The notes under the pieces were generated by a model, which had not been told where the DNA came from, made no database searches, and was given only the letters and a program-made list of their open reading frames with translations. Below are positions 1 through 64,000 of a DNA stretch of 64,000 nt, piece by piece. The stretch is from assembly GCA_001442925.1 (NCBI GenBank), contig LDXX01000001.1, positions 124,001 to 188,000 of the forward strand. Reading direction: 5' to 3'. Numbering within the stretch: position 1 is the stretch's first letter; each line of letters opens with the position of its first letter. Source of the DNA: Candidatus Kryptonium thompsonii. Lineage in GTDB: Bacteria; Bacteroidota; Ignavibacteria; Kryptoniales; Kryptoniaceae. The position numbers and the translations under genes were made by a program.

Positions 1-1
1 T

Positions 2-706
2 CACGCTGGTGCTGAAAACGAATGCAAAGTCAATATAAAGTGGATAAAGGCTGAGGATATTGAAAAATACGGTGCGGAGAAATTTCTAAAAGATGTTCAT
101 GGGCTTTTGATCCCTGGAGGTTTTGGGGAGAGAGGAGTTGAAGGTAAAATTAAGGCAATTCAATTTGCCCGTGAAAATGAAATTCCATTCTTTGGTATTT
201 GCCTTGGCATGCAATGCGCTGTGATTGAATTTGCGAGAAATGTGTGTGGTTTAAAGGATGCAAATAGCACGGAGTTTAATCCAGCAACTCCATATCCTGT
301 GATCGACCTTTTACCTGAGCAAATGGGGATTCAAATGAAGGGTGGAAGTATGAGGCTTGGTCTATATCCAGCGGTTTTAAAACCGGGCACAAAAGCATAT
401 GCAGCTTACGGAACTGATAGAATAAACGAAAGGCATAGGCACAGATATGAACTTAACAATAAATTTAGGGAAATTCTTGAGGCAAACGGGATGATTTTCA
501 GCGGTCTTTCACCAGACGGTTCACTTGTTGAGATAATCGAAATTCCAAACCATCCATGGTTTGTCGGGGTTCAATTCCATCCCGAACTCAAATCAAGGGC
601 GACAAAACCCCATCCGCTCTTTCGAGATTTTGTAAGGTCTGCTCTTGAATTCAAAAGGAAAAAAGCAAAAACTTTTGAAGAAACAAATGTAAATGCCAAA
701 GTTTAG
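2..706 (+). CDS. pyrG: CTP synthase, C-terminal part (5' end outside window)
   Basis: Makes CTP from UTP, ATP and glutamine. Only the C-terminal class I glutamine amidotransferase half is present. The reading frame is open from base 2, so the gene starts upstream of the window and roughly the first 300 residues (the synthetase domain) are missing. The oxyanion-hole glycines (IPGGFG), the nucleophile elbow GICLGMQ with its catalytic Cys, and the FHPE motif carrying the catalytic His are all visible, in the order expected for the family. The stop codon lies inside glnE, which overlaps by 14 bases, so the two are probably cotranscribed and translationally coupled. No damage is seen in the visible part. 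Confidence 0.95.
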
Positions 707-3698
707 CTTTGATGCAAAAACAAAGCAAACTTTAAGAAAAATCTTCAGGTCAAATGAAAAGTCAATTGAGAATTTTGAAAATCTTGTTAATAACTTTATA
801 GATTCGACCGCAAGATTTGACCTTATAGATAAATTTATCGAAAACTTTATCTCCTCCCTTACCTTCTCACCAAATCCAGAGCAAAGTTTAAATAACTTCA
901 TTCGTTTCATCGAGAACTCGTTTAGCAAATCATCCCTTTATAAAGAGTTTGCCCTTCACCAGCAAATGTTGAAAATCTTGCTCACAACCTTTGGATACTC
1001 CCAATACTTTGCAGATATACTTGTGCGCGACCCCGAACTATTCCACTGGCTCACATCAACAAATGCCCTCGACAAAAAGCTATCAAGAGAAGATTATTTA
1101 AACGAGGGGAAAAATTCAATCTCATATTTTCAAAGCGTTAAAAATAAACTTAATGCATTAAGGCGATTTAAACGAAGGGAGATTTTGAGAATTGGCTTAC
1201 GCGATATCCTCGGCATCGCCAATTTTGAAGAAACCGTCACATCTTTATCTGATCTTGCTGAAGCGATAGTTGAAATTTGTCTTCAACTTGCGATTGAAGA
1301 AACAAGAAAAAAATTTTCATCCTTTCCTGAAACTGAATTTTGCATAATTGCCCTTGGTAAACTTGGGGGAAAAGAATTAAACTACAGCTCGGATATAGAC
1401 CTGATCTTTATTTACAATCGAGATGGGGAGCTAAAGATTAATGGTGAAGTTATCTCTTATTACGAAATATTCAATCGTCTCGTCTCCACTCTCATAAATT
1501 TTCTCTCAGAGAAAACCGAGGAAGGTTCTCTTTATAGAGCCGATTTCAGGTTAAGACCCGAGGGGAGCGCAGGTTCACTGGCTCGTTCTTTACTTGGTTA
1601 TTTAACATATTATGAAGTTTACGGGAAGATATGGGAAAGACAAATGCTGATCAAAGCGAGGCCCATCGCTGGTGATTTAAACTTCGGCTGGAAATTTTTA
1701 AACATGCTTGATTCATTTATTTACCCAAGTTCGTTCTTGGATAACCCGATCCGTGAAATTGCTAAGATAAAAGCCAAACTTGAAGCGATCTCAACAAGTG
1801 AATACGATATCAAACTGCGACGGGGTGGAATAAGGGATATTGAGTTTATAGTTCAAACTCTCCAGCTTTTAAATGCTGGAACTTTACCTGAGCTGAAAAC
1901 ACAAAATACATTAAACGCAATTGAAAGACTTTCAAACTACGGATTGCTGACAAAAAGCGAGGCAAAAATACTAACCGAAAATTACATCTATTTCCGAAGA
2001 ATTGAACATATACTTCAAATGTCGCATAACCTTCAAACCCATACAATTCCTCTCGAAACCAACATTTTGACGATGCTCGCAAAAGCGATGAAAAACTACG
2101 AAAAAAAGGACAAAACAATTTCATTCCCCACCCCATCTATCCCCGAGTGGAAAACTTTTAAACATGAGCTTGACGAGAGATTTGAAAGCGTAAGAAAAAT
2201 TTATGAGCGAATCTTTGGAGTTGAAGCAAAGCCAGAACTTTTCATCTCGGACATAATCGATGATGAGATCGCAAAGGGGAGACTTAAAAAATTTTTTTAC
2301 GATATGAACTTCAGAGATGTTGATAAAGCGATGAGAAATATTAAGTTTCTATCAAAGGGGAAACTTATCACTGGGGAAATAATTTTCAGCACGGCAGAGG
2401 AAAATTCCTTCGCAAAGGTTTCTTCAATTATCCTGAACGAAATATCAAAAACCATAATCCCAGATATCACACTTGACAATTTCAGAAAAATCGCCGAAGG
2501 TTTCAGATATTCAAAGTCATTTTACGATTTGCTCTTAAACGATTCATTTAGAAAAATCATACTTAACATTTCTCAATTCAGCCCAAGATTTTCAAACTTG
2601 CTTTCGTTTAAAACCCATCTTCTTGACATTTTGCTATCTGAAAACAATTTGAGCAAAGATAAAAAAACGAGTGAAGTTTTTGAATTTTTTAAACATCTCG
2701 ATGTTTTTAACCTTCACGATTTCAAATTCTTGAACGAGATAAGATTGCTTGTTTTGAACCTTGATGGTTTGATCGATTTTCAGCGTCTTTCAAAAGAGTT
2801 AACAGAGCAAGCCGAGTTGGTGTTAAATAAATTTTTCTTCGAAAATTTTGATGCTGACGAAAGGCAAAGGATTGCAATATTTGGGCTTGGAAAATTTGGA
2901 TCCGAGGAAATGAATTTCGATTCGGATGTTGATGTGATGTTTATAACCGATGAAAGAAGAGCGGAGAAATATCAAATTTTGACAGCGAAATGTGAAAATT
3001 TAGTAAGTCAGATGACAACCATTGAAATTGAAAAACTTTATGAGGTTGATGTTCGGCTTCGCCCCGAGGGAAGAAATGCGCCTATACTTGTGAATTTTGA
3101 ATATTTTGACTCATATCTTAAAAATCGAGCGGAGTTCTGGGAAATTCAAGCATTTACAAGGACAAGATTTATCGCGGGCAATCCGCAAATTGCGGAAAAA
3201 ATCCTTGGGTTAATTCACGACAGAATTTTAAAAATTGAATTCACAAAATCACTTGAACAATACATATTCCAAATGCGCGAGAAAATGGAGCAAAACATAA
3301 AATATGGTGGGATGGACATAAAATTAAGTTCGGGAGGTTTGACAGATATTGAGTTTATCGCACAGATATTACAAATGAAGCACTTGAAAAAATTTGGAAA
3401 AATAGAAAGAAGCACAGTAAAAGCGCTGGAGAACTTAACTAAATATGGCTTTTTAAAAGAAAGTGAACGCAAAACTTTAATTGCAAATTATGAATTTTAC
3501 AGGGAGATTGAAAAGTTTACACGCGTTTCGTTAGGATCAAAATCAAATCTCATCCCCGACGAACCAGAAAAACTTGAATACCTTTCGCTATGCCTTGGGT
3601 ATAGATTTCCTGATGAATTCGTTGACTCAATAAAGAGTAGGATGAAAAGAACAAGGGAGATCTTTCAGACTGTCATTGAACGAATCACTCACCAATGA
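693..3698 (+). CDS. glnE: Bifunctional glutamine-synthetase adenylyltransferase/deadenylase GlnE
   Basis: Covalently controls glutamine synthetase by adding and removing AMP in response to nitrogen status. At 1001 aa it is slightly longer than the approximately 950 aa enterobacterial enzyme. The two nucleotidyltransferase domains each show the G-G/S-x9-D-x-D signature: [16 protein letters not shown] near residue 220 and [16 protein letters not shown] near residue 731. Each is followed by a helical GlnD/GlnE-type domain (IEFIVQTLQ and IEFIAQILQ). Both active sites look intact, so both activities are expected. The ATG overlaps the end of pyrG. The 3' end overlaps the convergent yjbQ-like gene by 14 bases, leaving no room for a terminator. 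No PII or glnA gene is in the window. Confidence 0.95.
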
Positions 3699-4098
3699 TT
3701 TTAATTATAACCCTTTTCTTTCTCTGGCCATCAAATTCAGCGTAAAAAACCTGTTGCCATGGTCCAAAATCAAGTCGTCCATCCGTGACAGGGATTATGA
3801 CCTCGTGATGAATAAGTAAACTTTTGAGATGCGCATCTGCGTTTGTTTCGCCCGTTCTATGATGCTTATAATTTGGGTTAAATGGGGCAAGTTTTTCAAG
3901 CCACTCAGTTAAATCTTCGATCAGTCCATCCTCATCATCGTTCACAAATACGCCAGCGGTGACATGCATAGCTGAAACAAGGCAAAACCCTTCCTTTATA
4001 CCGCTTTTTTTCAAAGCCTCATTTACTTTATCGGTGATATTAATTATCTCACGCTTATTCTTGGTGTTAAAAGTTAGATATTCCGTGTAAGATTTCAT
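3685..4098 (-). CDS. YjbQ/UPF0047 family protein
   Basis: A 137-residue protein of the YjbQ (UPF0047) family, close to the family's usual length. Conserved pieces seen are [15 protein letters not shown], the [13 protein letters not shown] segment, and the C-terminal [20 protein letters not shown]. Family members are annotated as secondary thiamine-phosphate synthase enzymes because some complement thiamine-phosphate synthase defects. The true in vivo role is unclear. It is the last gene of a long minus-strand run, 20 bases after the GH13 lipoprotein, with no functional link to it that I can see. Its stop lies inside the convergent glnE. Confidence 0.9.
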
Positions 4099-4118
4099 CT
4101 TTGTCCATTAGATTTGTT

Positions 4119-5957
4119 TTAAAAAACTGATATAAGTTTAAAAGTGAAAGGTTCAAGTTTAAAATTAACAAAATCTTCAACCTTAGCTTCGCCAATTTTA
4201 TCTTCAAAGACATCGTAAAATTTAACTTTTCCATTCTTAATTTTCTTCTTCAAAACCTCATCAATTTGCAACTTCGTCGTCACTCCCCAAGTTGAAAGAT
4301 TCGCAATCGAGAGAACCGTTTCATCTTTATATTTTCTCCAGAAAGCATAAACCTTGTCATCGTTAAGCGTTTTTGCCTTTATCATCTCACCTCTCCTCAA
4401 CGCAAGCGAATTTTTTCTAAAGTTAAACAATTTTTTGTAAAATGAGTAAAATTTCATTCCCCTCTTGCTTACGCTGTCCCTTGACATCACCTGTTTCTCG
4501 AACAACGAAAGGTTTGTGGTATCTCCATATTCCTGTCCGTTATAAATGAGTGGAACACCTGGAATTGTATTAACTATAAAAGCTGAAACAAGCGCTCCAT
4601 CCTCACCAAAAAATTTAACAGCTCGCGGTTTATCATGGTTTTCATTAAAGCGCAATCTCAAAGAACCTTTTGGAAATTTATACTTCTCACTTTCAAGAAC
4701 ATTATCAAGGACAGATGGAAGATGTCCATTTCTTATTATCCTTGCCAGTGCATCATAAACATTCCAACTATAAGTTAGGTCGAATGCTTCCAAATGTTGT
4801 TCGGGCAAACTACCCTCAGCAAGCATCATCACAGGCTTAATTTTGTCAAGTTCTTTTCTTACTTCATTCCAAAAATCAATCGGAACAAGTTCAGCAACAT
4901 CACACCTATAGCCATCGATGTCAAATTCTTTTACCCAGTATTTCATCATCTCAATCATATATTTTCTCAACTCAGGGTTATCGTAATTTAAATCCGCCAC
5001 ATCCGTCCAATCAGAATTTGGTGAAATGATCTCATTTTTATCGTTCTTAACATACCATTCAGGATGTTCAATGATCAACTTGTTGTCCCATGCAGTATGA
5101 TTTATAACAAGGTCAATTATAACCTTGATCCCATTTTCATGTGCAGTTTTGACCAGCGATTTAAAATCTTCCGCTGTGCCGTATTCGGGATTGATACCAT
5201 AATAATCTTTCACTGAATATGGGCTTCCAAGCGTCCCTTTTCTTTTGACCTCACCGATGGGATGAATTGGCATCAACCAAATCACATTTACCCCAAGTTC
5301 TTTAAGTCGTGGAATTTCACGCTCTATCTCTTTAAATGTTCCTTTTTCAGAAAAAGCTCTTGGAAAAATCTCGTAAATAATTGCATCTTTAACCCATTCT
5401 TCGCTTTTTCTTGCGTTTTTATAGTAAAATTCCCCTTTCAAAAGATCCTCAATTTCAGAATATTCAACTATTGCCACTGGTTTATAAATCCCACCAGGTC
5501 CACCATGGTCAATCACCATAACAACAAGTTCATTCAATCCCTGTTTTAAAAATTTTGTCACATCAAAATAAAACTCATCGCTATATCCACGATGTTCGCC
5601 GACAAATTCACCATTTAACCAAACCCCGCAGTCATCATCAACCCCGCCGAAAAAAATCGCATATTTTTTTCGCTTGTCAATTCGCTCAATCTCAAAACTT
5701 TTATAATACCACGCAATCCCATCATAACTTGAAAAGTTTGAGTACCTATCCCAGAAATCTGGAACCTCCACGCTCGCCCAATCGCTTCGATCAAAGTTAG
5801 AAGAATACCAAAATTGTGAAAGTCCAACATCATCAGGGTCAATTTTAAACTTCCATTCGCCTTTGAGCTCAACCATTGTTTTAATGCCAGTAGTATATTT
5901 TGAAACGGAGCAGGAAAGTAGAAAGGGTAAAAGTAAGATTAATAGACGAACGATCAC
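4119..5957 (-). CDS. Lipoprotein GH13 alpha-amylase-family enzyme with N-terminal beta-sandwich
   Basis: Probable membrane-anchored glycoside hydrolase acting on alpha-glucans. The N-terminus is a lipoprotein signal ending in LLSC (Cys16). Residues about 25-165 look like the jelly-roll sugar-binding domain found at the start of GH2 enzymes (GEWKFKIDPDDVG, VWLNGEFVGEHRG). The TIM barrel then shows the GH13 regions in order: DLVINHT near 284, DGYRCDVAE near 350 (nucleophile Asp), MLAEGS near 380 (acid/base Glu) and NENHDKPR near 439 (transition-state Asp). The C-terminus is a beta domain. Translation starts at a GTG that overlaps the stop of the upstream LamG gene (GTGA), implying coupling. Exact substrate specificity (amylase, neopullulanase or similar) cannot be read from sequence. 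Confidence 0.9.
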   Translation of the reverse strand: MIVRLLILLLPFLLSCSVSKYTTGIKTMVELKGEWKFKIDPDDVGLSQFWYSSNFDRSDWASVEVPDFWDRYSNFSSYDGIAWYYKSFEIERIDKRKKYAIFFGGVDDDCGVWLNGEFVGEHRGYSDEFYFDVTKFLKQGLNELVVMVIDHGGPGGIYKPVAIVEYSEIEDLLKGEFYYKNARKSEEWVKDAIIYEIFPRAFSEKGTFKEIEREIPRLKELGVNVIWLMPIHPIGEVKRKGTLGSPYSVKDYYGINPEYGTAEDFKSLVKTAHENGIKVIIDLVINHTAWDNKLIIEHPEWYVKNDKNEIISPNSDWTDVADLNYDNPELRKYMIEMMKYWVKEFDIDGYRCDVAELVPIDFWNEVRKELDKIKPVMMLAEGSLPEQHLEAFDLTYSWNVYDALARIIRNGHLPSVLDNVLESEKYKFPKGSLRLRFNENHDKPRAVKFFGEDGALVSAFIVNTIPGVPLIYNGQEYGDTTNLSLFEKQVMSRDSVSKRGMKFYSFYKKLFNFRKNSLALRRGEMIKAKTLNDDKVYAFWRKYKDETVLSIANLSTWGVTTKLQIDEVLKKKIKNGKVKFYDVFEDKIGEAKVEDFVNFKLEPFTFKLISVF

Positions 5958-7672
5958 TTTATAACTACCATTTTTCTTATCTCATATCCTTTTTGAGTTT
6001 GAAGCTTGTAAAGATAAATTCCGCTTGTAATCTCATCCACTTTTATATTCCCAAGATTGAACGAAACTTCATGCTTTCCTGCATTTTGAAATCCATCTAC
6101 TAAAACTGCGATCTCACGCCCAACGATGTCATAAACGGTAAGTTTAACATAAGTATCGCTGAATAGAGTATAAATTATCTTTGTTTCAGAATTAAATGGG
6201 TTGGGGAAATTGCCAATAATTTCAAAGTCTTTTTTCAAACCAACCCCAACTTTAATCTCATCCGAAAACTCAAAACTTCCATCTTTGTTAATTCGCTTAA
6301 CCCTATAAAAGTAAACTACATTGTCTTCAACATCTACATCAACAAATGTATATTTATTGAAATCAGATGCTAAGATTTGGTAAACTGGCTGGAACTGCCC
6401 ATCTTTGATTTTTCTTTCAAGGACAAACCTACTTACAAATTCAGGATCTTCCACTTCCCAACTTATATTAATTTTACCCTCTTTTAATTCCGCATTAACT
6501 TTTACCCCCGAAGAATAAATCGGTGCCGATGATGGGACGAATTTAACAGCGTTCGTTTCAATATTGCTTACATTTCCAATTACGTTTACTTCTTCATTTT
6601 CAAACTTCAGAAGGAAAAGCACATTGGTATCAACTTTAACGAAATAACGCCAGAGACGCTCCACCAACTCAGGTTTAACATTTTTGAAAAAAACAATCTC
6701 ATCAATCAATCCTTTTTCAATTTTTACACTTGGACGATTTATTTCGAACTGCGATAAATTTGGTATAAAAATCTCATCAATCTTATCACCATCGACATAA
6801 AGCTTTAAAATATCACCAGGCTGATTTGCGGTTATCACAATGCAATGCCATTCCCCATCGCTTACAAATTTTGGAAATGTTATCTCATACTTTCCAATCG
6901 AACTGTTCATTGCGACAAAAATGCTACCAAATTTTAACCCAACGCTTGCAAAACTTTTATCAAAAGTTGATTCCAAAGTAATTATCTTGCCCATCATCGA
7001 TGTTGTCTTCAGCCAGAACAAAAGTGTAAAGCCTTCCTTGCCAGTAAATTTATCGTTCAAGTTAAACTTGATAAATCCATCTTTTTCAAATTTAGCGCAT
7101 AAGCCCGCTGTTTTATCCGAATAGTTTTTAACCTTAATGTTAACTTTATGCCCTTCGGCTTCCATTGGTTCAAAAATTAAAGAATCAGAAGAAATTTTTA
7201 TAGGTAAAAAATTCAGCCTGATTTCATCGGATGATTTTGTGCTCATCACAAAAGCATAACTTCTTAGAACAGACGAATGCTTGAGCGTGTCTAAAAAGAT
7301 AAATATTTTTTGAACGGGAAAGTTTTTCTGTAAATACTCGTTTAATGCAAACGGGGGATTTGCTTTAAGGGGTTCAATATTTATAGAACTGTCCTCAAAA
7401 ATGAAAGACTCAGATAGATTAACTTCACCTTCACTCGAAGCAATGATTAAAATTGTATCTTCAGGTTCTGCGTAAACGTTTAACTTCACAGCAAATTTTT
7501 CGCCCTTTACAACTTCGTCTGGATATTGAATCAGGGAAATCTTTTGAGCGAATAGCGGGGAAATAATCAATGTCAAAATAAGAAACGAAGTCAAGAGAGC
7601 CTTAAAGTTCAAATCATTATGCATTGAATCTTTATCATCGTCCATAACGATGCAGAAAAATTTTGTTTTCAC
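5954..7672 (-). CDS. Secreted LamG-domain protein with T9SS type A sorting domain
   Basis: Predicted T9SS cargo, probably cell-surface attached. The middle (about residues 195-345) resembles a LamG/concanavalin-A-like lectin domain ([36 protein letters not shown]). A fibronectin-III-like segment follows. The last 85 residues form a sorting domain starting at [16 protein letters not shown] and ending in RKMVVIK. The open frame begins at a GTG overlapping the nuoI stop, but the hydrophobic signal peptide ([18 protein letters not shown]) starts more naturally from the ATG at 7624, which I think is the likelier start. Coupling to the following GH13 lipoprotein suggests the two act together on surface carbohydrate. 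That is inference from position. Confidence 0.85.
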
Positions 7673-8205
7673 CTCATCTTTCTCAAAAACTCAAGTCGAT
7701 CTTTCAATTGTGATGCGGGGACAAGAAGTTTATCCTTACCAAAAATTGCTTCTTCTCTACTTGTAAAGACAAGTTCATATTCCTTGCTCATGACGATCGC
7801 CTCTTCAGGACAAACCTCTTCACATAGCCCGCAGTAGATGCAACGAAGCATGTTTATTTCAAACTTTTTCGGATATCTCTCTTTATCAAGCCCAGTTTCA
7901 TCAGCCACTACTTCAATTGCAAGTGCAGGACAAACCCTTGCACAAAGCCCGCAAGCCACGCACCTTTCAACACCTGTTTCATCATCTACAACAAGCACAG
8001 GTCTTCCACGAAACGAAGCTGGGGGTTGCCATTTTACATCAGGATATTCAAATGTAAACTTCGGCTTAAATATCTGACGGAATGTGATGCTTAAACCTTT
8101 GAAAATTTCTGGAAGATAAAGTCTTTCAAGAAGGTTTAGATTTGACTTCCGTTTTATTTCCCTTGTCTTTGGTCTTCCATTTATTTTAATTTCACTCATT
8201 CTCAA
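7669..8205 (-). CDS. nuoI: NADH-quinone oxidoreductase subunit I
   Basis: Peripheral-arm subunit of complex I carrying two [4Fe-4S] clusters (N6a and N6b). Cluster ligands are plain: CVACGLC plus C92, and CIYCGLC plus C132, each followed by Pro. The 178 aa length is normal for the family. It sits directly after nuoH and nuoG in reading order, so it is part of a G-H-I segment. The other complex I genes are not in the window. The stop overlaps the start of the LamG/T9SS gene, an odd partner for a respiratory subunit. Confidence 0.95.
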
Positions 8206-8220
8206 ACCAAATTTTTATTT

Positions 8221-9237
8221 TTAAAGAATGATCTTAACAAGTCCAGTCACAAGAACATTTAAAAGCGCAAGTGGCAACAAAACTTGCCATCCCAACCGCA
8301 TAAGTTGATCATATCTGAACCTTGGCAATGTCCATCTGACAAGCATGAAAAGAAAGATTATCACAAAAGCCTTCACAAAAAATACGATCACTTGCAAAAT
8401 ACCCGCAAGATTTGGATTCATGCCACGGTAAATATCAAAAAACGGGAAATACCATCCACCAAGATAAAACGCCGTTACCAACAAACTTGCTGTTATTATG
8501 TTCGTATATTCTGCAAGATAAAAAGCACCAAACTTCATCCCAGAATACTCTGTGTGATAACCTGCAACAAGTTCAGGTTCCGCCTCAGGTAAATCAAAAG
8601 GTAGTCTATTTGTTTCAGCAAAAGCAGAGACAAGAAAAATTATAAATCCAACAGGTTGATAGAAAATATTCCAAACATTTGCCTGCGAACGTATGATTTC
8701 ATCAATTTGAATTGACCCAGCAACAAGGACAACTCCAACAAGTGAAAGTCCAAGCGATAACTCATAACTTATCATTTGCGCTGAAGCCCTTAAAGCACCA
8801 AGAAGCGAATATTTGTTATTTGATGCCCACCCACTCAAAGTTACACCGTAAACACCAATTGAGCTCAATGCGAGTATATAAAGAAAACCAACGTTTACAT
8901 CAGCAAGTATAAGTTTAATTTCCCTTCCTCCAATTACCAAACTTTCTCCAAGTGGCAAAACAGCAAAAACACTATAAGCAACAAAAAGTGAAATTATCGG
9001 TGCAATTGTGTGTAAAGTTCTGTCCGCATTTGCTGGTATTATCTCCTCCTTGAAGATAATTTTTATAACATCAGCAATCGGTTGAAATAGTCCGAAAGGT
9101 CCAACTCTATTTGGACCGAGACGATCTTGAATAAACGCTGAGATTCTTCTCTCAACATACGTCAAAGCAGCAGAAGCAGTTAAAAAAAGAATTATGAAAA
9201 TCGCTGATTTCACAATTATAATTAAAAGTGTTTCCAT
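8221..9237 (-). CDS. nuoH: NADH-quinone oxidoreductase subunit H
   Basis: Membrane subunit of complex I at the junction with the peripheral arm, forming much of the quinone-binding chamber. The 338-residue protein has about eight hydrophobic segments. It carries the hallmark loops RLGPNRVGPFGLFQPIAD and AETNRLPFDLPEAEPELVAG, whose acidic residues are conserved in the family. The length is typical (E. coli 325). It lies 15 bases upstream of nuoI and 35 bases downstream of nuoG on the minus strand, so it is cotranscribed with both. Confidence 0.96.
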   Translation of the reverse strand: METLLIIIVKSAIFIILFLTASAALTYVERRISAFIQDRLGPNRVGPFGLFQPIADVIKIIFKEEIIPANADRTLHTIAPIISLFVAYSVFAVLPLGESLVIGGREIKLILADVNVGFLYILALSSIGVYGVTLSGWASNNKYSLLGALRASAQMISYELSLGLSLVGVVLVAGSIQIDEIIRSQANVWNIFYQPVGFIIFLVSAFAETNRLPFDLPEAEPELVAGYHTEYSGMKFGAFYLAEYTNIITASLLVTAFYLGGWYFPFFDIYRGMNPNLAGILQVIVFFVKAFVIIFLFMLVRWTLPRFRYDQLMRLGWQVLLPLALLNVLVTGLVKIIL

Positions 9238-9272
9238 GTGCTTTGAAACTTTAATTTTTGTTGATGTTAACT

Positions 9273-11006
9273 TTAAATTTCAACAGATGTAACTTTCTTA
9301 CTTGCCAAATTTATCATCGCACCCTCATCACCAATTGACTCATAAGTTAAACCTTTGAACTCGCGAACAGTCTGAGAGAGATCATTAAACACATCTTCGA
9401 CTTTCTCATAATTAAATTTCACTCCAAGATTACTTGCAATTTGCGAAATTACCCACCATGATGGCTTAACATTTCTTCTTTCCCCACTTGACCATCTATC
9501 AAATTGAGTCCCAAATTTAAACAATCGAGATAGCGCAAGCTTAGATTTATCAATTTCTCCCGTATTTGGCCTTGCTTCGCCAAATTTTCTCGGCTTATAA
9601 ACCATATACGGTTCGACATCTTTTGGAAGAACCGCGATATTTAGCTTCTGAACCCGCCCTTCAAAGTTGGTAAAAGTTCCTTCCTTCTCAGCAAATGATG
9701 CGCTCGCAAAAACAACAGTTGCCTTTTCAACGGTTTTATTCCAATTGGTTGCATGGACAATTACATCTACCCCATCAAGCAAATTGTAAATCTCATCATT
9801 TAAAACAATGTCATCATCCATCACATAGATAACTTTAAACTTTTTCGTCCTTAAACCTTCAACTATCGATTCGAAACCAAATCCATCACTTGCCCCGATG
9901 CCGACGAGCCTCGCTCCAGTTGAATTGGGAGTTTTATCCGCTCTGATCAGAAAATCATCTTCATCACCATCCTTCACATGGCTCAAAAAATCAATGTATT
10001 TTGCCTTGAGAACAGACTTAGCAAATTTTCGCAAAGCGAAGTTATCTTCATTCGTCGCATAAGCAGAACCAATAACCGCAACTTCATCTGGTTTGACATC
10101 TTTCAACAGAGAAACCGCCTTTTCAATCGCAACATCCCACTCAACTTCAACAAGTTCACCATTTTGGCGAACCATCGGCGATTTTATCCTATCATCCGAG
10201 TTCACAGGTTTATAAGTAAATCGTCCGTAATCACACATCCAATATCTGTTAACTTCCATATTTACCCTCGGAGTTATCCTCAAAATCTGGTTATTTCTAA
10301 CCCAAAGATATACATTACATCCTCTCGCACAACCTGGGCAGATACTGCTAACTGCAGTCATGTTCCAAGTTCTTTCTTTAAATCTGAAATCTTTTGATGT
10401 TAGAGCACCAACTGGGCAAATATCAATTATATTCATTGAGTAAGGATTATCAACTCGCTTCCCAGGGAAAGTGGTCAGAACTACTCTATCCCCTCTTTGA
10501 ATAAAGGTCAATTGTGGATCTTTTACAATCTCATCAAAAAATCTTATACATCTTGAACACATTATGCATCTTTCAACATCAAGAACGATATTCGGACCAA
10601 GTGGGACTCTCTTCGGCTTGTGAACTTTCTCCTCATCAAATCTGCTGTGTCCAGGTCCGTAAATATATGTATAATTCTGAAGTTTACATTCACCAGCCTC
10701 ATCACAAATTGGGCAATCAAGCGGATGATTGATAAGAATAAACTCAAGAACGGCTTGTCTTGCTTTTTTAACTTTCTCATTTTGCGTATAAACAACCATC
10801 CCATCCATCACTCGCGTTGCACAGGCGATCACAAGCTTTGGCATCTTTTCAACCTCAACCAAACACATTCTGCAATTTCCAGATATTGAGAGAGCAGGAT
10901 GATAACAAAAGTGTGGGATATCAATGCCAAGTGCTTCTGCCGCTTGAAGAATGGTTATTCCATCCTTTACTTCTGCTGTTTTACCATCTATTGTTATCTT
11001 CGCCAT
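9273..11006 (-). CDS. nuoG: NADH-quinone oxidoreductase subunit G (short form)
   Basis: Iron-sulfur subunit of complex I. In order: a plant-type [2Fe-2S] domain with Cys34, 45, 48 and 62; the His-ligated cluster motif H94-x3-C98-x2-C101-x5-C107; a [4Fe-4S] set at C147, C150, C153 and C197; then C223, C226, C230 and C258, the pattern of the N7 cluster present in only some bacterial NuoG. The molybdopterin-oxidoreductase-like part after about residue 260 is short and degenerate, giving 577 aa against 700-900 in many relatives. It is preceded by ald and followed by nuoH. Confidence 0.93.
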   Translation of the reverse strand: MAKITIDGKTAEVKDGITILQAAEALGIDIPHFCYHPALSISGNCRMCLVEVEKMPKLVIACATRVMDGMVVYTQNEKVKKARQAVLEFILINHPLDCPICDEAGECKLQNYTYIYGPGHSRFDEEKVHKPKRVPLGPNIVLDVERCIMCSRCIRFFDEIVKDPQLTFIQRGDRVVLTTFPGKRVDNPYSMNIIDICPVGALTSKDFRFKERTWNMTAVSSICPGCARGCNVYLWVRNNQILRITPRVNMEVNRYWMCDYGRFTYKPVNSDDRIKSPMVRQNGELVEVEWDVAIEKAVSLLKDVKPDEVAVIGSAYATNEDNFALRKFAKSVLKAKYIDFLSHVKDGDEDDFLIRADKTPNSTGARLVGIGASDGFGFESIVEGLRTKKFKVIYVMDDDIVLNDEIYNLLDGVDVIVHATNWNKTVEKATVVFASASFAEKEGTFTNFEGRVQKLNIAVLPKDVEPYMVYKPRKFGEARPNTGEIDKSKLALSRLFKFGTQFDRWSSGERRNVKPSWWVISQIASNLGVKFNYEKVEDVFNDLSQTVREFKGLTYESIGDEGAMINLASKKVTSVEI

Positions 11007-11029
11007 TTGATTTCCTAAATTTTATTTTG

Positions 11030-12151
11030 TTAATCAAACTTAATTAAGTCTTCAATCGGTGTATATTCAAGTCCAAATGCTTCTGCCACACCTTTATGTG
11101 TAACTTTGCCTTCAATTATATTAACACCCCTTCTCAACTCTTTGTTCGTCTTTATGGCCATCTCAAAACCTTTATCAGCGAGTTCAATCACATATGGAAG
11201 TGTGGCATTCGTAAGAGCAATTGTTGATGTCTTTGGAACAGCGCCGGGCATATTTGCAACGCCGTAATGAACAACGCCATACTCAATATACACCGGATCA
11301 TCATGTGTCGTTGGTCTTATAGTTTCAATGCATCCACCTTGGTCAACTGAAACATCGATTATTACTGCTCCTTCTTTCATTTGTGCAACTAATTCTTTTG
11401 GCACAAGCTTTGGTGCTTTTGCCCCCGGTATTAAAACTGCGCCAATCAAAACATCAGCTCTGCGAACTGCCTTAGCAATATTATACTCATTTGAAGCCAT
11501 TGTTATAACATTTTTCGGCATTATATCATCAAGATATCTCAACCTCTGCAAGTTAACATCAAGTATTGTAACCCTTGCCCCAAGCCCGGCAGCAATTTTC
11601 GCTGCATTTGTGCCAACAACTCCACCTCCAATTATCGCAACATCAGCAGGTTCAACACCCGGAACCCCACCCAACAAAACTCCACGTCCACCCATAGATT
11701 TCTCAAGATACTTCGCTCCCTCCTGTGGTGCCATCCTTCCCGCAATCTCGCTCATCGGCTCAAGCAAAGGCAAAGTCCCGTCATCCTTTTGAACAGTCTC
11801 ATAGGCAATGGCTATACATCCTGACTTAATAACAGCCTCAGTCAACTCGCGACTCGCTGCGAAATGGAAATAAGTGAAAACAATTTGTCCCTTTCTCAAA
11901 AGATTATACTCATAATCGATCGGCTCCTTCACCTTGACTATCATATCAGCTTCAGCATAAATCTCACGGGGATCCGAAACAATTTCAGCACCAGCATCCC
12001 TGTAAAGCTCATCGCTAAATCCACTCCCAAGCCCAGCTCCTTTCTCAACCAAAACAGTATGACCGTGAGCCTTAAGAATTGAAACACCAGCAGGTAAAAG
12101 TGCTACTCTGTTTTCCATCCTTTTAATTTCTTTTGGAACTCCTACTATCAT
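11030..12151 (-). CDS. ald: Alanine dehydrogenase
   Basis: NAD-dependent interconversion of L-alanine with pyruvate and ammonia. The 373 aa protein matches family length. The N-terminal signature MIVGVPKEIKRMENRVALL is typical, as are the substrate-binding segment with KVKEP and FTYFHFAAS (catalytic His), and the Rossmann motif VAIIGGGVVGTNAAKIA. PntA, the transhydrogenase relative, was considered, but the length and absence of membrane segments favour Ald. It sits between the M16 protease (15 bases) and nuoG (23 bases) in one operon, which could let alanine oxidation feed NADH to complex I. That link is inference. Confidence 0.95.
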   Translation of the reverse strand: MIVGVPKEIKRMENRVALLPAGVSILKAHGHTVLVEKGAGLGSGFSDELYRDAGAEIVSDPREIYAEADMIVKVKEPIDYEYNLLRKGQIVFTYFHFAASRELTEAVIKSGCIAIAYETVQKDDGTLPLLEPMSEIAGRMAPQEGAKYLEKSMGGRGVLLGGVPGVEPADVAIIGGGVVGTNAAKIAAGLGARVTILDVNLQRLRYLDDIMPKNVITMASNEYNIAKAVRRADVLIGAVLIPGAKAPKLVPKELVAQMKEGAVIIDVSVDQGGCIETIRPTTHDDPVYIEYGVVHYGVANMPGAVPKTSTIALTNATLPYVIELADKGFEMAIKTNKELRRGVNIIEGKVTHKGVAEAFGLEYTPIEDLIKFD

Positions 12152-12166
12152 TAGTTCCTTCTCCGT

Positions 12167-13477
12167 TTATTTTTTAGATGGGTTGATGATAACTGTTGTA
12201 AATTTTTCCTTCCTCAAAGTTTCAATCGCCACTTCACGAATTTCATCAGGTGTGATCCTTCCAATCTTTTTTATAACTTCACTCACATCTGAATACCTGC
12301 CATCATAAACAAGTTCTATCTGTGCAAGCCTTTGCATCCTATTTGACATGCTTTCTAAACCGATTAAAATAGAAGACTTCACCTGCTCCTTAGCCCTCTT
12401 CAATTCATCCACAGAGACACCGTTCTTAACAATTGAATTAAACTCCTTCCATACTAATTCAATCGTCTTCTCCACATTCTTTCTGTCACATGCAAAATAA
12501 ACACCAAAAACCCCCGAATCTTTAAACATCGTGTAAAATGAATAAATTGAATACACGAAACCATATTTTTCCCTTATATTCTGGAACAATCTTGAACTCA
12601 TCCCATCGCCAATGATCGTGTTAAGAAGCAGCAAATGATCCCGCCATTTATCTCTAGCCCCAAAAGTAGCAGTCCCAATACAAACATGTGATTGACTTGA
12701 AGGTCTTTCAATAACATAGTTAACTGCCCTCATTCCCTCTGGTTTTCTTCTAACATTGACAAATCCATTTTTATTCGTCGCTGTGAAAAACTTATCAACA
12801 TATTCAACAAGTTTATCATGGACGAGATTTCCAGCAGCTGATACGACAATGTTACTTGGATTATAAAATTTTCTTAAATGTTCAAAAAGTTTCTCCCTTG
12901 TAAATCCACTGACGGTTTCCCTCGTTCCTATTATAGGCAAGCCAAGTGGATGTGGATGATAAATCTGATATTCAAGAAGGTCACCAATATAATCCTCAAA
13001 ATCATCCTCAACATCTTTTATCTCTTCATAAACAACTTTCTTCTCCTTTTCGATTTCCCTTTTATCAAATGTCGGATTTTGAACTATATCCGCAAGTATC
13101 TCAACTCCCTCTTTTAAATGTTCGCTCAAAACCCTGACATAAAAACAAGTATTTTCCTTTGTTGTGAAGGCATTCAAATAACCCCCGATATCCTCGACAA
13201 ATTCGGCAATTTCCCTTGCACTTCTTTTCCCCGTTCCTTTGAAAACCATATGCTCTATGAAATGAGTTATACCATTGTCCAAATCACTTTCATCCCTCGA
13301 ACCAACATCAACCCATACCCCCAAGGAGACACTTTTAACATGCGGTATTGATTCAGAAACAACCCGAATGCCGTTACTAAGAACAGTTTTATTGTAATTT
13401 GAAGTTGCTACCTGAGTCTTTTCTTTCTCAACTACAACTGATCGAGACTTTCTCATTTCAAAACTTATATCTTTCAA
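12167..13477 (-). CDS. M16-family zinc peptidase (processing-peptidase type)
   Basis: Zinc metalloprotease of the pitrilysin family, M16B-sized (about 430 aa). The inverted zinc motif HxxEH is present at residues 72-76 (HFIEH), with the distal Glu region EEIKDVEDD further on. The C-terminal half carries the LFQNIREKYGFVYSI Arg/Tyr element, so the active half and partner half-domain are both present. Bacterial homologues are cytoplasmic or periplasmic peptidases of uncertain substrate. No clear signal peptide is seen. The frame begins at TTG (13477); the ATG at 13456 is an alternative. A TTGATT-17-TATATT promoter lies just upstream, making this the first gene of the run down to the YjbQ-like gene. 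Confidence 0.9.
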   Translation of the reverse strand: MKDISFEMRKSRSVVVEKEKTQVATSNYNKTVLSNGIRVVSESIPHVKSVSLGVWVDVGSRDESDLDNGITHFIEHMVFKGTGKRSAREIAEFVEDIGGYLNAFTTKENTCFYVRVLSEHLKEGVEILADIVQNPTFDKREIEKEKKVVYEEIKDVEDDFEDYIGDLLEYQIYHPHPLGLPIIGTRETVSGFTREKLFEHLRKFYNPSNIVVSAAGNLVHDKLVEYVDKFFTATNKNGFVNVRRKPEGMRAVNYVIERPSSQSHVCIGTATFGARDKWRDHLLLLNTIIGDGMSSRLFQNIREKYGFVYSIYSFYTMFKDSGVFGVYFACDRKNVEKTIELVWKEFNSIVKNGVSVDELKRAKEQVKSSILIGLESMSNRMQRLAQIELVYDGRYSDVSEVIKKIGRITPDEIREVAIETLRKEKFTTVIINPSKK

Positions 13478-13502
13478 AAATTTATCTTTACGATTTACTC
13501 AA

Positions 13503-13531
13503 AATATACCAATACAATCTTAAATAATCAA
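13503..13531 (-). promoter_or_regulatory. Predicted sigma-70-type promoter of the M16-ald-nuoGHI operon
   Basis: On the minus strand: -35 TTGATT (13526-13531), 17-base spacer, -10 TATATT (13503-13508). The predicted transcription start is near 13496, about 20 bases before the TTG start of the M16 protease. Confidence 0.6.
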
Positions 13532-13596
13532 GCAAAAATCCCCTATTTTTCACAGCGATAAATTCACTCCTCAAATGAATGGCAAAAAATAACTCC

Positions 13597-13661
13597 CCCC
13601 TTTTAATTTTCCCCTTTCTAAAGTTTAGAAAGAGGTCGGGGGATGAGTTCACAAACTCATC
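13597..13661 (+). repeat. Hairpin repeat, unit A
   Basis: First of five copies of an intergenic palindromic repeat. The core stem is CTTTCTAAA with TTTAGAAAG, followed by GG-TCGGGGGATGAGT. The sequence ACTCCCCCC before the core pairs imperfectly with GGGGGATGAGT after it, giving a larger cruciform. A second hairpin follows (GATGAGTT, loop CACA, AACTCATC at 13642-13661). Confidence 0.75.
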
Positions 13662-13674
13662 TCTTTCAATTTTT

Positions 13675-13712
13675 CCCCTCTCTATTTATAGAGAGGGGTT
13701 GGGGGTGAGTCA
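13675..13712 (+). repeat. Hairpin repeat, unit B
   Basis: Stem CCCCTCTCTA / TAGAGAGGGG around a TTTA loop, followed by TTGGGGGTGAGTCA. The final TCA is the stop codon (read on the minus strand) of the dockerin-like T9SS gene, so the repeat abuts and includes the gene's end. Confidence 0.85.
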
Positions 13713-16700
13713 CTTCACCAACACCATCTTCTTTACACTCACAAAATCACCAGCCTCCAACCTGTAAAAATATACCCCGCTCGACAACCCATCTCCCCTG
13801 AACTCAACACTATGCCTACCTGCCCTCACCCTACCATCTACTAACACACCAACCAACCTCCCAAGAACATCATACACACAAAGCCTAACCTCTACATCCC
13901 TCGGCAAATCAAACCTTATAACTGTTGATGGATTAAAAGGATTCGGATAATTCTGATGCAAAGCAAAATCCCTCGGTATATCCTCAAACCTTATAACATA
14001 CACCCTCGAAAAAGCCTCCCTCCCAGAAACCAACGAATCCTCATCATACCCACGAAATCTTATCACCACACTATCCCCAAACTTAACCCCTCCAAACTTC
14101 ACCCTGAACAAACCTAAACCTCCCTCTTCTATACCACCAAACTTTGAATAATCAAAATAAATCACCCCACCCAAACTATCCCTATAAACAAGACCAATTC
14201 CTTCTCTTAAAACTTCAAAACTATCAACCAAACCACGATGATATACCTCAACCCCATAACTTAAAAACTTTCCCCTGAAATCAGGCTTGAAAACAAACTC
14301 TTCACCTGAAACCAAAACTGAAACATCAACGCCTTCAAAACTGAAACTCAAAACCTTAGGCAATCCCTGAATGTGCGAATAATCCCAAATCTTTGTGAAT
14401 GTGAAAACATCATAAACATCCAACTTCCCATCACCCCTAACAACAACCTGTGGCAATGAACCATCATAGGGATAAATATCCGAACCAGAATAATCAAGCT
14501 CACTCCAAGCCTTTACATAACTTCCAAGATCAAATGCATCCACCCTGTTATCCCCATTATAATCACAAAGAGCATTTACCTTCAATGAATAAGGTGAAGA
14601 ACTCTCATTCCCAACCAAGTCATAAACCTTGACATTGAAATTATAAACTGTTGAAGTCCTAAGCCCTGAAACAAAGACTGAATCTGTCACAACCTCAGAA
14701 ATCAAACTATCAGCGATGAAAACTTTATAAACAACCTTACTTATGTCAACAGCCCTATCCCAGTAGAGAACAACCTTCCCAAATAGCAAATTCTTATGCG
14801 ACTTCACTCCCCCAAACCTTGGTGAAAGATTATCAACCCCAACACTATCTATTCTAATTGAAAAATCAAAAGAGCCAAAAATAAAATCCACCCTAACCTT
14901 GACATCAGCTGACTCAAAATTAACCAAATCTTTCCTACTATCCCAATATATTGTGTCAACCCCAACCCCTACAACAGCAAAACTTGAAACCCTCGAACTC
15001 AACTTCCAACTTGAACCACCATCAATTGAATAAAAGAAACTATTTAACCTAACACTATCGCTTGCATTAAAACGACAAACAAATTTTACAATACCAGATT
15101 GAACTCGTTTATCAACATTTAACACCACAGGCACACCCTTACCATAAAGTCTAACTTCTAACGTATCATTCCAAGCCGTGCTAACAACCCTCAATAAACC
15201 ATCATAAACCCCCATTGATGTAGGCTTGAAACTTAAAACAACACTTGAACTATCTCCAGGTTTTATAACGCTTAGATATGAAATAACTCTAAAAGGCTCC
15301 GATACCTCTAAACTTATAACCCTTATCGTGTCAAAATCACCTAAATTGTAAAGCTTAAGAAACTTAACAACTGAATCACCAATAAAAACAGATCTAAAAT
15401 TTATGCTATCAACAGAACTTGATAAATATGGTGGCTTTACTCCTCCACCCCTTAATACAACCTTGTTAACTGAATCAACCTCTGAATTACTGTAAATAAA
15501 CGCAGTATCAACTCTAAAACCTGATGAAACTGGCTTAAACTTAAACTCTAAAGAAACAGAATCACCACTCCCCAAACTCAATGGCAAACTACCTAAATAA
15601 GCAAAACTACTATCACCTATCACAATATCTCTTATCCTTAATGTATCTCCACCTGCGTTTTTTACTATCACATATTCACGCCTTTCATCCCCTAAATACA
15701 CATAACTAAAATCAACTAAATTATTGCTTAAACTAATTAACGGTAAACTACTGCTGAATTTTAAAATAAAAATATCACCACCTCCTGCATTTGACCCCTG
15801 ATAATAAGCACCACCACCTGGATTATGCGTTGGAAAATCAGCCGACTCAGTGTATCCCGTCAAAAATATATTACCTGAACCATCACTAGTAATTGAAGTG
15901 CCAACATCATCACCAATTCCACCATAATAAGTAGCCCAAAGCCTTGCAAGCGGTGGATCTATTGTTAATCTACCTTTATATCCCCCCTCAACCTTAAACG
16001 ACACAAATTTACCCTCGTCAACAACATAACTTAACTTAACTTTACCCCTATCATCATAACCAACAATCTCCCCATCCTCAATCTCCCCTACTGGCGTTGA
16101 TAATCTTAATCTTTTACCATCATCACTTAACTTAATATCTGCCCACTTTACTTCAAGTTTAATTCTTGAAACATTCCCATTCTCTCTTACCTCAAACTCA
16201 TGATGCAAGACTCCATCCTCACCAATCCTCCATACCCAATCTATTCCAGGATAAACCTCCCTTATCCTCACAACCCTATAACTTGGAACAAACAAAACTC
16301 CCTCTGGACAATGTGCAAGATAATAATTTGTATATCCACTCATCGGCTCTGAATACTCTATCCTACCTTCACTTATCTTTCCATCAACAATTTCCAAATC
16401 AACCCTTGCCCATATCATTGTGTCTTGCTTAATTTCCCTCTCAAATGATGGCACCTTACTAAGTGCCCTTCCCCTCTCATGTAAGACTCTGTCAAGAAAT
16501 GTACTCTTAACATCCCTTATAACATAACTTACACCACTTCCCCTAACATACAAATCAATCCCACTATGCCTTGTAAAAAACAAAACATCATCCACCCTCT
16601 TGCCATCAAAATCTCCAACCTGACCCATATTTGGTTGAAACCCAAAAGTGTTAACCCCTCCCTTCAAATTCTCCAAACTCTGTGAGTAAATTGAAGAAAC

Positions 16701-16760
16701 AACCGCAAATAAAAGAATAAAACTTAACTTTCTCATTTTCACTTCAAGTTTTGTTTTCAT
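13710..16760 (-). CDS. Secreted SBBP/ASH-domain protein with dockerin-like module and T9SS sorting domain
   Basis: A 1016 aa predicted T9SS cargo. Domains in order: signal peptide (from M1, or from M9 at 16736, which fits better); an N-terminal domain of the kind that precedes SBBP repeats (PNMGQVGDFDGK); a single SBBP propeller repeat near 270-315 (YYGGIGDDVGTSITSDGSG); two ASH/choice-of-anchor-D-like Ig domains near 330-540 (VDFSYVYLGDERREY, INFRSVFIGDSVV); an Ig-like stretch. Then come two EF-hand-like dockerin half-repeats near 733 (DYNGDNRVDAFDL) and 785 (RGDGKLDVYDV), and a type A sorting domain from NYPNPFNPSTVIRFDL. It is more Gly/Ser/Val/Asp-rich and Lys-poor than neighbouring genes. 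It lies 35 bases after the cohesin-like lipoprotein gene and is bracketed by hairpin repeats. Its function is unknown. Confidence 0.85.
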   Translation of the reverse strand: MKTKLEVKMRKLSFILLFAVVSSIYSQSLENLKGGVNTFGFQPNMGQVGDFDGKRVDDVLFFTRHSGIDLYVRGSGVSYVIRDVKSTFLDRVLHERGRALSKVPSFEREIKQDTMIWARVDLEIVDGKISEGRIEYSEPMSGYTNYYLAHCPEGVLFVPSYRVVRIREVYPGIDWVWRIGEDGVLHHEFEVRENGNVSRIKLEVKWADIKLSDDGKRLRLSTPVGEIEDGEIVGYDDRGKVKLSYVVDEGKFVSFKVEGGYKGRLTIDPPLARLWATYYGGIGDDVGTSITSDGSGNIFLTGYTESADFPTHNPGGGAYYQGSNAGGGDIFILKFSSSLPLISLSNNLVDFSYVYLGDERREYVIVKNAGGDTLRIRDIVIGDSSFAYLGSLPLSLGSGDSVSLEFKFKPVSSGFRVDTAFIYSNSEVDSVNKVVLRGGGVKPPYLSSSVDSINFRSVFIGDSVVKFLKLYNLGDFDTIRVISLEVSEPFRVISYLSVIKPGDSSSVVLSFKPTSMGVYDGLLRVVSTAWNDTLEVRLYGKGVPVVLNVDKRVQSGIVKFVCRFNASDSVRLNSFFYSIDGGSSWKLSSRVSSFAVVGVGVDTIYWDSRKDLVNFESADVKVRVDFIFGSFDFSIRIDSVGVDNLSPRFGGVKSHKNLLFGKVVLYWDRAVDISKVVYKVFIADSLISEVVTDSVFVSGLRTSTVYNFNVKVYDLVGNESSSPYSLKVNALCDYNGDNRVDAFDLGSYVKAWSELDYSGSDIYPYDGSLPQVVVRGDGKLDVYDVFTFTKIWDYSHIQGLPKVLSFSFEGVDVSVLVSGEEFVFKPDFRGKFLSYGVEVYHRGLVDSFEVLREGIGLVYRDSLGGVIYFDYSKFGGIEEGGLGLFRVKFGGVKFGDSVVIRFRGYDEDSLVSGREAFSRVYVIRFEDIPRDFALHQNYPNPFNPSTVIRFDLPRDVEVRLCVYDVLGRLVGVLVDGRVRAGRHSVEFRGDGLSSGVYFYRLEAGDFVSVKKMVLVK

Positions 16761-16795
16761 TTGCAGTTACAGTGATTTTTTCTTGCTTTATATCA

Positions 16796-17623
16796 TCACA
16801 TCACCTTAACATATGCCATATCTGGCGGATTAATGAGTATCACATCACCATTGGAATTAAGCATCGTTATATTTTCAAATTTAAGATAACTATCCCCACC
16901 CCCCTTCGCTCTAAATTTCAACTTTATTATCTCACCACTCCCATTTAAAGAAACAGGTCCAGCTCCAGATGTCGCAAGAACCCCAGTTGAAATGCCTATC
17001 TTCCCACTATTGTTAACCTCATCCAATACCTTTTGAAGCGAAAAATCAGGAACAACTATTTGATCAAGCCCCCTACTAACGACATAATTCCCCTTTTGAA
17101 CTGATAAAAGACTTAACTTATCCTTGTCAAATTTAACTTCAAATTGAACACTTTTAAAATTAATGACCTCCTCAACCCAAACTGAAACATAAAACTCACC
17201 TCCCAAATTAACAATGTTCTTAAGCTTGTAAAACTTTAAAGTCGGACCATTAATAGCATCAACCTTAAACTTTCTTGAAAACTTTCTAACATCAGTATGC
17301 CCCTTGTATCTAACTTCAATTTCAAATGTATACTCAGCATCATCAAGATAATCAAATGAGGCAGATGTTGCCGTCGTCCATTCAGACCAATCAGAATAAT
17401 CCACCAGCCTGAACCTATACTCATTCGCTTCAGGCTTATTCCCAACCCACATTATCGTCACAGCAGTTGAACTTATCGTCTCATTTTCAAAGGGTTTGAC
17501 AATCTCAACAGATGGTGGAGTATAAGCAAGACTTTCAGGATCAAGCGGATTATTAAACTCCCTTGTACAGGACGAAAAGAAGAAAAATGTCAAAATCAAA
17601 ACTAGATAAAATTTTAACCTCAT
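16796..17623 (-). CDS. Lipoprotein with fibronectin-like and cohesin-like domains
   Basis: A 275 aa predicted lipoprotein: hydrophobic signal ending in FSSC (Cys19), then TREFNNPLDPES, a common start of FCB surface lipoproteins. Residues about 35-120 look like a fibronectin-III/Ig-type domain. Residues about 128-270 fit a cohesin-type beta sandwich: VSVWVEEVINFKSVQFEVKF, DKDKLSLLSVQKGNYV, then the late strand GSGEIIKLKFRAKG. Cohesins bind dockerins, and the gene read immediately after this one encodes a protein with a dockerin-like pair of EF-hand repeats. The pairing is inference from adjacency. A GGGAAG stretch precedes the ATG. Confidence 0.75.
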   Translation of the reverse strand: MRLKFYLVLILTFFFFSSCTREFNNPLDPESLAYTPPSVEIVKPFENETISSTAVTIMWVGNKPEANEYRFRLVDYSDWSEWTTATSASFDYLDDAEYTFEIEVRYKGHTDVRKFSRKFKVDAINGPTLKFYKLKNIVNLGGEFYVSVWVEEVINFKSVQFEVKFDKDKLSLLSVQKGNYVVSRGLDQIVVPDFSLQKVLDEVNNSGKIGISTGVLATSGAGPVSLNGSGEIIKLKFRAKGGGDSYLKFENITMLNSNGDVILINPPDMAYVKVM

Positions 17624-17653
17624 CTTCCCATCGCATTTTTATTTTGAAATTTA

Positions 17654-17719
17654 ACTCACCCCTTCCTAACTTCCCCTCCCTATTTTATAGAGAGGGGTAA
17701 GGGATGAGTCAAAACTCAT
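17654..17719 (+). repeat. Hairpin repeat, unit C
   Basis: Core CCCCTCCCTA / TATAGAGAGGGG around TTTT. An outer arm (ACTCACCCCTTCC before, GTAAGGGATGAGT after) matches at about 11 of 13 positions. A secondary hairpin ATGAGT, loop CAAA, ACTCAT sits at 17704-17719. Confidence 0.85.
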
Positions 17720-17729
17720 TTTTCTATAT

Positions 17730-17767
17730 CCCCTCTCTAAAATTAGAGAGGGGGTAGGGGGTGAGTC
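17730..17767 (+). repeat. Hairpin repeat, unit D
   Basis: Core CCCCTCTCTAA / TTAGAGAGGGG followed by GTAGGGGGTGAGTCA, in the same orientation as the other four units. Confidence 0.85.
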
Positions 17768-17787
17768 AAAAACTTATTTTTTAATCT

Positions 17788-17823
17788 CCCCTCTCTATTT
17801 ATAGAGAGGGGCAAGGGGTGAGT
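17788..17823 (+). repeat. Hairpin repeat, unit E
   Basis: Core CCCCTCTCTA / TAGAGAGGGG around TTTA, followed by CAAGGGGTGAGT. It ends 13 bases before the end of the caspase-PEGA gene. Confidence 0.85.
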
Positions 17824-17836
17824 ACCCCCTTGTGAA

Positions 17837-20149
17837 TTAAAACCTAAACCTGAAACTTGCCACTGGAACTACACCAATGTATTCATAATATCTCAACTCC
17901 ATTGAAACCTCTTTACTTTTTACCTCACGATAGATATCGTCATAACTTACCTTTCTAAAGAAGTTGTATGCAGTGAACCCAGCAAATACCGAACTGACAC
18001 CAATCATCACATTCCTCCAAGTCACGATATTTTTATACCTTTTCTTGTAATCTTGAATTTTTTCAACCTCAGTTGCAGCTTGATATTTGCTGTAAATATC
18101 CTCCGATTTTATATGAAACGCCACTGCAACACCAGCTGAGATAACTGTAAAACCAGCCCCAATGTAAGTTAAATTATTCTTCAAACTTACCTTTGACCTA
18201 TAAATTCGCATAGCCTTCATCTCAGGCGTCTCCTCAAGCCTTACCGTCTTAGTTATCATCTCGCTTCTCCTAACATCAATGGTCAACTTCTCCCCTTTGT
18301 ATCCCGATTTCATCAACTGAATCTCATGCGTCCCATAAGCCAAATTAAAAGTCACAGGCGTCACACCTACCTTGTTACCATCAACGAGAATAATTACCTC
18401 GGACGGTTCAGTCTCTATCTTAACTTTAGCTGTGATCGGTTTCAGAATAAATTCAAGATTTAAATTATCTCTGTCTACAACAACCTCTCTTTCCAACGAT
18501 TCATAACCTTCTCTTTCAACATAGAAATTAACTTTGCCTGCCCCAACATCTGTCGTAAAAGAACCTGTCCCAATCAATTTTTTATTTGCGTAAACCTTTG
18601 CATCACTTGGCTCAACCCTCACCGCAACCGAAAAAACAGATCTTGAAAGTTCAAACCTCTCCTCCTTAACCTCCCCAGCTGAAATTGAAACCTCCTTGCT
18701 CACAGAAGCATACTTCTCCTTCCTCAACTCAACTAAATGTTTACCTGGCTTCAAATCAAGTGTAAACTTGTTATCTCTAACCTTACCAACCATCTCATTA
18801 TCAACATAAACATCCGCTTCATCCACATTTGAAACAATTGTCAATTTACTCGGCTTTAAAACAACGTCAACAAAAACGGGGAAACTTTCAACCTCAGGAA
18901 CATCGGCAACAACTTCACCGCTTTCCTCAACGCCTTCAACCTTTATAACCCTTCTTCCTGGCTTCACCTTCGCACTTAACTTCCCATCTTTAAGGCTCCC
19001 AACCATCAATCCATCAATATAAACAGTTCCACTCTTTGAAGATGAAACTATATTCAAATCAACAAGAAACTCATCCAACTTAAAATTGAACTTGTTCTCC
19101 CCACGCTTAACACTTATACTCTCCACCTTCTTCTTATATCCAGACTTTGAAATCTCAACTGAATAATCCCCAGGTTTCAACTTCAAAGAAATAGGCGTCT
19201 TACCAACAAAATTTCCCCCAACCATAACATCTGCACCAACAGGCTCTGAAACTATCTCAACATCTACATCAAACACCAAAGCCTCAACAGGTATAAAAAC
19301 AAAATCACCTCCCATATCCCCAGCAAGTATACCATACTCAGGCGTCTGCATCTTCCCAGACTCAGCTGTAACTCTCGGTGCAACATACTCATTCAACTCA
19401 TATGTAGTAACCATTCCATCCCTGTTCAAATCCGCCGCCATATTCTTTAATGCATCAATAAAATAAAATGTGAAAACACTATGCCCTCCGGGACCCGTGT
19501 CAAGAACTGCTTGATCCCTACCCCCTGCTGTCAAAGCTTTCCTCGCTTTCCTCGTAGTTATCACCTTGACATACTCAACCGCCTCCAAACTTAAAGGTTG
19601 TGCCCTTGCGAATATCAAACCACCATAACAAGCATCCATGACAAAAAACAAATGCTTTGCCCTTATCAATTGACTTATCTCATTCAACTGCTCTGTCGAT
19701 ATCGCACTTGTTATAAGCTCACTTTGTGAACCATCATAAGGCAAAATGTACCCCTTCTCTCTACCATCAGGTAGCGGAATTGTTATCCCATGTCCAGCGT
19801 AAAAAACAAGAACCCTGTCATCCTCCCTTGCAAGTTGCCTTATCCTGTCAAATGCTCTCATTATCCCCTCCTTCGTCGCATCTTTATCATAAAGCTGAAT
19901 TACATTCTCACTTTTGAAACCAAAATTCTCAATCAAAACATTTGCAACCTCTTTTGCATCCCTGACGGCATATCTCAACTTCGGAGCATACAAATAATTG
20001 TCAATACCAATGACAATCGCCCACGATTCCCGATAAAAACTCTGTAAACTTGGTTTTTCCCCTTCGCCCTTTAACCCTATACCCCTTTCCTGAGAAAATA
20101 AAGAAAGACTAATTAAAAAAAGTAGTGTTAAAGTGTGAGCAACTTTCAT
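17837..20149 (-). CDS. Caspase-like (C14) protease with five PEGA domains
   Basis: A 770 aa exported protein. I place the start at the ATG at 20149: AAGGAG sits six bases upstream, and a promoter predicts transcription starting near 20175, so the longer frame from 20176 is not credible. A signal peptide (TLTLLFLISLSLFSQ) is followed by a caspase fold with catalytic His120 (FYAGHG) and Cys174 (MDACYGG). An EF-hand-like loop follows at 240-251 (DLNRDGMVTTYE), and caspase relatives can be calcium-dependent. Five successive PEGA-type beta domains (about 285-650; for example DVMVGGNFVGKTPISLKLKPG) come next, then two hydrophobic segments and a C-terminus ending in Phe. It is probably an envelope protease or scaffold. 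Substrates are unknown. Confidence 0.88.
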   Translation of the reverse strand: MKVAHTLTLLFLISLSLFSQERGIGLKGEGEKPSLQSFYRESWAIVIGIDNYLYAPKLRYAVRDAKEVANVLIENFGFKSENVIQLYDKDATKEGIMRAFDRIRQLAREDDRVLVFYAGHGITIPLPDGREKGYILPYDGSQSELITSAISTEQLNEISQLIRAKHLFFVMDACYGGLIFARAQPLSLEAVEYVKVITTRKARKALTAGGRDQAVLDTGPGGHSVFTFYFIDALKNMAADLNRDGMVTTYELNEYVAPRVTAESGKMQTPEYGILAGDMGGDFVFIPVEALVFDVDVEIVSEPVGADVMVGGNFVGKTPISLKLKPGDYSVEISKSGYKKKVESISVKRGENKFNFKLDEFLVDLNIVSSSKSGTVYIDGLMVGSLKDGKLSAKVKPGRRVIKVEGVEESGEVVADVPEVESFPVFVDVVLKPSKLTIVSNVDEADVYVDNEMVGKVRDNKFTLDLKPGKHLVELRKEKYASVSKEVSISAGEVKEERFELSRSVFSVAVRVEPSDAKVYANKKLIGTGSFTTDVGAGKVNFYVEREGYESLEREVVVDRDNLNLEFILKPITAKVKIETEPSEVIILVDGNKVGVTPVTFNLAYGTHEIQLMKSGYKGEKLTIDVRRSEMITKTVRLEETPEMKAMRIYRSKVSLKNNLTYIGAGFTVISAGVAVAFHIKSEDIYSKYQAATEVEKIQDYKKRYKNIVTWRNVMIGVSSVFAGFTAYNFFRKVSYDDIYREVKSKEVSMELRYYEYIGVVPVASFRFRF

Positions 20150-20181
20150 AGTGCTCCTTAGTATTTTTTTCAACACGAAAA

Positions 20182-20210
20182 AATTTAATAAACGAAAAAA
20201 AATTTATCAA
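20182..20210 (-). promoter_or_regulatory. Predicted promoter of the caspase-PEGA gene
   Basis: Minus strand: TTGATA (20205-20210), 17 bases, TAAATT (20182-20187). The predicted start near 20175 leaves a leader of about 25 bases containing the AAGGAG ribosome-binding site. This decides the gene's start codon. Confidence 0.65.
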
Positions 20211-20271
20211 GTTCAAGAATTTAAACTTATCAAAGTGACCTTGTCCGTGTTTTTTTGATTCACAGTTAAAC

Positions 20272-20300
20272 TTGTTTTTAACGATAAAAATTTTTATATT
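20272..20300 (+). promoter_or_regulatory. Predicted promoter of tRNA-Val
   Basis: TTGTTT (20272-20277), 17 bases, TATATT (20295-20300). The predicted start near 20307 is about seven bases before the mature tRNA. Confidence 0.6.
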
Positions 20301-20313
20301 AAAAACAGAAATT

Positions 20314-20388
<75 letters not shown>

Positions 20389-20410
20389 CTCCCCCTGTTT
20401 AAATTTCCCA

Positions 20411-21319
20411 TTAAATCTCAGGAAAAGGCGCAAGAAAATATTGATGGAGTAAATAATCATTTTCAAACCTTGTAGCATAAACCCTTAATACTTCCACCAA
20501 ATTCACAAAATCAACTTTCCCCGCTCTGAACTTGTCAACCAAATCTAAAAAATATGATTTCTCTTTGCGCGTAAGATTCTCAGAAATATGCCCGAAAATA
20601 TGAACGATCGAGTTGACTAAATTTGTCTTTTTAAAACCATGTCTCATCAAATCTTTAAAAGTCATCTCATACTTTTTAACCGCCTCATCAAACTTACCTG
20701 GTTTATGCTCGGCGATTATCTTGTCGAGTTCTTTAAGATGCTTTTGTGAAATGCCCATAAAAAGATACTTGTGCCTGCTGTGAAAATTACTCAAACTATT
20801 TATATCAGACTTAGCGCTTTCAAACCTAAAAAGTGTAAAAACTTTCGCAAGAAATTCCCACATCAATTCTTTATCCCTTAACTTTCCCTCATCAATCAAA
20901 GGTATATAAGGCAAATTTTCTTTCACATACCGCGCGAAAACCCCATATGTTTTACCGTAAAGATTGCCATCTTTGTAAACTTTTGTACTTCCTACCCCAC
21001 AACTTGGTGATTTCGCCTTTAAAATGAAGCCGTGAACTTCGCTAAGTTTTTCCAAAAAACTATGTGCAAATCCCTCAAGTTCCGAAGTTAAATCAACCCC
21101 TGTTTCATCTTGAATTGCTCTGACTTGATTGCCAATTTTATGCAATTTTATCGTTTTTCTCGGAACCCCAAGCCCTATCTCAAATTCAGGGCAGACATGA
21201 ATTAAGTTAAAAAGTGATTTCAACCTATTGATAATTTCATCGTTAACTGTAGCCCCGTCATATCTATATGCAAATCCATCAAGGCAGGCGCTTATGACAA
21301 CCGTCGGCTTCATCCCCAA
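20411..21319 (-). CDS. DUF523-DUF1722 protein (2-thiouracil desulfurase-like, TudS/YbgA)
   Basis: A 302 aa fusion of a DUF523 domain (about 1-150) and a DUF1722/YbgA domain (about 165-300). DUF523 proteins include TudS, which removes sulfur from 2-thiouracil using a [4Fe-4S] cluster held by three Cys. Three candidate ligands are seen: Cys12 (ISACLDG), Cys43 (HVCPEFEIGLGVPR) and Cys107 (SPSCGVGS). The helical DUF1722 part begins around NFHSRHKYLFMGIS; its role is unknown. It is the last gene of the clpC-pyrE-Nudix run, preceded by the small zinc-ribbon gene. The desulfurase assignment is by family only. Confidence 0.85.
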   Translation of the reverse strand: MGMKPTVVISACLDGFAYRYDGATVNDEIINRLKSLFNLIHVCPEFEIGLGVPRKTIKLHKIGNQVRAIQDETGVDLTSELEGFAHSFLEKLSEVHGFILKAKSPSCGVGSTKVYKDGNLYGKTYGVFARYVKENLPYIPLIDEGKLRDKELMWEFLAKVFTLFRFESAKSDINSLSNFHSRHKYLFMGISQKHLKELDKIIAEHKPGKFDEAVKKYEMTFKDLMRHGFKKTNLVNSIVHIFGHISENLTRKEKSYFLDLVDKFRAGKVDFVNLVEVLRVYATRFENDYLLHQYFLAPFPEI

Positions 21320-21321
21320 AC

Positions 21322-21501
21322 TTATGTTTCTATCTTAACAGTAAATTTCCTTTTGCACTTTTTACATTGATATTCAACCGTTATCCAATTATTTCTCTCA
21401 TAATAACTTATCTCCTCAAGTTCACCTTGGCATCCTTTAAAGATACACTTTTTCATCTCAACATTAAATTGCCTATTTCCGTTTTTTATTTCATCCCCCA
21501 T
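21322..21501 (-). CDS. Small zinc-ribbon protein (59 aa)
   Basis: An uninterrupted 59-codon frame fills the otherwise empty space between the Nudix and DUF523 genes. It starts with ATG at 21501 (overlapping the Nudix gene's end by 16 bases) and stops with TAA at 21322, two bases before the DUF523 gene. The protein has KKCIFKGCQGELEEI and, 21 residues later, YQCKKCKRKF, which is the pattern of a single zinc ribbon (Cx4C and Cx2C). Strand, tight spacing and the plausible fold make it a likely real gene of the operon, below the size most gene lists keep. Its function is unknown; an internal ATG at codon 16 is an alternative start. Confidence 0.7.
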   Translation of the reverse strand: MGDEIKNGNRQFNVEMKKCIFKGCQGELEEISYYERNNWITVEYQCKKCKRKFTVKIET

Positions 21502-22055
21502 CGCTGTTTCAAGATTTTTTCACCTATCATTATGCCAGCTATTGACTTAGCATCTACTATTTCACCTTTCAGCACCATTTCAACAGCTTCGTCTATTGAT
21601 TTAAACTCAATGGATAAAAGCTCACCTTCTTCAAGGTTTTGCTTGCGCTTTTGCAAGTCTTCAGCAAGATAAATGTAAAGTTTCTCACTGCAAAATCCCG
21701 GACTTGTATAAATGTAAGTTAAAAGCTCAACTTTGCCAGGTTTAAATCCTGTCTCTTCCTCAAGTTCTCTTATAGCACAAACTTTTGGATCCTCACCGTA
21801 ATCAAGTTTACCTGCTGGCAACTCGTAAATAAATTTATCAATTGGATAACGATATTGCTTTATCAAAATAATTCTATTATCAGGCAGAACGCCAAGAACG
21901 ACAGCGCCTCCGGGATGTTCGACAACTTCGCGAATCGTGTGATTCCCCGAGTCAAAATATTCAAGTTCGTCAACGATTATATCGAAAACCTTCCCACGAT
22001 AAATTATATTCCTTTTCTTCAGTTTCATATTTCCCATTATCTTATCACCTTGCAT
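21486..22055 (-). CDS. Nudix hydrolase (ADP-ribose pyrophosphatase type)
   Basis: Hydrolyses a nucleoside diphosphate linked to X, most likely ADP-ribose. The full Nudix box G-x5-E-x7-REUxEExGU is present at residues 82-104 (G82, E88, R96-E97, E100-E101, G103). Upstream, IILIKQYRYPIDKFIYELPAG is the segment typical of the ADP-ribose pyrophosphatase branch. The length of 189 aa is normal. AAGGG precedes the first ATG; ATGs at codons 7 and 10 are also possible. It lies between pyrE (18 bases) and the small zinc-ribbon gene. Confidence 0.92.
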   Translation of the reverse strand: MQGDKIMGNMKLKKRNIIYRGKVFDIIVDELEYFDSGNHTIREVVEHPGGAVVLGVLPDNRIILIKQYRYPIDKFIYELPAGKLDYGEDPKVCAIRELEEETGFKPGKVELLTYIYTSPGFCSEKLYIYLAEDLQKRKQNLEEGELLSIEFKSIDEAVEMVLKGEIVDAKSIAGIMIGEKILKQRWGMK

Positions 22056-22073
22056 AAAAACCCTTAAAAATTT

Positions 22074-22664
22074 TTAGTATATCCCTCTGCTTCCGGGTTT
22101 TTCTATCTCAACTCCTTCTTTGCACAACGGGCATTCCTCAGGTTTAAAGGTTGGCACTTCAAGTTTTATAACTGACGCAAATCTCGTTCCAAAATCAATC
22201 TTACCACCGCTTCTATCAACTATGCATCCAACACCTATTAATTTACCCCCTGCATTTTTAACAAGTTCTATGACCTCAAAAACACTTCCACCAGTCGTAA
22301 CGACATCCTCACAAACAAGTACTCTTTCTCCAGACTTTATCTCAAATCCACGCCTCAATTTCATCACCCCAGACTCTCTTTCAGCAAATATATTTCTTGC
22401 CTCAAGTTGGCGCGCGACCTCATAACCCACAATTATACCACCTATGGCAGGAGAAACCACAAGTTCAATCTCACTTGTATAAAAATGCCTTGCTATTTGC
22501 CTGCACAAAAGTTCAGAATATTCCGGATACTGCAAAACTTTCGCACACTGGAAATAGCGCGGGCTGTGCAAGCCAGAACTCAGAAGAAAATGACCTTCAA
22601 GAAGCGCCCCCGTCTCTTTGAAAATTTTTAGAACCTCCTCACTCGAAATCGAAGAAAACTGCAT
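22074..22664 (-). CDS. pyrE: Orotate phosphoribosyltransferase
   Basis: Converts orotate and PRPP to OMP in pyrimidine synthesis. The PRPP-binding loop [13 protein letters not shown] is at residues 115-127, preceded by the LKRR-type basic stretch (MKLRRGF). A C-terminal CPLCKEG pair of Cys is also present, as in several thermophile and deep-branching PyrE. The length of 196 aa is standard. It is cotranscribed with clpC (22 bases upstream). No other pyr genes are nearby except pyrG at the window's far end. Confidence 0.93.
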
Positions 22665-22686
22665 GATGAACAGATTTTATTTTAAA

Positions 22687-25182
22687 TCACTTCTCCTCCT
22701 CAGTAAGCTCTTCGGGCTCATCCTTTTGTTTGCCAGCCTCATAAAATACAAGTTCATCACGATTCTTTGACAATTTAACCTTAATTACACTTCCAGATGT
22801 AAACCTACCTTTTAATATCTCTTCAGATAATGGCTCTTCAAGATATTTTTGCACAGCCCTCTTTAATGGTCGCGCTCCGAAAGCGGGGTCATAACCTTTT
22901 TCAGCGAGAAACTCTTTTGCACTTTTTGTAAGTTCAAGCGACATATTCATTGTCTTCAAGCGTTTCATTATATCCTGAACCGCAATATCAACAATTTGAA
23001 CAATATGCTCCATTTCAAGCGGTTTGAATATAATTATCTCATCAATTCGGTTCAAAAATTCTGGGCTAAACACGCGCCTGACCGCTTCTTCAATTGTAGC
23101 TTTCATAGCCTCAAATCTATCCTTCGGCGTTTCACCTACTCCGAAACCAATTCCACCTGTAATTCTTATGTCCCTTGTTCCAATATTTGAAGTCATAATT
23201 ATAATTGTATTTCTGAAGTCAACCCTTCTACCAAGGCTATCCGTAAGTTGACCATCATCAAGAACCTGGAGCAAAATGTTGAAGACATCGGGGTGCGCCT
23301 TTTCAATTTCATCAAACAAAACAACCGAATAAGGTTTCCTCCTCACCTTCTCTGTCAATTGCCCACCTTCTTCATATCCCACGTATCCAGGAGGAGCACC
23401 GATCAATCTGGAGACATTAAATTTCTCCATATACTCAGACATATCAATTCTTATCAAAGCATCCTCGGTATCAAATAAATATCTTGCAAGTGCCCTGGCA
23501 AGCTCCGTCTTTCCAACTCCCGTCGGACCAAGGAATATAAACGAACCAATTGGTCTCTTCGGATCTTTCAACCCGGCTCTCGCCCTTCTTATCGCTCGCG
23601 TTAATTTCTCAATTGCCTCATCTTGACCAACGACTTGCTTCTTAAGTTCCTGCTCCATGTTCATTAACTTTTCTGACTCAGACTGGCTTATCTTATTCAC
23701 AGGGATTCCTGTCATCATTGCAACAACTTCCGCAATATCTTCCTCGGTGACTTCGAAAACCATGCTTTGGGCTTTTATTTCCCATTCGCGTTTTGCAATC
23801 TCAAGATCGCTCAAAAGTTTTTTCTCAAGGTCTCTTAACCTTGCTGCTTGCTCAAAATCTTGATTCTTAACAACTTGATTTTTCATCTGTCTAATTCTCT
23901 CTATCTCCTCTTCAAGCTCAACGATCTCTTTTGGCACAACTATATGCGATAAATGGACCCTCGCTCCCGCTTCATCCATGACATCTATCGCTTTATCCGG
24001 GAGATACCTATCTGTTATGTATCTATCACTTAATCTAACCGCAGCTTCAATTGCTTTATCGGTGTATCTTACATTATGATGTTCTTCGTATTTATCTTTT
24101 ATGTTCATCAAGATGTAAATAGTTTCTTCAACGCTTGGTGGATCGATCATAACTTTTTGAAATCTTCTTTCAAGCGCCCCATCTTTCTCGATATATTGAC
24201 GGTATTCATCAAGAGTTGTAGCACCTATCGTTTGAAGTTCACCTCTAGCCAATGCAGGTTTAAACATATTTGAAGCATCAAGCGAACCGGATGCACCACC
24301 TGCGCCAACTATTGTGTGCAATTCATCTATAAACAAGATCACATCTTTCGCCTTTTCAAGTTCATTTAAAATTGCTTTAACCCTCTCTTCAAATTGACCG
24401 CGATATTTTGTCCCAGCAACAAGAGCTGCAAGATCAAGCTGAACGATTCTCTTGTTATGCAAAACCCTTGAAACTTTTTTCTGCACAATTCTTAACGCGA
24501 GTCCTTCAACTATTGCGGTTTTCCCAACTCCAGGCTCTCCTATTAAAACAGGGTTATTTTTCTTCCGCCTGCTTAAAATTTGGGCAACCCTGTCTATTTC
24601 CTTATCCCTCCCGATAACAGGGTCAAGTTTCCCCTCCATTGCCAGCTTTGTCAAGTCCCTACCGAAATTATCAAGCACAGGGGTTTTCGTACGCTCCTGA
24701 GCTTTCGGTGAACTATAAGCCCTTGCAGTTTCTGTGACACTCGATTTGCCACTTAATATATTGTCAAGTTCATTACGCACTGCTTCATATGTTACCCCAA
24801 ACTGTTTCAAAATTTGCGACGCAAGATTATCCTCATCTCTAAGAATTGAGAGCAAAAGATGCTCAGTTCCGATCACATCCGACTTGTAAAGCTTTGCCTC
24901 AAGATATGTAATCTTTAAAACCTTCTCCGCCTGCTTAGTCAATGGCAAACTCCCCATCACAAGGGTTCCACCTGTTGTTCTAACGGTATCCTCAATTGCT
25001 TTCTTAAGCTTGTAAAGATCACAACCAAGATTACGCAAAATCTTGACCGCAAGACCCTCTCCTTCCCTAATTATTCCGAGCAAAAGATGTTCAGTCCCTA
25101 TATAATCATGCCCAAGTCGCAATGCTTCCTCGCGACTCAATCTTATAACTTCTTGAACCCGATTTGAGAAGTTTTCTTCCAT
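22687..25182 (-). CDS. clpC: ATP-dependent Clp protease ATP-binding subunit ClpC
   Basis: AAA+ unfoldase that feeds proteins to ClpP. It has all expected parts in 831 aa: two N-terminal Clp repeats (1-145), a first ATPase with GEPGVGKT near 217, a middle region with a UVR motif near 440 (NQDFEQAARLRDLEKKL), and a second ATPase with GPTGVGKT near 552. The UVR motif and shortened coiled coil separate it from ClpB. It is first gene of a five-gene minus-strand operon and has its own TTGACA-17-TATATT promoter. No CtsR or CIRCE operator was recognised. Confidence 0.96.
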   Translation of the reverse strand: MEENFSNRVQEVIRLSREEALRLGHDYIGTEHLLLGIIREGEGLAVKILRNLGCDLYKLKKAIEDTVRTTGGTLVMGSLPLTKQAEKVLKITYLEAKLYKSDVIGTEHLLLSILRDEDNLASQILKQFGVTYEAVRNELDNILSGKSSVTETARAYSSPKAQERTKTPVLDNFGRDLTKLAMEGKLDPVIGRDKEIDRVAQILSRRKKNNPVLIGEPGVGKTAIVEGLALRIVQKKVSRVLHNKRIVQLDLAALVAGTKYRGQFEERVKAILNELEKAKDVILFIDELHTIVGAGGASGSLDASNMFKPALARGELQTIGATTLDEYRQYIEKDGALERRFQKVMIDPPSVEETIYILMNIKDKYEEHHNVRYTDKAIEAAVRLSDRYITDRYLPDKAIDVMDEAGARVHLSHIVVPKEIVELEEEIERIRQMKNQVVKNQDFEQAARLRDLEKKLLSDLEIAKREWEIKAQSMVFEVTEEDIAEVVAMMTGIPVNKISQSESEKLMNMEQELKKQVVGQDEAIEKLTRAIRRARAGLKDPKRPIGSFIFLGPTGVGKTELARALARYLFDTEDALIRIDMSEYMEKFNVSRLIGAPPGYVGYEEGGQLTEKVRRKPYSVVLFDEIEKAHPDVFNILLQVLDDGQLTDSLGRRVDFRNTIIIMTSNIGTRDIRITGGIGFGVGETPKDRFEAMKATIEEAVRRVFSPEFLNRIDEIIIFKPLEMEHIVQIVDIAVQDIMKRLKTMNMSLELTKSAKEFLAEKGYDPAFGARPLKRAVQKYLEEPLSEEILKGRFTSGSVIKVKLSKNRDELVFYEAGKQKDEPEELTEEEK

Positions 25183-25270
25183 GGCAGATTTATTTAATTT
25201 GTTTGTGTTCTTAATTTTTTTAACACCTAAAACTTTGCGCCAATTTTGTAAGAACGAACTCCCTTAGTCA

Positions 25271-25299
25271 AATATAATTATTTTAAACTCATTTGTCAA
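25271..25299 (-). promoter_or_regulatory. Predicted clpC promoter
   Basis: Minus strand: consensus TTGACA (25294-25299), 17 bases, TATATT (25271-25276). The leader to the clpC ATG is about 80 bases. Confidence 0.7.
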
Positions 25300-25378
25300 A
25301 TTAACCAAGCACTGTTAAAAACTAAAATATACCCCCTAACACCCAATTGCTATTTTCCAAAGACCGCCTCTAACGCTC

Positions 25379-25407
25379 TTGACATTTACAAAATAATTTA
25401 TTATAAT
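25379..25407 (+). promoter_or_regulatory. Perfect-consensus promoter of the coiled-coil gene
   Basis: TTGACA (25379-25384), exactly 17 bases, TATAAT (25402-25407): both hexamers match the sigma-70 consensus. A GGAGGT ribosome-binding site (25433-25438) sits seven bases before the ATG at 25446. High constitutive expression is expected. Confidence 0.8.
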
Positions 25408-25445
25408 AAACTCAGAAAGCCAAATATAAAATGGAGGTATAAAAG

Positions 25446-26810
25446 ATGCCGTTAGAGGAATTACGCCCAACCAACAATTATGTCACTTATGAACAGCTTC
25501 AAAAATTTCTCGCCGACCGACTCGAAGCACTGGAAAGGGAGATTGAAATGAAACTACTTCAGCTTAAGGAATCAAAATTTAATTATTTGGAAGAAAAGCT
25601 CAATTTAAAAACTGAGCTTGAATCACTCAAAGAACAGTTCAGAATTTTAAACTCCGAATTTATAACAAGGATAACTAACCTTAGCTATAAAGTCCTTGAG
25701 ATAAATAACTTCTTCACACAAAAGCTTGCTGAGATAAACCAACAATTTACAGAATTAAACACATCTATAATTACAGAGTTTGAAAGATACAGAAAAGAGT
25801 TTTACGATTTTTTGTCCAAAAATGACCTAAGAACATTTTTTGAAAAAAACGCAGACCTAATACCATACCTTCTCTCCCCAATGACTGCTGAACTCGACGA
25901 ATTTAAAAACAAATTGTCAACAATTGAAACGAACCTTCTCCTTATACAGAACTTCTACAGCAATATAAGCGGTGAGATAAATAAACAAGTGGATGAAATA
26001 ATTAAAACAACACTTAACAATGTTGATTCAAAAGTTTTATCTTTAACCGATACCCTAAAGGAAACCTTACAGACTAAAGTAAGCTCTCTTGAAATAGGCA
26101 AGGATATTGATATTTCTGGTTTAGCTGAACTTAAAGAAGAGATTTTCCACTTCCTTAACACTGTAAACCAAAACATCCAAGAGATTAAGAATCTTTACCA
26201 AAACATACAACCAATGGAGAGCACCATACCACAGGTTGATTTTTCAGCAATACTTTCAGAAATAAACTCAAAGATAGAAGAAATAAAAAACAACCAAACG
26301 GGTAAGGAATTCCTTGTCCCTGAACTTCCTGATGTGGAATATCTAAAGGTTTTCTCCGAGGAAATTCGAAATAACCTTTCTTTACTGAAAAAGATATCCG
26401 AAGATATCCTTTCAAAAACAAGCTCCCTAACCCTCATCCCCCCAGCAAATCTCGATGAGGATCTTAAATCAATTGATTCCCAAATCAAGGAGATGAAAAA
26501 TACCTTTGATGAAGTTGCAACCTCACAATATGAAATTCAAAACAATGTAGGGAACCTACTCGAAAAAACAACCGCTATAACTGCTGAGGTCCAAAATATA
26601 ACCAAGTCATTTAAAAAAGATATATTGGAGAACTTCTCCCTTGTTAAATCCGAAATAAAACAAGAGCTGAAAAATCAAAAACAGGAAATAGTTACCACAA
26701 TTAATTCAATACGAGAATCTATAGAATCTTCGAAAGCTTTGCCATTTGTAGTGATATTTTGCACGATGCTAATAATTGGTGTAATGGTTTTGTTAAAGTT
26801 TGTTTTCTAA
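25446..26810 (+). CDS. Coiled-coil, tail-anchored membrane protein of unknown function
   Basis: I do not recognise a family for this 454 aa protein. Residues about 15-425 are almost entirely Glu/Lys/Leu/Ile/Asn-rich with heptad-like spacing, broken by a few prolines (near 140, 260 and 335), suggesting several long coiled coils. There is no signal peptide. The only membrane segment is the last 24 residues (LPFVVIFCTMLIIGVMVLLK), so it should be anchored by its tail with the bulk in the cytoplasm. It is single-gene upstream of alaS, with a 107-base gap. A perfect promoter and strong ribosome-binding site argue for an abundant structural protein, perhaps a cell-shape or envelope-scaffold filament. 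That role is speculation. Confidence 0.8.
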   Translation: MPLEELRPTNNYVTYEQLQKFLADRLEALEREIEMKLLQLKESKFNYLEEKLNLKTELESLKEQFRILNSEFITRITNLSYKVLEINNFFTQKLAEINQQFTELNTSIITEFERYRKEFYDFLSKNDLRTFFEKNADLIPYLLSPMTAELDEFKNKLSTIETNLLLIQNFYSNISGEINKQVDEIIKTTLNNVDSKVLSLTDTLKETLQTKVSSLEIGKDIDISGLAELKEEIFHFLNTVNQNIQEIKNLYQNIQPMESTIPQVDFSAILSEINSKIEEIKNNQTGKEFLVPELPDVEYLKVFSEEIRNNLSLLKKISEDILSKTSSLTLIPPANLDEDLKSIDSQIKEMKNTFDEVATSQYEIQNNVGNLLEKTTAITAEVQNITKSFKKDILENFSLVKSEIKQELKNQKQEIVTTINSIRESIESSKALPFVVIFCTMLIIGVMVLLKFVF

Positions 26811-26856
26811 ATGAAAATTTATGCTTTCCCTTAGGAGTAGTTCAATCTCCTCGAAT

Positions 26857-26885
26857 TTGCAAGAATTCCCACCTTTTATTAGATT
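26857..26885 (+). promoter_or_regulatory. Possible alaS promoter
   Basis: TTGCAA (26857-26862), 17 bases, TAGATT (26880-26885), upstream of the alaS ATG at 26918. Weaker than the others listed. No T-box leader is seen. Confidence 0.4.
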
Positions 26886-26917
26886 TTGAGAAAGGAAAAC
26901 AAATTTTTCCATAGAGC

Positions 26918-29581
26918 ATGAAAGCAAAGGATATAAGAACATCTTTTGTTAAATTTTTTGAGAAAAGAGGACATACATTTGTTCCAAGTTCGCCCGTTAT
27001 ACCATTTGACGATCCAACTCTTCTTTTTACAAACGCTGGAATGAACCAGTTTAAGGATGTATTTCTCGGAACTGGAACGAGACCTTACAAAAGAGCTGTA
27101 AATTATCAAAAATGCATCCGTGTAAGCGGTAAACACAATGACCTTGAAGAGGTTGGTAAAGATACATATCATCATACATTCTTTGAGATGCTTGGAAACT
27201 GGTCATTTGGTGATTACTATAAAAAAGAAGCGATCGAATGGGCATGGGAACTTTTGACGAAAGAATGGCAGCTTCCAAAAGATAAACTATATGCGACTGT
27301 CTTCAAAGACGATGATGAAGCGGAGGAACTCTGGAAAAAGGTTACGGATATTGCCCATGATAGAATTTTAAGGTTCGATGAGAAATCAAATTTTTGGGAA
27401 ATGGGAGATACAGGACCATGTGGACCATGCTCGGAAATTCATATTGACCTTGGTGAAGGGACATGCAATAAAAACCATAAATGCGGTGTAAATGTCGATG
27501 GTTGCTCAAGATTTATAGAACTATGGAATCTCGTCTTCATACAATTTAACCGCAACGAGAAAGGGGAACTTGAACCGCTTCCAGCAAAGCATGTCGATAC
27601 AGGGATGGGACTTGAAAGAATAGTCGCAGTCCTGCAGGGGAAAAATTCAAACTATGACACAGATCTTTTCCAACCACTAATAGAAGAAATCTCCAAACTT
27701 ACAGGCAAAGAATATATCGGTGATAAAAATCAAGTTGCAATGCGTGTAATTGCTGACCATATAAGAATGTTAACTTTTGCAATCACGGATGGAGCTGTTC
27801 CATCAAACGAAGGGAGAGGCTATGTCCTGCGCAGAATTCTGAGAAGGGCTTCAAGGTATGCGAGAAACCTTGATATGCACGAACCTTTCATTTACAAACT
27901 TGTTGACAAAGTAGTTGAAATAATGGGTGAAGCATATCCTGAAATTGAGCCGAGAAAAGAATTTGTCAAAAATGTAATTAAAACTGAAGAAGAAAACTTT
28001 AATCAAACGCTTGACAGAGGAATTGAGATATTTGAAAATGAGATTAGTAAACTTGAGAAGAAGGGAATAAAAATTTTCCCTGGTGAAATTGCATTTAAAC
28101 TTTATGATACTTACGGTTTCCCCATTGACTTAACAAATTTGATGGCGCAAGAGAGAGGTTTTGAAGTTGACCTTAAAACATTTGAAGAATTAATGGAAGA
28201 GCAAAGGGAAAGATCAAGGGAAGCGACAAAGAAAATTTTCGCTGAAGGAAGAGCAAGCATTGCTGAAAAAGTTGAAGTATTGTTAAGAAAAGGGGATGTT
28301 ACGAAAACAGAATTTAACCCTGACTTAAAAGAATACGAACTTGAGGTAAACGATGAATCCAATAGAGCTATACTCCTATCAAGCGATGATGAGCACATAG
28401 ATCAAATCGTTTTTTCGAAAAAAACTATATTTTACCCTGAGTCAGGAGGTCAAGTTGGAGATACTGGAAAATTGATTTACCCTGGAGGCGAAATTGAAAT
28501 TATTGATACACAAAGGGTTGACGATTTAATCATTCACTTTATACCAAAGATTAAAAAAGACAGCAAATTAGCACGAGAAATTGAATCTTATGTTAAAAGC
28601 GGTGGTAAATTCATCGCAAAGATTGATGTTGACAGGAGGAAATCGATAATGAAAAATCATTCTGCAACACATTTGCTACATTCGGCACTAAGAAAAGTTC
28701 TTGGCACGCATGTTCAACAAGCTGGTTCGCTCGTTGCTCCAGATAGGTTAAGATTTGACTTCACACATCCGAGAAAACTTGGCAGGGAGGAAATCGAAAT
28801 GGTTGAACACCTTGTGAACACTGTTATATTTGAAGATATTGAACTTGTGAAAGAATATAAACCGCTCAAACAAGCCCTTGAGGAAGGAGCCCTTGCTTTC
28901 TTTGGAGATAAATATGGGGATATAGTTAGAACTGTAAAAATCGGAGACTTTAGTTATGAGTTATGCGGTGGGACACATCTAGATAGAACGATCGAAACGG
29001 GATATTTTAAAATAATCTACGAAGGTAGCATCGCAAGTGGTGTAAGAAGAGTTGAAGCGATTACAGGGAAAGCCCTTGAAAAATACCTTAAAGAAAAAGA
29101 AATGGAAATTGAAAGGTTAAGCGAAAAAATTGACCTGATACTTGAGGAGAAACAAAATCTTGAAAAAGAACTTTCAAAATTAAAACTAAAACTTGCTTCT
29201 GATGAAATTGAGAAAGCTGTAAATTCAGCTAATGCAGTAAAAATAGATAACTTCAAAGTTGTTGCCATCAAGGTTTCAGCCAATGATGTTGATGAGTTAA
29301 AACAATTTGGAGATATTTTAAGAAACAAAATCGGCAGTGGCGTTGGCTTACTTGCAAGCGTAACGGAGAATAAAATTAACTTTGTTTGTGTTGTCACCGA
29401 TGACCTTGTTAAAGAGAAAAAGCTTGACGCTGTAAAGATAGTTCGCGAAGTTACAAAGATAACAGGTGGTGGAGGTGGTGGAAGACCGAATATGGCAACA
29501 GCTGGTGGTAAAGATGTCGCGAAACTTGATGAGGCGATGAGAAATTTGGTTAATGTTGTCAAAAAATTAATACAACAATGA
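26918..29581 (+). CDS. alaS: Alanine--tRNA ligase
   Basis: Charges tRNA-Ala. This 887 aa class II synthetase has the full architecture: catalytic core (FTNAGMNQFKDVFLG, motif 2 region, GDTGPCGPCSEIH), SNEGRGYVLRRILRRA, the editing domain with zinc ligands in HSATHLLHSALRK and CGGTHLDRT, a coiled-coil linker near 715-760, and the C-Ala domain ending with a glycine-rich GGGGGGRPNMATAGGKD. It precedes the GGGP-synthase-like gene by 36 bases on the same strand. Confidence 0.97.
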   Translation: MKAKDIRTSFVKFFEKRGHTFVPSSPVIPFDDPTLLFTNAGMNQFKDVFLGTGTRPYKRAVNYQKCIRVSGKHNDLEEVGKDTYHHTFFEMLGNWSFGDYYKKEAIEWAWELLTKEWQLPKDKLYATVFKDDDEAEELWKKVTDIAHDRILRFDEKSNFWEMGDTGPCGPCSEIHIDLGEGTCNKNHKCGVNVDGCSRFIELWNLVFIQFNRNEKGELEPLPAKHVDTGMGLERIVAVLQGKNSNYDTDLFQPLIEEISKLTGKEYIGDKNQVAMRVIADHIRMLTFAITDGAVPSNEGRGYVLRRILRRASRYARNLDMHEPFIYKLVDKVVEIMGEAYPEIEPRKEFVKNVIKTEEENFNQTLDRGIEIFENEISKLEKKGIKIFPGEIAFKLYDTYGFPIDLTNLMAQERGFEVDLKTFEELMEEQRERSREATKKIFAEGRASIAEKVEVLLRKGDVTKTEFNPDLKEYELEVNDESNRAILLSSDDEHIDQIVFSKKTIFYPESGGQVGDTGKLIYPGGEIEIIDTQRVDDLIIHFIPKIKKDSKLAREIESYVKSGGKFIAKIDVDRRKSIMKNHSATHLLHSALRKVLGTHVQQAGSLVAPDRLRFDFTHPRKLGREEIEMVEHLVNTVIFEDIELVKEYKPLKQALEEGALAFFGDKYGDIVRTVKIGDFSYELCGGTHLDRTIETGYFKIIYEGSIASGVRRVEAITGKALEKYLKEKEMEIERLSEKIDLILEEKQNLEKELSKLKLKLASDEIEKAVNSANAVKIDNFKVVAIKVSANDVDELKQFGDILRNKIGSGVGLLASVTENKINFVCVVTDDLVKEKKLDAVKIVREVTKITGGGGGGRPNMATAGGKDVAKLDEAMRNLVNVVKKLIQQ

Positions 29582-29617
29582 AGTTTATCCAACATTAAAA
29601 ATTATTGAGGGAAAAGG

Positions 29618-30412
29618 TTGAGTGAGAAGGAAGCAAGACTTGGGGGAGCCTCTTCGGGAAAGGTTTATAACTACATAATAAATGAGATCAACAGAAGAGG
29701 TTCCCTTTATTTTATTTTAATTGACCCAGACAAACCAAATTCAAATCTCCAAAAATTTATACGCATAGCTACCGATTGCGGGGTGGATGGTTTCTTCATC
29801 GGAAGCAGTTTACTTCTATCGGAAAACTTTGAAAAGTGTGTTAAGACCGTAAAGAAGAACACAGATAAACCTGTGATAATTTTTCCAGGAAGCATATACC
29901 AGATTTCCAAGCACGCAGATGCAATTTTATTTCTTTCTGTTTTAACAAGCACAAATACTGAATATATAATCGGACAGCAAACTCTTGCCTCCCCAATAAT
30001 TTTCAAATATGGAATTGAACCAATCTCAACTGCCTATATCTTAATTGAATCAGGCAAAATGACATCAGCTACCTTCATAAGCCAAAGTAAACCAATACCA
30101 CGAGATAAACCCGACATCGCAATAGCTTATTCATTAACAGCTCAATATCTCGGAATGAAACTAATTTACCTTGAAGCCGGAAGTGGCGCTGATAACTCTG
30201 TCCCAGTTGAACTAATTCAAGGGATAAAGAATTTCGTTAAAATCCCTCTAATTGTCGGTGGAGGAATTAAAAACCCTGAAACAGCCTTTGAAAAATCAAA
30301 AGCAGGTGCTGATATAATCGTCACCGGAAATATACTTGAAGATACACCTGAAAAAAAGATAAAAGGTTTGATCTCCGAATTTGTAAACGCAATTCACCAA
30401 AACAAAAGATGA
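29618..30412 (+). CDS. Geranylgeranylglyceryl/heptaprenylglyceryl phosphate synthase-like protein
   Basis: A 264 aa TIM-barrel prenyltransferase of the GGGPS/PcrB family, which joins a polyprenyl diphosphate to glycerol-1-phosphate through an ether bond. Family motifs are visible: LIDPDKPNSN, GVDGFFIGSSLLLS, IIFPGS, YLEAGSGAD, and the phosphate-binding GGGIKNPETA. It starts with TTG after a GAGGGAAAAGG ribosome-binding stretch. It follows alaS and precedes gmhA by nine bases. In archaea the reaction opens membrane ether-lipid synthesis. Bacteroidetes-type homologues exist and their chain length and product differ, so the exact substrate is not assigned here. No glycerol-1-phosphate dehydrogenase or later ether-lipid enzyme is in the window. 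Confidence 0.88.
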   Translation: MSEKEARLGGASSGKVYNYIINEINRRGSLYFILIDPDKPNSNLQKFIRIATDCGVDGFFIGSSLLLSENFEKCVKTVKKNTDKPVIIFPGSIYQISKHADAILFLSVLTSTNTEYIIGQQTLASPIIFKYGIEPISTAYILIESGKMTSATFISQSKPIPRDKPDIAIAYSLTAQYLGMKLIYLEAGSGADNSVPVELIQGIKNFVKIPLIVGGGIKNPETAFEKSKAGADIIVTGNILEDTPEKKIKGLISEFVNAIHQNKR

Positions 30413-30421
30413 TACGAAAAA

Positions 30422-31012
30422 ATGGACAAAGTAAAATTTATAGAAGCATCCCTCCTTGAAAGCGCAGAAGTGAAAAAAAGAATACTATCACAATGCACAG
30501 ATCAAATCCTCAAAGCAGTTGAAATCATAACAAACGCTTTCAGAAACGGGAAAAAATTGTTGCTTTGTGGAAATGGCGGAAGCGCCGCCGACTCCCAACA
30601 CATTGCAACTGAGTTTGTAATCCGCTTGAATCCTGAAATAAAACGACCAGGACTTCCAGCCATAGCAATCACAACTGACACCTCAAACCTCACCGCTGGT
30701 GGGAATGATATCGGATTTGAAAATACATTTGCAAGAACGGTTGAAGCACTTGGAAATGAAGGGGATGTCTTAATTGGTATAAGCACAAGTGGAAACTCAG
30801 AAAATGTAATACGAGCGATAAAAACGGCAAAAGAAAAAGGCATGAAAACAATTGGGCTTCTTGGACGCGACGGTGGAAAGATGAAAGAACTATGCGATCT
30901 CGCAATAATTGTTCCATCCAACAATACACAACGAATTCAAGAGGGACATATAACAATTGGGCATATCATAAGTGAACTCGTCGAAATGGAACTTTATAAA
31001 TCAGAAAATTAA
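30422..31012 (+). CDS. gmhA: Sedoheptulose-7-phosphate isomerase (SIS domain)
   Basis: First step of ADP-heptose synthesis for lipopolysaccharide or surface glycans. This 196 aa SIS-domain protein has the sugar-phosphate loops [18 protein letters not shown] and [15 protein letters not shown] and a C-terminal [16 protein letters not shown] helix ([15 protein letters not shown]), as in GmhA/DiaA proteins. DiaA, a replication-timing paralogue, cannot be excluded from sequence alone. No other heptose genes adjoin. Its stop overlaps the stop of the convergent HhH/beta-barrel gene by four bases. Confidence 0.87.
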
Positions 31013-32871
31013 ATTTTCACCTCAATTTGAACTCCAAAGATATTTCTCACAATTTCGCCAGCGGATAAAAAAGTTTCCCCATATTTCATCTGAACGGAAA
31101 GCAATTTCCCAAATTTGCATTTGAGAACAAAGTACCATCTTAACCCATCACCATAAAATGGAATTAACGAAACAATGCCATCAATATCATCCTCATAAAT
31201 ATAAATCCTTGACCAATATGAATCTGTTTTGAAAAACGCAATTCGACTGTATAAGCTTAAACTGTTAAAAACTTGATATTCCACCCCTTGATAAATCAGA
31301 AATCCTTTCTCAACCCCATTTAAATCTCGCCTCACTAACTCAACTCTACTTTTAAATGTGACTTTCCCAAACCTATTTTCAACCTCAACCCTCGCATTTT
31401 TTCTCCGCTCAATTCCCTCACCCCAAATCGCTCTCCCAAAATCATCAAAAGTTTTTATCCCTTTGACCACCGATTTCTCCCGTGCCATAACTTTAAAATC
31501 AAGATTTCTAGAGATTCTAAAACTTACCTCAACTCTATAATCAACACCATTTTTCACATCGGTATAATCAACACGCGGAAACCTGTAAACATCCCAATAA
31601 CCAGAAAATTTCAATCTCCATATCCTGAACTTAACACCAGAGTAAAAACCCTCCTCATTCCATGCCTCACCATATCTCTCACTGAAAGCATTGCCATTTA
31701 TAGATGTGAAATTCGGACTCAGTTGCCGATATAGAAAGACAAAGCTTAAATTGCCGAAATCAATTGACAAACCGGAAACATAACTCAAATGTGAAAACTT
31801 CCACAATGCAATCTCACCAAACAGATTTAAATTTCTAAAGTATAGGTCAAACATAAAACCGCTGTAAAAATTTCTCCTTTGAAAAGGTCTCGAAATTGAT
31901 GCGGAAAAATCACGATTGAAATCCTCATAAAAATTTAAAACCCCAAGTGAAAAATTTCTCGAACCAAAACTTACAATTCCACCAAACGATCTCCTTGTCA
32001 AAGGAAATTTTTGAACCGTATTTATGCCAGAGAAATCAATGTATTTCACTCTTCCACTCGTATCAATTGAAGAAGGCAAATTCGTCTTTGAGTAAAACAA
32101 GGTTAATTCAATATTTTTAAACCTTGAGCTAAACGCACCCCCGAACAAAGGTTTAACTTCATCAGTTGATGCATAGCCAAGCAAATGATTTTCAGAACTT
32201 CTAGCCGCTGGGGAGATAACATCCGAACCTTTCCCAAGCGCAACAGGGCTCCACATCAAAATTCCTTGACCGAATTTTAAAATATAACTCCCAACGACAA
32301 ACCTTCTAACAAATGAAGAACTTTTATATTCAATGAAAAAGTGGGTCAGATCATTTAATTTATTCTCCCCATAATCTTTTTCAATCACGAAACCGGCAGA
32401 AAAGTTTGAAATCCCGAAGCGAGCAAGTTGATATGTTTTAGAATTATCAGCGAAGTCATTTGCAAAATAGCGAATATTATTCCTGCTTAAAATTCGTGTC
32501 CTTGTTTGAAAGCTTAACTTTGGTCTTTGAATGTATCCGTTTCTGTAAAGAAAAGATTTTATGGACTCATCGATCCCGGGAATGTCAAAAATCTGTTCCC
32601 TTATTTTAAATCCACCAATCTTGTCACGATATTCGATGATTTTATTCGCAGTTTCCCTCGTTATAAATGGAATCGCAACCAAATCATCAACGCTTACTTT
32701 GTTAAGCTCTATCGTTACAAACTCCAATTGCTCAACTATTTCATCGACCTGCACATCAAGTTCAAGACTTTCAAAAATTTCACCTTCTATATCTGTAAGC
32801 GTGTCAACTTGAGCATCTTGAGATTTTGCAAGTGAAAGAAAAATTACAAAAATTAACGCAATCTTTTTCAT
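31009..32871 (-). CDS. Helix-hairpin-helix plus outer-membrane beta-barrel protein
   Basis: A 620 aa exported protein. After the signal peptide ([15 protein letters not shown]), residues about 50-115 form two helix-hairpin-helix motifs of the ComEA type ([39 protein letters not shown]). From about 125 to the end, alternating aromatic and hydrophobic strands (for example [20 protein letters not shown]) end with VQIEVKI, as expected for an outer-membrane barrel. HhH usually binds DNA non-specifically, so a periplasmic DNA-capture domain on a barrel is conceivable, but many FCB relatives exist without assigned function. The start overlaps the PorV-like gene by four bases. Confidence 0.75.
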
Positions 32872-33692
32872 TCTCCCCCACCAAGTTTTGCGGTCAATGT
32901 AATTTGATGCGTAAATCCAAGTAATTGATGATTGTCAACCCCATAATCAAGTTGAAATCTGGAAAGTTTTATCCCAACTCCACCTGAATAACGAACTGGA
33001 TAATTTGACAGTCCAAATCTCACAGAAACAAAGTCAACGATGTTATATTCAACACCATACCTTACACACTCCCTAAAAGTAAGTTCTTTATAAACTCCCA
33101 TTGAAACGATCAAATTGCTATACGGCATTAGAGCGATGCCCAAATCAATTTCTTTAGGCAACTTTTCCTGTGCTTTACCAATTCTACTTGAAATTAAATT
33201 TTTAACAACAAATCCAAACCTCAAAAATTTGACGGGTTTTGAAACAAAACCAAAATCACCGCTAAAAGCGCCGGCGCTTCCATAATTTTTAATCGAAATA
33301 AAAGTATAATTCAAACTTAACCCTAAATTGAAAGCATCGAAACCTTGCGCTATTGAAATCTTCAGCATATTCTCTCTATAAAGTTCAAAACCAAAAGATT
33401 TAATTCCGATGCCAAATTTAACAGGCAAAGATGGCTCATAATAAACTGCCCCCTTAATGGAAAGCTGTGTTAAGCCAAATTGAGCGGGAATATAAGAAAA
33501 AGAAATCTCCCTGCTTTTTAAATCAGCGATCCCAGCGGGATTATAAAAAACTGCCCATACATCATTTGCAACCGCAACAAAACTTTTCACAGCAAACGCC
33601 CTCGCTCCGATGCTCTCCTGAGACAAACCCCTGAACACGAAAAAGATTAGAAAAAATAAAATTCTTAACATCGAGACAACCTTTTTGTTCAA
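32868..33692 (-). CDS. PorV/PorQ-like outer-membrane protein
   Basis: A 274 aa predicted outer-membrane barrel with a signal peptide (LRILFFLIFFVFRGLSQ). The mature start GARAFAVKSFVAVANDVWAV and the following FYNPAGIADL are the family hallmark shared by PorV/PorQ and FadL-like proteins. PorV shuttles T9SS cargo; PorQ-type paralogues have other roles, so this one is not assigned more precisely. It is translationally coupled to the downstream HhH/barrel gene by a four-base overlap and six bases after a TauE-like permease gene. M1 or M8 could be the start. Confidence 0.75.
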   Translation of the reverse strand: MNKKVVSMLRILFFLIFFVFRGLSQESIGARAFAVKSFVAVANDVWAVFYNPAGIADLKSREISFSYIPAQFGLTQLSIKGAVYYEPSLPVKFGIGIKSFGFELYRENMLKISIAQGFDAFNLGLSLNYTFISIKNYGSAGAFSGDFGFVSKPVKFLRFGFVVKNLISSRIGKAQEKLPKEIDLGIALMPYSNLIVSMGVYKELTFRECVRYGVEYNIVDFVSVRFGLSNYPVRYSGGVGIKLSRFQLDYGVDNHQLLGFTHQITLTAKLGGGE

Positions 33693-33698
33693 CTCAGT

Positions 33699-34463
33699 TT
33701 AAGCATGCAAAATTTCCCTGAACATAAAGAAAATTGAAAAGAGCAAAATAAAAACGCCATATGCTATCTCAAGGTTTTCACTTTTCAACCTCACCGCAAC
33801 TTTCGCACTTAGATTCGCAAGCGGAATGGCCGAAAGAGCCAAAATTAAAAATAACTTCAAATCGATATGACCAAGGATAAAATGAGTTATAGCTCCCGGC
33901 ACAGCGAAAAAAGGAACGACGAAAAGGGATGTTCCAAAAGCATCTTTTATATCCAATTTAAAAATCTTAACATAAACAGGGACTAAGATAACCCCACCAC
34001 CATTTGCAAGAAACCCGGATACAAGACCTACACTGGCACCTAAAACAAAATTTCTCAAATTTTTATAATGCCACGACACCACTGTCGTTTGCTCATTGAA
34101 AAGTTTCCTTCGGAATACGAAACTTAAACTAATTAAAAATATGAAAAGACCAGTAGAAATCATTAAGAACTTCCCACTCACAAATCGAGTTAAAACAGCC
34201 CCAACTATCACAAACGGAAAACCCGAAATTACAGTAAGCTTGGCTAATTTAAAATCAACATGGTTGTTTCTATAATAAACAACAGCACCTGAAATAGCAG
34301 ATGGAAGAGCAACAAGAAGAGGAGTTGCAAGAGCGTAAACCGGTTTAACATTTGCAAACAACTTAAGAAGAGGCGTTGCTATACTGCTTCCACCAAGTCC
34401 AAAAAATCCGGACAGGAAACCGATGCTTAAACCGATCAAAATTTCAACAAATAGTTGATCCAC
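33699..34463 (-). CDS. TauE/SafE family membrane transporter
   Basis: A 254 aa integral membrane protein with seven or eight hydrophobic segments and the two pseudo-repeated glycine-rich starts of the family (LIGLSIGFLSGFFGLGGSS near residue 10, ASVGLVSGFLANGGGVILVP near 145). The family exports sulfite, sulfonates or related anions. The substrate here is unknown. Neighbours (DUF2279 protein nine bases upstream, PorV-like six bases downstream) give no hint. Confidence 0.88.
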   Translation of the reverse strand: MDQLFVEILIGLSIGFLSGFFGLGGSSIATPLLKLFANVKPVYALATPLLVALPSAISGAVVYYRNNHVDFKLAKLTVISGFPFVIVGAVLTRFVSGKFLMISTGLFIFLISLSFVFRRKLFNEQTTVVSWHYKNLRNFVLGASVGLVSGFLANGGGVILVPVYVKIFKLDIKDAFGTSLFVVPFFAVPGAITHFILGHIDLKLFLILALSAIPLANLSAKVAVRLKSENLEIAYGVFILLFSIFFMFREILHA

Positions 34464-34472
34464 TTCAAAATC

Positions 34473-35372
34473 TTAAATTTTCTTGGAGAAGAAAAAACCC
34501 CAAAAAGCTACTTTCGGGGTTAATCTTAAAGTAGGAGCTGGAAGGTGAATATAGTTCAAATTCTTTTTTATCAAATTCCAAAACCAGCCATCGCCAGGTA
34601 ATTTTTCTAAATTGTAGTCAAGCGCAATATAAAATTCTCGCTTCCCCCCACCAAGCCCATCAAGATCTCTAACACCATATCCAATTGCGATGTTGAGAAA
34701 ATCAGGATAAAATTTTTCTATTTTCTCAGGCAAAAAGTTACTGATTGAAATCGAAAGCCACATCGTTTGACCTTCATGATCATCTATGAAAATTTTCTTT
34801 TTCCCAGTTTTAAGCTGTGTCGTTGGTATATAACTCCACTTGAAATTAAAATTTCGCAAAAATGGGACATAGTGTTGAGCTACTGGATACCAAGCCCCAA
34901 GTATATTTCCCATCGCATCTCCTGGGCTAAATCCCCAATCAGTTGCAAATCCATCTTCAAACTCAACATAAAGTCCAAAAATTGAACCAAGCATAGCCCC
35001 ATATATCATCGCCCTCTTTTTCTCAACCCCCGCCCATTGAAGCGAAGAAGAAAACAGATTTGAAATCAAAGTTGCCCCATAGAAATGTCCAACTTTATCA
35101 ATGTTAAGTGCATAATCCCAATCATTAACGATATGAAATGGTCCCCTTTGCCCACTCCACCAAGCATGTTGCTGATAAACATGTATTACTGCCATGGTTC
35201 CAGCAGTTCCAACTCCGACAAGCGCAAGCCTTGTGTAATTGACTTTACTTCTCACAGTTTGAGAATTTGAATCGGAAGCAGAGACAAAAAAAGAGAAGGA
35301 GTTTGAAGAAGATAACAGCCATTCGGAAAAGAAAACCAATATCAAAAAAATTTTAAAATTTCTGCCCTCCAA
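34473..35372 (-). CDS. DUF2279 (YfiM-like) periplasmic protein
   Basis: A 299 aa protein of unknown function. An N-terminal hydrophobic stretch serves as signal or anchor. The DUF2279 core occupies about residues 65-170, with FHIVNDWDYALNIDKVGHFY, EFEDGFATDWGFSPGDAMGN and LGAWYPVAQ. The conserved Asp/His/Glu residues resemble a membrane-associated enzyme or metal site, but nothing is proven for the family. The C-terminus is beta-rich (PTLRLTPKVAFWGFFF). It lies 13 bases after the GH57 gene in reading order. Confidence 0.8.
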   Translation of the reverse strand: MEGRNFKIFLILVFFSEWLLSSSNSFSFFVSASDSNSQTVRSKVNYTRLALVGVGTAGTMAVIHVYQQHAWWSGQRGPFHIVNDWDYALNIDKVGHFYGATLISNLFSSSLQWAGVEKKRAMIYGAMLGSIFGLYVEFEDGFATDWGFSPGDAMGNILGAWYPVAQHYVPFLRNFNFKWSYIPTTQLKTGKKKIFIDDHEGQTMWLSISISNFLPEKIEKFYPDFLNIAIGYGVRDLDGLGGGKREFYIALDYNLEKLPGDGWFWNLIKKNLNYIHLPAPTLRLTPKVAFWGFFFSKKI

Positions 35373-35385
35373 GATTAAATGAAGT

Positions 35386-37518
35386 CTATTTTAGCAATTT
35401 GAAACTTTTATGAATTTGAACATTCCATTCCTTGCTCAGCTTGATGTTCCAATTCAACAATATCACAGAACCTTGATAAACTCTTTCAAAACCCGCTTCA
35501 GATAAAGAAATTGACTCAAGCGGAAACCTCCACACATTGGCAAACTTGCTTAGATAAAAATTCATATCAAGTCCAAGCCATTCATCTACAATTCCAAAAG
35601 AGACAACACCATCAACAACCCCCATGCTACTTAATTTCTTATCTTTAACATCATACCCAGCAAAATAAAAATATCTATCAGGAGCGTCGGGCGCCAAGAA
35701 ATTACAAGCAAATTCAACACCAAACCAAATGTCTAACATTTCATCTTCAAGATTTTCAATTTTATAATCTATTAAAATTTCGTTCAACTTTTTATCAAGC
35801 GTAATTTTCTTCACCACTCGAATTTTATTTCGTTTATCCCCAACCCATACATTTCCATCCCTTGACAACACAATTTCAAGGACACCACGTTTAAAACTTG
35901 TCTCAACCAAATAAGGCTGATCTACGAAGTCACCTTGCTCTGGGTATTTGCACATGTAGAAGTTTTCAAGTGTTGTCCCATCACCCAAAAAATGATCAAT
36001 CAAACTTCCCCTTCTATACCAGTCGTAATGTAAAAATTTTTCAAGTCCCTCTTCTTTTGCCGTTAACATATCATGTATGCTTGCAACCCCCTGATTGTTT
36101 GGATTATTTTTTTCATTTGAAAGTTGGAGTAACTTTTCATGGTATCCTTCTCTTCTCCTCGTCACAACATCGGTTATATTGAACTCAAGCGGTTTAAAAT
36201 CAAGTTCAAAAATTTGACCACCATAATTGGGGTTTATGTAGATATTGAAGTTTGGCGACTCAACAATTAATTCTTCCTTACCATCTCTATCAAAATCTGT
36301 AAATTCATACCGAATTAATTTTTTGTTTTCGACTTTATCAAGTTCATTTTCAGCTCCTATCAAATTTCTATAAGCAGCTGATCTAAGATTTGTTAAATAA
36401 AGCCCGCCAAAAATCCCATGCCAATATGGGTCATTACACTGCGCAGACCATATCTTGTCAAGAGCGATGCTTACATCTTTGCCTTTCACTTGAAGCTTTC
36501 TGGCACGCTCAGAAACTCTTAACATTTTTTTATGAAGATTGTTTGCCTCTGGATATTTCACAAGAAAATTTCGCCAAAAACCACCTCTGAAAAATCTTGA
36601 ATACTGCTCATACATCCCCTCTTCCTTAAGATGTTCCTCAAGTTTCTCATAGTCGATATAAGCGTCAGCTGGCAAAGCCCAATGCATCATCTCAGCGTAG
36701 GATGCATTTGGCAGGTAAATTCTTCCGATGGGTTTAATTTTTTCAATTGCCTCAGAAAAGTGGAGTATATTGATCCAGTCGCTATTTTCTTCAAGCGCTG
36801 TGAAAAATTCCTCAAGCCAACCATCCTCATAAACATGCTTGTATGTATTTGGCCATACACCAAACTTTTCCCCATCATCGGCATAAACCACAACTCTATC
36901 TCCCTCCTCAGTTGCGATCTCTCTTAAGTAATCGATCGTTTTCTCAACTGGTTGAAATGGTATCGTATATCTTAACATCTTGCTTATCGGAAAGATATTA
37001 ACAGTATAGCCTTGTTCCTCCGTGATGTAATACCCAAGAAGCTGTTCCCCTGTCAAGCCAGCATAGCGAAAATGAGTGTCATCAATTATCACATATTTTA
37101 CCCCAGACATCGCAATGAACTTTACGATGTGCTGTTCCCAAACTCTTTCAGCAAGCCACATGCCGACAGGATTTTTGCCAAAATGTTTGGTGATGAAATC
37201 TGTCAATTTCTTTATTTGATCAAGTTTGTCTTGGTCTGGAATAACAGCAAGGATCGGTTCATAAAATCCACCCGTGATCAATTCTACCTGTCCATTATCT
37301 ACGAGAACTTTCAAATCGTCAAAAAATTCTGGATGGTTTTTCAAAATCCACTGAAATAAAACACCCGTATAATGTTGGGCAAGTTTAATTTTGGGATGTC
37401 TTGCGAGAATTTCAATAAATGGCTTATAAGCGGCTTTGTATGCGTGTTCGAATACAAAATCGAAATTTCCAACAGGTTGGTGATTGTGAATTCCAAGAAC
37501 AAGATTAATTTTTTTCAC
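35386..37518 (-). CDS. GH57 4-alpha-glucanotransferase/alpha-amylase
   Basis: A 710 aa cytoplasmic glucan-active enzyme. It opens with the GH57 signature LGIHNHQPVGNFDFVFE. The catalytic nucleophile Glu lies in WLAERVWE near residue 122 and the acid/base Asp in YADDGEKFGVWP near 214. These positions match those known for the archaeal Thermococcus 4-alpha-glucanotransferase. The second half contains the C-terminal beta domain of that family (DFDRDGKEELIVESPNFNIY onward). No signal peptide. It follows lysS by 25 bases. GH57 is enriched in thermophiles. Amylase and glucanotransferase activities cannot be separated from sequence. Confidence 0.93.
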   Translation of the reverse strand: MKKINLVLGIHNHQPVGNFDFVFEHAYKAAYKPFIEILARHPKIKLAQHYTGVLFQWILKNHPEFFDDLKVLVDNGQVELITGGFYEPILAVIPDQDKLDQIKKLTDFITKHFGKNPVGMWLAERVWEQHIVKFIAMSGVKYVIIDDTHFRYAGLTGEQLLGYYITEEQGYTVNIFPISKMLRYTIPFQPVEKTIDYLREIATEEGDRVVVYADDGEKFGVWPNTYKHVYEDGWLEEFFTALEENSDWINILHFSEAIEKIKPIGRIYLPNASYAEMMHWALPADAYIDYEKLEEHLKEEGMYEQYSRFFRGGFWRNFLVKYPEANNLHKKMLRVSERARKLQVKGKDVSIALDKIWSAQCNDPYWHGIFGGLYLTNLRSAAYRNLIGAENELDKVENKKLIRYEFTDFDRDGKEELIVESPNFNIYINPNYGGQIFELDFKPLEFNITDVVTRRREGYHEKLLQLSNEKNNPNNQGVASIHDMLTAKEEGLEKFLHYDWYRRGSLIDHFLGDGTTLENFYMCKYPEQGDFVDQPYLVETSFKRGVLEIVLSRDGNVWVGDKRNKIRVVKKITLDKKLNEILIDYKIENLEDEMLDIWFGVEFACNFLAPDAPDRYFYFAGYDVKDKKLSSMGVVDGVVSFGIVDEWLGLDMNFYLSKFANVWRFPLESISLSEAGFERVYQGSVILLNWNIKLSKEWNVQIHKSFKLLK

Positions 37519-37543
37519 ATTTAATTCATTGTTTGTTTTTCAC

Positions 37544-39064
37544 TCATTTTTCAGGTCTCATGTGCGGAAATAGAATTACATCACGAATTGTTCTTTGATT
37601 TGTCAATATCATTACAAGTCTGTCAATGCCGATTCCAAGCCCTGCTGTCGGCGGCATACCGTATTCAAGTGCTCTGATGAAGTCTTCATCGATAGTCATA
37701 GCCTCCTCATCACCTTGAGAGCGAAGCTTCACCTGTTCTTCAAACCTCAAACGCTGTTCGATCGGATCGTTTAACTCGCTAAAAGCATTGCACACTTCCA
37801 TCCCACAAATTATAACCTCAAACCGTTCAACGAGTCTGGGATTATTTCTGTGCCTTTTGGCAAGTGGTGACATCTCCACAGGATAATCAATAACAAAGGT
37901 CGGCTGTATCAAATTCGGTTGAACAAGTTCAGAGAAAATCTCGTCAATTATCTTCCCAACCCCGATTTTTGAAGAAACATCAACATTAAGCTGTCTTGCA
38001 ATAGCCCTAAGTTCTTCCTCTGACTTTCCCTCAAGATTTTCACCTGTGTACTGTTTTAAAAGTTCAAACATTGGAACTCTTTTCCAAGGCGGTGTCAAAT
38101 CAATTTCATTATCTCCAAATTTTACCTTGGCAGTACCATTAACACGCAAATTTACATTGTAAATCAAATTCTCGGTAAATTCCATCATCCAGTTGTAATC
38201 TTTATAAGCCACATACAATTCAAGCATCGTAAATTCAGGATTGTGCATCCTATCCATACCTTCATTTCTAAAATCCTTTCCAATTTCATAAACGCCGTCG
38301 AATCCACCAACTATCAATCGCTTCAAATAAAGTTCGTCAGCAATTCTCAAATACAAATCCATGTCAAGCACATTGTGATGCGTTATAAAAGGTCTCGCAG
38401 TTGCTCCACCGTAGATGGGCTGAAGAATCGGTGTCTCAACCTCAATGAAGCCATGCGAATCAAGAATTTCACGAATCGTGCTTATTATCTTCGCACGCTT
38501 TATGAAAACCTGCCTGACATCAGGGTTTACAATTAAATCAACATATCTTTGCCTATATCTCATTTCTTTATCTGTAAACGGATCATAAACAATTCTATTC
38601 CCATGCTCGTCAATTTTCTCTTTAACAACTGGCAACGGTCGAATTGCCTTAGCAAGAACTTGATAATCCTCTACTTTTACAGTTATCTCGCCAGTTTTAG
38701 TTCTGAAAACCTCACCTTTAACTCCAATTATATCGCCAATATCAAGCAACTTCAAAATATCGTATTTATCGTTAAGCACATCTTTCTTAAAATAAACTTG
38801 GATTTTCCCCTTTGAATCTTGAATATGCGAAAATGTGGCTTTCCCCATCCTTCTAATTGACATAATTCTTCCCGCTATGGAAACATTCATCGGCGGGTCT
38901 TCATCTCTAAAATTTTTCAAAATCTCCACCGAGTAAGCATTAACGGGAAATTCATACGGATAAGGGTTAATTCCCAACTTCTTAAGCTCTTCGAGTTCCT
39001 CAAGCCGTCTTTTCATCAACTGGTTAAATTCTTCCCAGTATTGAAGTTTAAGTTCGTCCTGCAA
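37544..39064 (-). CDS. lysS: Lysine--tRNA ligase (class II)
   Basis: Charges tRNA-Lys. The 506 aa protein has an N-terminal OB-fold anticodon-binding domain (about 55-150) and a class II catalytic core: motif 2 [20 protein letters not shown] and motif 3 [14 protein letters not shown] near the C-terminus. The reading frame begins at a TTG (39064). The in-frame ATG at 39016 would remove part of a helix conserved in relatives, so I keep TTG. It heads a six-gene minus-strand run ending at the HhH/barrel gene. Confidence 0.96.
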
Positions 39065-39157
39065 CTTTCATACTCTTTTGTTTTTTATTGTTTTTAATTT
39101 AATTAAATTTCAGAAAAAAATGAAAACGCTTCCATTAAAACATAAAATGAGGCTAAA

Positions 39158-39367
39158 ATGAAACTTTCAACAAAAACTTTTAACTTGATAACTTATGTAA
39201 GTTTAGCGATTCTGGTCTTGCTACTCCTTGGTATGTTGACAAAGGTCATACCCCCGCAGTACTACATGCACACTTTACTGGTTGCAATTGTGATCTTTAT
39301 TTTGCGTATAATCCTCCGCATTCAAATGTTTCAACAATCAAAATCTAAAACAGAGAATGAGAAATAA
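39158..39367 (+). CDS. Small two-helix membrane protein
   Basis: A 69 aa protein with two hydrophobic segments (ITYVSLAILVLLLLGMLTKV and LLVAIVIFILRIILRI) and a charged tail. GAGG precedes the ATG. The last 11 bases overlap the start of the aldolase gene, so it is probably part of that operon. No family recognised. Confidence 0.65.
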   Translation: MKLSTKTFNLITYVSLAILVLLLLGMLTKVIPPQYYMHTLLVAIVIFILRIILRIQMFQQSKSKTENEK

Positions 39368-40031
39368 AAAGGCTTTAAAAGAAAAAGAAAAACTAATATC
39401 TGAAATAGTCAAGATTTCACACCTGCTTTATCAAAAAGAGTTTGTAAGTGCAACGGATGGCAATATATCAGCACGACTTAAGAACGGAAACATCATTTGC
39501 ACACCAACTTCTGTGAACAAGGGAGAGCTTAGAAGATCACAAATTGTTGAAGTTGATTTAGATGGAAACTTAGTTTACGGGATATACAAACCCTCAACCG
39601 AGATTAAAATGCATCTTTTCATTTACAAGAACAGAAACGATGTCAATGCAATTGTGCATGCGCATCCGCCGTTTGCTACCGCTTTTGCAACCGCTGGGTT
39701 ATCGCTTGAGGGTTTCACACTTCCAGAGGTAATTATCAACCTTGGTAAAATTCCACTTGCAAAATACGCAACCCCATCAACCGACGAAGTTCCATCGTCG
39801 ATTCAACCATTTGTAAAAGATTGCGACGCTTTTCTACTTCAAAACCATGGTGCTGTGACACTTGGTGCAAATTTGAAAGACGCATATCTTAAAATGGAAA
39901 AACTTGAACATTATGCAATGGTGGTTTTACTTGCCAGAATTCTTGGCGGTGAAAAACATTTATCCATTGAAGATATAGAAAAACTTTCAGATGTAAGCTT
40001 AAAAATATACGGAAAGAAAATTAAAATTTAG
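39357..40031 (+). CDS. Class II aldolase/adducin family protein
   Basis: A 224 aa zinc-dependent aldolase of the fuculose-1-phosphate/ribulose-5-phosphate type. The loop SATDGNISARL near residue 25, the zinc ligands in VHAHPPFATAFA near 100, and the third His in LLQNHGAVTLG near 160 are all present, so it should be active. Substrate cannot be fixed: fuculose phosphate aldolase, ribulose-phosphate epimerase and methylthioribulose-phosphate dehydratase share this fold. It overlaps the small membrane protein gene and is five bases from ddl. Confidence 0.88.
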   Translation: MRNKKALKEKEKLISEIVKISHLLYQKEFVSATDGNISARLKNGNIICTPTSVNKGELRRSQIVEVDLDGNLVYGIYKPSTEIKMHLFIYKNRNDVNAIVHAHPPFATAFATAGLSLEGFTLPEVIINLGKIPLAKYATPSTDEVPSSIQPFVKDCDAFLLQNHGAVTLGANLKDAYLKMEKLEHYAMVVLLARILGGEKHLSIEDIEKLSDVSLKIYGKKIKI

Positions 40032-40036
40032 ATTCC

Positions 40037-41077
40037 ATGCAGAAAATTAAAGTTGCTGTATTGCTTGGCGGGACATCTCCTGAAAGGGATGTTTCAATAA
40101 TTTCTGGAAAATATGTCACGCAGGGTTTAAGAGAAGCTGGCTACATCGTTAAACCAATCGACCCAGCACTTGGTATAAATCAACCTGAAAATGAAGATGA
40201 ACTTTTCATAAGTGCAATAAGAGAAACTCCACCCTCAGAAGAAGAACTCGCAAAGTATTCCAATAAAAATGTAATTGAATGCATCAATTCACATTTGCTT
40301 GATGACATTGATGTTGTGTTTATAATTTTACATGGTAAATGGGGTGAAGATGGAACGGTTCAAGCATTGCTTGAACTTCGGGGAAAGAGATATACAGGCT
40401 CTGGGGTTCTTGCAAGTGCAATTGGAATAGATAAAAACATGTCGAAGATCGTTTTCAAACATCACGGTGTACAAACTCCCGATTGGTTCATCATAAAAAG
40501 AAACAGGGTTGACCCAAAGGAAATTCAACGAAAAATAGAAAGTACATTTTCTTACCCTTGCGTTGTTAAACCAAACGATCAAGGCTCAACGGTTGGATTA
40601 AGCATTGTTCATTGCCCCGAAGAAATTGAGCCTGCTATTGAACTTGCCTTCAAATATTCTGATATAGTTTTAGTTGAAGATTTCATAGAAGGTAGAGAAT
40701 TAACAGTTGGAATCCTTGGGAATATGCCTTTGCCAGTAATTGAAATAATCCCAAAAGGCGGAATTTACGATTATTATCATAAGTATACGAAGGGGGTCAC
40801 GGAATATATAGTTCCTGCAAAGATTCCAGATAGCTGGACAGAAAAACTTCAAGAACAAGCTCTTACAGCATTTGAATCAATTGGATGCAAAGGATTTGCA
40901 AGGGTTGACTTCAGAGTTACAGATAAAGGTGAAATTTTTTGCTTAGAGATAAACACTATCCCTGGTATGACAGGGACAAGCCTGGTGCCAAAGGCGGCAA
41001 AAGCTGCGGGAATAGAATTTCATGAATTAGTTGACAGAATCGTAAAACTTGCCCTCTCAGATCAAACTATTTTTTGA
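40037..41077 (+). CDS. ddl: D-alanine--D-alanine ligase
   Basis: Joins two D-alanines for peptidoglycan. This 346 aa ATP-grasp protein has the N-terminal VAVLLGGTSPERDVSIISG, the ATP-binding KPNDQGSTVGLSIV and the metal-binding FCLEINTIPGMT. The active-site elements are intact and the length is normal. It is the last gene of the 39158-41077 plus-strand operon and converges on lpd. No murein-cluster partners adjoin. Confidence 0.95.
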   Translation: MQKIKVAVLLGGTSPERDVSIISGKYVTQGLREAGYIVKPIDPALGINQPENEDELFISAIRETPPSEEELAKYSNKNVIECINSHLLDDIDVVFIILHGKWGEDGTVQALLELRGKRYTGSGVLASAIGIDKNMSKIVFKHHGVQTPDWFIIKRNRVDPKEIQRKIESTFSYPCVVKPNDQGSTVGLSIVHCPEEIEPAIELAFKYSDIVLVEDFIEGRELTVGILGNMPLPVIEIIPKGGIYDYYHKYTKGVTEYIVPAKIPDSWTEKLQEQALTAFESIGCKGFARVDFRVTDKGEIFCLEINTIPGMTGTSLVPKAAKAAGIEFHELVDRIVKLALSDQTIF

Positions 41078-41234
41078 AGAAATACCCTCAAAAAGTTCTT
41101 AAAGTGCGTTTCTTTATTTATTTCTTTCCCTTAGACTTCCAACGATGCCAAAATTTTGTATTTCTCTGTGTTCTATATCCCTCTCAACGCTTCAACATTC
41201 GCAAGTAGCCAATAGATGTTAAGAACTTTATTTT

Positions 41235-42629
41235 TCAAATATGTATCGCCTCCTTCAATGAGTCAGCAGAAGCCTCCATAAGGGTTTCAGATAAAGTTGG
41301 ATGTGCATGAATTGTTTTCGCTATTTCAAACGCTGTGCCTTCAAGCGTCTTCACAACTCCAAACTCTGCTATTAATTCAGTCGCTTCAGGTCCGATAATA
41401 TGTGCCCCAAGCAATTCACCATATTTTGCGTCAAATATAACTTTGACTATTCCCTCTGTCTCGCCAAGTGCAAGCGCTTTTCCATTTGCTCTGAAAGGAA
41501 ATCGCCCAACTCTAATTTCATATCCAAGTTCAATTGCTTTTTGCTCCGTTAATCCAATACTTGCAACCTGCGGGATGCAGTATGTACAACTGGGTATGCC
41601 GTTATAATCAACTGGCAATGTTTCAACGCCAGCTATATTTTCAACACATCTGATTCCTTCAGCAGAAGCCGCATGCGCAAGAAGTGGTGGTCCAATTACA
41701 TCACCAATTGCGTAAATTCCGTCAACATTTGTTTTATATGTTTTTTTATCCACTTTGATGAATGTATTTTCAACTTCAACGCCAACATTTTCAAGTCCAA
41801 TTCCATCCGTATTTCCCCTCACACCAATTGCCACAAGCGCTACATCTGCTTTTAAAATTTCTTCTCCGTTCTTCCTTTCGATTTTCACAACAGCTGAATT
41901 GTCTTCTTGCACCGCAGAAATAACTTTTGTCTCAGTTAAGATCTCTATTCCTGATTTCTGAAATGACTTTGCAAGTATATCAGTTATCTCTTTATCTTCG
42001 TTAGGCAAAATTGAAGGCATCATCTCTATTAAAGTTATCTTTGTCCCAAATGAGTTATAAAAATATGCAAATTCAACTCCGATCGCTCCAGCACCGATAA
42101 TTATCATTGATTTAGGTGGTTCCTCCAGCAACATTGCTTCTTTACTTGTTATGATAAATTTACCATCCACCTTAATCCCAGGTATCTCTCTTGGACGTGC
42201 ACCCGTCGCAATGATTATATTCCTTGATTCAATTTCCATTTCATCTTTATCGCCTTTAACACCGACGACATTTTGTTTTAAAATAAAACCTTCACCAGAG
42301 ATTTTGGTTACATTATTTTTCTTGAGCAGAAATTCAACGCCTCTTGTTAATCTCTCAGCAACTTGTCTACTTCTTTGAATTACTTTTTTAAAATCAAATG
42401 CCAAGTTTTCAAGCTTCAAACCAAACTCATCCGCTCTTTTCATGAGGTTGTACAGTTCAGCTGATTTCAAAAGTGCTTTCGTCGGGATACACCCCCAATT
42501 GAGGCATATTCCGCCAACTCGATCTTTCTCGATTAAAGCGGTTTTAAAACCAAGTTGGGAAGCTCTAATGGCAGCAACATAACCACCAGGACCGCCACCT
42601 ATTATCACAACATCAAATTTTTCGGGCAT
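41235..42629 (-). CDS. lpd: Dihydrolipoyl dehydrogenase
   Basis: E3 flavoprotein of 2-oxo-acid dehydrogenase or glycine-cleavage complexes. The 464 aa sequence has the FAD motif VVIIGGGPGGYVAAIRA, the redox-active disulfide in GGICLNWGCIPTKALL (Trp replaces the more common Val/Thr between the Cys), an NAD motif IIIGAGAIGVEFA, and the C-terminal dimer-interface HAHPTLSE with the catalytic His-Glu. It is monocistronic with a TTGAAA-17-TAAATT promoter. No E1 or E2 gene is nearby. Confidence 0.95.
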   Translation of the reverse strand: MPEKFDVVIIGGGPGGYVAAIRASQLGFKTALIEKDRVGGICLNWGCIPTKALLKSAELYNLMKRADEFGLKLENLAFDFKKVIQRSRQVAERLTRGVEFLLKKNNVTKISGEGFILKQNVVGVKGDKDEMEIESRNIIIATGARPREIPGIKVDGKFIITSKEAMLLEEPPKSMIIIGAGAIGVEFAYFYNSFGTKITLIEMMPSILPNEDKEITDILAKSFQKSGIEILTETKVISAVQEDNSAVVKIERKNGEEILKADVALVAIGVRGNTDGIGLENVGVEVENTFIKVDKKTYKTNVDGIYAIGDVIGPPLLAHAASAEGIRCVENIAGVETLPVDYNGIPSCTYCIPQVASIGLTEQKAIELGYEIRVGRFPFRANGKALALGETEGIVKVIFDAKYGELLGAHIIGPEATELIAEFGVVKTLEGTAFEIAKTIHAHPTLSETLMEASADSLKEAIHI

Positions 42630-42664
42630 AATGATAGTAGTTTTTGTTTTTAAAACTTTACAGA

Positions 42665-42693
42665 AATTTAAAATAAGGGAAAGAAAATTTCAA
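42665..42693 (-). promoter_or_regulatory. Predicted lpd promoter
   Basis: Minus strand: TTGAAA (42688-42693), 17 bases, TAAATT (42665-42670), about 35 bases before the lpd ATG. Confidence 0.6.
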
Positions 42694-42721
42694 AGGAGGG
42701 TTAACAGAAAGGGAGAAAATT

Positions 42722-42751
42722 AAAACAAAAAGCGGGGCTAAGCGCCCCGCC
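42722..42751 (-). terminator. Rho-independent terminator after the PorV-like gene
   Basis: Perfect 7-bp stem GCGGGGC / GCCCCGC with a five-base loop, followed on the minus strand by TTTTTGTTTTA. It closes the DUF4397-TonB-T9SS-PorV operon. Confidence 0.9.
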
Positions 42752-42758
42752 AGTTAAA

Positions 42759-43781
42759 TTAAAATCCAACTTTAAGATTGAATAGATGGTTTGCGGTAAA
42801 ATATGTCACAGGAACATAAGCATAATCAAATGTCACCTTTAACCCAATTAATGCCTCTGTATTTATACCAGCCCCAAGCGTATAATGATGCCATATCGAT
42901 GAAATATCACCTGTTTTGCTATAGTTGTATCCAGCCCTTACAAAGAATATGTTTCTAAAAGAATATTCAAATCCAAATTTATACGCATCAATCGCATAAA
43001 AATTATTTGCTTGATAGGTTCCAGTCAAAAAGAAGTTGTTAATCTCACCGATTGAATAACTGTATCCAAGCCCTATTTCAAAAGAAGTGGGCATTGGGAA
43101 AGATGCAGCCTCAACTTTGTAAAATGTGACGCCTCTTTCAGATCCAGGCACCTGTGCTTGAACCCAAAGTCCCGAACCGCCGTATTTCATCGTCGGACCT
43201 ATGTTCTTTACAACAACACCAAGTTGAAGTCCCGGGATGTTTAACATATTTCTATACTGAACACCCGCATCAAACGCAAAACCATTTGCGCTAACTCTAC
43301 CAAATGATTCACTTACAAAGTTAAAATTAGCACCAACCGAAACACGGTCCGATAGCTTTTTTGAATATGTCACACCGACAACGAAAAAGTTCGGACTTAT
43401 TATTTCACCTGTTCCGTCAGGATGAAATTCAGTCGTGACAGGTATATCTCCGAGATCAAAGCTTCTCAAGGATAATCCAACCGAACCAAATCCAAATTTG
43501 CCAACCAAAGCAAGATAATTTACTCCTATATCAGCGATATATTTACGATATGAAAATATCGCCTGACCATTTCCAACCAACCAATCAACCCCGCTTGGAT
43601 TCCAAGTTATCGCTTCAACTCCATCAGCCAATACACCAGATGCACCACCCATTGCGGTATATCTTGCACCAATTGGTATGGTAAGCTCAGGCGCAGCAGA
43701 TGTCCCAGCCTTTGACTGTGAAAAGGCTTGGATCGAACCCAAGAGAATTACCAAGGCTATTATTAAATAATTTTTTCTCAT
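42759..43781 (-). CDS. PorV/PorQ family outer-membrane protein
   Basis: A 340 aa outer-membrane barrel with a signal peptide (IIALVILLGSIQAFSQ) and the family's mature N-terminus: GARYTAMGGASGVLADGVEA then TWNPSGVDWL. The C-terminus ends in Phe (NHLFNLKVGF), as outer-membrane barrels do. It is the last gene of the four-gene surface operon; PorV proteins hand T9SS cargo to the attachment machinery, and a T9SS-type cargo gene lies directly upstream. Dedicated service to that cargo is inference. Confidence 0.82.
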   Translation of the reverse strand: MRKNYLIIALVILLGSIQAFSQSKAGTSAAPELTIPIGARYTAMGGASGVLADGVEAITWNPSGVDWLVGNGQAIFSYRKYIADIGVNYLALVGKFGFGSVGLSLRSFDLGDIPVTTEFHPDGTGEIISPNFFVVGVTYSKKLSDRVSVGANFNFVSESFGRVSANGFAFDAGVQYRNMLNIPGLQLGVVVKNIGPTMKYGGSGLWVQAQVPGSERGVTFYKVEAASFPMPTSFEIGLGYSYSIGEINNFFLTGTYQANNFYAIDAYKFGFEYSFRNIFFVRAGYNYSKTGDISSIWHHYTLGAGINTEALIGLKVTFDYAYVPVTYFTANHLFNLKVGF

Positions 43782-43810
43782 AGTTCAAACTCCACTTTTT
43801 TATTTTTTAA

Positions 43811-43836
43811 AGAACCGCCCCGAAGGGCGGCTGTTC
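43811..43836 (-). terminator. Intercistronic hairpin between the T9SS gene and the PorV-like gene
   Basis: Stem CCGCCC / GGGCGG around CGAA, extended by AGAAC / GTTCT. Read on the minus strand it is followed only by TTT then A-rich sequence, so it is a weak terminator or a transcript-stabilising hairpin rather than a full stop. Confidence 0.6.
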
Positions 43837-43840
43837 TGAA

Positions 43841-46800
43841 TTAGTAAGTTGGAATAATCTCTTCCTCCTGAACAATCAGCAGTTTCAAAATCTTCGTTGC
43901 CCCAATTTCTGGCATATCAATATGAACGATGTAAACTCCGCTCGCAACAGGAAGATTATGCTCATTCCTTAAATTCCACCTCGCAAATTGAGAATCATCA
44001 TCTTTATTGATTGTTTTAACAAGAACACCAGCAAGATTAAATATTCTTATCGTCGCTTTCTTGGGTAAATGATTAAAGGTTATGTATTTTATCAATCTAT
44101 CCGTCTCCATCAAGTTGAATCCATAATATGGATTTGGAAAAGCATTGATCTTCTCAACATCTTGACGAGCAAGTTGAACATCACCGACTGTCGGAGCCTG
44201 CGTTGCGAATGTAAATGTATCAGCAGGTGTATTGACACGATTTGGATAAAGTTGTATTGTAACATCAGCGCTATAAGGATCACGAGTTCCCCTTTGATAT
44301 AGCCACAAAGCCCACAAAACAGGATAAGCGCTATGATTGGGACCACTGGTCATAAACCCTGTACCCTGAGCTGGATCCCATGCTTTACCAGTCGGGTCAT
44401 AATCGCTATCTAAAACCCAAATGTACTCATATGGTGTGACCGCATCATTGGCATCCGATATATCCCATTGTTTATTTCCATTCCTATCACGAACAACAAC
44501 ATTTAGCTGCCTGGGTGAATTTGGATTTTCAATATCAAATACTTTGAAAGGTACATCATAAAATCCTTCATACGTAGCATTACTCCATGTCTGATACATA
44601 AATGCCTTCTGGGACTTCGCTGGGTCAACTGTATAGGGTTCTCCAAGATCGTATTGACCATTTCCATTTTGATCTGTAAAACCTGTTCTCGCTGAAAATC
44701 TAATTTCAACCGACTTAAAATCACCCGGTGCTAAACTACTTCCAGTGAAGTTTGGACCAAGAAATACACCACCGAACAACAATTCTCCACCATTTGCCGG
44801 ATTACCTGTAAACCATCTATTCGCCGCACCTTGTGTAGCAACCCATTCCTTACCTGCAAGTGGCGGTCCCATAACTTTAACAAAGACACCATCAACTATT
44901 GGATAGGCTTCATCCCCGGATTGATTTGATCCAGTTGCCTTGACTTTATTCTCATTAATATCAACAATATACCAATTACCCTCATTATCAAATCTTACTT
45001 GATATGTATGTCCAGTTGCAATTGACGGATCAACAAGAATTGCAACCACTTCCCCATCACTTCTGCCTTTATGAACCACAGTTAATGTATCACCAACAGC
45101 TCCATAATATCTCGTCCCTGGCGGCGGTGACTGAGGTGTAACAGCTAGAACAACCGGCGTGCTTTCAAGCGCTCTGAATGGAGCGAGAGGATCGGGATTA
45201 TAAGCATATGCTGTAACAGCGTAGTAATATGTTTGACCATTTACAAGAGGACGCTGGCGGACATAATCAGTTGTTAAGGTAATGTAATGGCGAATTCCAC
45301 TATTACTACCTGTTTGAACTGGGACCTGAAGCAAAGCACCGGTTTTTGGATCTATAGTTCTATCAAGTATTACCGTTACCTCGTTAACAACATCATATGT
45401 CGCAATTTTTATAGCCTCACTTAAGCTAGAAGTTGGCGATGGTAATTGATAAACATTGTAACCCTCAAAAATAAATCCAGCTGAATTATAATTTTCAATT
45501 GCATTGACGCTCGCCTGGTTCCACCCCCAATTCAAAACAACTTGACGATCTAATGCAGCCACTTTGACATCAGGAGAAGGAGGTGGAGACGGCAAAACAA
45601 AGAGATTATCATACGCAAATTGTGCATATATATCGTAATATTTCAGAACCAAAATACTTGAAAGATTATCAACACCCATCGCTCCTATTAAAGCTACGAC
45701 TATTTCCGCCGTATCTGGCTTACCATCCGTTAACTTTAACTGAAATGGACCAGTTACATTCACTATTCGCCTATCCCCAGGTGGAATTTCTCTACCATCA
45801 ATCCAGCCAGTTTTTGTCACTGGATCACCCGCAACTGCATATTTTGTAGGATAAACATTAGGGTCTCTCGTAAAAGCGCTCCAGAACGGAACAAAGGATG
45901 GATACTCAGGTCTTGGCAATCCACCTCTCATTAGGTTAAACCATTGAGGTGCATTAGTCGGGTCACTTATACCTGTTCCAGCAGCAAAGAAGACAAAGGT
46001 TGTAAGCGGATTTTCATTCCAATATTTATATCCTTTCCTCCATTCCAAACCAATCACAGCAGAGTCATTGGGATTTCCAGTATAACGGGCTGGACCCTGC
46101 AAAAAGTCAAATCCAACAGCTGGAGCAGGTAATCCTATAGATTGATATTCATGGTCAACAGTATTAGCATTATAAACATATCCTAACCCCAAAACAGAGT
46201 CACATCCTGCAAGGTCATCAGAATAATCTCCAAGATCTGGATCTGCCCATTTCACTATGTAAACACTGTCAATCTTTGAATCAGGCTTAGCTGCAGCTGT
46301 TCCTTTATAAATAATCCTGATCTGTTGGAATATAATGTTATTTAAAGGATTGGAAACAGAATAAGCCCATTCTGTAAGTTGTAATTCAAGTCCAATTGGT
46401 GGCGACCCAAAAACTTGTATACCAACATCCGATGCTAAGTCATTTGCAACAGCCCATACAGTTTGAGTTGCTCCAGGGATACCGGGAACATGATTTGGAT
46501 TATTTGGATCAAAACCGGGACCATATTTTACCTTATAGGCATCAGGTCCAGTAGTTGTATACCATGGAGCTCCTTTATCAGCAGGCCAATCTTTCCAATC
46601 ATTTTCATATTGTTGACGAAGTGCCTCTTCATCAGCTGATGTGACATCTTTGAGAGGTTTCATAAAGTATTCAGCAGCATCTGCTTTTAAATCCGCCGTC
46701 CTATAATCTGGACGAACGCGCCATACTCTCTTAACAGCAGGGTCATCACGATTTTCAGCAGTTCCTTTAGTTATAATTCTACCTGGCACCATACTTGTCC

Positions 46801-47143
46801 TATAAAATACTCCCTGTGCACGAAGTGTCGGGGATCCTCCATCATCAACAAGTCCCCCAATCATCAATCCTTCTCTGTAAATCATTCCTACTCCACTGCC
46901 CCTTGGAAATGTTCCATTCCAAGAGTTTTTGATTAACGGTGGCCATCCAAGACCACCTGGCGATGAAACGACAGATACCCAGCTTGTTATGTTATTCACA
47001 TCGACAATCGTTGATGTAACACCAGCAGCGGTTGATTTGCCAAAGAAGAATTCTTCGCTTCTCTTTTTCAATGGATCTTCCCTTCCAATTGCTAAACTGA
47101 ATATTACAAAAGTTAATATTAGCAAAATTGAAAATTTCCTCAT
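43841..47143 (-). CDS. Large secreted protein with T9SS-type C-terminal domain
   Basis: A 1100 aa exported protein, signal peptide ILLILTFVIFSLAIG. The N-terminal 500 residues are unassigned. Near 540-680 there is a fibronectin-III-like segment (VVLNWGWNQAS, NGQTYYYAVTAYAYNP). Two EF-hand-like loops are visible (DQNGNGQYDLGEPYTVD, VVRDRNGNKQWDISDANDA). The last 85 residues form a FlgD/T9SS-type sorting domain (NAFPNPYYGFNLMETDRL, ATIRIFNLAGVLVKTI, ASGVYIVHID). It lies between the TonB-dependent receptor gene (41 bases) and the PorV-like gene. I infer a surface-exposed partner of the receptor. Its ligand is unknown. Confidence 0.8.
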   Translation of the reverse strand: MRKFSILLILTFVIFSLAIGREDPLKKRSEEFFFGKSTAAGVTSTIVDVNNITSWVSVVSSPGGLGWPPLIKNSWNGTFPRGSGVGMIYREGLMIGGLVDDGGSPTLRAQGVFYRTSMVPGRIITKGTAENRDDPAVKRVWRVRPDYRTADLKADAAEYFMKPLKDVTSADEEALRQQYENDWKDWPADKGAPWYTTTGPDAYKVKYGPGFDPNNPNHVPGIPGATQTVWAVANDLASDVGIQVFGSPPIGLELQLTEWAYSVSNPLNNIIFQQIRIIYKGTAAAKPDSKIDSVYIVKWADPDLGDYSDDLAGCDSVLGLGYVYNANTVDHEYQSIGLPAPAVGFDFLQGPARYTGNPNDSAVIGLEWRKGYKYWNENPLTTFVFFAAGTGISDPTNAPQWFNLMRGGLPRPEYPSFVPFWSAFTRDPNVYPTKYAVAGDPVTKTGWIDGREIPPGDRRIVNVTGPFQLKLTDGKPDTAEIVVALIGAMGVDNLSSILVLKYYDIYAQFAYDNLFVLPSPPPSPDVKVAALDRQVVLNWGWNQASVNAIENYNSAGFIFEGYNVYQLPSPTSSLSEAIKIATYDVVNEVTVILDRTIDPKTGALLQVPVQTGSNSGIRHYITLTTDYVRQRPLVNGQTYYYAVTAYAYNPDPLAPFRALESTPVVLAVTPQSPPPGTRYYGAVGDTLTVVHKGRSDGEVVAILVDPSIATGHTYQVRFDNEGNWYIVDINENKVKATGSNQSGDEAYPIVDGVFVKVMGPPLAGKEWVATQGAANRWFTGNPANGGELLFGGVFLGPNFTGSSLAPGDFKSVEIRFSARTGFTDQNGNGQYDLGEPYTVDPAKSQKAFMYQTWSNATYEGFYDVPFKVFDIENPNSPRQLNVVVRDRNGNKQWDISDANDAVTPYEYIWVLDSDYDPTGKAWDPAQGTGFMTSGPNHSAYPVLWALWLYQRGTRDPYSADVTIQLYPNRVNTPADTFTFATQAPTVGDVQLARQDVEKINAFPNPYYGFNLMETDRLIKYITFNHLPKKATIRIFNLAGVLVKTINKDDDSQFARWNLRNEHNLPVASGVYIVHIDMPEIGATKILKLLIVQEEEIIPTY

Positions 47144-47184
47144 AGTTTTAAACCTCCTAATTATTTTTATTTTTGCAAGTTATT

Positions 47185-50100
47185 TCACAATTCAACTCTT
47201 ACTCCAGCTCTTAATTGTCTCGGGGAGCCAAAAAGGTCTTGCAATACTCCATTAAATCGCCACTGATGTTGTCTGTTCTCAAGATTAATTGCTTTGTAAA
47301 GCTCAACATACATAGGCCCGAACTGGTTAACAAAAGTCCCACTTAAGTCAGGATTGGTTAAAAAGCCATCGTCGTAAGCATTTCCAGTTCTATAATAGAC
47401 ATTTATCACATTCTTGGTGTTGAATAAATTCTGAACATAAACATAGAAATTAAAGTTTACTGGACCAATCGAGATCGTTTTGTCAACCCTTAGGTCAACA
47501 TTCCATACCCATGGTGTCCGTGATGCATTTATAGGTTCAAGAGGGGTTCTATTTCTTGGATCTCCATCATTAAGTATTCCACCATCGTCAGCATCTTGCT
47601 GAGCTATTCCGCCAGTGGCAAGAGTATATGGATGCCCACTATTAAATGTTATCAACAGATTAACACCAAATCTTTCAAACAACGGACCACCTTCACCCTT
47701 TCCAAAGCGATAATCAATATTTATCGTTCCTCTGTGCGTCTGATTATATGAAAGTGGAACGGTTAATGTCGGAGTTATCTGCGTAATTCCAACCGCTGCC
47801 CAAGCACCATTTGCAAAAGAATTCGTTCCACGAGCATCCTGCAAGGTATAATTAATTTGCGCTTGAATCCTGTTAACTCTCCTGATTCTTAATGTAAATT
47901 CAAGTCCATATACATTCTCAAAATCACCGTTCGTGTAAACAGCATATTTTAATCCAGCATAAGGTCCACTTGTTATAGGAACAGTGGAAACTTGGAGCTG
48001 ATTTCTAACATCTTTGTAAAATCCAGTTATATCAAAAGCGGCGAAATCGGTAAACTGTTGCGAAAATCCAATTTCATATTGGGTCGTTTTAACAGGATCC
48101 GGGTCAAATGCCAAAGGATCAGGTATCAATTCAATCGATGGTAAGTAAACACTGCCCGGGTAATAAGATAAACCTGCGTAAAGTGATGTCAAAGCCGGTG
48201 GCTGAACAAAAATTCCATACTGTAAGTGGAACACGGTTCTATCTGTCACAGGGAATGAAAAACCTAACCTCGGCTGCAAATAAGCCCTTGGCTTCCCTTT
48301 TTCGAGATCAAGAAGCTTTCTAGTTGTTAAATCAGCCCTTGGTGCATTTGGATCTTTCAACCTCCAAGCATCAAGATACAAGTAATCATATCTTAATCCA
48401 GCATTTATAATTAAATCGCTGAACTCAATTTTATCCTGGATATATGCCGAGAAGAAATATGGATGTCTTGGTCCATCTTCGCCAGAATCAACCTTTCTAC
48501 CAAACCTATCAAATCCATAGTTATTCACATAACTTCCAAGCAACTTATATAGATAACTCTCACTTCTCGCGGAATCAGGTAATGTATGAAAAGCTCTAAA
48601 CAATCCACCAGTTCCAATACCATAATGTCTAACTGTCCATCTTTGATAACTTGCTCCGAGTTTTATTTCATGTTTCTCAACTTGGGAAGTTAAAGCAACA
48701 TTACCACCCCAATAACCCTGTTGGAACTTGCTGTACCCAGCAAATAAAGTTCCAGGCCTATAAAATGCAAATCCATAAAAATCATATGGCGGTGGACCAA
48801 CATACCTACTCACGTACTTAAAACGTTCTCCATATGCACGAACCACTTGAAGACTATCATCATAAGCTAAAACATTGTCGCCAAATGCCGGTTCGTAGGA
48901 CTTATTTCTGTAATCAAGGAAGCTTATGGAAGCCTCTAAAAATGTCTTCGCAGAAATGAAATAAGTTCCCTTTGCACTAATGAAAAATTGAGTTAAATCT
49001 GTAACTGGCAATCTCTCAAGATTAAATATATTTCTCAAGAAGTCATTGCCCCTTGAGCGACTCCAAGTATAAGCTCCTGAAATTCTCAATTGAAGAGGTT
49101 TTAAATCAAATGTAAGCGTTCCATTCCCAGTATATCTATTTACCATCCTCCCTGGTATATTTGCATCGTTCCATGCAACAAGAGCTGAATCACCTTTGGT
49201 TCCTCCTCTTCTTCCATTATCCTTCAAATATCCAAAGTTGTAACCTTTGAAAAAGTGCTGTATATAATCTCTGATAAAGTTGTTTTCACCAGCCAGGAAA
49301 AACTTAATTCTCTCTGTAAACAATGGGCCACCCAAGGTAACTACTATATCAGAATATCCGTAAGAATAAGTTCCAAGGAATTTCTTCCCAGGATAGTTTC
49401 CAAAATTGTCAGTTTCAAATTGAACGGATGTAGAAAACTTTGACCTCCCGCTCTTAAAGACTTGTTGAACTATTCCAGCATTTGCACCTCCAAATTCAGC
49501 ACTATATCCTCCAGCTTGAACTGAAATTTCCTCGAGAGCTTCTGGGATAGTTGTTATAAGACCTCCACCTAAAGCTCTATACCTATCCCTTGCCGCAAAT
49601 GCTCCACCTCTTGCACCTGTAGCTGCACCAAGTATATTAGTTACACTTGCCCCCTCGATCATATAACCAACTTCATCTGATCTACTACCTCTGATGTATA
49701 ATCTTCCATATTGTAAACTTACACCAGCTTGAAGCGCAAAATACACGTTTACATCTCTAACTGGTAATTTCTCAACATCTGCAGATGTAACAACACGAAT
49801 AGCATTCGTAGCAGATTTCTCAATTAGAGGCCTTTCAGCAACAACTTCAACCGCTCTCAATTCTATCGCGGTGGACGGCAATTCAAAATTTAACTCTCTT
49901 GTCAAACCTGCAATAACCTGAACACCCGAAACCGTTACCGTTTGGTAACCAACATAAGACGCCACAACTGTGTATGTTCCAGCAGGGACATTTAAGATCA
50001 CGTAGTTTCCATTTACATCAGTTGCAGCACCGAGCGTTGTCCCTTGAACCACAACTGAAGCCCCAGGAAGCGGCTCCTTTGTTTCTCTATCAACGACCCT

Positions 50101-50190
50101 ACCTGATATTTTGCCATATTGAGCAAATACCAGCTGAACAGAAATTAACAACAATAAAACCGAGATTAAAAATTTAACTTTGTTTTTCAT
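47185..50190 (-). CDS. TonB-dependent receptor
   Basis: A 1001 aa outer-membrane active transporter. After the signal peptide comes a carboxypeptidase-regulatory-like domain (about 25-105: ISGRVVDRETKEPLPGASVV, NGNYVILNVPAGTYTV), then a plug domain (about 115-235, with VYFALQAGVSLQYGRLYIRG and GGYSAEFGGANAGIV) and a 22-strand-type barrel ending in QLRAGVRVEL. This layout is the SusC/Bacteroidetes form, but there is no SusD beside it; instead a DUF4397 lipoprotein precedes it and a T9SS cargo follows. The substrate cannot be told from sequence. Confidence 0.92.
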   Translation of the reverse strand: MKNKVKFLISVLLLLISVQLVFAQYGKISGRVVDRETKEPLPGASVVVQGTTLGAATDVNGNYVILNVPAGTYTVVASYVGYQTVTVSGVQVIAGLTRELNFELPSTAIELRAVEVVAERPLIEKSATNAIRVVTSADVEKLPVRDVNVYFALQAGVSLQYGRLYIRGSRSDEVGYMIEGASVTNILGAATGARGGAFAARDRYRALGGGLITTIPEALEEISVQAGGYSAEFGGANAGIVQQVFKSGRSKFSTSVQFETDNFGNYPGKKFLGTYSYGYSDIVVTLGGPLFTERIKFFLAGENNFIRDYIQHFFKGYNFGYLKDNGRRGGTKGDSALVAWNDANIPGRMVNRYTGNGTLTFDLKPLQLRISGAYTWSRSRGNDFLRNIFNLERLPVTDLTQFFISAKGTYFISAKTFLEASISFLDYRNKSYEPAFGDNVLAYDDSLQVVRAYGERFKYVSRYVGPPPYDFYGFAFYRPGTLFAGYSKFQQGYWGGNVALTSQVEKHEIKLGASYQRWTVRHYGIGTGGLFRAFHTLPDSARSESYLYKLLGSYVNNYGFDRFGRKVDSGEDGPRHPYFFSAYIQDKIEFSDLIINAGLRYDYLYLDAWRLKDPNAPRADLTTRKLLDLEKGKPRAYLQPRLGFSFPVTDRTVFHLQYGIFVQPPALTSLYAGLSYYPGSVYLPSIELIPDPLAFDPDPVKTTQYEIGFSQQFTDFAAFDITGFYKDVRNQLQVSTVPITSGPYAGLKYAVYTNGDFENVYGLEFTLRIRRVNRIQAQINYTLQDARGTNSFANGAWAAVGITQITPTLTVPLSYNQTHRGTINIDYRFGKGEGGPLFERFGVNLLITFNSGHPYTLATGGIAQQDADDGGILNDGDPRNRTPLEPINASRTPWVWNVDLRVDKTISIGPVNFNFYVYVQNLFNTKNVINVYYRTGNAYDDGFLTNPDLSGTFVNQFGPMYVELYKAINLENRQHQWRFNGVLQDLFGSPRQLRAGVRVEL

Positions 50191-50205
50191 GGGCTAACCC
50201 TCCTT

Positions 50206-50874
50206 TTAATCTTCTTTGAAAAGCTTTTTTTGTAAATTTGCTTTTAAACCATATACAACAACAGAATATCTACCAGCCCCTGATATTCCAGAATCCCACG
50301 CTTTAACAAGTGTATCAGTTCCAGATATAACTGTATATTTTACAGGGAAAGATGCAATCGTAAGATATGGCGTTCCCCCTTTGAAAGCAACATTAGAGAA
50401 AGTTGAATCCTTTCCAGCAAAATTAACAATAACTTTCGCAGCACCTAAGTTAGGGCTAAGATTTAAAAACCTAACAAGCGCTTTACCACTCGGATACGGT
50501 TCGTCAAATGTATTACGTTCCGCAGCAAATAAAACACTATCAGACCCCCTCCCAACATAAAAAACAGAGTATTTTTTCTCCGATTCAAGCGATCTTTTTA
50601 TCGTATCCCCAGCCGTAAAAACAAAAACCCTTGACCCAGCTGGTAAATCAAGATAATTTGAAGCATCTCCAAAGGCAATAGAACTCACCTTGTCAGAACC
50701 ATCAACATTAACCTTAATTGTCACATCAGGCTTCAAATTTACAAATTTTGCAAGGGAACGATAATCAACGGGTTGAACTACTGGGTTATCAATATTAATA
50801 CACCCATCCCCCGTGATTACAATTATGAAAAAAACCAAGAAAAAAACTGCAAAGATAGTAAATTTACTTTGCAT
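50206..50874 (-). CDS. DUF4397-domain lipoprotein
   Basis: A 222 aa predicted lipoprotein: long hydrophobic signal (IFAVFFLVFFIIVITG) then GDGC, a relaxed lipobox with Cys25. The rest holds two similar beta-sandwich halves (KFVNLKPDVTIKVNVDG and VRFLNLSPNLGAAKVIVNFAG), the internal symmetry of DUF4397. Function of the family is unknown; members are exported. It is the first gene of the surface operon, 16 bases ahead of the TonB-dependent receptor gene, and lies where a SusD-type binding lipoprotein would in other systems. Confidence 0.82.
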   Translation of the reverse strand: MQSKFTIFAVFFLVFFIIVITGDGCINIDNPVVQPVDYRSLAKFVNLKPDVTIKVNVDGSDKVSSIAFGDASNYLDLPAGSRVFVFTAGDTIKRSLESEKKYSVFYVGRGSDSVLFAAERNTFDEPYPSGKALVRFLNLSPNLGAAKVIVNFAGKDSTFSNVAFKGGTPYLTIASFPVKYTVISGTDTLVKAWDSGISGAGRYSVVVYGLKANLQKKLFKED

Positions 50875-51021
50875 AAGAACCTCCGCTTTAAAATTTTAAT
50901 AAATCAATGAACAAAATAAACAACCGCCTATGAACAGGAAATGAAAAATTTTATTTATTGGAAGGAAGTGCTTTTTAAAAGCTAATAATTAAGCTTTTAA
51001 AATCTGACGTGCTTTTTAATA

Positions 51022-51050
51022 AATTTAATACAGAAATTTTATTTTGTCAA
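51022..51050 (-). promoter_or_regulatory. Predicted surface-operon promoter, proximal copy
   Basis: Minus strand: TTGACA (51045-51050), 17 bases, TAAATT (51022-51027). The leader to the DUF4397 gene is about 140 bases. Confidence 0.65.
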
Positions 51051-51101
51051 GAGTTTTTAGCTTCCGTAGAAGCGAACATTAAATTTCATATTTTCAATAC
51101 G

Positions 51102-51130
51102 AATTTAATATGAAAAATTTATTTTGTCAA
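51102..51130 (-). promoter_or_regulatory. Predicted surface-operon promoter, distal copy
   Basis: Minus strand: TTGACA (51125-51130), 17 bases, TAAATT (51102-51107). Same hexamers and spacing as the proximal copy, displaced by exactly 80 bases. Confidence 0.65.
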
Positions 51131-51177
51131 GGGGTTTTTAAAATTTTTAGGACAAATTTAAAAAATAAGCCCTCGGG

Positions 51178-51206
51178 TTGACTTTCGATCCCACCAGAGT
51201 TATGAA
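51178..51206 (+). promoter_or_regulatory. Predicted apbC promoter
   Basis: TTGACT (51178-51183), 17 bases, TATGAA (51201-51206), about 65 bases before the apbC ATG. Confidence 0.5.
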
Positions 51207-51276
51207 ACTTTTTTCATCCAAACATTTTTATTAAGTTTAGGTTGTAAACTCTAAAAACAAAAATAAAATTTTAACA

Positions 51277-52359
51277 ATGAAAAGCATCGAAGAAATAACT
51301 AAAGTCCTCAGAGAAATTCAAGATCCAGATTTGCATAGAGATATTGTTTCACTTGGATTTGTTAAAGATATTCAAGTTGATTCGAAAAAGGCATATATTA
51401 AAATCGAGCTCACAACGCCAGCGTGTCCTGTGAGAGATAAGATAAAAGATGAAGCGATAGAAAAAGTTAAAAAGCTTGGATTCGAAGAAGTCACTGTTGA
51501 AATGACAGCACAAGTTCCGAAGCATCTGAGCCCACAAAAAGATGCGCTCCTTCCAAATGTTAAAAATACAATCGCCGTCGCAAGTGGGAAAGGTGGCGTT
51601 GGTAAATCAACCGTCGCAGTTAATCTCGCGGTTGCCCTCGCACTTGAAGGCGCCAAAGTTGGTTTAATAGATGCAGATGTTTATGGTCCGAATGTGCCGA
51701 TCATGTTAGGTGTAAACGAAAAACCAACATTGGCTCCAGATGGCAAAAAGATTGAACCTGTTGAAAAATACGGTGTTAAGTTAATTTCAATCGGTTTGCT
51801 ACTTGATGATCCAGATACTGCTTTAATCTGGCGTGGACCTATAGCAAGTGGTGCGATAAAACAATTTATGACGGATGTTGAATGGGGTGAGATTGATTAT
51901 CTTATTTTTGACCTTCCCCCAGGCACAGGTGATATACAATTAACACTCGTTCAAACAATACCTTTAACAGGCGCGGTGATAGTTACAACCCCACAAGATG
52001 TAGCACTTGCGGATGTAAGAAAAGCTATAAAAATGTTTCAAAAGGTCAATGTTCCCATACTTGGCATAGTTGAAAATATGAGCTATTTTATCTGCCCAAA
52101 CTGTGGACACAGAGACGATATATTCGATCACGGTGGCGGTAAAAAAGCAAGTGAAAAATTTAATGTCCCGTTCCTAGGTGAAATACCAATTAACACAAGG
52201 ATAAGAATAAGTGGAGATCTCGGTAAACCAATTCCAGTTTCTTATCCCGATTCAGAAGAAGCTAAAATCATAAGAGAGATCGCTCAAAAACTTGCCGCAA
52301 GAGTTAGCATCGTGAGTTTTAAACAACAAGCAATGCCAAAGGTCGAAATTAAATTATGA
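51277..52359 (+). CDS. apbC: Mrp/ApbC-type iron-sulfur cluster carrier ATPase
   Basis: P-loop ATPase that carries and delivers [4Fe-4S] clusters. The 360 aa protein has an N-terminal MIP18/DUF59 domain (about 1-80, LREIQDPDLHRDIVSLGFV and TTPACPVRD), a deviant Walker A GKGGVGKST near residue 105, and the cluster-bridging CPNC near 271. A short tail follows the usual end. The ATGA overlap with the next gene, which encodes a NifU C-terminal domain, makes a compact Fe-S delivery pair. Confidence 0.94.
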   Translation: MKSIEEITKVLREIQDPDLHRDIVSLGFVKDIQVDSKKAYIKIELTTPACPVRDKIKDEAIEKVKKLGFEEVTVEMTAQVPKHLSPQKDALLPNVKNTIAVASGKGGVGKSTVAVNLAVALALEGAKVGLIDADVYGPNVPIMLGVNEKPTLAPDGKKIEPVEKYGVKLISIGLLLDDPDTALIWRGPIASGAIKQFMTDVEWGEIDYLIFDLPPGTGDIQLTLVQTIPLTGAVIVTTPQDVALADVRKAIKMFQKVNVPILGIVENMSYFICPNCGHRDDIFDHGGGKKASEKFNVPFLGEIPINTRIRISGDLGKPIPVSYPDSEEAKIIREIAQKLAARVSIVSFKQQAMPKVEIKL

Positions 52360-52604
52360 GAGATAAAGAAGAATTAAAAAAACGCGTTTTAAAAGCACTT
52401 GAAATCGCAAGACCATACCTCAAAGCAGATGGTGGCGATGTTGAGCTCGTTGAAATTACAGATGATAATATCGTGAAAGTTAGATTGATAGGAGCTTGTG
52501 GCAGTTGCCCACTTTCAACGATGACATTAAGAGCTGGAATAGAAAGAATTATAATCCGCGAAGCTCCAGAAATTAGGCGGGTTGAAGCTGTTTTCACATA
52601 CTAA
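52356..52604 (+). CDS. NifU C-terminal-domain iron-sulfur scaffold protein
   Basis: An 82 aa protein consisting of the NifU C-terminal domain alone. It starts with the family's helix (ALEIARPYLKADGGDVELVE) and carries the cluster-binding GACGSCPLSTMTLRAGIE. Such small proteins accept and pass on Fe-S clusters. Translational coupling to the Mrp-type ATPase (four-base overlap) supports a shared assembly step. Confidence 0.93.
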   Translation: MRDKEELKKRVLKALEIARPYLKADGGDVELVEITDDNIVKVRLIGACGSCPLSTMTLRAGIERIIIREAPEIRRVEAVFTY

Positions 52605-52630
52605 AAAGCGAGCCCTAAAAATGGGCTCGC
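52603..52630 (-). terminator. Terminator between convergent NifU-C and PgeF genes
   Basis: 8-bp stem GCGAGCCC / GGGCTCGC with a seven-base loop. On the minus strand it is followed by TTTTTAG, so it terminates the pgeF-side transcript; on the plus strand the T-run is missing. Confidence 0.8.
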
Positions 52631-52634
52631 ACCT

Positions 52635-53381
52635 TCATCTTAAACCAAACAATGCCCACATCCTTCCAGAATTTTCACCATATCTTCTAAATGAATGAAA
52701 TAAATCCGCCTCACATATTGTACAATGCCTGCTAACCTCGATGTTTCTAAAATTCAAACCAGAGTTAACAAGCTGTGAAAATATTTCGCCCTTTAAATCA
52801 AAATGATATTTACCATTCCGTTTAAATCTCAAAAATCTTAAATCAAAATATTCCTCAAATTCTTTATCAACCTCATAACAACAAACTGACGCACACGGAC
52901 CTATGAATGCAGTTAGGTTATTAACATCACTTTTAAACTGATTCACCATGAAATCAACCGCTTTTGCAACTATCTTTTCCTTAGCTCCCCTCCATCCACA
53001 GTGAACCAAAGCAATTGCCTTAACTGATTTATCATAAATATAAACAGGCGCACAATCAGCGACACTCACAATGAGGTAAATTCCTCTTTTATCCGTTACA
53101 AGAGCATCGCAATTATCATAAATTCCGGGCTTATCGACATAACAGATATTTGAACTATGTATTTGCTTGGGTATAGCAAGCTGATCTTTCGAGATCCCGA
53201 GTTGTTCGAGCAGAATTTTTCTATTTTCGTTTACCCTTTCCGGATCACTGTTTGTAGTGAAACCAACATTAAAAGCTTCGCTAGAATTAACATTTCTCTT
53301 GGTGGTCATCACTGCGAGAACTTCACTGAAAGCATTAAAAATTTTGGGCTTTATTAAATAAACTGGCTCTGACTTCACCAT
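52635..53381 (-). CDS. pgeF: PgeF/YfiH-type laccase-domain protein
   Basis: A 248 aa cytoplasmic protein of the YfiH/DUF152 family (purine-nucleoside phosphorylase-like or peptidoglycan-editing factor). The copper/zinc-site His and Cys are visible: ALVHCGWRGAKEKIV, FIGPCASVCCYEVD and RHCTICEADLFHSFRR. I choose the ATG at 53381 because the frame upstream to a TTG at 53429 runs into the end of the preceding gene and lacks homology-like content. It is adjacent (16 bases) to the transsulfuration enzyme gene. Confidence 0.9.
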   Translation of the reverse strand: MVKSEPVYLIKPKIFNAFSEVLAVMTTKRNVNSSEAFNVGFTTNSDPERVNENRKILLEQLGISKDQLAIPKQIHSSNICYVDKPGIYDNCDALVTDKRGIYLIVSVADCAPVYIYDKSVKAIALVHCGWRGAKEKIVAKAVDFMVNQFKSDVNNLTAFIGPCASVCCYEVDKEFEEYFDLRFLRFKRNGKYHFDLKGEIFSQLVNSGLNFRNIEVSRHCTICEADLFHSFRRYGENSGRMWALFGLR

Positions 53382-53397
53382 CCCAAATAATTTATTT

Positions 53398-54813
53398 TCA
53401 AATTTTCTCAAGACCTTCGCTAAGATCAAGAATTATATCGTCAACTTTTTCAAGGCCAATTGATAATCTTATTCCACCCGGATCTATCCCTTTCCTCAGC
53501 TGTTCCTCAGCTGGAATGGTTGCATGCGTCATCGAACCCGGATGCTCAATCAATGTTCTTATATTTCCAAGGCTTACAGCAAGCGTTATAGTATAAGCGT
53601 TCTTTGCGAGGTAATTTATAAGTTTTTCAGCTTTCTTTCTCCTGCCCTCTGGAGATTCATCTTTGATCACAAAATATATTAAAGTTCCAGGTGCAAAATT
53701 ACCTTCATAATCAACCATTTGCTTTTTCGCGAGTTCATATTGCGGGAAAGTATGAAGACCAGGATAACTTACATACTGAACCTTTGGATGAGAAGCGAGA
53801 AATCTCGCAACTTCTGTAGCCGTCTTTTCTTGTTGACGAACCCTTAACGCAAGCGTCGGCAATCCATAGACAAGAATTGTCCAAGCACTTTTAGTCCCAA
53901 GGACGCCACCGAAATCTTTTCTATAAAGCAGGAGTTTATCTTTGCTCCACCTCGGTCCAATGACAGCACCGCCCATATCAGTTCCAAATCCCCCAATATT
54001 TTTCGTCAGTGAATGAACAACGAAGTCAGCCCCAAGCGTAAGTGGTCTTTGGCAAAAAGGTGTAGCAAATGTGTTGTCAACAACGACATAGATTCTTTCA
54101 TTTTGCTTTCGTTTCTTATTTTCCTCTTTAACTATCTCTGCAACCCCAGCGATATCAATAAGTTCAAGCGTTGGATTAACAGGTGTTTCAAAATAAACAA
54201 CCCTGGTTCTTGGCGTAATTGCCTTTTTCAGGTTCGTTAAATCGCGAAGGTCGATAAATTTCGTATGAATTTGATATCTTGGATACCAATATGTTAAAAG
54301 TTCATAGGTGCAACCATACAAAAGCTTATGCGCTATGATCTCATCCCCCGTTTTTGTCAAAATCCCAAGCGCAGCTGAAATTGCCCCCATGCCACTTGCA
54401 AATGTCACAGCAGTTTCACCTTGCTCAGCATAAGCAAGATGTTCCTCGAGCATTTCTTTGTTCGGTTCGCCAAGACGATCATAAATGTAGATTGGAGCCT
54501 TAACTTCGACCTCTTCATTGTTTACAGTATGTGCGAATTGTAAAAATCCAAGCGCCCCGCGCTGTGCTGATTCAAGTCTGAATGTAGCCGATGCTGAGAT
54601 CGGTGGAACAACATGGTGTGAATATTCCCATTTCGGTGTGAATGAACGACCATAGATGAGGTGAGTTTCAATCGAATATTTTTCTTCATTGTTTCTTTTT
54701 TTTCTCGGGGACCTTTCCCGAGCCGAACTCATTGAACCATTTTCAATTGATTTCTTTCGCTTCGGGGACTTTTCCCGAATCGAACTCGCAGTGCCATTTT
54801 GTTTTTTTACCAT
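53398..54813 (-). CDS. PLP-dependent transsulfuration enzyme with repeated basic N-terminal tail
   Basis: A 471 aa Cys/Met-metabolism PLP enzyme (cystathionine gamma-synthase/lyase, methionine gamma-lyase or homocysteine-synthase type). Core motifs: ASGMGAISAALG, PVNPTLELIDI, DNTFATPF, PLP Lys271 in VVHSLTK, and a C-terminal RLSIGLE. The first 46 residues are atypical: a 19-residue unit (ASSIREKSPKRKKSIENGS) followed by a diverged copy (MSSARERSPRKKRNNEEKY), highly basic with SP motifs. A GGAGGGT ribosome-binding site just before the ATG supports this start, so the tail should be translated. Its promoter is TTGGAA-17-TAAATT. Confidence 0.88.
   Translation of the reverse strand: MVKKQNGTASSIREKSPKRKKSIENGSMSSARERSPRKKRNNEEKYSIETHLIYGRSFTPKWEYSHHVVPPISASATFRLESAQRGALGFLQFAHTVNNEEVEVKAPIYIYDRLGEPNKEMLEEHLAYAEQGETAVTFASGMGAISAALGILTKTGDEIIAHKLLYGCTYELLTYWYPRYQIHTKFIDLRDLTNLKKAITPRTRVVYFETPVNPTLELIDIAGVAEIVKEENKKRKQNERIYVVVDNTFATPFCQRPLTLGADFVVHSLTKNIGGFGTDMGGAVIGPRWSKDKLLLYRKDFGGVLGTKSAWTILVYGLPTLALRVRQQEKTATEVARFLASHPKVQYVSYPGLHTFPQYELAKKQMVDYEGNFAPGTLIYFVIKDESPEGRRKKAEKLINYLAKNAYTITLAVSLGNIRTLIEHPGSMTHATIPAEEQLRKGIDPGGIRLSIGLEKVDDIILDLSEGLEKI
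54692..54801. repeat. Tandem 57-base repeat in the transsulfuration gene
   Basis: Two imperfect copies with a period of 57 bases (19 codons). They share TCGGGGAC-TTTCCCGA and CGAACTC blocks (GGGGAC at 54707 and GGGGA at 54764), and encode the repeated basic tail. Confidence 0.75.
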
Positions 54814-54852
54814 AAAAATTACCCTCCTTAAGGTAGGTTTGTTTTCATTTCT

Positions 54853-54881
54853 AATTTAGAAAATGAACGCTAATTTTCCAA
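54853..54881 (-). promoter_or_regulatory. Predicted promoter of the transsulfuration gene
   Basis: Minus strand: TTGGAA (54876-54881), 17 bases, TAAATT (54853-54858), followed by GGAGGGT before the ATG. Confidence 0.55.
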
Positions 54882-54911
54882 CTGAAGATGCTAAGCATTC
54901 ATAGCTGAAAT

Positions 54912-54940
54912 TTGTTTTTGAGGCTTAAAAATTTTAAATT
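54912..54940 (+). promoter_or_regulatory. Predicted promoter of tRNA-Thr
   Basis: TTGTTT (54912-54917), 17 bases, TAAATT (54935-54940). The predicted start is about three bases before the tRNA. Confidence 0.5.
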
Positions 54941-54949
54941 TTTTAAAAA

Positions 54950-55021
54950 GCTGGCGTAGCTCAGCGGTAGAGCAGCTGATTCGTAATCAGCAGGGCGTGG
55001 GTTCAAATCCCACCGCCAGCT
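54950..55021 (+). tRNA. tRNA-Thr (anticodon CGT)
   Basis: Complete cloverleaf: acceptor GCTGGCG / CGCCAGC, D stem GCTC/GAGC, anticodon stem GCTGA/TCAGC around TTCGTAA (anticodon CGT), T arm GTGGG-TTCAAAT-CCCAC, discriminator T. CCA is not encoded; a short T-run follows. Confidence 0.96.
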
Positions 55022-55057
55022 CTTTTTAACCTTCCCTTGTAATTCCCCTCTCTTTAA

Positions 55058-55086
55058 TTGAAACAATCAAACCCAGATTTTATATT
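55058..55086 (+). promoter_or_regulatory. Predicted amidase-spmAB operon promoter
   Basis: TTGAAA (55058-55063), 17 bases, TATATT (55081-55086), about 22 bases before the amidase ATG. Confidence 0.55.
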
Positions 55087-55107
55087 TAATCAAAAACCCC
55101 TGACCTT

Positions 55108-56151
55108 ATGAAAAAGCTTTCATACTTGCTTATACTAACCATTTTTGTTTGGGGTTGTGCGCCAAAACCATATTATGTTAAACCAAACGAATGGAAAACT
55201 CCTGATAAAAAAGACTCGGTAATTAATTTTTACTCTAAATTCCTCAAGGGGTGGAAAATTTTCCTTGACCCTGGACATGGGGGACAGGATAGAAAAAATA
55301 TCGGGATTAAGAAAAGAGTTGTTGAGGCGGATGTAAATTTAAAGGTCGCACTTTATCTTCGAGACTATTTAACTCGTGCAGGTGCGATTGTTTTTATGTC
55401 AAGAGATAAAGATACAACTGTATCACTTGCCGATAGAGTTAAAATGGCTACAGAAAGCGGCGCTGACATATTTATATCAATTCATCACAACGCAATGCCA
55501 GGAGATGAAAACACATACTACGCCTCAACATGGTACCACGCAGTTGAAGGTGACCCGAAATTCCATCCGTGCAATAGAGACCTTGCAAGATATATTCAAA
55601 GAGACCTTGCATATGCGCTTAGAATTTCGGGTTCGCTTGCAAGCTTTGATGGAACTATGTCAGACTATTTCGTTTACCCAAAACAGGGATTTTATGTCTT
55701 AAGAAATGCAACAATGCCAGCGGTACTTGTTGAGTGTACATTTTTTACCAATGAATATGAAGAACGAAAATTAAGCATAGATGAATTTAATCAAATTGAA
55801 GCATGGGGAATTTTTAAAGGAATTGCTAAATATATTCAAGCAGGGATTCCAAAAATTGAAATTCTCTCGGATACAATTTTAACATCAGAAAGACCAACAT
55901 TTATTCTCAAAGTTTCAGACAGGACAGGAATTGATAGACAAAACATTCAAATAAAAATTGATTCAATCTCCGTTGAGAAAAGTTTTATCACTTCAATTGA
56001 TGCAAACAGTTATTTAATCATACTTTTCACACCTAACTTCAATCTATCCGAAGGTATTCACACCCTTGATGTCGTTGTAAGAAATAAAAATGGAAACTCA
56101 TCCTTCCCGTTCAAGAGAAATTTTTACATTAGAAAACAAATTGGGGATTGA
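55108..56151 (+). CDS. N-acetylmuramoyl-L-alanine amidase lipoprotein
   Basis: A 347 aa peptidoglycan amidase (Amidase_3 family), predicted lipoprotein from the signal ending VWGC (Cys17). The zinc-site residues are seen in order: DPGHGGQ, the Glu in VVEADVNLKVA, SIHHNAM and the catalytic Glu in AVLVECTFFTN. About 90 residues follow the catalytic domain, with Ig-like strands (SERPTFILKVSDRTG) that may bind wall or partner. It is followed by spmA and spmB, so cleavage of the wall and those membrane proteins may be linked. Confidence 0.92.
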   Translation: MKKLSYLLILTIFVWGCAPKPYYVKPNEWKTPDKKDSVINFYSKFLKGWKIFLDPGHGGQDRKNIGIKKRVVEADVNLKVALYLRDYLTRAGAIVFMSRDKDTTVSLADRVKMATESGADIFISIHHNAMPGDENTYYASTWYHAVEGDPKFHPCNRDLARYIQRDLAYALRISGSLASFDGTMSDYFVYPKQGFYVLRNATMPAVLVECTFFTNEYEERKLSIDEFNQIEAWGIFKGIAKYIQAGIPKIEILSDTILTSERPTFILKVSDRTGIDRQNIQIKIDSISVEKSFITSIDANSYLIILFTPNFNLSEGIHTLDVVVRNKNGNSSFPFKRNFYIRKQIGD

Positions 56152-56155
56152 ACAA

Positions 56156-57160
56156 ATGATGAACTACATATGGCTTGCGCTGATAATCATTGGGATTATC
56201 ACCGCCGTTGGGACGGATATTTATGAAAGCTCAGTGAACAAATATAAGAACGATGTTGAATTTGATGCTTTGATTGAACTTAAAGAAAAACCATCTGTTG
56301 AAACTCAAGTTAAAGGAATTCTAAAAGTAAGCGGGGAATATTACAAAAACTTTTACTCCCTTAAGAATTTCACCCAAGACACCATTAGAAACGAGATAAC
56401 TTTAAGATTAAAAAGCGATAGCACAGGAACTGCAATTTTGAACATTTCAGAAACCACACCAGATTTTTGGAAGCTAATGGCGAAAGGAAAGGGAACAAAT
56501 ACAGATAAACTTATAGCAAATGTAAAAAAATTTGAGAAAGTTGGGGAAAACAGTTATAAAGTCTCGCTTGTCTTTGAGAAAATTTCACTTGTAAAGATCA
56601 AACAAGTTTTAAATGCAGTGATTGAATATTCAGATATTGCAGTTAAAATAGCGATTGGATTGATCGGGGTAATGGCTCTTTGGCTTGGAATAATGAAAAT
56701 TGGCGAGCTTGCTGGTTTGATAAACCTATTGGCAAAGATTGTAAAGCCATTGACAAAACGACTCTTTCCCGATATCCCTCCCGAACATCCAGCAATAGGC
56801 GCAATCATAATGAACATCTCAGCGAATATGCTTGGACTTGGAAACGCTGCAACTCCACTTGGTTTAAAAGCAATGGAAGAACTCCAAAAACTTAATCCGA
56901 AAAAAGATACCGCAAGTGATTCAATGGTAACATTCCTTGTGATAAATACAAGCGGAATGACCTTAATTCCAGCAACAGCAATTGCCGTAAGAGCTGCGCT
57001 TGGTTCAGGTGATCCCGCTGCAATAATAAGCACGACAATTGTCGGTGGATTCGCCGCAACAATTGCAGGGGTAACCGCCGCTAAAATACTCCAACGCCTT
57101 AAAATCTTCAAAAAGGAACTCGAAGAAAACAACGAAAATAAAAAGGAAGTGGAAGGATGA
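56156..57160 (+). CDS. spmA: SpmA-like nucleoside-recognition membrane protein with inserted domain
   Basis: A membrane protein of the SpmA/nucleoside-recognition-domain family. I place the start at 56156 (MMNYIWLALIIIGI) rather than at an ATG inside the amidase gene, giving about 335 aa. SpmA of Bacillus is about 196 aa; here the first transmembrane helix is followed by an approximately 125-residue soluble domain (from TDIYESSVNKYKNDVEFDAL to about 165) before the conserved core ISANMLGLGNAATPLGLKAM and NTSGMTLIPATAIAVRAALG. In Bacillus, SpmA and SpmB help dehydrate the spore core. Here no sporulation genes are present. It overlaps spmB by four bases. Confidence 0.85.
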   Translation: MMNYIWLALIIIGIITAVGTDIYESSVNKYKNDVEFDALIELKEKPSVETQVKGILKVSGEYYKNFYSLKNFTQDTIRNEITLRLKSDSTGTAILNISETTPDFWKLMAKGKGTNTDKLIANVKKFEKVGENSYKVSLVFEKISLVKIKQVLNAVIEYSDIAVKIAIGLIGVMALWLGIMKIGELAGLINLLAKIVKPLTKRLFPDIPPEHPAIGAIIMNISANMLGLGNAATPLGLKAMEELQKLNPKKDTASDSMVTFLVINTSGMTLIPATAIAVRAALGSGDPAAIISTTIVGGFAATIAGVTAAKILQRLKIFKKELEENNENKKEVEG

Positions 57161-57696
57161 GTTTCAAGGAAATAATGAACATAATTTCAATCGTAGCCAT
57201 ACCCTTTGTGATCTTTACTTTTTTAATCTATGGCTTTGCGAAAAAAGTCAAAGTCTACGAATCATTTGTCGAAGGTGCAAAAGAAGGATTTAACGTCGCT
57301 GTTAGAATAATTCCCTATCTTGTTGCGATGCTTGTTGCAATTGGAATTTTCAGGGCAAGTGGAGCGATGGATGTCCTTGTTGCAATTTTAAGCCCTTTGA
57401 CAAACTTGATTGGTTTTCCAGCGGAAGCTTTACCAATGGCTTTGATGCGTCCCTTATCAGGAAGTGGTTCTCTTGGGATTATGACAGAGATAATGAAAAC
57501 GCACGGACCTGATTCCTTCCTTGGGCTTTTAGTTTCAACAATGTATGGAAGCACAGAAACAACCTTCTATGTCCTTGCGGTTTACTTCGGTTCTGTAAAT
57601 ATAAGAAAGACAAGACACGCTGTGATCGCAGGTGTGATCTCGGACATAGCAGGCTTGCTTACTGCATTTTTTATTTGTAAATTAGTTTTCGGATAA
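57157..57696 (+). CDS. spmB: SpmB-like membrane protein
   Basis: A 179 aa integral membrane protein of the SpmB family, near the usual length. Family features are the MRPLSGSGSLGIMTEIM motif and the STMYGSTETTFYVLAVYFG segment. Coupled to spmA by an ATGA overlap, as in Bacillus. The pair probably forms one membrane complex. Its substrate in a Gram-negative, non-sporulating setting is unknown. Confidence 0.9.
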   Translation: MSFKEIMNIISIVAIPFVIFTFLIYGFAKKVKVYESFVEGAKEGFNVAVRIIPYLVAMLVAIGIFRASGAMDVLVAILSPLTNLIGFPAEALPMALMRPLSGSGSLGIMTEIMKTHGPDSFLGLLVSTMYGSTETTFYVLAVYFGSVNIRKTRHAVIAGVISDIAGLLTAFFICKLVFG

Positions 57697-57726
57697 AAAC
57701 CAAAAATAAAAAAAGGAGAGATCAAA

Positions 57727-59067
57727 ATGAAAAAAACGGTAATTTTACTACTTGCCATAACATTGTTAACCTCTGCGTATTCCCAACGCAGAGTTCAAAG
57801 GGAACCAATTCAACAGAAACCCCAAACAACGGGCGAATTTTCAGGTGGAATTGGACTTTCATGGTTTGATGGGAAACCGTATTATTTGCTCAACATCTCG
57901 CCCGAAATCGCATTTGGAAAAATTGGGGTTGGTCTTGATGTAAATTTAAGAATTGGCGTAAATGATGGAAAAATAAGAAACGAAGATTGGAATGAGCCCT
58001 ATGACTTCTTAAGGGCGATAAGATATGTAAGATATGGTTTAAAAGGCGAGCCACTTTACGCACGACTTGGGGCATTAGATTACGCAAGATTGGGACATGG
58101 AACCATCGTTTATTACTACAAAAACAACGCAAGCTATGACGACAGAAAAGTTGGGCTTGAGTTTGATGTTGACTTTGGAAAATTTGGGTTTGAATCCGTC
58201 ATCAGTGATTTGAAGAAAGTTGGTGTTTTTGGAGTTAGAGGATATGTTAGACCTCTTAAATTTACACCTGCTGGCAATATCCCAATAATTGGAAGCATTG
58301 AACTTGGAGCAACTTATGCAACTGACCTCGACAAGAGCGCGATTGCTCATTATGACCCCGTCAAAAGGGAAATAGTTCAAGACTGGGAAAGACCTGATGT
58401 TATTGGCTTTGATATTGGACTTCCAATTGTAAAGACAAAAATTTTCGGATGGGATGTTTATTTTGATTATGTTAAGTTCTTAAACTACGGCAGCGGAATT
58501 GCATACGGAAGCAATTTTGAATTTAGAGGACTTGGTCTCTTAAATATCGGTGCAAAAATTGAAAGAAGGAATTTTGGAGATCAATTCTTACCAAGCTATT
58601 TCAACTACTTCTATGAAGTTGAGAGGTTTAACCTAAGAGATACAGTCAACGCAACAAGTAAGTTGCAAAATCTAAAGCTCGCAAAAAAGACAGCAGGCAC
58701 TTATGGAGAGTTAATTTTCACCATTCTTGGACAGTTACAAATCCTTGGAAGTTATCAACAACTTGATGCGACACCTGAAAGTGGAACTTTGCACTTAGAC
58801 CTTGAATTTCCACAAGTTTTGCCAACAATCGTATTTGATGCTGGATACGATCGGAGGAATATAAAAAACTTTGGGGATGCTTTCAGACTTGATGAACGCT
58901 CCCTTTTGTATGCAGAGGTTGGGTATAAACCAGTTAAATATATTGTTATAAGCATGCTTTACCAATGGACATTCAAACCTATAAGAGTTGGTGATCAAAC
59001 GAAGTACGAAGTTCAAAAACGGGTTGAACCAAGGGTATCGTTTGTATTTCCGTTCGGAGGGAAGTAA
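57727..59067 (+). CDS. Outer-membrane beta-barrel protein, unknown
   Basis: A 446 aa exported protein with a clear signal peptide (VILLLAITLLTSAYSQ). The mature part alternates short beta strands (for example FSGGIGLSWFDGKPYYLL, RYVRYGLKGEPLYARLGALD) and ends with an aromatic Phe-rich strand (EPRVSFVFPFGG), as expected of an outer-membrane barrel. I recognise no named family. It lies 30 bases after spmB with a GGAGAG ribosome-binding site, so it may be the last member of the amidase-spmAB operon, which ends at a bidirectional terminator. Confidence 0.75.
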   Translation: MKKTVILLLAITLLTSAYSQRRVQREPIQQKPQTTGEFSGGIGLSWFDGKPYYLLNISPEIAFGKIGVGLDVNLRIGVNDGKIRNEDWNEPYDFLRAIRYVRYGLKGEPLYARLGALDYARLGHGTIVYYYKNNASYDDRKVGLEFDVDFGKFGFESVISDLKKVGVFGVRGYVRPLKFTPAGNIPIIGSIELGATYATDLDKSAIAHYDPVKREIVQDWERPDVIGFDIGLPIVKTKIFGWDVYFDYVKFLNYGSGIAYGSNFEFRGLGLLNIGAKIERRNFGDQFLPSYFNYFYEVERFNLRDTVNATSKLQNLKLAKKTAGTYGELIFTILGQLQILGSYQQLDATPESGTLHLDLEFPQVLPTIVFDAGYDRRNIKNFGDAFRLDERSLLYAEVGYKPVKYIVISMLYQWTFKPIRVGDQTKYEVQKRVEPRVSFVFPFGGK

Positions 59068-59074
59068 AAAAACT

Positions 59075-59100
59075 AAGGGCGTCGATCAGACGCCCTTTTT
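59075..59100 (+). terminator. Bidirectional terminator
   Basis: 9-bp stem AAGGGCGTC / GACGCCCTT with loop GATCA, followed by TTTTT on the plus strand and TTAGTTTTTTT on the minus strand. It serves the outer-membrane-protein operon and the convergent small membrane-protein gene. Confidence 0.9.
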
Positions 59101-59102
59101 AA

Positions 59103-59363
59103 TTAATCTTTGCGAAGTTTTAAAATAGCATTGTAAACCAGAGCCAGTATAACTCCACCGATAAATCCATCAATAAACCCTTCAATTAATCCAATAAATG
59201 CACCCGCTAAACTAATGGTATAAAATGGGAATAACTTGCTCAAGAACGCGCTTCCCCTATCACCTTGTAAAAAAAGAATAATTGTAGCTGCAAAAATCGC
59301 AAGCCCTTCAATGACCCCAAGCCCAACTCCGAGGGCGATAGGATTAATTCTTTGGTAATTCAT
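59103..59363 (-). CDS. Small holin-like membrane protein
   Basis: A glycine-rich two- or three-helix membrane protein of 86 aa from the ATG at 59363 (a TTG nine codons earlier is less likely). Segments INPIALGVGLGVIEGLAIFA and SLAGAFIGLIEGFIDGFIGG resemble a family often annotated 'bacteriophage holin' in environmental bacteria, although no phage genes are near. It lies 11 bases after the cystathionine-lyase-type gene and before a bidirectional terminator. Confidence 0.6.
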   Translation of the reverse strand: MNYQRINPIALGVGLGVIEGLAIFAATIILFLQGDRGSAFLSKLFPFYTISLAGAFIGLIEGFIDGFIGGVILALVYNAILKLRKD

Positions 59364-59401
59364 TTTGGATTTTATTTTTAATTTCGTCAATTAATTGGAC
59401 T

Positions 59402-60562
59402 TTAAAAAGCATGCTTAAACGCATTATCTAAATCTTCGATTAAATCATCGACATTTTCCAATCCCACTGAAACTCTGATCAAAGAATCTGTGATGCCTAT
59501 TTTCTCCCTTTCATCCTTTGATAGATAAGCATGGGTCATAGTTGCTGGATGCTCAATTAAAGATTCTACCCCACCTAAACTTTCTGCTATTGAAAAAATT
59601 TTTAAATTTTCTAAGAATCTTTTGACCTCCCGAATTCCACCATCAATTTCAAAAGATAACACACCGCTAAATCCAGACATTTGTTTTCTTGCCAATTCAT
59701 ATTGAGGGTGGCTTTTAAGCCCTGGATAGTTCACTTTTTTAACTCTTGAATGCGATTCAAGATATGTAGCGATTTTCATCGCATTATCATTATGCTTCTC
59801 CATTCTTATTGCAAGAGTTTTTATCCCTCTTAAGACAAGATAACTATCAAATGGAGAAAGTATCGCACCAATCGCATTCTGATTAAACTTTAACTTTGCA
59901 TAAATTTCTTCATTTGATAACATTATAGCACCACCAACTGAATCACTGTGTCCATTTATAAACTTTGTCGTGCTATGAACAACTATATCGGCACCAAGTT
60001 TGAGAGGTTTTTGAAAATATGGCGTAGCAAATGTATTATCAACTACAACTAAAATTCCTTTTTCTTTGGCGATCTCAGAAATTGCCCTTATATCGCATAA
60101 TTTCATCAAAGGATTTGTTGGTGTTTCCAACCATATCAACTTTGTATTTGGCTTTATCGCAGTTTCAACATTTTCTAGATAGCGTGCATCAACATAAGTA
60201 AATTCAACTTTGAAATTTCTGTTTAAAATATCAAACAATCTTCTCGTCCCAGCATAGAGATCATCAAAAGCCACGACATGGTCACCTGAATTTAACAGTG
60301 TTAAAGCTAAAACTGTCTCAGCTGCCATTCCCGATGAGAAGGCAAGCCCAAATTGGGCATCTTCCAATGCTGCTAATCTCTTTTCAAGAGCATCCCTTGT
60401 GGGGTTTCCGGTTCTTGAATATTCATAACCTCGTGTTGGTTTCTCAACTTCTTTTCTTGCAAAAGTAGAGGAAAGGTGGATAGGAATTACAACATCACCT
60501 GTGCCTCCCTCCTCCAAATTTGGCTCTTCACCTATGTGGATTGCTTTTGTTTCGAATTTCAT
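59402..60562 (-). CDS. Cystathionine gamma-lyase/synthase-type PLP enzyme
   Basis: A 386 aa transsulfuration enzyme with PLP Lys200 (VVHSTTKFINGHSD). Other family marks are AFSSGMAAETVLALTLL, DDLYAGTRR, ETPTNPLMKL and VVDNTFATPYFQ, and the C-terminal SVGLENVDDLIEDL. The paired cystathionine-beta-synthase-like gene just upstream (22 bases in reading order) favours a gamma-lyase: together homocysteine plus serine would give cysteine. The synthase role (methionine direction) cannot be excluded. The window's other PLP gene of this family is shorter in homology and differently placed. Confidence 0.88.
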   Translation of the reverse strand: MKFETKAIHIGEEPNLEEGGTGDVVIPIHLSSTFARKEVEKPTRGYEYSRTGNPTRDALEKRLAALEDAQFGLAFSSGMAAETVLALTLLNSGDHVVAFDDLYAGTRRLFDILNRNFKVEFTYVDARYLENVETAIKPNTKLIWLETPTNPLMKLCDIRAISEIAKEKGILVVVDNTFATPYFQKPLKLGADIVVHSTTKFINGHSDSVGGAIMLSNEEIYAKLKFNQNAIGAILSPFDSYLVLRGIKTLAIRMEKHNDNAMKIATYLESHSRVKKVNYPGLKSHPQYELARKQMSGFSGVLSFEIDGGIREVKRFLENLKIFSIAESLGGVESLIEHPATMTHAYLSKDEREKIGITDSLIRVSVGLENVDDLIEDLDNAFKHAF

Positions 60563-60584
60563 AGCAAAATTAATTTATTAGTTT

Positions 60585-61559
60585 TTAATCGATGAAACCT
60601 TTTTCTTTCATCCATTCATCGTTAAATATTTTACTTATGTAATTCCTGCCCGTATCAGGTAGTATAACCACAACAACTTTATCCTCGGGTAAACTTTGAG
60701 CTACTTTAATTGCTGCGTGAACCGCTGCACCACTTGAACCTCCAGCAAGTATTCCCTCTTCCCTTGCAAGTTTACGTGCCATATAAAACGCTTCAGCATC
60801 ACTTACCTGAATTATATCATCAATAACTTCAAAATGCATCGTCTCACACAACATATCTTCCCCAATACCTTCAACCATATAAATCTTTGGCTCTATAAGT
60901 TTTTTATATTTAAACCAATCGTGATACACAGAACCTATTGGATCAACCGCTATAACTTTAACATTTGGATTTTTTTCCTTTAAGAATTTCCCCACTCCTG
61001 ATATTGTTCCTCCAGTGCCGGCACCCGCAACAAGATAATCGATTCTTCCACTCGTTTGAGTCCATATCTCTGGTCCCGTCGTCATGTAGTGGGCTTCAAC
61101 ATTATCCTCATTGTGATATTGATTTACAAAATAAGAATTTGGTGTCTCTTTGGCGAGTCTTTTTGCTACCTCATAGTAACTTTCGGGGGAATCTGGAGGT
61201 ACATTCGTCGGACAAACAATAACTTCGGCTCCGAATGCTTTTAAAAGGTTTATTTTCTCTTGGCTCATCTTATCAGGGATCGTAAAAATGGCTTTAAATC
61301 CCTTTACCGCAGCATACATAGCTAATCCTATCCCGGTGTTTCCAGATGTGCTCTCAATTATCGTCCCGCCGGGTTTTAGTAATCCGTTTTTGATTGCTTT
61401 CTCAACCATATATACAGCTATCCTATCTTTAACGCTTCCCCCAGGGTTCATAAATTCAAGCTTGGCTAATATAGTTGCCTTTATCCCAGCTGTGACCCTC
61501 GTTAACTTAACAAGCGGAGTATTGCCGATTAACTCAAGTATGTTTTGATGGTAATTCAT
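60585..61559 (-). CDS. Cystathionine beta-synthase/cysteine synthase family enzyme
   Basis: A 324 aa fold-type II PLP enzyme: PLP Lys44 in GGSVKDRIAVY, ESTSGNTGIGLAMYA, and the phosphate loop AGTGGTISGVGK. The segments PPDSPESYYEVAKRLAKE, NQYHNEDNVEAHYMTTGPEI and VVILPDTGRNYISKIFNDEW match the catalytic core of cystathionine beta-synthase better than CysK, but the regulatory CBS domains are absent, which is usual in bacterial MccA-type enzymes. It is first in an operon with a gamma-lyase-type enzyme. Substrate (serine or O-acetylserine) is not settled by sequence. Confidence 0.88.
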   Translation of the reverse strand: MNYHQNILELIGNTPLVKLTRVTAGIKATILAKLEFMNPGGSVKDRIAVYMVEKAIKNGLLKPGGTIIESTSGNTGIGLAMYAAVKGFKAIFTIPDKMSQEKINLLKAFGAEVIVCPTNVPPDSPESYYEVAKRLAKETPNSYFVNQYHNEDNVEAHYMTTGPEIWTQTSGRIDYLVAGAGTGGTISGVGKFLKEKNPNVKVIAVDPIGSVYHDWFKYKKLIEPKIYMVEGIGEDMLCETMHFEVIDDIIQVSDAEAFYMARKLAREEGILAGGSSGAAVHAAIKVAQSLPEDKVVVVILPDTGRNYISKIFNDEWMKEKGFID

Positions 61560-61837
61560 AACGATCCGTGAAATTTTTGTTTTAAATTCTTAACATTATG
61601 AAGAAAATTAGAAAAACGCGCTTCGGGGTTTACCACTGAAAAAATATGAGGAAAATGAGAAAAGTAGCTATCGGGGACAACAAAGAGAGGAACATTGTGA
61701 GGATTTAAGGAAGAGGGAAATGTAAAGTTCTAGTTGTAGGATTATAATACCTTCAAATGAGTTATGTGACATCATGATCTCTCAGGCTTTTATTTTTAAT
61801 CTTAATAAAGGTAAAAAATTTAAAAGTAAAAACAAAA

Positions 61838-62521
61838 CTATGGCAGAACTTCTATACCCAATAATTTGCCGTCTTTAACATAAACACATCTATCAGCAAA
61901 TTTTGCGTTCTCCGGATTATGCGTTACAACTATAATTGTTTTTCCACTATCGTTCAATTCCTTAAATAACTTCATTATCTCAATTCCTGTTAGGCTATCA
62001 AGGTTTCCAGTTGGTTCATCTGCAAGGATTAATAGTGGTTCATTAACAAGAGCTCGAGCGATTGCAACACGTTGTTGCTCCCCACCACTTAATTCGTCGG
62101 GGAAACGTTTCATTTTTGAAGATAAACCAACCCTTTCAAGAATTTCCTTAGCCTTGGCTATTTTTTGCTCCTTCGTGTAATCTGTAACAATAAGGGGAAG
62201 CATCACATTTTCAAGCACAGTTAAATATGGAATTAAATAGAAGGATTGAAATACAAATCCAATATACTCACGCCTGAAATCAGCTAACTTTTCCTGACTT
62301 AAACTGTAAATATCTATGCCATCAACAACGACAGTTCCACTCGTTGGACGATTTAATCCCCCAATTATAGACAACAAGGTACTCTTGCCCGAACCCGATG
62401 GTCCCATGATTACAACGAACTCCCCATATTTAACCTCAAGCGTTACATCCTCCAACGCCTTAACGACTTCCGAACCCGTTAAGTAATGTTTTGTAACATT
62501 TTTAAGTTCTAATAGATTCAT
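61838..62521 (-). CDS. ABC transporter ATP-binding protein (LolD/MacB type)
   Basis: A 227 aa ATPase: Walker [10 protein letters not shown] at 40-48, Q-loop [12 protein letters not shown], signature [15 protein letters not shown], Walker [13 protein letters not shown] and switch VTHN. The GNLD and [12 protein letters not shown] segments place it in the MacB/LolD/FtsE branch that works with FtsX-fold permeases. It lies 22 bases after its permease gene. Confidence 0.94.
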
Positions 62522-62543
62522 TTTTTCGCAAATCTTTTAATTT

Positions 62544-63722
62544 TTAAAGTGCCCTTAAAGCTACTATTGGGTCGATCTTTGAAGCTTTGGTTGCTGGGTA
62601 AATCCCAGCAATGATACCAATTCCAAGAGAAATAAAGATCGAAAGAATAAACAAAATCCAGTCAAAACTGACCTTAACATTAGTTGTCCCAGAAAGTATA
62701 GGTGAAACAATCATTGATACACCCCAACCAAGTAAATACCCAAGCAAACCAGAAACAAAACTTATCACAAGGATCTCAGTTAAAATAACTCTCATGATGT
62801 GATTTTGTTTGTAACCAATGGTTCTGAGTATGCCTATTTCTTTCGTCCTTTCATTTACTGAAGCGAGGATATTGGTAAAAATTATTAAAGCGCTTATCAA
62901 GAGAATTATACCTGATATCCCAAAAGAGAATTTACCAAATCTATGCATCACCTCCATTCTTGACTCCACTAATTGCTTTATAGCGGTCACCTTAGCATTT
63001 GGTAAAACATCAGATATTTGCCTCACTATTTCTTCCACTGGGCAATTATAGCAAAGCGCTGCAACTTCTGCAAGGGTTATGGTTCCATGTTTTTTCAACA
63101 AATCTTGAACACTCCTTAAATCAGCAAAGATCATCAAATCGTCTTGAGAGCCTGTCTCCTCAAGTATTCCAGATACTTTAAAAACCTGAGCCTCAATATT
63201 TACGACATCACCGATTTTTAAATTAAACGATCGTGCTACCTCGCTTCCAATTACTACTTCATCCTTGCCCGAAGGTTTCCTCCCCAAAATTTTCCACCAC
63301 TTTTTAAGCTTAAATTCGCTTTCAAAATTAACCCCACAAATTATCGCACTTTTCATTAAACTATTCGATCCTACATTTACCTTCACGATGCCAATAAGCT
63401 TTGGCGAAACAACACTTATATTCTCTCTGTTTTTAATTGTTCGAATTTTTAATATGTCATCTTCCCTTAGTTCATTTTTCTCATATTCAACAGATGAGAT
63501 CATCATCCCACCATAAGTAATGGATAAGCTATTTGATTTCGGAGTTACAAGGATGTTTGCACCATATTCGTCAAGCTGTTTTGCAAAGTTTTCATTTACA
63601 ACCCTTGATATCGTTATTAAAACAACGAAAGTAAAGATGGCAAGGACAAGGACAAATAGAAGAAGAAATGTTCTTAATTTATGCCTTAAAAGATTTTTAA
63701 TCGAAATGCTGTATAGCTTCAT
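62544..63722 (-). CDS. ABC transporter permease (FtsX/MacB fold)
   Basis: A 392 aa permease: one N-terminal helix (FLLLFVLVLAIFTFVVLITIS), an approximately 210-residue periplasmic domain of MacB type (with a CYNCPVEEI Cys pair), and three C-terminal helices ending with the WGVSMIVSP and FISLGIGIIAGIYPA segments. It is sandwiched between an FtrD-like gene and the ATP-binding gene. In Campylobacter-type iron loci this FtrD-like/permease/ATPase order recurs, so iron or periplasmic redox function is likely. A Cys pair in the soluble domain is compatible. Confidence 0.9.
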   Translation of the reverse strand: MKLYSISIKNLLRHKLRTFLLLFVLVLAIFTFVVLITISRVVNENFAKQLDEYGANILVTPKSNSLSITYGGMMISSVEYEKNELREDDILKIRTIKNRENISVVSPKLIGIVKVNVGSNSLMKSAIICGVNFESEFKLKKWWKILGRKPSGKDEVVIGSEVARSFNLKIGDVVNIEAQVFKVSGILEETGSQDDLMIFADLRSVQDLLKKHGTITLAEVAALCYNCPVEEIVRQISDVLPNAKVTAIKQLVESRMEVMHRFGKFSFGISGIILLISALIIFTNILASVNERTKEIGILRTIGYKQNHIMRVILTEILVISFVSGLLGYLLGWGVSMIVSPILSGTTNVKVSFDWILFILSIFISLGIGIIAGIYPATKASKIDPIVALRAL

Positions 63723-63740
63723 ACAACTTCAAAATTTGTT

Positions 63741-64000
63741 TTAAATTCTTCGCCTCCAGTTTATCACGATGCTTTCATCTATCTGAATTTCATTCCCAAC
63801 TATAGTACTTGGTATTGGATCAGGTGGATACTGTTGACAAGCTCCGCTTATGCCCTCAAGATTTTTAAGACGCCATCTCGTCCCACAAGCATTACAAACA
63901 ATTTCGTCTTCCTCGGTATAAAATCTCTCGGAATTGCACGGCTCACAAATACTTACAGCAGTTACAAGTTTGCCCTCAGGGGATATGTAAGCAAGCAAAG
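63741..64000 (-). CDS. FtrD-like (DUF2318) protein, C-terminal part; truncated by window end
   Basis: The reading frame is open to the window edge, so the start lies beyond 64000. The visible 85 residues match the C-terminal cysteine-rich region of the DUF2318/FtrD-like family: SICEPCNSERF, then IVCNACGTRWRL, a single Cys in GACQQYPPDP, and a terminal beta strand. Such proteins are Fe-S-containing membrane partners of FTR1-type iron uptake. The gene order FtrD-like, FtsX-fold permease, ATPase agrees. An FTR1 or P19 gene is expected just beyond the window. Confidence 0.8.
   Translation of the reverse strand, partial: LLAYISPEGKLVTAVSICEPCNSERFYTEEDEIVCNACGTRWRLKNLEGISGACQQYPPDPIPSTIVGNEIQIDESIVINWRRRI

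Follow-up and report, generated by a model that had tools for sequence, protein, structure and literature searches.

A TonB-dependent receptor (TBDR), a type IX secretion system (T9SS) cargo of about 1100 amino acids and a PorV-like barrel form a three-gene core unit in the 64,000-nucleotide stretch of DNA analysed here (the window). We consider it fairly probable that this unit is a TonB-dependent uptake module that has, instead of SusD, a surface protein exported by the T9SS and kept in place by a PorV-family barrel of its own; for this module we infer secretion, a retained tail, a physical complex and a ligand. More broadly, and only tentatively, the unit may represent a SusD-independent class of TonB receptors found across the FCB superphylum, with a T9SS-exported, barrel-less carbohydrate-enzyme-domain lid permanently held by a cognate PorV-family barrel.

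The window belongs to a 2.59-Mb draft genome (G000) and carries the module as four open reading frames (ORFs) in an operon-like arrangement on the minus strand. These encode a DUF4397 lipoprotein (222 aa, 50206-50874), the TBDR (1001 aa, 47185-50190), the cargo (1100 aa, 43841-47143), which is the proposed surface lid or substrate-binding partner of the receptor, and a PorV/PorQ-family barrel (340 aa, 42759-43781), which would shuttle the cargo and anchor it permanently. The ORF list and the profile searches bear out the genes, order, strand and domain families given for this four-gene module in an earlier description made from the letters alone (the sequence-only reading).

The receptor consists of a CarboxypepD_reg-like N-terminal domain (PF13715, E 4.7e-24), a plug (PF07715, E 1.9e-7) and a barrel. 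Receptors of this class are by family TonB-gated importers. Its score with the SusC/RagA model TIGR04056 is 76.7 bits, against a cut-off of 368.25, and the match covers residues 27-148 only. A profile search found no SusD-family member among the four window proteins. SusD-family proteins do adjoin other receptors of G000 (locus L067), and the module receptors split from those with a support of 0.995, in a tree group that also contains receptors without a cargo neighbour. On the two features tested the module is not a member of SusCD; the reading that it works like SusCD, with import predicted, stands.

Six complete TBDR-cargo-PorV triads are present in G000, one in the window and the others on contigs C11, C6, C2, C5 and C1, along with two partial modules (a receptor and PorV on C5, and a PorV at the end of contig C12). 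We collected 84 distinct triads from Kryptonia, Ignavibacteria, KSB1, Marinimicrobia, Latescibacterota, Zixibacteria and other groups. Some cargo match was found in all 41 genomes (G000 and 40 relatives), many of the weak ones listed being limited to the tail. The full triad occurs in 29 of the 40 regions fetched from relatives, of which 37 were selected by a cargo match and three (L148, L165 and L166) by a DUF4397 match. Named genomes were scanned by cargo similarity, and the best 80 loci, with 92 cargo ORFs of at least 500 aa, include Kryptonia, Ignavibacteria, Melioribacter, KSB1, Marinimicrobia and Latescibacterota, as well as Calditrichota, Zixibacteriota, GN15, Eisenbacteria and Cloacimonadota, the full triad not being present in all. 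Among the cargo genes of these 80 loci with enough room, a TBDR lies immediately 5' in 56/81 and a PorV-like gene immediately 3' in 59/82, the adjacent gene being missing for 25/81 and 23/82, respectively. For comparison, receptors make up 7.4% and PorV-like proteins 7.2% of all 930 ORFs in the same loci, values that the modules themselves inflate. Some loci, such as L170, L179 and L212 of KSB1, carry cargo-like genes as stand-alone arrays. The sequence-only reading had named absence of linkage in relatives as what would refute it and a search of FCB genomes for the same order as the check; the order recurs, as these counts show. Its comparison with a Sus-type locus survives as far as the Sus-like order is concerned and is lost for DUF4397 as the counterpart of SusD.

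The three genes have diverged together inside one genome. Across the six G000 modules, tree distances are correlated between TBDR and cargo (r 0.88, p 0.0012), between TBDR and PorV (r 0.75, p 0.0036) and between cargo and PorV (r 0.62, p 0.0024), in permutation tests for which six modules allow only 720 distinct permutations. Because all six come from a single genome, species history cannot account for this correlation. Over all 88 triads r is 0.82-0.85, species history included. Block duplication of linked genes would give such a correlation too, so the result defines a unit of inheritance and does not imply contact or a functional tie.

The barrel was assigned to the PorV/PorQ family by NF033709 (175.3 bits, subfamily cut-off 90) and falls below both equivalog models, with 87.4 against 250 bits for PorV (NF033710) and 79.2 against 220 bits for PorQ (NF033711). 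A relative of solved structure is PorV (6h3i_F, E 4.7e-6). Canonical members are encoded elsewhere in G000: a PorV that adjoins PorU, away from the modules (257.3 against 250 bits), and a PorQ (257.3 against 220 bits). In a tree of 102 PorV-family proteins, a single clade (support 0.999) unites the 88 module PorVs with five whose modules are truncated or partial, and nine non-module members, canonical PorV and PorQ among them, fall outside it. Of seven complete-module PorVs scored, five fit the PorQ model better and two, including that of the window, the PorV model, so the module barrel is not simply a PorQ. Given the separate clade and the canonical PorV and PorQ elsewhere, we rejected the possibility that this protein is the general PorV of the genome, a barrel serving all T9SS cargo; it looks like a dedicated shuttle, as the sequence-only reading had proposed.

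As a type A sorting domain the cargo tail is marginal, with 23.3 and 28.1 bits for TIGR04183 (cut-off 23) and 15.8 for Pfam PF18962, under the cut-off of 27. Residues 987-1092 (43868-44185, minus strand) form a PorZ-type T9SS C-terminal domain: the last 130 residues match the PorZ model NF052228 with E 6e-11, and the predicted structure aligns with PorZ 5m11 over 94 residues at 2.0 A (VIA-align Z 12.1). Both similarities are limited to the tail, and over the whole cargo NF052228 reaches 35.8 bits against an equivalog cut-off of 260. The PorZ model matches 78/84 module tails (E 1e-4) versus 11/56 other T9SS-type tails from the fetched loci, whereas the type A model matches 61/84 and 54/56, respectively; the profile used to gather the 56 control tails had been built up from the tail of the window cargo, a bias that runs against the PorZ contrast. 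The type B domain TIGR04131 is not among the six families that match any of the 84 module tails at E 1e-4, and the window tail matches the PorZ and TIGR04183 models only.

Published accounts give these tails a context. According to parts of PMC10202324, PorV keeps the tail of PorU and PorQ that of PorZ, and the suggestion is made there that cognate barrels of the PorV type shield tails from cleavage; excerpts of PMC8545088 describe the PorZ tail as not cleaved by PorU. The abstract of PMC12618676 has all type A tails recognised by PorV and specialised shuttles for type B tails. The module fits the suggestion of tail-protecting cognate barrels made in those parts of PMC10202324, on a large scale and with retention predicted. 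Our results suggest that specialised PorV-type shuttles exist in the module family too.

A conventional uptake operon would explain the same genes differently. The cargo would be an ordinary type A protein that is handled by the canonical PorV, loses its tail to PorU and becomes attached to LPS, and the PorV-like protein would be a FadL-like side channel for hydrophobic ligands. PorV is placed among FadL-type barrels in passages of PMC9143113, G000 does encode canonical PorV and PorU, and, as noted, the type A model still matches most module tails. However, the module PorV lies directly 3' of the cargo in most loci and co-diverges with it, and module tails resemble that of PorZ, whereas most other tails of the same loci do not. 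In one case, a cargo mosaic in genome G002, the middle domain has been swapped and the module's own tail kept. We therefore regard the conventional operon as unlikely.

The N-terminal part of the cargo points to carbohydrates by fold. A sequence search of the PDB with the cargo profile gave chance-level matches only (best E 0.19), and the fold comparison is the only informative one. An AlphaFold2 model built from 61 sequences (mean pLDDT 86.6) has a predicted super-sandwich domain at residues ~35-517 (45593-47041, minus strand). By VIA-align this domain resembles dextran dextrinase 9ju0 (Z 19.5, 259 residues, 3.2 A), glucodextranase 1ug9 (Z 18.4, 234 residues, 3.0 A) and glucoamylase 1lf6 (Z 18.1, 231 residues, 3.0 A), followed by the beta-sandwich parts of sugar phosphorylases and TxGH116. 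We take the matched beta-sandwich parts to be the non-catalytic super-sandwich domains of carbohydrate-active enzymes, presumably of GH15 and GH94. The model has no helical (catalytic) barrel after the super-sandwich, and the domain thus looks like a relative of the carbohydrate-enzyme domain that lacks the barrel. It contains a conserved segment, DPDLG...DD...GCD...LGYVYN (alignments A1 and A3). The domain is plausibly glycan-binding, as the predicted fold suggests, though such a fold is no proof of binding. The whole-chain Foldseek list placed PorZ 5m11 first (E 2.1e-9, TM 0.09/0.12), followed mostly by multi-domain Ig/FN3 proteins; we preferred the VIA-align ranges, which cover residues 35-596 and the tail and barely touch ~600-985.

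Dependence of the cargo on type IX secretion was assessed from co-occurrence. The translocon is present in G000 (SprA 997.7 against 200 bits, PorU 1018.8 against 420). Among 198 genomes sampled over the phylum, the cargo N-domain was found in 57 (E 1e-6) and SprA in 154. By hand comparison of the lists, SprA is present in 57/57 genomes with the N-domain, and the N-domain in 0/44 SprA-negative genomes. The chance value for this co-occurrence is 10^-7.5 with relatedness ignored, and phylogeny confounds the contrast, as one family accounts for 19 of the 20 SprA-negative genomes listed (of 44).

The genes around the modules also bear on function. On C5 the order is LacI regulator, CTD protein, TBDR, cargo, PorV, CTD protein and solute-binding protein, then two ORFs that look permease-like by eye and a protein whose GH65-C match is under the cut-off. 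The C2 module has a LacI-type regulator on its 5' side and, beyond PorV, a CTD protein that contains two starch-binding stretches of the CBM20 type. These two sister modules, the only ones for which regulator, sugar-transport or starch-binding neighbours were shown, count toward the uptake reading and agree with the uptake-like character first proposed for the locus. Downstream of the partial-module PorV on C12 are genes for a BadF/BadG-type ATPase and a GH3 enzyme. The C6 module precedes the gene of a protein with an M14 carboxypeptidase domain, and the ligand may thus vary from module to module. The window module itself is flanked by genes for an Mrp-like ATPase and a dihydrolipoamide dehydrogenase (both identified by eye) and has no catabolic neighbours.

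This housekeeping setting of the window copy, the large multi-domain cargo and the stand-alone arrays of cargo-like genes, several of them in KSB1, would suit a surface-layer, adhesin or envelope-assembly module, with a structural cargo and the receptor as a signal or assembly platform. Against it, the TonB-dependent receptor is a constant part of the module, and sister modules stand beside LacI, ABC sugar transporter and starch-binding genes; we judge this explanation improbable. Since PorZ, of which excerpts of PMC8545088 report A-LPS binding, is an attachment factor, the PorZ-type tail of the cargo need not mean nutrient uptake, but attachment machinery of the PorZ/PorQ kind, in which the pair would bind LPS or a glycan and modify other T9SS cargo and the receptor would have an unrelated role, is very improbable given that the VIA-align match to PorZ is confined to the tail and that six complete copies each have their own receptor, unlike a general attachment complex.

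The DUF4397 lipoprotein is a lineage-specific accessory gene. It matches PF14344 with 65.6 against a gathering score of 30.6 (E 7.6e-18), starts with a signal segment and has a cysteine (Cys25) that is invariant in the 16-sequence alignment A2. The gene lies 5' of the TBDR in 18 of the 73 distinct triads with room, six of them in the genus of the window and the rest in a few other groups. On this count we rejected the idea, put forward in the sequence-only reading, that it stands in the place of SusD; the constant partner is the T9SS cargo. Its model, made from six sequences (pLDDT 81.5), predicts two tandem Ig-like domains. Both, in the same arrangement, align with the extracellular domain of PepT2 (5a9i, Z 16.9, 176 residues, 2.6 A), whereas structural matches other than PepT have Z from 11.0 down and cover one domain each. 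A profile of 16 sequences also matches the PepT1 extracellular domain 5a9d (E 4.6e-5). In mammals this PepT domain binds trypsin beside the peptide transporter, according to the abstract of PMC4597091. By analogy, the lipoprotein, putatively surface-exposed, could possibly bring a ligand or a hydrolase to the receptor. The papers found to mention DUF4397 concern other subjects, judged by title and opening of the abstract. As a separate observation, an ORF of 525-534 aa lies upstream in several relatives and in C11, where it is a D-3-phosphoglycerate dehydrogenase (Pfam); those at L193 and L229 are alike by eye, and the remaining ones share length only.

The regulatory signals are partly shared with relatives. 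Two promoter copies, TTGACA-17-TAAATT, lie on the minus strand at 51102-51130 and 51022-51050, the second aligning with the single promoter of relatives. A promoter of the form TTGACA-N17-TA(T/A)ATT (with a TATTATATT-like -10) was found upstream in 7/7 loci examined, namely the window, the C11 paralogue and five further DUF4397-containing loci of the same genus. The duplication noted in the sequence-only reading is real in the window and is not a conserved feature, being seen in 1/6 other loci (G002). An Rfam search of the long 5' leader (50600-51400) found no known RNA element at E 1. Downstream, the intrinsic terminator at the operon end (42731-42751, minus strand) was confirmed as a GC-rich stem of 8 pairs, 7 of them GC, with a T tail, and hairpins after porV were also found in the relatives folded. 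Scans alone were near the shuffle expectation (47 promoters versus 35.8, sd 5.7; 11 terminators versus 9.6, sd 2.9), so support for these elements comes from their conservation.

Between cargo and porV is a hairpin with a UUCG loop (43809-43836, minus strand, -15.9 kcal/mol) and no clear T-run. A hairpin is present in 11/13 of the gaps examined, that of the window included, and missing in two paralogues of G000 with short gaps. These hairpins are strong and vary in stem sequence, mostly without a clear T-run (that of C11 has a short one). One reading is that processing at the hairpin leaves less porV than cargo message. The internal hairpin described earlier holds for most of these gaps and does not extend to distant modules: compared over 90 nt, the sequence downstream of the cargo stop codon has a more stable fold than that downstream of the TBDR stop codon in 54/88 triads, and we rejected the hairpin as a general feature of the module.

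In the uptake module that we favour, the receptor would be inserted in the outer membrane as a plugged TonB-driven gate, and the cargo would pass through the SprA channel. The co-encoded PorV-like barrel, in place of the general PorV, would collect the cargo through its C-terminal domain and, like PorQ with PorZ, would leave that domain uncleaved. The super-sandwich domain of the anchored cargo would lie above or next to the receptor, where a ligand, probably a glycan, could be captured for import by the receptor. In the window lineage, the DUF4397 lipoprotein with its predicted tandem Ig-like domains would join as an accessory.

If this is true, PorV-type shuttling here is one barrel to one cargo, against the rule of one PorV for all type A tails, and the cognate pairing of shuttle and cargo published for type B tails extends to PorV-family barrels and type A-like tails. 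It would also suggest why PorZ-like tails are not cleaved. A single receptor class, in phyla for which metagenomes are the main source of knowledge, would combine TonB-dependent uptake with type IX secretion, which have been regarded as two separate systems. Large proteins of the cargo family annotated with a 'T9SS sorting domain', and the adjacent extra 'PorV/PorQ family' genes, would gain a role. No TBDR/T9SS-cargo/PorV-like locus was found in the titles and abstract openings of the papers listed, which is weak evidence of absence with subscription journals mostly uncovered; the module looks like an undescribed alternative to the Sus nutrient-uptake system.

Four known systems are close to the module. 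Like SusCD/RagAB, it is an operon of a TBDR with a CarboxypepD_reg N-terminal domain and a large partner, and two sister modules are near LacI-type, sugar-transport or starch-binding genes. Unlike SusCD/RagAB, it is without SusD, its receptor scores far under the SusC cut-off, and the gene of its T9SS-tailed partner precedes that of the partner's own PorV-family barrel. The PepT1/PepT2 extracellular domain offers a likeness for the accessory gene only: the DUF4397 lipoprotein matches its tandem Ig-like pair and is likewise transporter-adjacent, but it is a separate bacterial lipoprotein, and protease binding is reported for PepT.

In the SprB-SprF/PorP-type pairs with type B domains, as presented in parts of PMC12618676 and PMC9143113, a cargo gene is directly followed by its own FadL-type barrel, as in the module. 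There the barrel collects and anchors the cargo, the role that we propose for the module barrel. The module differs in having a PorZ-like, type A-like tail in place of type B, a barrel of the PorV/PorQ family in place of PorP/SprF, and a TBDR as part of the unit. The PorZ-PorQ pair shares with the module a PorV-family barrel that holds a surface protein by a retained PorZ-type tail, an arrangement that is predicted for the module. In contrast to that pair, the module cargo resembles PorZ in its tail only and falls below the PorZ equivalog cut-off, and the module occurs in several copies in one genome, G000, with the canonical PorQ kept alongside.

Beyond the module of TonB-dependent receptor, T9SS cargo and PorV-like barrel, the window encodes two more proteins with T9SS-type tails and one distant PorV-family protein (window:5954-7672, window:13710-16760 and window:32868-33692), the last of which falls outside the clade of module PorVs in the PorV-family tree. 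The 2.6-Mb genome as a whole (G000) has 55 matches to the type A tail and 20 PorV-family matches, 12 of them above the cut-off. At three loci (L061, L062 and L063), PorV-family genes outside the module clade lie directly 3' of a gene for a protein with a T9SS-type C-terminal domain (CTD), without a receptor. Because of this gene order, cognate CTD-PorV pairs may extend beyond the receptor-cargo-PorV module.

The cargo of the same-genus genome G002 (L131:5849-9268) is mosaic when compared with the window cargo (window:43841-47143) and with the cargo of C11, the paralogous module of the own genome (L058:11446-14652). In the N-domain and the tail it matches the window cargo at 91-96% identity. 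Across columns 1090-1510 of the cargo alignment (A1) it shares 83-86% identity with the C11-type paralogue and 32-34% with the window cargo. From these sequences, one middle domain seems to have been swapped between paralogues and the tail retained. A C11-type cargo in genome G006 (L161:4026-7230) consists of two ORFs, placed between the receptor and PorV genes.

Upstream of the own C11 module is a D-3-phosphoglycerate dehydrogenase gene (L058:17806-19389; Pfam). Upstream ORFs at L193 and L229 resemble it by eye, and those in L132, L133, L134 and other relatives share its length. Directly 3' of the module PorV gene are a GWxTD-domain protein (L189:14587-15966) and a PIG-L deacetylase-family protein (L196:14609-16963); by eye, similar ORFs come next at some further loci. 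Cargo-like proteins also occur in rows whose neighbours include neither receptor nor PorV (L170, L179, L202, L209 and L212), and four of these five loci come from KSB1 bacteria.

The DUF4397 lipoprotein ahead of the receptor (window:50206-50874) looks related, by profile (E = 4.6e-5) and by fold (Z = 16.9, predicted model), to the extracellular domain of mammalian PepT1 and PepT2.
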